Positions 1 to 22,458 of a stretch of 22,458 nucleotides of DNA are shown piece by piece; the first letter of the stretch is position 1; each line of letters opens with the position of its first letter. The notes under the pieces are model-generated. The model did not search any database, was not told the DNA's origin, and worked only from the letters and a program-made list of their open reading frames with translations. A program made the position numbers and the translations under genes. This DNA comes from a virus, in the IMG/VR virus record IMGVR_UViG_3300032093_011191, positions 1 to 22,458 of that record. The stretch is one strand, 5' to 3'.

Positions 1-425
1 ATACCTTCTACCTTCAAGACGATTCCAGTGTGTCCACCGCCAGATCGGCTCTTGAAGAAGACTTGACCTGGTTTGACTAATGTTGGGTCCTGTATTGCCT
101 GTGCCCTCGTGATCTTAGCAACACCGGCTGGAATCTTTCTCCAATGGTCAACCACTCCGGCAGTCTTGGGTAATGGGTTAGTTCCGCCAGTAAGTTCGTC
201 GAACATGCTATAGACGAATGCCATACACCAAGGATAACCTGGACCAAGTCCAGTCTTTTTTAGGAAGCTGATCACCATGTCTCCGCGATTATTGCCTTCT
301 TCCTTTTTTCCCAGGTATTTTTGTAGGATAGAAACAAAGTTTGCTGCCTTTTGACTAGCTGACGCTTGGTCTACTGCGATTGCCCCTTCTTTTAGGAATT
401 GGGAGAAAGATCTAACTATAGTCAT
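1..425 (-). CDS. CHAP-type peptidoglycan peptidase, 3' end beyond window
   Basis: The frame is open from an ATG at 425 to the left edge, giving 141 residues of a longer protein. Residues 65-70 read PWCMAF, the usual setting of a CHAP or NlpC/P60 catalytic cysteine (Cys67), and residues 130-135 read GGHTGI with the expected histidine (His132). The segment before it (VKPGQVFF) fits the strand that normally leads into that histidine. Such enzymes cut peptide bonds in peptidoglycan. The N-terminus, MTIVRSFSQFLKEG, is not a signal peptide; it resembles the capsid-targeting peptides of T4 internal proteins, with Leu-Lys-Glu as a possible prohead protease site. It may therefore be a packaged virion lysin rather than a free endolysin. 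A GATAAATAA box lies 16 bases upstream of the start. The family call is fairly firm; the role is inferred. Confidence 0.75.
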   Translation of the reverse strand, partial: MTIVRSFSQFLKEGAIAVDQASASQKAANFVSILQKYLGKKEEGNNRGDMVISFLKKTGLGPGYPWCMAFVYSMFDELTGGTNPLPKTAGVVDHWRKIPAGVAKITRAQAIQDPTLVKPGQVFFKSRSGGGHTGIVLKVEG

Positions 426-441
426 TGCGGGTAGTTTGTTT

Positions 442-450
442 TTATTTATC
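442..450 (-). promoter_or_regulatory. Late-type promoter box GATAAATAA for the CHAP gene
   Basis: Exact match to the 9-base motif seen seven times in this window, 16 bases before the ATG at 425, in the short gap after the two-TM gene. It resembles the T4 late promoter box TATAAATA. Confidence 0.65.
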
Positions 451-927
451 TCACCTGGATTTTTCAGAGGCATACTTTACCCCCATGATGGTTCCGATTA
501 TGCTGAATGAATTAGTCAGTAAGATACCAAGTATGTTGCTCCAGGTGGCCTCCAATACGTCTGACTGCTTACCAGTAAACATCGAAAGAAGGTAAACTGA
601 TGTGACTACTGCTCCCACTCCGACTATGACCCAAAGTGCGACCTTTACGATTATGCCTATGAGTTGGGCTTGCTTCTGGTTTTGACTCAGCTCTAAGGCA
701 TCTTCTGCTTCCTTTTTGGCAGACTCAAGTTCTTCTATTTTCTTGGAAGCATTGGATGTCGACATGTCCCTTATCATCAGCCTCTTTCTGCACTCGCTTA
801 AGTACCTACCAAACTCTTCGTCGTTTTCGATCGAAATCTGATCGATGATTGATCCTTCTAAGTAAACGCCTTTCTCCTTGGCCAAGGAAAGAAGCATATT
901 GCGATTTTCTTTTCCTAAACTAATCAT
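451..927 (-). CDS. Two-TM protein with coiled coil; possible holin or lysis accessory
   Basis: A 158-residue protein that I cannot assign to a named family. Residues 1-55 are soluble and charged, and 60-87 form a likely coiled coil rich in Glu, Lys and Ala. Two hydrophobic segments follow at about 89-117 and 130-151, and the tail is short and basic. The hairpin would sit in the inner membrane with both ends on the same side. Its start overlaps the stop of the HAD gene in an ATGA junction, so the two are probably translationally coupled. It lies directly upstream of the CHAP peptidase gene, which makes a holin or membrane-anchored lysis partner plausible. However, the large cytoplasmic N-terminal part is unusual for a holin, and a late-type box separates it from the CHAP gene. 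Confidence 0.75.
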   Translation of the reverse strand: MISLGKENRNMLLSLAKEKGVYLEGSIIDQISIENDEEFGRYLSECRKRLMIRDMSTSNASKKIEELESAKKEAEDALELSQNQKQAQLIGIIVKVALWVIVGVGAVVTSVYLLSMFTGKQSDVLEATWSNILGILLTNSFSIIGTIMGVKYASEKSR

Positions 928-1310
928 AGCGCGCCCATTTCAGTAAGAGAATATTCTACTGCCACCCAGTCAACGAACGGACGATCCGAAAGCTTAGCAT
1001 CGAACTTTAAAGGACAGCCTAGAGCAGCGTCGTCAATGAAGAGCTCAGCATAACACTTTGGAGAGCTTGTCCAGCCGTCTTGTGTTGGGTTACGTTGTAT
1101 TCCATAAAGAGGAATATCGTTTTTCTTGAACCAATCGACTGCATCCTTTAGGAATTTTCCACGATCGTTGTCTGATCGCATGGTCCAGAGTATGAGTTCA
1201 TGACCTGCCTCAACAAGCTTCTTTAAAACTTCTTGTGAACCTATCTCTTTACCTACGAATGGAAAGTCGTGAGTCACGCAAGTTCCATCAAAATCTACTG
1301 CAATTACCAT
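924..1310 (-). CDS. HAD-superfamily phosphatase-like protein
   Basis: A 128-residue compact HAD hydrolase without a large cap domain. Motif I is DFDGT (Asp6 nucleophile, Asp8 acid/base), motif II is the threonine in LWTMRS (Thr43), the motif III lysine is probably Lys85, and motif IV is IDD (Asp93-Asp94). The layout resembles small HAD-like proteins common in Bacteroidota. The expected activity is hydrolysis of a phosphomonoester; the substrate cannot be read from sequence. It lies two genes downstream of thyA in the same strand run, so a nucleotide monophosphate is a reasonable guess but only that. There is no Shine-Dalgarno upstream, just an A-rich stretch, and the stop overlaps the next start. 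Confidence 0.82.
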   Translation of the reverse strand: MVIAVDFDGTCVTHDFPFVGKEIGSQEVLKKLVEAGHELILWTMRSDNDRGKFLKDAVDWFKKNDIPLYGIQRNPTQDGWTSSPKCYAELFIDDAALGCPLKFDAKLSDRPFVDWVAVEYSLTEMGAL

Positions 1311-1322
1311 TGTTATTCTGTT

Positions 1323-1736
1323 TTATTTTTCTTTGACTTCAATTTCAAGCATTGAAGCTATTCTCTTTTTTCCTTTTTCACCGACTGGAATAGGATTACC
1401 TTCCTCGTCTATCTGTACAAATTTTATGTGAGTCTTTAAAACGATCACCTGTTTTCCTGTGTAAACGTTGTGTGCTCTTGCCTCCATATAAAGCGTGACC
1501 GATGAGTTACCTACCGCGGTTGGGTAACCGTAAATCTTTAGGAGCTGGCTCTCCCTGGCAGGTTTCTCAAAGTTACACTTATCGATCGAGACAGTCACCA
1601 TCCTTGGGCTATCACATAGCTGCATAGCGTAACCAGCAGCAGATGCATCTATCCATGCAAGAAGCTTTCCACCAAAAAGGTTTCCATGAAAACCTAAGTC
1701 TGATTTTTTGATTGGGTGTGTGTTTAATAGTTCCAT
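1323..1736 (-). CDS. Acyl-CoA thioesterase-like hotdog protein
   Basis: I place the start at 1736, one base after the thyA stop, giving 137 residues, close to the usual length of single-domain YciA/ACOT-type hotdog thioesterases. An earlier in-frame start at 1841 would overlap the conserved end of thyA. Residues 18-30 (GNLFGGKLLAWID) form the family's helix region, with Asn19 and Asp30 in the positions of the catalytic pair. Downstream strands (VTVSIDKCNF, VTLYMEARAHN) fit the hotdog sheet. The expected activity is hydrolysis of an acyl-CoA. It follows thyA at one-base spacing and precedes the HAD gene by 12 bases, so the three are probably one transcript. A host-lipid thioesterase is unusual phage cargo. 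Confidence 0.8.
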   Translation of the reverse strand: MELLNTHPIKKSDLGFHGNLFGGKLLAWIDASAAGYAMQLCDSPRMVTVSIDKCNFEKPARESQLLKIYGYPTAVGNSSVTLYMEARAHNVYTGKQVIVLKTHIKFVQIDEEGNPIPVGEKGKKRIASMLEIEVKEK

Positions 1737-1737
1737 T

Positions 1738-2940
1738 CTAGTTAGATAAGGGTGCTTTAATGTGTGGATAAGATTCATAGTTGCTAAGTTGTAGGTCTTC
1801 AAAGAAGCACTTACAATAGGCATCGTTTGTGAATCCATCAAATACTGCTACTGCATCAATCTCACCTAGACCTGCTTCGCCAGTTTCAGTAGGCCAAAAT
1901 TCGGTGTTTATGTTTAAGGTCGGCAACTGATAAGGCTGTCTAGTGTGTTTAGGTGTTGTTTCCTTTGCCACTTCTTCAACGATATACAGGTTCTCCATCT
2001 CTACGTCAGTGTTCTTCATCACCCACTGGACCTGTTCTTCCCAAGTCATTTCTCTACCGATCTGTTCTTTAGCTTGTTCAACATGGTTTGAATATAAATG
2101 AACGTCACCCAAGTTACCAATCAATTCATCAGGGACCATGTTAACGGCTTTAGCAATGATCTCAAGAAGTAACCCATAACTTGCGATATTGAAGGGCAAA
2201 CCTAGGAAAGTATCTACTGAACGCTGGTTCCACATTAAAGAGATTGCCCTAGTCGGTACATTCAATTCATCTAAAAACCATGAGTCTACTTCACTATGAT
2301 ACAGCTTATGTGGGTCATAGCGATTTAACCTTTCTTGAAATGTTAATTCTCTTGTATAGACTTGAAATCCATAATGGCAGGGAGGCAGCACCATTTCTTG
2401 AAGTTCAGCTGGGTTCCAAGCAGTCACCATAAGTCTTCTTGAGTCAGGGTTCGTTTTTAGGTCTTCAATTAGAGATTTGATCTGATCGTGGGGTCCCTGC
2501 CAAGCATACGCAACACCATTGTGAAACTCTTCATCGTTACCCCAACTTCTCCACTGCTTACCGTAAACGGGACCGAGCTCGCCCCACTTTTTAGCAAACT
2601 CATCATCTGTTTTGATTAACTCAATAAATCTTTCCATTGAGGTTTCCTCGTCAGTGTAATAAGTGAACCTTTTGTACGCGTCTCCATTCCAAATATGACA
2701 ATTGTTGTCAACAAGAAACTTGATGTTTGTATCACCACGAAGGAACCATAACAGTTCGGTTACGATAGTCTTAAACGGCATCCTCTTGGTAGTCAATAAA
2801 GGAAAACCTTCCGACATTTTATGACGGATCTGTCTACCGAATACTGATATTGTTCCGGTACCTGTTCTATCTTTTTTCTCCACGCCATTGTCTAAAATGT
2901 CTTGGAGAAGTTCTTGGTATCTTTTGTCTAAGCTATTCAT
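1738..2940 (-). CDS. thyA: Thymidylate synthase (enlarged)
   Basis: Makes dTMP from dUMP using methylene-tetrahydrofolate. Recognisable elements in order: Arg25 in DRTGTGT, FPLLTTKR (46-53), LLWFLRGDTN (63-72), LGPVYGKQW (122-130), the phosphate-binding SRR (167-169), catalytic Cys188 in LPPCHYGF, QRSVDTFLGLPFNIASY (239-255), GDVHLYSNH (278-286) and the C-terminal YPHIKAP (391-397). The protein has 400 residues against roughly 264-290 for typical bacterial and T4 enzymes. Extra residues lie at about 196-232, between the catalytic loop and the dUMP-binding strand, and at about 300-370. All key residues are kept, so it should be active. AAAGAGG directly abuts the ATG, too close to act as a normal Shine-Dalgarno. 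The start overlaps the end of the preceding 33-residue gene. Confidence 0.96.
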   Translation of the reverse strand: MNSLDKRYQELLQDILDNGVEKKDRTGTGTISVFGRQIRHKMSEGFPLLTTKRMPFKTIVTELLWFLRGDTNIKFLVDNNCHIWNGDAYKRFTYYTDEETSMERFIELIKTDDEFAKKWGELGPVYGKQWRSWGNDEEFHNGVAYAWQGPHDQIKSLIEDLKTNPDSRRLMVTAWNPAELQEMVLPPCHYGFQVYTRELTFQERLNRYDPHKLYHSEVDSWFLDELNVPTRAISLMWNQRSVDTFLGLPFNIASYGLLLEIIAKAVNMVPDELIGNLGDVHLYSNHVEQAKEQIGREMTWEEQVQWVMKNTDVEMENLYIVEEVAKETTPKHTRQPYQLPTLNINTEFWPTETGEAGLGEIDAVAVFDGFTNDAYCKCFFEDLQLSNYESYPHIKAPLSN

Positions 2941-3034
2941 CCTCTTTTTGAATTGTGTATTTGATTGCGTGAAAGACTATCCAAGCAATTTCTATGAGCC
3001 ATATTATCGATAAGACTTTAATTATCGCTACCAT
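2933..3034 (-). CDS. Small hydrophobic protein, 33 aa
   Basis: A short frame starting at ATG 3034 inside the end of the 37-residue gene and running 8 bases into thyA. After MVAIIKV comes one continuous hydrophobic stretch (residues 3-23, including IIWLIEIAWIVF), then a charged tail with Lys, Glu and Asp, so a single-span inner-membrane micropeptide is likely. The tight overlaps on both sides are the usual arrangement in this genome and argue for a real gene. I do not recognise it, and its length leaves room for chance. Confidence 0.5.
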   Translation of the reverse strand: MVAIIKVLSIIWLIEIAWIVFHAIKYTIQKEDE

Positions 3035-3131
3035 ATTTCTTTCTTAGGTATTCTGCCCAAGCCGCTTGTTTTCTGCCGTTTATGAAAAACCATCCCAAGT
3101 TTATTTCAAACCATTTAGTTATAGACTTCAT
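3018..3131 (-). CDS. Small basic/aromatic protein, 37 aa
   Basis: ATG at 3131 overlaps the TGA of the upstream gene in a TGATG junction; the frame ends at 3018. The sequence is rich in Trp, Phe, Lys and Arg, with segments ITKWFEINLGWFF and AAWAEYLRKKYGS, and could form an amphipathic helix. Without it the space between 2940 and 3131 would be one of the longest gaps on this strand. No family is recognised. The start-stop overlaps with both neighbours support translation. Confidence 0.55.
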   Translation of the reverse strand: MKSITKWFEINLGWFFINGRKQAAWAEYLRKKYGSDN

Positions 3132-3559
3132 CACTTTTTTCTAATTAAGTTTATTCTTTTTTCTGGTCTTATCTTTCTCTCGATCTTGAAACCTCCACCG
3201 AGGTAGCCAGAAAGTATCTTTTGTACTGTTTCTTGTCCGTGGATTCCATCTACTATTCTTCCGTCAAAGCTAGAATCGTGCATTGGGATCCCATTGGTGT
3301 TTTCTACCTGATCGAGTTCAGTTGCATACTTAAAGACTATCTGGTCCGGTCCTTGTGTTTCTATGAGTTCAAAACCAGCAAAACTCCACCCTTTATCCTT
3401 GATAAACGAGTGGAGTTCTTTTCCTAGTCTCCCAGAAAAAACTATCTGGGATGGTAGCTTTTGGTGTTCGCTAGCCAGTTCCGATACGTGTGAATCAATC
3501 AGACTAAAAAAGTCTATTGAAAACTTTGAGTCCTTAAGGGTTGGAACCTCAAACCGCAT
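3131..3559 (-). CDS. Hypothetical phage protein, 142 aa
   Basis: A soluble protein of 142 residues that I do not recognise. It has no TM segment or signal peptide. The N-terminal half looks alpha/beta (SQIVFSGRLGKELHSFI); a middle segment contains paired His-Asp residues (IPMHDSSFDGR), and the C-terminal end is strongly basic with many Arg and Lys, which could indicate nucleic-acid or capsid contact. Its start overlaps the stop of the upstream gene by 11 bases and its stop overlaps the 37-residue gene by one base, so it belongs to a coupled run of small genes (2933-4325). No Shine-Dalgarno is visible. Confidence 0.7.
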   Translation of the reverse strand: MRFEVPTLKDSKFSIDFFSLIDSHVSELASEHQKLPSQIVFSGRLGKELHSFIKDKGWSFAGFELIETQGPDQIVFKYATELDQVENTNGIPMHDSSFDGRIVDGIHGQETVQKILSGYLGGGFKIERKIRPEKRINLIRKK

Positions 3560-3827
3560 TGTTCTTTGCTTCTTCGGCTATCTTACGAAGGATAGCATTG
3601 ACTTTACCGGTCTTGTTACCGTCTACCCAAAATTCTCCTTCGTTGTTGCAGATAAAGTGGCGAATGCCATCGTCCATACAATTAAGCTTGTATTTGTTTG
3701 AAGTCCCATGAACCACTCCAAAATGATAGATAAAAGTCTCCTTTTCGTAGTGATATGAGCTGGCTTCGGCAAACCTAATTAAGACGTCATAGACCTTCTC
3801 AGCGGTCTTTGTTGCCATGTGCTTCAT
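3549..3827 (-). CDS. Hypothetical phage protein, 92 aa
   Basis: A soluble protein with the look of a small alpha/beta domain: an amphipathic N-terminal helix (KTAEKVYDVLIRFAEA), several short strands (FIYHFGVVHG, KYKLNCMDDG, HFICNNEGEFWVDG) and a C-terminal helix (VNAILRKIAEEAKN). The ATG at 3827 overlaps the preceding stop as TAATG; an alternative ATG three codons later (3818) is equally possible. The strand-rich middle with His, Cys and Asp might bind a metal, but no known pattern stands out. No function can be assigned. Confidence 0.68.
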   Translation of the reverse strand: MKHMATKTAEKVYDVLIRFAEASSYHYEKETFIYHFGVVHGTSNKYKLNCMDDGIRHFICNNEGEFWVDGNKTGKVNAILRKIAEEAKNNAV

Positions 3828-4033
3828 TATCTTCTAGTGACTAGACCCAGGATTTTTGACTCTTGTACGCTGGCTACTGCTGATTCTGCGATAGAATCTT
3901 GGAATCTTTCGTTAAGGATTTCTTCAACCTCAGCAACGCTGTCTGCGTCTACTAGGTACTGTTCGTAGACTTTCTTGATTTTTCCTGTGTTGTCGTCTAC
4001 TGTTTCGAATTTTACTTTTGCGATGTAATACAT
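3827..4033 (-). CDS. DUF4494-like small protein
   Basis: A 68-residue protein whose first half (MYYIAKVKFETVDDNTG, then KIKKVYEQYLVDADSVAEVE) resembles the DUF4494 family of Bacteroidota: a strand, a charged turn, a second strand with YLVDA, then a helix. The function of the family is unknown. It is shorter than the roughly 150-residue chromosomal members I recall, ending after the predicted third strand. I regard it as moderate evidence for a Bacteroidota host. Its stop overlaps the next start (TAATG). Confidence 0.68.
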   Translation of the reverse strand: MYYIAKVKFETVDDNTGKIKKVYEQYLVDADSVAEVEEILNERFQDSIAESAVASVQESKILGLVTRR

Positions 4034-4034
4034 A

Positions 4035-4325
4035 CTATTTGATTTTGGTTGTTAAACTTTTGATTATCTCGTTTAGGTCCTTTGACTCTTTCATAAGGCT
4101 AGTCTCTGGCTCGATCTGGGCAAGGGCAGCATTGAGTAAGACCAGTACTGCCGATATATCTGCATTGATCTTGGTTTCAAAGATCTCGTTGATAAAGTCC
4201 GAGCTTTCTTTAGGACCGATCAGAGCATCCGCGTTTCGGTAGACTTCTAGAGCTTCTTTTCCTCGTTCGGAATATGCTTTTTTAAGGTCTTCTAGGCTAG
4301 GTAAGCGTCTTTTGTGAAACGACAT
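4035..4325 (-). CDS. Hypothetical helical protein, 96 aa
   Basis: An apparently all-helical soluble protein. A basic start (MSFHKRRLPSLEDLKKAY) leads into helices around 10-33, 40-50 and 53-70, then an acidic-to-basic C-terminal helix (SKDLNEIIKSLTTKIK). No motif, signal or TM segment is present. It starts 49 bases after the zinc-ribbon gene ends and ends one base before the DUF4494-like gene starts, so it could be the last gene of the DUF2589 operon or the first of the small-gene run. I do not recognise it. Confidence 0.65.
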   Translation of the reverse strand: MSFHKRRLPSLEDLKKAYSERGKEALEVYRNADALIGPKESSDFINEIFETKINADISAVLVLLNAALAQIEPETSLMKESKDLNEIIKSLTTKIK

Positions 4326-4374
4326 CTTATTGAGTTAATGGATTTAATCTTTATACTTGGTTTTTTACATAGGT

Positions 4375-4578
4375 TTACCCAAACTTGGCGATATTCTTAT
4401 ATTTTTTCTTGATATCGTTTATCTCCTTTATCGCCGAGTCAAATTTTTTCTTGATCTCAGGATCTACCGTAAAGTCCAGTATAGTTCTACAGTTTGGGCA
4501 GACCGATATTGGATTCTTTAGGATGAACGGCAGGTCCATACCCAGAGGAGTCTTACAGAAAGGGCAAGGCAACGGCAT
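4375..4578 (-). CDS. Zinc-ribbon protein in the DUF2589 operon
   Basis: A 67-residue protein with two CxxC knuckles, CPFC near residue 5 and CPNC near residue 27, spaced as in a rubredoxin-like zinc ribbon, followed by a charged helix (PEIKKKFDSAIKEINDIK). One zinc ion should be bound by the four cysteines. Its ATG directly follows the stop of the DUF2589-like gene (TAA then ATG), so the two are almost certainly co-translated. I recall similar small ribbons near DUF2589 genes in Bacteroidota chromosomes, but I cannot verify that here. It may be a structural or adaptor partner; nothing suggests catalysis. Confidence 0.8.
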   Translation of the reverse strand: MPLPCPFCKTPLGMDLPFILKNPISVCPNCRTILDFTVDPEIKKKFDSAIKEINDIKKKYKNIAKFG

Positions 4579-5055
4579 TTACTTTCCGTCTTTGTGTTCT
4601 ATGTTTTGGATGTATGCATCGATGAGTCTCGATACCATCTCAGGTTTGGTGTCAGACTTGAATTTTATCTTTATCTTAGCCATTCCTGACGAGTCTGAAT
4701 TCTTGCCAGAATCGACATTAATCGACTTGATATTGTGAAGCTCTTCTTCTGACTTCTTCTTGAAAAGACCTAAGAGCTCTTTTTTAAGAGTAGATGGCTT
4801 ATTGTCTCCGACTATCAGTCGTGCATCAAACTCTACATCTAGCTCGTCCAGCCCAATCGATGAGTGGTCTGCTAGTATGTAAAGAGGGACGTCCAAGTCC
4901 TTGTTACCCACCTTGAAAGTGGTGGTCTTGGCGTTTCCTTTTTCGTCAAAGTAATTTGATAAGTTGTTTATGTGTTGTCTCTCCGACAACCTTTTAGCTA
5001 CCATGGCGGCCTCTAAGAGGCCGCCAACTAGCTCGTCTATGTTTAATCTTGCCAT
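4579..5055 (-). CDS. DUF2589-like paralogue
   Basis: A 158-residue soluble protein. An N-terminal helix (NIDELVGGLLEAAMVAKRL) precedes a strand region in which VPLYILADHSSIGLDELDVE (56-75) lines up with LPLVPLPSLAITSADIEFTM (90-109) of the neighbouring DUF2589 protein: a VPL/LPL entry, a short turn with Ser-(Leu/Ile), then an alternating strand ending in D-(I/V)-E-F. It ends with strands and a helix that parallel its neighbour. I therefore call it a divergent DUF2589-type paralogue. There is no signal peptide or TM segment. It lies 25 bases after the first paralogue and abuts the zinc-ribbon gene. Function unknown. Confidence 0.7.
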   Translation of the reverse strand: MARLNIDELVGGLLEAAMVAKRLSERQHINNLSNYFDEKGNAKTTTFKVGNKDLDVPLYILADHSSIGLDELDVEFDARLIVGDNKPSTLKKELLGLFKKKSEEELHNIKSINVDSGKNSDSSGMAKIKIKFKSDTKPEMVSRLIDAYIQNIEHKDGK

Positions 5056-5080
5056 TCAGGTTAGATTTAACTGGTGTTTA

Positions 5081-5692
5081 TTACTTGTTAGGGTCAGCTG
5101 TCAATGGAATAAGAGAAGGCTCTAACATCTGTGTCAGATAGTCAGAAAGCTTTAACATTCCTTCGGTCGCAGGCAACTGGTCTGCGTGTACTTTAACGTT
5201 GTACTTAGCCGAGTTATCGGTGCTACGTGTGTTTTCTTTGTGAGTAGCAACGCTTCCAGACATAGAAGCAGAGTACTTCATTCCCCAGAAACCTCCGCTA
5301 ACGGATGCACTGAAAGATCCAGAAGTGTCTGTGCTTGATTTGTCTACTTCTGAAGATTTTACTTCCATCGTGAATTCGATATCAGCCGATGTGATAGCTA
5401 ATGAAGGAAGCGGAACCAATGGTAGCATAGGAACCTTTGAATAAAGAGTCTCAAGAGATTGCTCTCCAGTGTCTCCGTTAGTCATTACACGATTCATTTG
5501 AACGTCTAATGAACGAGCGGTCGTTACGTCTTTACCGTCTTTGTCTTTTTCTGTCACGAAAGCAACTTCACTGATGTACTTCCAAGTGACTTCGTTTAAT
5601 TTAGCTTGTCCTTTAGCCATTCCGATGATCGGGCTAACGATTAGGTCTTCGATTGGAAGTCCTACAAACTGTTGAGCAACATTGTCTGCCAT
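5081..5692 (-). CDS. DUF2589 family protein
   Basis: A 203-residue protein matching my knowledge of DUF2589 (Pfam PF11655). It has an N-terminal amphipathic helix (LIVSPIIGMAKGQAKLNEVT), then SEVAFV, a PMLPLVPLPSLAI segment (88-100) and an alternating strand DIEFTMEVKSS. A low-complexity Ser/Thr/Gly/Ala region (117-150, reminiscent of beta-rich shell or fibre proteins) follows, and the typical C-terminal strand and helix are YNVKVHADQLPATEGMLKL. No function is established for the family as far as I know. A GATAAATAA box lies 55 bases upstream of the start, with a stem-loop between, so it heads its own late operon with the paralogue and zinc ribbon downstream. Confidence 0.87.
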   Translation of the reverse strand: MADNVAQQFVGLPIEDLIVSPIIGMAKGQAKLNEVTWKYISEVAFVTEKDKDGKDVTTARSLDVQMNRVMTNGDTGEQSLETLYSKVPMLPLVPLPSLAITSADIEFTMEVKSSEVDKSSTDTSGSFSASVSGGFWGMKYSASMSGSVATHKENTRSTDNSAKYNVKVHADQLPATEGMLKLSDYLTQMLEPSLIPLTADPNK

Positions 5693-5714
5693 AATATAGG
5701 GTTTTTTTATCTAG

Positions 5715-5741
5715 TACTAACTTTTCAAAACAAGTTTAGTA
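5715..5741 (-). promoter_or_regulatory. Leader stem-loop before the DUF2589 gene
   Basis: TACTAACTT (5715-5723) pairs with AAGTTTAGTA (5732-5741) with one bulged A and an 8-base loop. If transcription begins about 5-7 bases past the GATAAATAA box at 5748-5756, this hairpin would sit at the very 5' end of the mRNA, a position where stem-loops often stabilise messages. It is AT-rich and could also be chance. Confidence 0.4.
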
Positions 5742-5747
5742 TCTTTG

Positions 5748-5756
5748 TTATTTATC
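5748..5756 (-). promoter_or_regulatory. Late-type promoter box GATAAATAA for the DUF2589 operon
   Basis: Exact copy of the motif, 55 bases before the ATG at 5692, the longest spacing of the seven. It lies in the largest non-coding gap of this part, just past the ligase stop. A variant (GATAAAAAA, 5703-5711) lies closer to the start, but the exact box is the better candidate. Confidence 0.6.
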
Positions 5757-5770
5757 CTTAGATTAAGGCA

Positions 5771-7072
5771 TTATACTTCCCTAGCCACTCCATGGTTCGC
5801 CTTGAACACCGGAAAACGAAGCGAGTGATTTCCATGCTGATCAGTCGTCTCTTCAAAGTACTGTACTGTGATCGTTGCACCCATCATTTCGCCGATGTTT
5901 CTGTAATAGTGACGACGTTGGTCGATAGTAAATCCACTACCTACTTGAACCTGAGATCCCTTGTGTTGGATGGTGATTGCGCTCAGCATCTCTTCTTCCA
6001 CTTCTTTGCCGTTTACGATGACTCGCTGAGGTCCCATGATCAGGCCAGTAACGATATATTCGTCGTCAAAGAACTCCTTGATCTTTAACATGTCTTTTGA
6101 ACGACCTGACTTATAATTGGCGTCTCGTCTAGCGATAAGGCCTTCCCAATTAGAATCCTTAGACTGGTTCTTTAATTCTTCTAATGAGTCCTCGTCCGTG
6201 ATCCTAACCTGAGGCAACATTTCAAGTATGTTAGACGAACCCAAGTCTCCCAACCACTGTTCTCTAGACTCTATTCTTGTGGAAAATAGGGGAGACTCAT
6301 CGTCTCCTGCAAATTCTCCAGGCTGAAGAATATCGAAGATTTGATATCTTGGATTCTCGATGGTGTGGTCCTTACGTTGGATCTGTTTCAGGATTCCCTG
6401 GAAGTCGTCTGAGCCATCTTCGTTCATAAGGCATAGTTCACCGTCTAACACGACATCCGTGAACCCTAGACGCTTTATTTCCTCTGCTACCTTGCCTAGA
6501 GTATGGAACTCCTTACCGTTTCTTGAAAAGAATCGAACGTCGTCTTCATAAACGAAACAGATACATCGAACACCGTCAAGTTTCCTAGAAACAAACCAGG
6601 TCCCGTCGAAGATGTCTACGCCCTTTACTTTGGCCGCATCGTGAGCCAGAGCTACCTCAAAGGTTGGGATAAAGTTAGGATTCACCTTATTGATTAGGGT
6701 CGAAGTCGCCCTAGTCTCTAGGTTTCTGTCTATTATCTGATAGATCAAGTCGGAATATTCTTCGTAATCCTTGATGAAACGATTTGCTGCCTGTATCGCG
6801 GCATGGCCCGTCACATGACGCTCGTTGAAATCGTCAAGCATCAGGAAGAGATCGTCATACCCAGTCGAAGCGATTAGATCTTGTCGTTTTTTCAAGTTTG
6901 CTGAAGTGACTCCAAAGTTCCAATACGGCTGATACGTATAGAACAGGACCTTCTTAACAAAGTCGTGATACTTGTATTTGGTGAGAACGTCGACCTTGTG
7001 ATTGGTCGAGTTTGACGAGTTCATCTCGTTGACGAACTCTCGAAGCTCTTTAAAATCTTCAGTGTGATGCAT
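5771..7072 (-). CDS. ATP-dependent DNA ligase
   Basis: Seals nicks using ATP. The adenylation domain shows motif I KLDGVR (Lys164 accepts AMP), motif III around FFSRNGKEF (181-189), motif IV LDGELC (209-214), EGLIARR (310-316) and motif V LKIK (329-332). An OB-fold-like domain with a strand-rich C-terminus follows (VTGLIMGPQR onward). The 433 residues include about 155 N-terminal residues, mostly helical, before the core. The length and layout suit phage replication ligases such as T4 gp30-type enzymes rather than NAD-dependent host LigA. It is the only gene in this window with a convincing Shine-Dalgarno-like sequence (AAAAGGAAA, about 6 bases before the ATG). A TTTAGTATTCTA sequence just upstream may be a non-late promoter. 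Confidence 0.93.
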   Translation of the reverse strand: MHHTEDFKELREFVNEMNSSNSTNHKVDVLTKYKYHDFVKKVLFYTYQPYWNFGVTSANLKKRQDLIASTGYDDLFLMLDDFNERHVTGHAAIQAANRFIKDYEEYSDLIYQIIDRNLETRATSTLINKVNPNFIPTFEVALAHDAAKVKGVDIFDGTWFVSRKLDGVRCICFVYEDDVRFFSRNGKEFHTLGKVAEEIKRLGFTDVVLDGELCLMNEDGSDDFQGILKQIQRKDHTIENPRYQIFDILQPGEFAGDDESPLFSTRIESREQWLGDLGSSNILEMLPQVRITDEDSLEELKNQSKDSNWEGLIARRDANYKSGRSKDMLKIKEFFDDEYIVTGLIMGPQRVIVNGKEVEEEMLSAITIQHKGSQVQVGSGFTIDQRRHYYRNIGEMMGATITVQYFEETTDQHGNHSLRFPVFKANHGVAREV

Positions 7073-7088
7073 AAGGTTTCCTTTTAGT

Positions 7089-7100
7089 TAGAATACTAAA
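7089..7100 (-). promoter_or_regulatory. Candidate early/middle promoter TTTAGTATTCTA before DNA ligase
   Basis: TTTAGTATTCTA lies directly after the stop of the DUF192 gene and 16 bases before the ligase ATG. The same 12 bases, with one substitution, occur upstream of the gene starting at 17960. Both genes lack the late GATAAATAA box. Two copies only, so this is weak. Confidence 0.35.
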
Positions 7101-7541
7101 TCAAAAGGAAAGTTTACAAGAACCCGTGATGTTTTTATTGCACCACCCAGCTGGTACTTCTACTGCAAACCTTGCTGGTTTTTTACTAGAGTAGATCTTT
7201 TGCTCCTCGTCGCTCAAGCCTTCCCCTGGTTCCATCGTTTCGTGTCCTAAGTAGTTCATGAACGAATCGAAAAAGATCACATCTAAGGGAAACTTTACGT
7301 TCTTCATCCAAAAGCCTAAGGGCTGATCTGCATCGTAAACGAATAGAATCCCTTCACCATCGACTGGTTCTGATTCTGAGTTCATGTAACCTTGCGCTTG
7401 GCTTTCGGGAGTGCTTGCTACCTTTAAGCGTAGGGGAACGTTTGCGACCCTTGCATCTATCTCTACTCCATCAACTTCATTCTTCATGCAGTATGATTCA
7501 AAGAGAGGAATGTTCACCTTATTGAAAAATATTTGACTCAT
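7101..7541 (-). CDS. DUF192 family protein
   Basis: A 146-residue protein. From about residue 37 it follows the DUF192 (PF02643) pattern: VASTPESQAQGYM, then GILFVYDADQPLGFWMKNVK (FWMKN is the family hallmark), the strand PLDVIFFD, a METMEPG-like segment (TMEPGEG), and PARFAVEVPAGW near the end. Family members are small beta-barrel-like proteins of unknown biochemical role, in bacteria often secreted or periplasmic, but no signal peptide is visible here. About 36 N-terminal residues precede the domain. It lies between the ligase gene and the LamG genes, with a 13-base gap from the upstream LamG gene. Function in a phage is unknown. Confidence 0.88.
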   Translation of the reverse strand: MSQIFFNKVNIPLFESYCMKNEVDGVEIDARVANVPLRLKVASTPESQAQGYMNSESEPVDGEGILFVYDADQPLGFWMKNVKFPLDVIFFDSFMNYLGHETMEPGEGLSDEEQKIYSSKKPARFAVEVPAGWCNKNITGSCKLSF

Positions 7542-7553
7542 CTTCTTTTATTT

Positions 7554-8603
7554 TTAAAGCCCAAACCTAGTTTTAGTGGCATTGAAGTTGCTAAGCACAT
7601 TAGCCCCACTAAGCGCAGTGTTGTAGATGTGCAGTGCACCAAATCCAAAGTTTCCATAGCCGCCGTCTCCTAAGTTAGTCGGAGACACTATGCCGACTGC
7701 ATAGAAGAAACCTGCACCGCTGTAGTTGTTGTATGGCGTTTGTCTTGCATAAGTAGCCGTTCCTGCAACCGATCCGTTCACGTAAGCGGTCAAAGAAGTT
7801 CCATTGTACACAAAGCCAACGTAATACCAAGCATTCAGCGGTGTTGAGATGCTTGATGTTATGATGTTTGTGTATGGCCACACAGAAAACTTTAAGGTAC
7901 CGTTCACCATTTCTATCTGAGAATCGAGCCAGCCAGTCTTTGATGTCTCCTGTAAGATCACACCGTCTCCCGTAGGTCTGATCCAAAGAAATGTGGAAAT
8001 TACCGTGGAAGTGTTTACTGGAGAGAGCCTAGAGTTTAGGCTACTGTTCATGGTTATCCAATCAGGCGTAGAATTAGTGTCGTCGATCACTAGATATCCA
8101 CCGTCATTTGTAGAAAACTCGACGTTTGCACCAGCTATCGTACCATTAGCATAAGACTGTTCGGCCAAGTTTGAGATGACCGTTCCTGAACCAGGATAAG
8201 ATGCGACTTTACCCATGTCCCAATTTACTATAAGTCCAGCCTGTAGTAAAGGATCGAAGTTTGTCCAGTAGTCGTTTGCAACTAACCAGTCGTATGCATC
8301 ACTTGCTGTGGCCTGGGAAGTCCCACTCAATATTGTGACAATGTCTATTAAAGACTGAGCAGTATCGTCACAGCTCCAAAACTGGACTCCGCCTATGTTA
8401 CCAAGAGGAGTTGGAAAGTCTTCAGTAGGAACGTCTTTGGCTATTATGTAGGCACCGTTTTCTTCTGGCCCCATCCACCAAGTAAGACCACCTGGAGAAG
8501 AAGCTAAGTCTAATGCCTGTTCCTGTATGCAAAGAGTTCCAGTGTTTGAAGTTCCTGAAACACTAGATTGCGTAGGGTTATATGCAAATCCTCTAGTTGG
8601 CAT
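7554..8603 (-). CDS. LamG-domain adhesin paralogue B (tail fibre/receptor binding)
   Basis: I start it at ATG 8603, 24 codons inside the longest frame, because MPTRGFAYNP then aligns with MTSRAFAYNP of its upstream neighbour; length 349. The N-terminal part (1-115) shares a distinctive layout with that neighbour: FAYNP, GGLTWWMGPEE, a TPLGNIGGVQFW strand, then a Trp-rich YDWLVANDYW helix. This is probably the virion anchor. From about 150 it looks like a LamG/concanavalin A-like jelly roll (TFLWIRPTGDGV, NAWYYVGFVYNGTSLTAYVNG). It should sit on a tail fibre or capsid surface and bind host glycans. It overlaps the stop of paralogue A by 11 bases. Confidence 0.82.
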   Translation of the reverse strand: MPTRGFAYNPTQSSVSGTSNTGTLCIQEQALDLASSPGGLTWWMGPEENGAYIIAKDVPTEDFPTPLGNIGGVQFWSCDDTAQSLIDIVTILSGTSQATASDAYDWLVANDYWTNFDPLLQAGLIVNWDMGKVASYPGSGTVISNLAEQSYANGTIAGANVEFSTNDGGYLVIDDTNSTPDWITMNSSLNSRLSPVNTSTVISTFLWIRPTGDGVILQETSKTGWLDSQIEMVNGTLKFSVWPYTNIITSSISTPLNAWYYVGFVYNGTSLTAYVNGSVAGTATYARQTPYNNYSGAGFFYAVGIVSPTNLGDGGYGNFGFGALHIYNTALSGANVLSNFNATKTRFGL

Positions 8604-9561
8604 AAACAGAATAAGTATTTGTATAGATCGAGGAGATTGTTCCAGCCGAAAGCTCTCCCTCGTATATAGCGACATAGTCGATTAGACCCTCAAAGAAAGA
8701 GACGTTTGTCCCAACATAGTGAGAACCGATGAAAGTATTTTCTGCTGTGTAATTTTGACTAACGCTTGTGTTTTGATCTACTTGAACTCCATCGATATAC
8801 AGAGTCATGGTGTTTGAATCACCATTGAAAGTCAAGGCAACAAAATACCTTTGGGATTCAGTCATCGATCCACTAACTAGAGTATAGCTTCCGCCTACTC
8901 CACCATATAAAGTACCTGAATTTATCCAAAAGACGTTATTTTGAGAAGAAACTATGTTTCTTGCTCCTACCGTTGAGAAAGGAGCTATCCACGCAGCTAT
9001 CGAATATGCATTTCCTGAAATAGGCTGTCCAATAGAAGCGTAAGCAGAGTTGAAGTACATGCTAAACAGCTCGATGTCAAATGAAGTATTCGTTAAGGAA
9101 GCGTCGTTGTTTTGGCTAGAAAGATCGAACCATGTGCTTCCATCATAAGGCGAAGGATATGAGGATGAGTTTCTAGCTTCATACAAGGAAACTAGCGTAT
9201 ATGTATTTGTGTATGACGTCCAGTAAGAGTTTGCATGGAGCCAAGTAACGGCTGAGGCAGTATCCACAAAGCTTTGCCCAGTCACGATGTTTGCTAGATT
9301 GATGAATTGCGTGTCGTCAAAGGCTTGGGTTCTCCAAAAACGAACTGTCCCGACGTTTCCAACGGGAGTAGACCTAGTTCCTGCAGGAAAGGTTGTAGCT
9401 ATCACATAACCCAAGTCTTCATCAGGTCCTTGCCACCAAGTATATCCACCAGGCTTTGATGAATAGTCGTTAGGTAGGTCCTCAATCAACAGGTTACCAT
9501 GTAAGATAGTACCAGTCACTGGCACTTCCGATGGGTTGTATGCGAATGCTCTAGACGTCAT
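8593..9561 (-). CDS. LamG-domain adhesin paralogue A (tail fibre/receptor binding)
   Basis: A 322-residue protein with the same N-terminal anchor-like region as the downstream gene (FAYNP, GGYTWWQGPDEDLGYVIA, TPVGNVGTVRFW, VTWLHANSYW). A LamG-type jelly roll follows at about 130-322 (YSIAAWIAPFS, RYFVALTFNGDSNTMTLYID, DGVQVD, then FIGSHYVG). The two genes look like a tandem duplication with conserved anchors and diverged lectin domains, as in receptor-binding sets. A GATAAATAA box ends only 5 bases before the ATG, preceded by an intrinsic terminator, so the mRNA may be nearly or fully leaderless. No Shine-Dalgarno is present. Confidence 0.83.
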   Translation of the reverse strand: MTSRAFAYNPSEVPVTGTILHGNLLIEDLPNDYSSKPGGYTWWQGPDEDLGYVIATTFPAGTRSTPVGNVGTVRFWRTQAFDDTQFINLANIVTGQSFVDTASAVTWLHANSYWTSYTNTYTLVSLYEARNSSSYPSPYDGSTWFDLSSQNNDASLTNTSFDIELFSMYFNSAYASIGQPISGNAYSIAAWIAPFSTVGARNIVSSQNNVFWINSGTLYGGVGGSYTLVSGSMTESQRYFVALTFNGDSNTMTLYIDGVQVDQNTSVSQNYTAENTFIGSHYVGTNVSFFEGLIDYVAIYEGELSAGTISSIYTNTYSVYAN

Positions 9562-9566
9562 TTAGT

Positions 9567-9575
9567 TTATTTATC
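9567..9575 (-). promoter_or_regulatory. Late-type promoter box GATAAATAA for the LamG genes
   Basis: Exact motif with only 5 bases between it and the ATG at 9561, between a terminator and the gene. That location is strong evidence that the motif is a promoter rather than a ribosome-binding element, because the upstream transcript ends just before it. Confidence 0.7.
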
Positions 9576-9583
9576 TAAACCAA

Positions 9584-9609
9584 AAAAGCGGATCATTCGA
9601 TCCGCTTTT
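9584..9609 (-). terminator. Intrinsic terminator after the acidic core-like gene
   Basis: A perfect 11-base stem (AAAAGCGGATC pairing with GATCCGCTTTT) with a 4-base ATTC loop. On the minus strand it ends in a run of six T (9587-9582). It would stop transcripts of the gene ending at 9640. Because both arms carry A/T tracts it could work in both directions. Confidence 0.88.
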
Positions 9610-9639
9610 GATATATGATATTAAACGTAAGAGTATTTC

Positions 9640-9993
9640 TTATTTCTCAGCGCCTTCTTCAGCACCTTCAGCACCTTCTTCGTCGCCTTCAGCACCTTCT
9701 TCGTCGCCTTCACCTCCACCTTCAAGCTTTTCAATTCTTTCAGTAAGGTCGTCGATCATTGCCTTAAGACTTTCTAAGGTAACTTCCTCTTCGTCTCCTT
9801 CAGCACCGTCTTCTGCATTTTCATCAGCATCGTCTGGAGCATCTTCGTCTTCTGGGTTAGCACCATAATATCCATACTCAGCTGGATTCATTCCATACTC
9901 ATTGCCTTCCATGTAAGTTGGATCTTTTTCCATCTCGTCAGACTCATTAAGGCGACTACGCATGAAACCTTGGAAATTTTTTACTCTTGTCAT
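9640..9993 (-). CDS. Acidic repeat protein with capsid-targeting-like N-terminus (possible prohead core protein)
   Basis: 117 residues, overwhelmingly acidic. The N-terminus MTRVKNFQGFMRSRLNES is basic and amphipathic and carries Leu-Asn-Glu before Ser, the form of a T4 gp21 protease site. A Tyr/Gly/Pro-rich linker follows (30-50), then acidic stretches, a short coiled coil (LESLKAMIDDLTERIEKLE, about 73-91) and a tail of degenerate EGDEEGA repeats. Composition and length recall T4 prohead core peptides such as gp67, which are acidic and processed, but I cannot show homology. It starts 18 bases after a GATAAATAA box and ends before a strong terminator, so it may be transcribed alone at high level. 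Confidence 0.75.
   Translation of the reverse strand: MTRVKNFQGFMRSRLNESDEMEKDPTYMEGNEYGMNPAEYGYYGANPEDEDAPDDADENAEDGAEGDEEEVTLESLKAMIDDLTERIEKLEGGGEGDEEGAEGDEEGAEGAEEGAEK
9649..9711 (-). repeat. 21-base in-frame tandem repeat (EGDEEGA)
   Basis: Two perfect 21-base copies at 9670-9690 and 9691-9711, plus a degenerate partial copy at 9649-9669, encode the heptad E-G-D-E-E-G-A at the C-terminus of the acidic protein. Being a multiple of three, copy number can vary without breaking the frame. Confidence 0.8.
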
Positions 9994-10011
9994 TTCTTTT
10001 CGAATTTTTTA

Positions 10012-10020
10012 TTATTTATC
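10012..10020 (-). promoter_or_regulatory. Late-type promoter box GATAAATAA for the acidic core-like gene
   Basis: Exact motif 18 bases before the ATG at 9993. It also encodes the last codons and stop (Asp-Lys-stop) of the upstream gene, so promoter and gene end are merged. Confidence 0.65.
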
Positions 10021-10503
10021 CGACTCTTGCTGAATTTTTTCAGAGTTTTGCATAATGCTTATCTGAGAGTCTAGGTTTTTTATCTCTTCCATAGTAGGTC
10101 TAAGCAACATAGAAACCGCAAAAAGACGATGTGCAGCCTCTTCGCCTTTTCCTGAAACTCTACTTAAAAAGAAATTGATAGACTCGACTGTCGTTGCAGG
10201 TAGAGAAATCTGTCTTCTGGTGTTAGCATCGGTGCCTTTTTCAAAAGACCTGATTTCGTTACTGATTGCAACAACTGCCATTATTTGAAGGTATGCCTCG
10301 TTTGGACCGTTCCATGTGACATCGTTAAGCTTGTTTCTTAAGTATTTAAGATCGTTTAATGCAAGGTTTACCGTAAAGTTACCCATTCTTTTAGCGATCA
10401 ATTGATCTAATTCGCTCAGCGGTTCAGCAATCGGTTCTTCTACTAGATTCTCAACTTGCGGTTCTTCGACTAGAGCTTCGGTGTTTAATGTTTCTTCTGA
10501 CAT
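10012..10503 (-). CDS. Hypothetical helical protein, 163 aa
   Basis: The first 35 residues are acidic and repetitive (a few EEP/VEEP units), likely disordered. The remainder looks helical, with a hydrophobic core (NFTVNLALNDLKYLRNKL, YLQIMAVVAISNEI, INFFLSRVSG, AAHRLFAVSMLL) and no TM segment. I do not recognise it. It lies between the lysin gene and the acidic core-like gene, so a virion or assembly role is possible. No exact late box precedes it; CATAAACAATAAAT just before the ATG is only a loose resemblance, so it may be read through from the lysin promoter. Its stop codon is part of the next promoter box. Confidence 0.72.
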   Translation of the reverse strand: MSEETLNTEALVEEPQVENLVEEPIAEPLSELDQLIAKRMGNFTVNLALNDLKYLRNKLNDVTWNGPNEAYLQIMAVVAISNEIRSFEKGTDANTRRQISLPATTVESINFFLSRVSGKGEEAAHRLFAVSMLLRPTMEEIKNLDSQISIMQNSEKIQQESDK

Positions 10504-10546
10504 AATTTATTGTTTATGGTATTAAACTAAGAAGAAAGGTAAGGTT

Positions 10547-11983
10547 TTAGGCAATGTCTAGGTTTTTAAGAACTTCGTTCGCCTTTACGAGTCCTTCTTG
10601 AGGAGCCGACTGTCCGCCATGATTTGCTTGCACAAATGCCTTGACTGCATCGTTGGTGTTAGTAAAGGAATTGGGATCGACCCCCATCTTCTTTAGGACA
10701 GTTAAGAGAAACTTGACAGCCGCTTTAGCAGCAACCTTAGTATCGTTTAAAACTTCTGGATTGGAAACCAAGTCCATTCCTATCATGTCACCATATTTTT
10801 TATAGTTACCTTTAAAGGTGATTCCATTGAATCCTCTTCCTAAGTACTTTGCGCCGTCTCCTGGCTCAGAGTTTCCATATTGTTGAGAACGTCCAGTCGG
10901 ATCGTCCGCTCCGTATACTCTGTCCCAAAACTTTACGGTGTCCTTCTTTAATGCGTCAAGCTGTTCATCAGTTAGATCCTTCATTCTAGAACCAAATATC
11001 TTTCTTATCCTAGAGTTGTCTGTGTTATTGTATGGTATTTCGTTCTTGGGTATGAATCCGCTCTCTTTACCTATCGTTGCTAGCATTCCCAGGATAGCAT
11101 TTTTGTTTGTGACTCCCTGACTCTGCATCTCGCTAACAAGCAAGTCTATGTTTCTAGCCTTTTCACCAGTATATTTACTAGTCACCTTTTGGGTAGTTAG
11201 TCCCCTAAGCTCAGCAGAATCAGCTTTTGTTTCCGCTTGGGCCTCAACCTTTTCTAGCTTGTCTCCATCCGAATTAAGGTTAAAGCGATTCATAAACCAG
11301 TTTTTCTTGTCTGGGTTTGCCGTCAAATAGCCTTCTATGAATTGAGCAGTAGGACCTTCTGAACCTGCTGGAGCATATCCCTTGTACCAAGTCAAAAAGT
11401 CTTGATTGTTTATTAGTTTTTCGGCAAAAGTGTTTCCAGTAACCTTGGTTACTGTTGAACCACCAACTGTCGAAGACTCTGTGCCTGCTCTGTTTACTTT
11501 TTTGACCCCTATGTGAATGTGATCGAAATGATCTTTTACTTTCCAACCGACTTGGTATCTATATCCATCCTTGACAACATTGAACCAAGATTCTCCCTTG
11601 TATTCAGGATGACCGAACCATTCCATTAGGTGAGCTAATAGCTTGTCTCCTTCTTCGCCTGTGACTGCAAGGTCTATTGCATAAGCTGCTTCATTTCCTT
11701 TGAAGTGGTCGGACATGTTACCAGAAGCAGTCATTTCCCTAGATCTCTTTTGCGAGACAACTACGTTCTTGCCCATAAAATCGTTTGCTATCTTTGCGAA
11801 AGCCAATGCCCTAGGCATCGCTCCTCCCCAGTTTCCATCAAGTCCGCCTGGTGCTATGCTTGCACTATCGATCTTGCCTTGACTAAGACCAAACGTAGGA
11901 TCGGCATACCTTGCCAATGAATCGAACTTAAATGCAGCTGACTCGTTGATCTCACGCCACTTATCAAAGCTAATAAATTTCAC
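10547..11983 (-). CDS. Bifunctional virion lysin: M15-like peptidase plus GH19-type glycosidase
   Basis: A 478-residue two-domain peptidoglycan hydrolase, starting at GTG 11983. Domain 1 (about 20-162) carries the metallopeptidase M15 signature: SDHFKGNEAAYAIDL gives zinc ligands His93 and Asp104, and HFDHIHIG provides His155 and/or His157. Domain 2 (about 275-478) resembles glycoside hydrolase family 19: a helix with Glu307 (IGKESGF) as probable catalytic acid, GDGAKYLGRGFNGITFKGNY (376-394) as the hallmark, and DLVSNPE after it. A flexible Glu/Ala/Ser linker joins them. There is no signal peptide; instead MKFISFDKWREINES ends in Ile-Asn-Glu before Ser, like T4 capsid-targeting peptides. A late-type box lies 18 bases upstream. 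Packaging into the virion is inferred; lysis at the end of infection is the alternative. Confidence 0.85.
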   Translation of the reverse strand: MKFISFDKWREINESAAFKFDSLARYADPTFGLSQGKIDSASIAPGGLDGNWGGAMPRALAFAKIANDFMGKNVVVSQKRSREMTASGNMSDHFKGNEAAYAIDLAVTGEEGDKLLAHLMEWFGHPEYKGESWFNVVKDGYRYQVGWKVKDHFDHIHIGVKKVNRAGTESSTVGGSTVTKVTGNTFAEKLINNQDFLTWYKGYAPAGSEGPTAQFIEGYLTANPDKKNWFMNRFNLNSDGDKLEKVEAQAETKADSAELRGLTTQKVTSKYTGEKARNIDLLVSEMQSQGVTNKNAILGMLATIGKESGFIPKNEIPYNNTDNSRIRKIFGSRMKDLTDEQLDALKKDTVKFWDRVYGADDPTGRSQQYGNSEPGDGAKYLGRGFNGITFKGNYKKYGDMIGMDLVSNPEVLNDTKVAAKAAVKFLLTVLKKMGVDPNSFTNTNDAVKAFVQANHGGQSAPQEGLVKANEVLKNLDIA

Positions 11984-11997
11984 AGAAGTCTTTTCTT

Positions 11998-12477
11998 TTA
12001 TTTATTTATCAGGTGACGATCCAATATTATAAGTTGGGATCTTGAAGTTATGCCATACGCTTCATCACGACCTACGAACTTTGCCCAATCTACTTCGTGT
12101 AGCTGTAGCATAGATTTAGGAAGCCGTGTGTCAGAAAGTCCGATATCGGCTAAGTCAGATATTTCACAGACGAAATAAATCATCTTGCCACTGGGCTTTG
12201 TGCCTCTGTAAAAATCGACTGTGTGTGGTGTAGGGTCAACTAGAGACGGTTCGATAGAGATTCCTGTCTCTTCACTAAGCTCACGTAAGGCAGCCTCAAA
12301 AGGATCTTCGCCTTCTTCTATTCCACCCTTGGGTATTCCACAAGTTGCCCTTTGCCAACCAGAATTGGTCGGATGGACTAGTAGTATCTTATTATCGAAG
12401 AGAAGAGCGACACCTGCCGCCATCTTTTTGTCATCCTTTTTTGATTCGTTCAAAAACTGATCAAAGCTTGCTATCAT
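11998..12477 (-). CDS. NUDIX hydrolase with capsid-targeting-like N-terminus
   Basis: A 159-residue NUDIX enzyme with a textbook box at residues 51-73: G, five residues, E57, seven residues, R65-E66-L-S-E69-E70-T-G72-I. It should hydrolyse a nucleoside diphosphate linked to another group, using Mg2+. The segment before it (TNSGWQRATCGIPKGG) resembles MutT/Ap4A-type members, but the substrate cannot be read. N-terminal MIASFDQFLNES matches the aromatic helix plus Leu-Asn-Glu/Ser pattern of three other proteins here and of T4 internal proteins, so it may be packaged and injected. The start overlaps the end of the bS21 gene by 17 bases. Its last codons form the late box of the next gene. Confidence 0.93.
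   Translation of the reverse strand: MIASFDQFLNESKKDDKKMAAGVALLFDNKILLVHPTNSGWQRATCGIPKGGIEEGEDPFEAALRELSEETGISIEPSLVDPTPHTVDFYRGTKPSGKMIYFVCEISDLADIGLSDTRLPKSMLQLHEVDWAKFVGRDEAYGITSRSQLIILDRHLINK
12002..12010 (-). promoter_or_regulatory. Late-type promoter box GATAAATAA for the M15/GH19 lysin
   Basis: Exact motif 18 bases before the GTG at 11983, extended as GATAAATAAATAAA. It overlaps the last sense codons and stop of the NUDIX gene, as the box at 10012 does for its upstream gene. Confidence 0.65.
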
Positions 12478-12649
12478 TGTACTTAGAGTTATATTTTGCT
12501 CGCTGTTTTTCCATTCTTCTCTTTATGCTTGGCTTAACGAACTCTTGTAGGTCTCTAAGCCTTTTGAGCTGTTGGCTTTTGTCCACCTTTTTTCGATATT
12601 CTTTTAAGATCCATTCGATCTTTTTGCCTTCTCCTTTTATTAACAGCAT
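12461..12649 (-). CDS. rpsU: Ribosomal protein bS21 homologue
   Basis: A 62-residue basic protein with the bS21 pattern: MLLIKGEGKKIEWILKEY, then KRLRDLQEFVKPSIKRRMEK (29-48). The RDLQEFVKPS part matches the conserved R-x-x-QAFTKPS of Bacteroidota bS21, followed by the usual basic helix. bS21 sits on the 30S platform beside bS6, bS18 and the 3' end of 16S rRNA. In Flavobacterium these proteins hide the anti-Shine-Dalgarno. A phage copy can replace or compete with the host protein and change which messages are translated; related bS21 genes are known from large phages. The ATG overlaps the upstream stop (TGATG) and the end overlaps the NUDIX gene. GATAAATTA, one base from the late box, lies 15 bases upstream. 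Confidence 0.92.
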   Translation of the reverse strand: MLLIKGEGKKIEWILKEYRKKVDKSQQLKRLRDLQEFVKPSIKRRMEKQRAKYNSKYNDSKL

Positions 12650-13494
12650 CAGATTAGATTTTCGTAATTTATCACCCCAGTAGGTTTTATCAAGAGCTTA
12701 TTGTATTGCATCTTTCGATAGTGAGGCTTTAGGTATTTTTCTCCGACGTGTTTCTTGAACCACGTAGGCAGTTTTGTAGAATGATGAGACTCGTAAAGCC
12801 TTTCGTATAGTCTTACCGACTGAGGAACGGTCAGCTCTCCTTCTTGGACCACCTTATCTAAAAAGAGAGAGTCTCCTTTTTCCATTAGATGAACGACGAA
12901 TATGTTGCTCTCGGTCATGTTTTGGATCTTATTCAAAACGTTTGATAGCTGATCCTGCCATTTGAAACGAGACATGTCTGCATCGAAGTCCACTCCGTTC
13001 ACCCTCTTTATTATGTGTACGGGCTTTCCATCCATTGTCAAGACCTCATACTTGCCTCTAGGTATTATCTTTTCCTGATAGATTGGAAATGTTTTCTCAG
13101 ACTGTTTAAACTTGTGATAGGTCTTGTATTCTTGAGAATCTTCCTTACCTAAACCTATGATTGGAAACTTTAGACTCTTTACGAGCTGTCTAGATTCCAC
13201 CGATTTTGGTATGAAGTCTTCCCCCTTCATCATCGAGATTATGGAAGTTGGGTCCTGTAAAAAGCTTCTGTTATAGAGATATTGACCGGAACTTTCGTTG
13301 GTCTGGCCGAAGTTAACATTGTCCCACATGATCAGAGGAACTTCCCTGTCTAACGACGAAAGTTGATCTATGTCTGAAACCCTTTCAAATAATGGATGAG
13401 GATCAAAATTAGAAGCTATCGCCACTCTCTTTTCGAATCTACTCGGATCCTTAGAATAAAACTTAGAATAGTTTTCAAAGTTCTTAAGCTTCAT
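12649..13494 (-). CDS. ATP-grasp-like protein (weak assignment)
   Basis: A 281-residue soluble protein. Its order of elements recalls phage and RimK-like ATP-grasp enzymes: DPTSIISMMKGEDFIPKSVE (81-100, the region that normally binds substrate and precedes the ATP lid), LKFPIIGLG (108-116, where these enzymes have a FPVV-K/R strand), then FPIYQEKIIPRGKYEVLTMD (136-155) and GKPVHIIKR (156-164), the typical strand pair with a lysine/glutamate hinge. The glycine-rich loop and the final Glu-x-Asn metal site are not clear (FLDKVV at 211-216 sits roughly there), so it could be a degenerate or pseudo-enzyme. It overlaps the bS21 start. N-terminal MKLKNFENYSKFYS resembles the capsid-targeting set but lacks the Leu/Ile-x-Glu site. 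There is a 3-base gap after the preceding gene. Confidence 0.5.
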   Translation of the reverse strand: MKLKNFENYSKFYSKDPSRFEKRVAIASNFDPHPLFERVSDIDQLSSLDREVPLIMWDNVNFGQTNESSGQYLYNRSFLQDPTSIISMMKGEDFIPKSVESRQLVKSLKFPIIGLGKEDSQEYKTYHKFKQSEKTFPIYQEKIIPRGKYEVLTMDGKPVHIIKRVNGVDFDADMSRFKWQDQLSNVLNKIQNMTESNIFVVHLMEKGDSLFLDKVVQEGELTVPQSVRLYERLYESHHSTKLPTWFKKHVGEKYLKPHYRKMQYNKLLIKPTGVINYENLI

Positions 13495-13497
13495 CTA

Positions 13498-15294
13498 TTA
13501 AATGTTTTTAAAGTCTTTGAAAGAAAGGACAGTGCGACTCTCGTTCTTGTTTTTCTCTACGTTTCTTACATCGGTCGATGTCTGAGTCCTAACTATATCT
13601 CCTGCACCGCCTCTCTTGATCTCGCCTGCTGCGACCTTATCGAAGAATGTCTTGAAAGCCTTTGCGTCTGGACTATTGTCTGCCTTATCGTATACTACGT
13701 GCATGATAGAAGGCTGACCGCTTATCTGAGCATAATGGTTTTGATAATCAGTTATCTTGTCAAAAGCCTCCTTGTCGCTGGCATCCAAGTTTACAGAAGG
13801 TATGAAGTCTGCGCCCCTCTTTGCCTTCTCTTCTTCTATCCTTCTTCTTAAGAAGTCATTGAACGCTCCGTTTCCATGACCCTCTACTTCGTCTCTCGTC
13901 CACTTAGACTTGCCGTCGACCCAGTCAGTTCCAAATATGAGTTTATAGATCTGCTTTCCTATGAACGGAATCATTCTTTTGTTAAGGTTCTCAGCAGCTT
14001 CTTTGTTAAAGCGAGTCATAAGGAAAGCTAGAAATCTATCCTTAAACGCAGCCTTTACTGCCGGCTTTGCGACTGCTTTATGATATTTTACCCATTCTGC
14101 ACCAGTCGTAAACAGCTTTCCGTTTTTTGGATTAGTCATTCTATATGCTTTGGCGACATCGTCTGCTGGAAACCTAATCACTTTTGACTCTGCTCCTGTG
14201 ACCTTTACAAACTCTACGAACTTTCCGTCTGGCGTTATTTGACTAAATGTTTTAGCAGTAACCAGATCGTCTAGCTCCTTGACCGCTCCTTTTTCTAGCA
14301 GCTTAAAGTTTGATGCAAACAGCGACATCTTTTCACCAAATGAAGTTAGTAACTTACCCAATCCTTCAAATAAAGGATTAGTCAATTTGTTTAGTCCTGG
14401 AATCCAGCTAAACACCCTTCCTACACCTTGAACGAATTTACCTAAGAGAGTAGAGGCTTTACCGATTGCCGTTCCTATCATCGATGCAAGAAGACCCAAG
14501 AACCTTTTTATCGGTCCGGCTTCTGCACTCTTAGCTAAGAGCTTTTCGGCAGCCTCGCTTCCTCCTTCTTTCGTAAGAGTAACGAATATCTTCTCTGAAG
14601 GTTTGGCTAAAGGCTTAAACAGCTTAAGACCGTCTCCTGCGCCTATGATGACTGCTGCGATTATTGAGATGATTGCAAGCAACCATTTTCCTCTAATCGC
14701 ATAGATTATTCCGTTTATGATGTCGGCAACGACTCCTACTCCTGGAAATATGAAATCTCCAACCAGACCGACAATGTCTATGATAAGGTGAATTATCCCT
14801 ATCACGGAACCTCCTTCAGTAAGTCCATTCCATAGTTTCTTTAGAGTACCTAAGATAGTCCATTTTGAACCGCCTGCAGGCGCGGCCTTTTCTCCTCCAG
14901 CCAAGGCAGTATCGAAACCGTCCGCTGCAAGCACAGGTGCACCTAAGGCCATAGACTCCTCAAAAAGCTTGTGCTTTATGAAGTTTCTAAAGTCTTCGAT
15001 TGCTTCGTTTATTTGTTGGGTGTTAAGTCCCATTGCACGAGCTTCCTCAAGTATCTGGTTTCTTCCGCTAGATAAACCTAGGTAATAATCCTTTACCCTA
15101 CTTCCGTTTGGATTTAGTATGTTTTCTAGGTGTATTTCCATGAAGGTTTCTTCAGGGATGGCAGATTCTATAGAATTTAAGGAATGCGCCTCGCTAACTA
15201 GGTTTTCGAGAGTAACGGTACTAAATAGCTGCTTTTCGTATTTTGGAAACTCAGCATTTAGAAACTCACAAGCAAGTATCTGCTCAGCAGTCAT
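13498..15294 (-). CDS. Large membrane-active virion candidate with pretoxin-like core
   Basis: A 598-residue protein I cannot place firmly. Residues 1-115 are soluble and mostly helical. A Gly/Ala linker (118-143) precedes a long hydrophobic, glycine-rich segment at 162-220, with PGVGVVADIINGIIYAIRGK (184-203) followed by WLLAIISIIAAVIIGAGDG. That order (PGxG, D-x-x-N, Y-A-x-RG, alternating Ile/Ala, GxGD) resembles the membrane or pretoxin segment common in polymorphic toxins. Further amphipathic glycine-rich helices run to about 330. The C-terminal half is soluble and charged, ending in SFKDFKNI. Headed by a late-type box 15 bases upstream, it is probably a virion protein, perhaps ejected to form a membrane channel. 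No toxin domain is recognised. Confidence 0.72.
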   Translation of the reverse strand: MTAEQILACEFLNAEFPKYEKQLFSTVTLENLVSEAHSLNSIESAIPEETFMEIHLENILNPNGSRVKDYYLGLSSGRNQILEEARAMGLNTQQINEAIEDFRNFIKHKLFEESMALGAPVLAADGFDTALAGGEKAAPAGGSKWTILGTLKKLWNGLTEGGSVIGIIHLIIDIVGLVGDFIFPGVGVVADIINGIIYAIRGKWLLAIISIIAAVIIGAGDGLKLFKPLAKPSEKIFVTLTKEGGSEAAEKLLAKSAEAGPIKRFLGLLASMIGTAIGKASTLLGKFVQGVGRVFSWIPGLNKLTNPLFEGLGKLLTSFGEKMSLFASNFKLLEKGAVKELDDLVTAKTFSQITPDGKFVEFVKVTGAESKVIRFPADDVAKAYRMTNPKNGKLFTTGAEWVKYHKAVAKPAVKAAFKDRFLAFLMTRFNKEAAENLNKRMIPFIGKQIYKLIFGTDWVDGKSKWTRDEVEGHGNGAFNDFLRRRIEEEKAKRGADFIPSVNLDASDKEAFDKITDYQNHYAQISGQPSIMHVVYDKADNSPDAKAFKTFFDKVAAGEIKRGGAGDIVRTQTSTDVRNVEKNKNESRTVLSFKDFKNI

Positions 15295-15309
15295 ATCGAT
15301 CAGTTTTAA

Positions 15310-15318
15310 TTATTTATC
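15310..15318 (-). promoter_or_regulatory. Late-type promoter box GATAAATAA for the 598-aa membrane protein
   Basis: Exact motif 15 bases before the ATG at 15294, in the 41-base gap after the glycosyltransferase gene. Confidence 0.65.
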
Positions 15319-15335
15319 CGACCGAATGTAGATTT

Positions 15336-16427
15336 TTAGTTATACGAGCTAAACGGTTTTGCGTTTATGAAGCTATTGACAAACGAGGTGTAGTTGGTCA
15401 ACATGTCTTGGTGTGAACAGTCCTTAAAATAGAGATAGATTTCCTCCAAATCGTCAAGGTCGTTGAATGAAAAGGCGTTATGCATGAACTCAAACTTGTA
15501 CGAGACCGGAATCATTCCAAAAATTATGGCTTCATAGATTCTAGCAGGTATGAATTCCAAATCGTTATATTTGTCTTTAGTGACATTTAACATTATGTTG
15601 GACATCGCTAGCGAGTTAAAGATCCCTATTCGATCGTTCCTATCGATATGTATGTTACGTTCAGGCTTAGTCACTGCTGTTGGATAGTCCTCTCTTTTAC
15701 AGATCAAAGTCAAACTGTCTTCATGATCCTTCATTTCTTCTATTCTATGAATGGCTTGACCCAAGATCGCATTTTTTTGATTCCCTTCCTTGTATTTTGA
15801 AGTATCAACGTTTCCATAATACACTGTGTTTAGACCCTCACACTTTTTTGACCAGTTTTCGATATTAGCGTCGTAACAGTCTTTTAGAAAAGAACCTGAA
15901 ATTGCAGGAAAGTCTATCGATGGAATCACGATGGTGACGACGCTTTTGTATTTTTCAACGAATTTTTCAGAAAGAGAAAGGTCGGTGTCAAGTATGATTA
16001 TGTCCTCTTTTTCATAGCCATACTCTATTGCATGTTGGATCAGGCTCTCAAAAAGCCTAGCGTCTCGCCATTTCTTACCTAAAGTAGAAAGGTTTCTAAA
16101 CCTAGCTTTTAGGAAAAGCTTATCGTATGTACGGTTTGAAATATTGGAAAATACTCTGTGGGAGCTTATCAAATACTCGTCTATTCTCATTTCAAAATAC
16201 TCTTTGAATATCTTAGAATGATGCGAGTCTTCTGGGAAACCGAAGAGCTCCTTATTGGATACTGTTTGGCTTAACAGTTCGTCAGGATAGTAGGTTAAAA
16301 AATCAAATTTTTCTTGATTAAAATGACAAGCGATTGAATCAATGAGTCCCAACTGATAGAGAGAATGGCCTGGAGAATCAATGTCATGTAGGTCAAGTAG
16401 ACCGAAGTATGCGTATAAACTTTTCAT
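15336..16427 (-). CDS. GT-B-like glycosyltransferase
   Basis: A 363-residue protein with the look of a GT-B glycosyltransferase. It has an N-terminal Rossmann-like half with SPGHSLYQLGLID and helices around 115-140, then a strand EDIIILDTDLS (141-151). A linker with many charged residues (NVDTSKYKEGNQKN) leads into the C-terminal half. There FIPARIYEAIIFGMIPVSYK (292-311) fits the sugar-nucleotide-binding helix (Glu-Ala/Gly and Pro-(I/V) in the standard order). No signal or TM segment is present. The substrate may be modified phage DNA or a virion glycan; neither is shown. It follows the MBD4-like gene by 3 bases, so it belongs to the FkbM/glycosylase group. Confidence 0.65.
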   Translation of the reverse strand: MKSLYAYFGLLDLHDIDSPGHSLYQLGLIDSIACHFNQEKFDFLTYYPDELLSQTVSNKELFGFPEDSHHSKIFKEYFEMRIDEYLISSHRVFSNISNRTYDKLFLKARFRNLSTLGKKWRDARLFESLIQHAIEYGYEKEDIIILDTDLSLSEKFVEKYKSVVTIVIPSIDFPAISGSFLKDCYDANIENWSKKCEGLNTVYYGNVDTSKYKEGNQKNAILGQAIHRIEEMKDHEDSLTLICKREDYPTAVTKPERNIHIDRNDRIGIFNSLAMSNIMLNVTKDKYNDLEFIPARIYEAIIFGMIPVSYKFEFMHNAFSFNDLDDLEEIYLYFKDCSHQDMLTNYTSFVNSFINAKPFSSYN

Positions 16428-16430
16428 ATT

Positions 16431-16868
16431 TTATTTTATTGGATTTTTATCTTGGGTTTTAGCCCAAGCTAGATATTTGTTTAAGACCCCATCGGTAGGG
16501 TCGACATTAAGATTTCCTTTTCTAAAGATCTCCCATGAATCCTGAGCATACTTGCCGATTCCATATAGTTCTTTAGGTTCAATCCAATCGAGTTCAACCC
16601 AGTCCTTTGAGAACCTCTGTATTGTCCTAGTTCTTTTGTTCTTGAAACCCAAATGAGCTATCACCTCCGCCATTTCTTCTGGGTCTGCACATATTGCGCT
16701 TTCAGGATCCGGATAGAGTTCAAAGAATCGATCCCTTACCCTATCTACCTGTTTTCTAGAAGTACAATTCAGCATAATACAACAAATGAGCACCCGCCAT
16801 GGATGCTCATTGTATATTTCTTGTAGAAGATTAAACGGACTCTTCAGTATCATTCTTGTACGCAACAA
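16431..16868 (-). CDS. MBD4-like HhH-GPD DNA glycosylase
   Basis: A 145-residue protein that closely follows the glycosylase domain of eukaryotic MBD4: PFNLLQEI, HPWRVLICCIMLNCTS (22-37), a HLGFKNKRT helix turn (72-80), the helix-hairpin-helix LYGIGKYAQDSW (101-112), then DPTDGVLNKYLAW, in which Asp126 occupies the catalytic position. There is no iron-sulfur cluster loop, as in MBD4. MBD4 removes thymine or uracil opposite guanine. The start could be ATG 16868 or 16853; both overlap the FkbM gene. The reading is based on motif order and residue matches from memory, not an alignment. It is unusual in a phage, and its site between an FkbM methyltransferase and a glycosyltransferase suggests a part in base modification or repair. 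Confidence 0.8.
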   Translation of the reverse strand: MLRTRMILKSPFNLLQEIYNEHPWRVLICCIMLNCTSRKQVDRVRDRFFELYPDPESAICADPEEMAEVIAHLGFKNKRTRTIQRFSKDWVELDWIEPKELYGIGKYAQDSWEIFRKGNLNVDPTDGVLNKYLAWAKTQDKNPIK

Positions 16869-17661
16869 AGTGAGTTATGTAGTTCTTACCTTCTGCTACG
16901 TTTGGCAGCTTGCGAATCTCATCGAAGTTTTCTCCTAGGATCTGCATGATCTCGCCGAACAGTTGAGTTCTGTGATCCTTACCTTTTCTTAAGGCACGCA
17001 GTGCATTGAAGTGCCACTCAACAACTATCACCCTGATCTGAGACCAATCAGTCACAGCCTTGATCAATTCGTATTCTGCTCCCTCAACGTCCATCTTGAT
17101 AGCAGTTGCTCCGCTTTCTCTGATTGCATCGTTTATATTGATCGCAGGAACGCTGATGTTTTCACGACCTCTAATCTTCAAGATCGAGTGCTTGCCAGAA
17201 TCAGTAGATATGAAGAAGTCTATTTTTTCTTCATCGGTTGGACTGATTGCTTTCTGTACGACTTCACAACGACTCTCGACTCCATTAAGCTTTATGTTCT
17301 CTAGCGCAAAGGAAACGTTATGAGGAAGCGCCTCGTAAGAGATCACCTTTTCTATTCTTGGAAACTGCTTTGCCATTCGAATAGCAAAGAATCCCATGTG
17401 TCCGCCTATGTCTAACCAAGTGTCTTCGCGGTTTAGCATAAAGTTTACGTCAAGCGGTTCTCCCATGCTCTTGGCAACAAAGGGCTTGATGTACTCTCCA
17501 CTGTTGGGTCCACGTGAAACGTTTGTGCCAACATTGTAAGTTACTTCGTTCAGCCCTCTTCGAACCCAGAACTGGAAGTCTCCGTAACGAGTCTTCCAGT
17601 CGATGAGTTCAAGCTGATTGAATTTTTTTGCAGTATTAAAGTCTATTCTAGTATCCATCAA
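16831..17661 (-). CDS. FkbM family methyltransferase
   Basis: An S-adenosylmethionine-dependent methyltransferase of 276 residues (ATG 17661; the next codon is also Met). Motif I is WLDIGGHMGFFAI (82-93), the acidic loop is YEALPHN (109-115), and IKMDVEGAEYELI (188-200) is the FkbM hallmark for SAM and substrate binding, followed by VIVVEWHF. Members usually methylate a sugar hydroxyl or similar group in polysaccharides or natural products. It overlaps the MBD4-like glycosylase gene by up to 38 bases. It is 17 bases downstream of the small gene ending at 17679. A role with the neighbouring glycosyltransferase in modifying a glycan or a glycosylated base is an inference. Confidence 0.88.
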   Translation of the reverse strand: MMDTRIDFNTAKKFNQLELIDWKTRYGDFQFWVRRGLNEVTYNVGTNVSRGPNSGEYIKPFVAKSMGEPLDVNFMLNREDTWLDIGGHMGFFAIRMAKQFPRIEKVISYEALPHNVSFALENIKLNGVESRCEVVQKAISPTDEEKIDFFISTDSGKHSILKIRGRENISVPAININDAIRESGATAIKMDVEGAEYELIKAVTDWSQIRVIVVEWHFNALRALRKGKDHRTQLFGEIMQILGENFDEIRKLPNVAEGKNYITHFVAYKNDTEESV

Positions 17662-17678
17662 GATATTTATTTTAACTC

Positions 17679-17960
17679 TTATACTGTTTCAGTCTTTGGA
17701 GTTTCGCTCTTTGTTTTTAGTTTTGTGACAACTAGCTTGTTTCCTTTGTGTGAAGTTGCTACCTTCATGCCGTTTCGGCGTGTGAAATATGAGATGCTTG
17801 CTCGTAGGTTGCAGACCTCGCGTCTTGACTCTACTCCAGTGACTTCGAAGAAGTTACCGCTCTTCATTTTCTTAAGGTTTTCTTGGATTTTGCTAGCTAC
17901 TGAGTTGCTAACCATTGGCTGTCCTTTTTGGATCGGGCCGACTAGGATTTTACTTTTCAT
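17679..17960 (-). CDS. Hypothetical basic protein, 93 aa
   Basis: A strongly basic protein with a helix-turn-helix-like middle. SNSVASKIQENLKKMKSGNF (18-37) is a helix pair, FEVTGVESRREVCNLRASIS (38-57) another strand/helix unit, and the end is lysine/threonine-rich and probably disordered. This suits small phage DNA-binding proteins, but no known family is recognised. It is the first gene after the strong terminator at 18033-18061. A TTTAGTATTATA sequence 24 bases upstream also occurs before the DNA ligase, so it may be transcribed by the same non-late promoter class and lead the FkbM-MBD4-GT group. Confidence 0.72.
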   Translation of the reverse strand: MKSKILVGPIQKGQPMVSNSVASKIQENLKKMKSGNFFEVTGVESRREVCNLRASISYFTRRNGMKVATSHKGNKLVVTKLKTKSETPKTETV

Positions 17961-17984
17961 TTGAAATAATTTTAAGTTTGGAAC

Positions 17985-17996
17985 TATAATACTAAA
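17985..17996 (-). promoter_or_regulatory. Candidate early/middle promoter TTTAGTATTATA
   Basis: TTTAGTATTATA, 24 bases before the ATG at 17960, in a 123-base intergenic stretch just downstream of a terminator. It matches 11 of 12 bases with the sequence before the ligase gene. No late box is present in this gap. Confidence 0.4.
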
Positions 17997-18032
17997 TAAA
18001 TGAAATAATAAAAATAAAACTGATAAAAAAAT

Positions 18033-18061
18033 AAATGGGTGCTAAAAAATAACACCCATTT
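18033..18061 (-). terminator. Intrinsic terminator after the 530-aa structural gene
   Basis: AAATGGGTG (18033-18041) pairs perfectly with CACCCATTT (18053-18061) across an 11-base A/T loop. On the minus strand the stem is followed, after one A, by seven T. It lies 23 bases beyond the stop of the upstream gene and marks the end of a transcription unit. Confidence 0.88.
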
Positions 18062-18083
18062 TCTAATACTGGTATACTTACAG

Positions 18084-19676
18084 TTATACGTTTTTCTTTA
18101 TCAGATCAAGTCCTACGTAATCTTGCTTAAGCGCATTCATAGTTGTTTCAACAGACTCTTTGATTTTCTCCAACTTTTTAACTGCGTCAGAGTCTAGGTC
18201 TGGATTGTGTATTGCAGATTGTAACTTGTCTAATGTAACTTCTAGTTTACTAACGTCACCTAAGATCTCTTTTTTCTTGTTCTCGATGTGTTTGTATTTT
18301 TCAACCTTCTCATCGATTTTTGTCTTGAATATAGGGCTGATGTCGTAGTTGAACTTGTGAGCAAAAAACTCGTACATTTGATATTCGTCCATCTTCTTCC
18401 AATCGTATTCTGCAGCGTTCAACTTTTCGCAGATGAAGTATTCGTTATTGATCTTGAACACTTGAGCTTCGGCTAGAGTTCTATCGTTCGTCACCTCTTT
18501 GATAAAATCAAAGTTAAAGATGTTTTCAGTATTCTCTAGTAGGTTTTTCAGTCTTTGTTTGGTATCAGCAGTCTCTAAGGAGATTGCTTCGTTAAGGCTA
18601 ATTTCACTAGCCTCATCGATTAGGTTACCGTTTAGGTAAAGATCGATTGCATTTTGCTCGTTTACCGAAAGTCTTAGGTTAAAGTTTCTAATTGAATTAG
18701 ACTCTACACCAGTTCCATCGATGTTTTTCTTAAAACCTAAGGTAGCAAAAGCTTCAGCAACCTTATAGAATCTAGGAAACTTCTCTTTAACGTAATTAGG
18801 ATCTACTTCAGCAATCTTAATGTTTTCGTTTACATAGATCTTAGCTTCCTTACCCGTTAGTGACTTTGACTCACGAACAGAAACGAATCGGTCGTTTGTG
18901 TAAACAATAAACCCGTCTTTCGCTTGAGTAGCCGGTGCAATCATGTTATTGATTGAAGTAACTGAATCACCTTCTCCTAATGTAAAGTACCCTTCTTTTT
19001 TTGATTCTACTAATCTTAGATCATTTACCAACTGGTTTATGATAGGAATAGTAGTCCCATATTTGATCTTAAGGATGTCTGAAGTGTAAGACTCCTTGAT
19101 AAGCATGTTCTTTAACTCGCTGCTAACGTTCGTGTATTGACCATTAGGCATAGCGTCCATGTTATAGATCGCGTTTAAGATCAAGTGTTGACTTTGATTT
19201 TCCTTTAAGTATTTTGAAACTACTCTCATGTGATTCTTAGCAGCATTATCATACTGATGAGAAGAAAGTAGGTTCACGAAAGACTCGCACAAAAGAAAGT
19301 CTGGGGTTCCTTGAACCAAGTAGTTTTCAAACAAGTCTAATTGAGAAGCGACTACTGGATTTTTACCTAATCCTGAAGACTTCAAATCAGAGATTCTTGA
19401 AGAAAGATCTATCTTTTTTGCAATGCTTGCGATTTTTGTTTCTGGAGTAGACTCGAATTTAGAAAACTGCTCGACTATCGCAACTAGACCAGAACTTTTA
19501 GTAGTATTGGCTAGGGCGGTAACTCCCTCTTTTAATTTATCATAGATTGCAACTGGGTGTTCGCCTAAAGCAATAGACTTGTCAGTAGACTCGATCAACA
19601 TTTTTACTAGAGGATCTTTACCAAGTTTTTGATCAGATCTTAATGAGTTAAGTAGTTGGTTTACGAAACCTTTCAT
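18084..19676 (-). CDS. Putative virion structural protein, 530 aa
   Basis: A 530-residue soluble protein without signal or TM segments. The N-terminal 150 residues are helical and hydrophilic (many Ser, Lys, Leu). A mixed middle contains FIVYTNDRFVSVRESKSL (254-271) and other strands, and 430-520 forms a clear coiled coil (KKKEILGDVSKLEVTLDKLQ, KKLEKIKESVETTMNALKQ). No family is recognised. The late-type box 18 bases before the start, the strong terminator after the stop and the large structural neighbour upstream all suggest a single-gene late unit encoding a virion or assembly protein. Length and coiled coil would also fit a scaffold or a chaperone. Confidence 0.75.
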   Translation of the reverse strand: MKGFVNQLLNSLRSDQKLGKDPLVKMLIESTDKSIALGEHPVAIYDKLKEGVTALANTTKSSGLVAIVEQFSKFESTPETKIASIAKKIDLSSRISDLKSSGLGKNPVVASQLDLFENYLVQGTPDFLLCESFVNLLSSHQYDNAAKNHMRVVSKYLKENQSQHLILNAIYNMDAMPNGQYTNVSSELKNMLIKESYTSDILKIKYGTTIPIINQLVNDLRLVESKKEGYFTLGEGDSVTSINNMIAPATQAKDGFIVYTNDRFVSVRESKSLTGKEAKIYVNENIKIAEVDPNYVKEKFPRFYKVAEAFATLGFKKNIDGTGVESNSIRNFNLRLSVNEQNAIDLYLNGNLIDEASEISLNEAISLETADTKQRLKNLLENTENIFNFDFIKEVTNDRTLAEAQVFKINNEYFICEKLNAAEYDWKKMDEYQMYEFFAHKFNYDISPIFKTKIDEKVEKYKHIENKKKEILGDVSKLEVTLDKLQSAIHNPDLDSDAVKKLEKIKESVETTMNALKQDYVGLDLIKKNV

Positions 19677-19694
19677 TTCTTACTATTATTTTTA

Positions 19695-19703
19695 TTATTT
19701 ATC
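19695..19703 (-). promoter_or_regulatory. Late-type promoter box GATAAATAA for the 530-aa gene
   Basis: Exact motif, 18 bases before the ATG at 19676, in the 51-base gap after the LysM structural gene. The leader between box and start is A-rich with no Shine-Dalgarno. Confidence 0.65.
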
Positions 19704-19727
19704 TTCTTTAGGCCATGCAAATTCATT

Positions 19728-21887
19728 TTAGAATACAATGATTAGCTTTTGACCCACAGTCACGCTATTTGTCGTCAAGCTATTTGCGTTTTTGATTGAA
19801 TCTATTGAGACTCCATACTTGATTGAGATGGTTTTTATGGTCTCATCCTTAGCAACGGTGTGTGTAGTTTGTTTCTTAGTAGCGTTTGAATTAGCTGTCG
19901 TGTTTCCAGAAACCATGTTCTTACCTGTCGCCTGGATGGACTTGCCGCCCTTTATTCCAAATCGATTGACAGTAGGCGCAAGTCCCTTGTCTCTTATCGG
20001 AGAAACTAAGTTAGCTGCGTCTTTTTCTGATTGCGAGGTAAGACTGGCTTTTTCGGCATTTATCTTATCTAGTATGCTCTGTAGGTTCTGTTCCCTAGTA
20101 GACTCTGCAATTATTGCGTTTATCGCAGCATCTACGTCCGACTGCTCGTTAGGTCTTCTCCATTCTCCAGAATACATAAAGGTCTCCCTTCCATCTTGAC
20201 CGACTGATGTCAAATATATCGTTCTGTTTTTCGAACCTATGATAGATTCACTCTCTTTCTTTGAGACATTGAAAGCAAGAACGCCAGTCGATAGATTCTC
20301 TAACTGAGCGTCTCTGGTGTTCTCTACAGAAACCTTACCGCTATTCGTCTCAAAAACTATCTTATATCTAGATGCATTTACGTTAAGGTCGAGAGGTATT
20401 AGAGTACCTGTAGAACCTGCCGAGTTTTTGGTATACACCTTGAATTTTAATAGGTTATCAAACGGTGAAAGAACGAACCTAAGTTTTCCTGGACCAAATA
20501 TCACCTCTTCTACTTTGTCAGTAGCATTCACTAAGCTGTTTGTTTGAGAAACAGATATGTTATTGTTATTGAAGAAGATCGGGATGTATTCTGTTCTTAC
20601 TACCTCGGTTACCGTGCCTTGTGGGGTTATCTGATTAGAACCAGATATTGGACTAGGCTCGATGAATAACGAAGTCGCCTCAAAGTTAGCCTTTAATATC
20701 TTATTGTAAACGGTTTGGGATCCAGGCTTATCTAGTATCGGTAAAACGTTTAGTTTCTTACCATATTTCTTTGGAGAAACTAGGTTAAACGATGCCTCTC
20801 TTATTATCTGTTCACCATCCCTACGATTAGTAAGTCGACTTATTAAGTCTATCGACATGCTTACTGCCTGGCTTGCGTTCTTCAAGACGGGTCTAAAGAT
20901 GTTAGGTTCATCGAAACTGTCCTCTTGGAAAAATATCTGTCGAGCAGTGTTCACAAAAGAACTTCCTATCTGTTCAAACACGCTCAGCTGATGAATTATG
21001 ATCCAATCGTCTGCTGGGTTTCTTCTGTTTAGAATCGAGATAAGTTCTTCAGGAAAACCTGAATTAAAGGTCAAATAGAACTCTATGTAGTCGCCAACTG
21101 CAGATTCATTCACGTATGCGCCGACAGTATCAAACTCGTTGCTCTGAGAAACGGTTGCCGTGTAAAACTCAGAAACCTCATAGGAATCATAATTTGTAGT
21201 TGTCCCAGTAAATACTGTCTTCTTTTTAGCGCATTCAGCGAGTCCTACTTCTATTGGGTTGTTATAGATGAATCCGGTAGATGCAGTAGCTGTTGGTGTG
21301 ATCGCTGCAACAAATGTATTTGCAGGAACAGCTGCTGTCTTGTAATCTTCGTTTATGTTCTTTATAGAAGGCACCATGATATCGATGTATCGATCGTATA
21401 GAGCATTCGCAATAAACAAAGGTTTTGCGTTAAAGATTATGAGTTCTGCTATCGTTTCGGGTGCAAGCAGTATGTTCGCAAACTGATGCTTCTTTCCATT
21501 ATTTTCGGTGTGAGAAACACTTAGGATTAAGGCAACAAACTGATCGAAGTCAAAACCCGTCACAAAATGGAATCTAACTTTGTCCATGACCACATTGAAC
21601 CCGTTTACGGTAGTCTCAGTCAAGTCAGGGTCGTATGTTAGGTAGTCAGGAATCTTTTCACTGTCTAAGTAAGCATAGTTATTGTTTCCTATTGGCGCAA
21701 CGGTCAGATCCTTTATGTTTTTTGTCGTATGATACGACGAGTCGTCGTTAAATATCTGACGCGAGTCAGTCTTAGCGTTTTCTACTAGTATGAAGTCGTC
21801 AGTATAGTAGTTTGTAGAACCCAAGGGCTCAGCCATGTATTCCGCCATGCAGTATGCAGTAAGGTTTACGAATCTGCTTTGTGCCAT
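19728..21887 (-). CDS. Large virion protein with C-terminal LysM domain
   Basis: A 719-residue protein. The first 600 or so residues are strand-rich with many Asn, Thr, Ser and Phe and no signal peptide, typical of baseplate or tail structural proteins. A helical linker at about 590-625 (AINAIIAESTREQNLQSIL) precedes an Ala/Asn/Thr linker. A LysM domain occupies about 674-719 (THTVAKDETIKTISIKYGVS, then SIKNANSLTTNSVTVGQKLI), with the usual D-x-T-x-x-x-I-S and N-x-L pattern; LysM binds peptidoglycan or glycans. T4-like phages carry a LysM protein in the baseplate (gp53), though there it is much smaller; here the domain is fused to a large body. It starts one base after the stop of the upstream partial gene. 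Confidence 0.82.
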   Translation of the reverse strand: MAQSRFVNLTAYCMAEYMAEPLGSTNYYTDDFILVENAKTDSRQIFNDDSSYHTTKNIKDLTVAPIGNNNYAYLDSEKIPDYLTYDPDLTETTVNGFNVVMDKVRFHFVTGFDFDQFVALILSVSHTENNGKKHQFANILLAPETIAELIIFNAKPLFIANALYDRYIDIMVPSIKNINEDYKTAAVPANTFVAAITPTATASTGFIYNNPIEVGLAECAKKKTVFTGTTTNYDSYEVSEFYTATVSQSNEFDTVGAYVNESAVGDYIEFYLTFNSGFPEELISILNRRNPADDWIIIHQLSVFEQIGSSFVNTARQIFFQEDSFDEPNIFRPVLKNASQAVSMSIDLISRLTNRRDGEQIIREASFNLVSPKKYGKKLNVLPILDKPGSQTVYNKILKANFEATSLFIEPSPISGSNQITPQGTVTEVVRTEYIPIFFNNNNISVSQTNSLVNATDKVEEVIFGPGKLRFVLSPFDNLLKFKVYTKNSAGSTGTLIPLDLNVNASRYKIVFETNSGKVSVENTRDAQLENLSTGVLAFNVSKKESESIIGSKNRTIYLTSVGQDGRETFMYSGEWRRPNEQSDVDAAINAIIAESTREQNLQSILDKINAEKASLTSQSEKDAANLVSPIRDKGLAPTVNRFGIKGGKSIQATGKNMVSGNTTANSNATKKQTTHTVAKDETIKTISIKYGVSIDSIKNANSLTTNSVTVGQKLIIVF

Positions 21888-21888
21888 C

Positions 21889-22458
21889 TTATTTCTTCTT
21901 TAAAGATTTTATTTTGTAGTAGTAACCCACACCCACTTGAGACTGGGAATTGGCACTAAAGATTATGTTGTGAGAATCGAATAAATTTACGCCTACACCT
22001 ATGCCTATCGAACTAAAAGATGGATTGATTATCGAGTGATTGTACATTCCACCTACCATCCACTGTAGCTTTCTAGGAGTCAAAGGATTATACTCAGCAG
22101 GAGGTAAGCTATTAACGGTCAATGAATCTACTTTCAACCATTCTGGTCCAACTATTCTGTGCTTCCAAAGACCTCTAGAGTCTTCAGTAACCACTATCTG
22201 AATTGGAAGTTTTCCAAAAGTAAACTCTCCGTTATATTGTGCGGTGTTACGGTTGAGCCAGCCGTCCCAGAATACAAAGGGATCCTCTTTAGAAGGATAT
22301 CTTAGGGCGACATTTATCTTATTAGTATCGACGTCATCTATGCTACCGAAGCCTTCAGTTACCTTCGAGTCTAGAGAAACGATTGTGTTTGTTATGCTCA
22401 GTAGCCTTTCGCCTTGATCTTTTATTACTGTATAAAGTTCCTTGTTTTGTTCCTTTAA
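21889..22458 (-). CDS. Virion or envelope protein, 5' end beyond window
   Basis: The frame is open from the right edge to a stop at 21889, giving 189 residues of the C-terminal part; a GTG at 22194 is internal. The visible N-terminal part is a helix or coiled coil (KEQNKELYTVIKDQGERLLS). Next comes a strand-rich region (KINVALRYPSKEDPFVFWDG, QYNGEFTFGKLPIQIVV) with a GLWKHRIVG turn, then glycine-rich amphipathic strands (SIGIGVGVNLF, VGVGYYYKIK) that could form a small barrel. Similar layouts (TM, coiled coil, WKHR domain) occur in uncharacterised phage proteins of Bacteroidota hosts, some near lysis genes, so a spanin-like role is possible but unproven. It abuts the LysM gene with a one-base gap. 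Confidence 0.7.
   Translation of the reverse strand, partial: LKEQNKELYTVIKDQGERLLSITNTIVSLDSKVTEGFGSIDDVDTNKINVALRYPSKEDPFVFWDGWLNRNTAQYNGEFTFGKLPIQIVVTEDSRGLWKHRIVGPEWLKVDSLTVNSLPPAEYNPLTPRKLQWMVGGMYNHSIINPSFSSIGIGVGVNLFDSHNIIFSANSQSQVGVGYYYKIKSLKKK

Follow-up and report, generated by a model that had tools for sequence, protein, structure and literature searches.

The protein family DUF2589 (PF11655) has no known function, as a sequence-only reading of the present locus had stated; prior knowledge was found only in the Pfam entry and in one transcriptome paper, which reports a DUF2589-related gene cluster in Archaeoglobus fulgidus (PMC3949148). Other described systems close to the locus are the late transcription units of T4-like phages, the phage lysis cassettes (holin, endolysin, spanins) and the Type 10 secretion systems. 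The late box reported for T4-like cyanophages is NATAAATA, which is near the TATAAATA of T4 (PMC2984593), and Type 10 secretion systems are described as lysis-derived protein release (e.g., PMC10847048).

The virus record in which the locus lies is 22,458 bases long and in all likelihood a fragment; the whole of it is called the window below. The locus contains two DUF2589 genes, A and B, and a small gene, C. Both DUF2589 proteins are far above the family cut-off over their full length, but a paired, ribbon-bearing, late phage cassette is absent from the Pfam entry and from PMC3949148, and the paired cassette appears to be undescribed. Its promoter box GATAAATA fits NATAAATA and is close to the TATAAATA of T4, and relatives of 250–274 kb encode a Gp23 major capsid protein, whereas other clades carry the cassette without the box. 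Like the genes of lysis cassettes, A and B are predicted to be expressed late, and several loci have lysozyme, holin-like and spanin-like genes around the pair; unlike them, A and B show no catalytic, transmembrane or lipoprotein features, and the pair is also encountered where no lysis genes are near. Bacterial DUF2589 pairs by muramidase or lysozyme genes, and Vibrio plasmid pairs by large-toxin genes, recall Type 10 secretion systems, but the bacterial loci have no demonstrated holin/spanin set and the likeness is a resemblance only.

Genes of the cassette and their family membership

The features considered are the following:
4375–4578, minus strand: C, 67 residues, two-CxxC ribbon with a charged C-terminal segment (from the sequence)
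4579–5055, minus strand: B, divergent DUF2589 paralogue, 158 residues (PF11655 match, own tree branch)
4753–4761, minus strand: KKK loop of B, codons 99–101, site of the PG_binding_1 insert in relatives (from the alignment)
5081–5692, minus strand: A, DUF2589 protein, 203 residues (PF11655 match)
5237–5356, minus strand: Ser/Thr/Gly-rich segment, codons 113–152 of A, predicted amphipathic β-hairpin
5749–5756, minus strand: GATAAATA, T4-type late promoter box, 64 bases upstream of A

Protein A matches the Pfam profile PF11655 with an E value of 9.8e-32 (110.9 bits, profile positions 1–153 of 154) and B with an E value of 1e-15 (58.9 bits), the curated cut-off being 23 bits; since its match spans profile positions 2–153, B is a full-length paralogue. 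The two proteins are 23% identical, and their profile-profile alignment covers 153 columns (E 7e-5) with the strands VPMLPL/VPLYIL and ADIEF/LDVEF in register. The three open reading frames all lie on the minus strand, with gaps of 25 bases between A and B and 0 bases between B and C, and C contains the motifs CPFC and CPNC, both retained among aligned relatives. On all these points (two DUF2589 paralogues with common strands, their placement and spacing, and a CxxC-CxxC ribbon) the sequence-only reading is borne out. C matches no Pfam family above cut-off, named ribbon families included.

In none of the three proteins did Pfam or PHROG match the catalytic domain of a peptidoglycan hydrolase, and A and B have no PHROG match of any kind, structural or other. 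A hydropathy screen of A, B and C revealed neither an N-terminal signal nor a strong transmembrane segment, the top 19-residue hydropathy being 1.36 for A (from residue 87) and 0.95 for B, and the transmembrane helices of a holin were found by this screen in none of the three. Spanin features are likewise absent (no N-terminal transmembrane segment or lipobox, and no N-terminal cysteine), which does not exclude work at the outer membrane. PADLOC defence models yielded chance-level hits only, NCBIfam nothing and PDB sequence searches no relative; BFVD contains one sequence relative, A0A516MP19, with 37% identity.

Proteins lacking a signal peptide or clear transmembrane segment, as A, B and C do, would suit a role inside the cell during late infection, as a scaffold, chaperone or regulator that does not act on the envelope directly, C being then a nucleic-acid or protein adaptor. 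Two-CxxC ribbons are common among nucleic-acid binding proteins, which we counted in favor of this explanation together with the position of the pair by nucleotide-metabolism genes (L153) or recombination genes (L170). It leaves unexplained, however, both the peptidoglycan-binding insert of some B proteins and the repeated lysis-gene neighborhood described below, and we regard it as unlikely.

Pairing, gene order and age of the pair

A first scan with the A protein of the window recovered 142 viral contigs, including records of 250–274 kb, and one profile scan recovered relatives of A in at least 386. Close relatives, with 74–100% identity, occur in viral contigs up to 274 kb. None of 50,697 named-phage records contains a relative of the A or B of the window; a distant relative matched one unannotated gut fragment. 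Among the 97 flanked loci, defined as a distinct A with at least 1.2 kb on each side, the distance from A to B is below 1 kb in every case, and the two paralogues are obligate neighbors. C was found at 44/44 flanked loci from T4-like jumbo phages and related clades; the same model of C did not find it in the 53 remaining loci. Co-conservation of the ribbon holds for the T4-like jumbo and related phages and fails for the other phage clades sampled, which keep the pair without it.

The gene order of the 44 loci is A-B-C in 19, C-A-B in 18, A-C-B in four and B-C-A in three, so that inherited order alone is insufficient to account for the linkage. The neighborhoods of the cassette vary as well (DNA ligase, lysis genes, nrd genes, RecET), and a linkage that persists through such shuffling and changing surroundings is best explained by a joint function. 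Every longer record searched (14 virus records and one genome) contains exactly two DUF2589 copies, and these are adjacent. DUF2589 was found in two of 245 genomes, sampled from one phylum, both times as a pair; one of the two pairs is on a contig that bears many phage-like genes. Pairing, ribbon co-conservation and the late box are consistent with the suggested complex of A, B and C.

Other candidates for a third partner were noted. The ribbon of the gut fragment L136 scores 21.8 bits with the model of C, compared with 12.7 bits for the best unrelated open reading frame, and it is probably a partner also in this one gut bacterial or phage fragment. A conserved protein of 91–94 residues that belongs to no family follows B-A in L133 (12920–13195), L134 (12842–13117), L132 (9915–10199) and L233 (6687–6968), and may be an alternative third partner replacing the ribbon in Vibrio, Smac51 and L233. 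A protein of 259–270 residues is a variable third partner candidate of gut Bacteroidota-like loci. At many loci of the L170 phage clade an FmdB-like two-CxxC ribbon immediately precedes B (e.g., L214, 5145–5390); it was rejected as a C, with less than 10 bits in the model of C. In L153-type loci nrdA/nrdB are located upstream of the pair, and an alanine-rich, lipoprotein-zipper-like protein of 78 residues follows A-B in 16/17 of them (e.g., L169, 7086–7322). In the gut locus L229 (2956–4956) an insertion that includes an integrase-like gene apparently interrupts the B gene.

When 51 phage and plasmid proteins of the A and B types are placed in one tree, a single label change between A and B is required; the pair is ancient, since the tree separates A from B once. 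One branch holds 24/26 B rows with a support of 100/97, and the plasmid-borne proteobacterial pairs fall on the matching A and B sides; in the gut loci L136 and L229 the B copies are placed near the A side. Across loci, the pairwise identities among A proteins correlate with those among B proteins (r 0.79, a value reached in 0/2000 permutations), as joint descent would predict. Of the two, B is the faster evolving, with a mean identity of 30% vs. 41% for A.

The late-type promoter box

The window contains seven copies of the box GATAAATA, every one on the coding strand, compared with 0.99 expected, and 0/100 shuffles reached seven copies. Six of the copies sit 14–64 bases upstream of genes, which encode A, a LamG protein, a small acidic protein, a GH19 endolysin and two long uncharacterized proteins; the seventh is located 18 bases upstream of ATG 425 of a CHAP peptidase. 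Upstream of A the box is retained, despite differing surrounding sequence, in 18/21 distinct loci of the same clade at 27–66 bases, where the overall box frequency predicts about 0.03 boxes per 160-base upstream stretch. Clades with the C-A-B order mostly have no box. The late-type box announced over the operon is therefore real, and late expression in this phage group is a well-supported prediction. It had further been proposed that the genes are expressed with those of the virion. This restriction is too narrow: the same box stands before the genes of the CHAP peptidase and of the GH19 endolysin, and other clades have the pair beside ribonucleotide reductase or RecET genes.

Some features of the window itself may be added. 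The CHAP-domain peptidase occupies positions 3–473 of the minus strand, and ATG 425 is its likelier start because the late box at 443–450 falls inside the longer open reading frame. Directly upstream of it, a protein of 158 residues with two hydrophobic segments is encoded at 451–927; the two possibly form a holin-endolysin pair. Two neighboring LamG (Laminin_G_3) proteins are encoded at 7554–8675 and 8593–9561 (minus strand), their open reading frames overlapping by about 80 bases.

The box common to A, the LamG protein and other large late genes would also be expected if A and B were minor virion components, placed in the tail tip or baseplate or injected with the DNA; late expression would then reflect assembly, and a peptidoglycan-binding insert would serve wall penetration at entry, a use to which such a domain is also suited when tail-associated. 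Reading of the sequences by eye places the pair between portal and prohead protease/capsid-like genes in L230 and ahead of tail-like genes in L104. On the other hand, the pair is at least 40 kb from Gp23 in the six larger records in which Gp23 was found and lies outside structural operons in most clades, and the lack of PHROG matches extends to structural families. A place in the virion is thus doubtful, though we rank it directly behind the envelope reading developed below.

Peptidoglycan-binding insert, lysis-gene neighbors and the host envelope

The B proteins of L021–L027 and L035 are longer because the LFKK loop is followed by an inserted PG_binding_1 domain; in the two for which Pfam was run, PF01471 was matched with E values of 6e-7 (L021) and 6e-8 (L024). 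In L043 the order of genes is holin-like with two transmembrane segments, phage lysozyme (PF00959, 2.5e-40), TM/coil and then C-A-B, and L051 and L122 have a similar holin-like/lysozyme/TM-coil set ahead of the cassette; in L054 a PG_binding_1+GH19 gene directly precedes C-A-B. Downstream of the pair of L231, which has the order B-A, come an i-spanin-like gene, a lipoprotein-like gene that overlaps it, a lysozyme gene (8.6e-48) and a large-terminase-like gene, the spanin and terminase labels being given by eye; the two overlapping genes lie at 1622–2381, directly after B-A. Comparable arrangements are encountered in Burkholderia stagnalis (A-B-lysozyme), in the Smac51 plasmid L132 (B-A, the protein of 94 residues and a PF11860 muramidase) and in the gut fragment L136 (A, 259 residues, B, ribbon, 159 residues and PG_binding_1/muramidase, PF11860). 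In the Vibrio plasmids pFP31 (L133) and pVDT1 (L134) the DUF2589 pairs lie at most about 8 kb from annotated TcdA/TcdB-domain genes, and pVDT1 also has an ABC transporter with its HlyD partner within about 8 kb of the pair.

Wall-active genes amount to 19/436 within 2 kb of the cassette vs. 3/876 further out, a count that is biased because some seeds were picked from the neighbors and most matches come from one clade. In four jumbo records a recognizable lysozyme is located 8 to about 31 kb away, in one of them only if the record is circular. With the pair placed by nrdA/nrdB in L153 and after RecET genes in L170, linkage to lysis genes is not general. The gene cluster of A. fulgidus, an organism that to our knowledge has no peptidoglycan, suggests that DUF2589 is not tied to this polymer. 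Taken together, the peptidoglycan-binding insert, the lysis-gene neighbors, the bacterial loci and the missing signals suggest access to the envelope at lysis.

Residues 113–152 of A contain 52% Ser/Thr/Gly vs. 20% elsewhere, and B has no such segment. Family-averaged hydropathy gives a β moment of 1.5–1.6 at 170 degrees, hydrophobic and small polar residues alternate over residues 121–150, and an AlphaFold model of low confidence forms strands 123–135 and 138–150 (hairpin pLDDT < 50). The segment had been described as a low-complexity replacement of a loop hinting at an assembly or shell-like role; its composition is as described, but the β periodicity and the hairpin modelled at low confidence speak against a plain loop, and no support was found for a shell. 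A hairpin between subunits and a hairpin active on a membrane would each fit these features. AlphaFold reached a pLDDT of 35.7 for A with 18 close rows and 54.8 (pTM 0.40) with 59 rows, a long helix (14–44) and the first strands being best defined, and these models are too weak for a claim about the fold. Foldseek of the model against the PDB gave no significant match (best E 0.63), and VIA-align a Z of 2.5 at most. Ring and pore proteins among the Foldseek matches are at chance level and were set aside as evidence. A C-terminal Ig-like domain suspected by eye in a gut A protein was not confirmed by Pfam.

The alternating, Ser/Thr/Gly-rich residues 121–150, modelled as a long hairpin, raise the question whether A perforates a membrane as a β-hairpin ring or pore, B and C serving it as chaperone or regulator; this would provide an outer-membrane disrupting step in phages and protein release in some bacteria, for which the large-toxin and ABC-transporter genes near the Vibrio plasmid pairs could be cited. 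Surface hairpins can, however, give the same alternation, the hairpin is modelled with low confidence and no PDB fold is significantly matched; moreover L231 has spanin-like genes too, so that the pair is not simply a replacement for them. We consider such a pore distinctly unlikely, and rank it last, after the scaffold or regulator.

The best reading, to which we assign a probability of about 0.35, is a late heteromeric complex of A and B, with C where present, acting at the host envelope. Family membership, pairing, co-conservation, the late box, the peptidoglycan-binding insert of relatives and the lysis-gene neighbors of several loci are observed, whereas complex formation, location at the envelope and a role in lysis are inferred, as is every functional statement made here. 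A and B would form an obligate hetero-oligomer, which in this phage group C, as a zinc-ribbon partner, would help to assemble or to dock. The T4-type promoter would turn the genes on late. Having no signal peptide, the soluble proteins would accumulate until the inner membrane is breached by holin action or by lysis, and would then reach the envelope, where the complex may engage the cell wall and aid peptidoglycan hydrolases or the escape of progeny, the amphipathic hairpin of A possibly contacting a membrane or a neighboring subunit. That neither AlphaFold run gave a confident model of A counts against this envelope reading.

A wider and rather doubtful proposal is that A and B, with variable third partners (the ribbon in jumbo phages, the protein of 91–94 residues in Vibrio and Smac51, that of 259–270 residues in gut Bacteroidota-like loci), constitute an undescribed envelope-engaging machine of phages and bacteria, a ring or filament that would open or cross the envelope late. 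The underlying finding is real and broader than could be seen from the window: a conserved A/B pair, with a ribbon partner in T4-like jumbo phages. What had been catalogued as a family of unknown function is, in hundreds of phage contigs, an obligate pair of ancient origin; some members have acquired a wall-binding domain, and in this group the pair comes with a late promoter and a co-conserved ribbon. This provides a concrete lead toward a late-infection or lysis function in large T4-like phages, and it links the phage pair to gene pairs of bacterial plasmids near muramidases and large-toxin genes.
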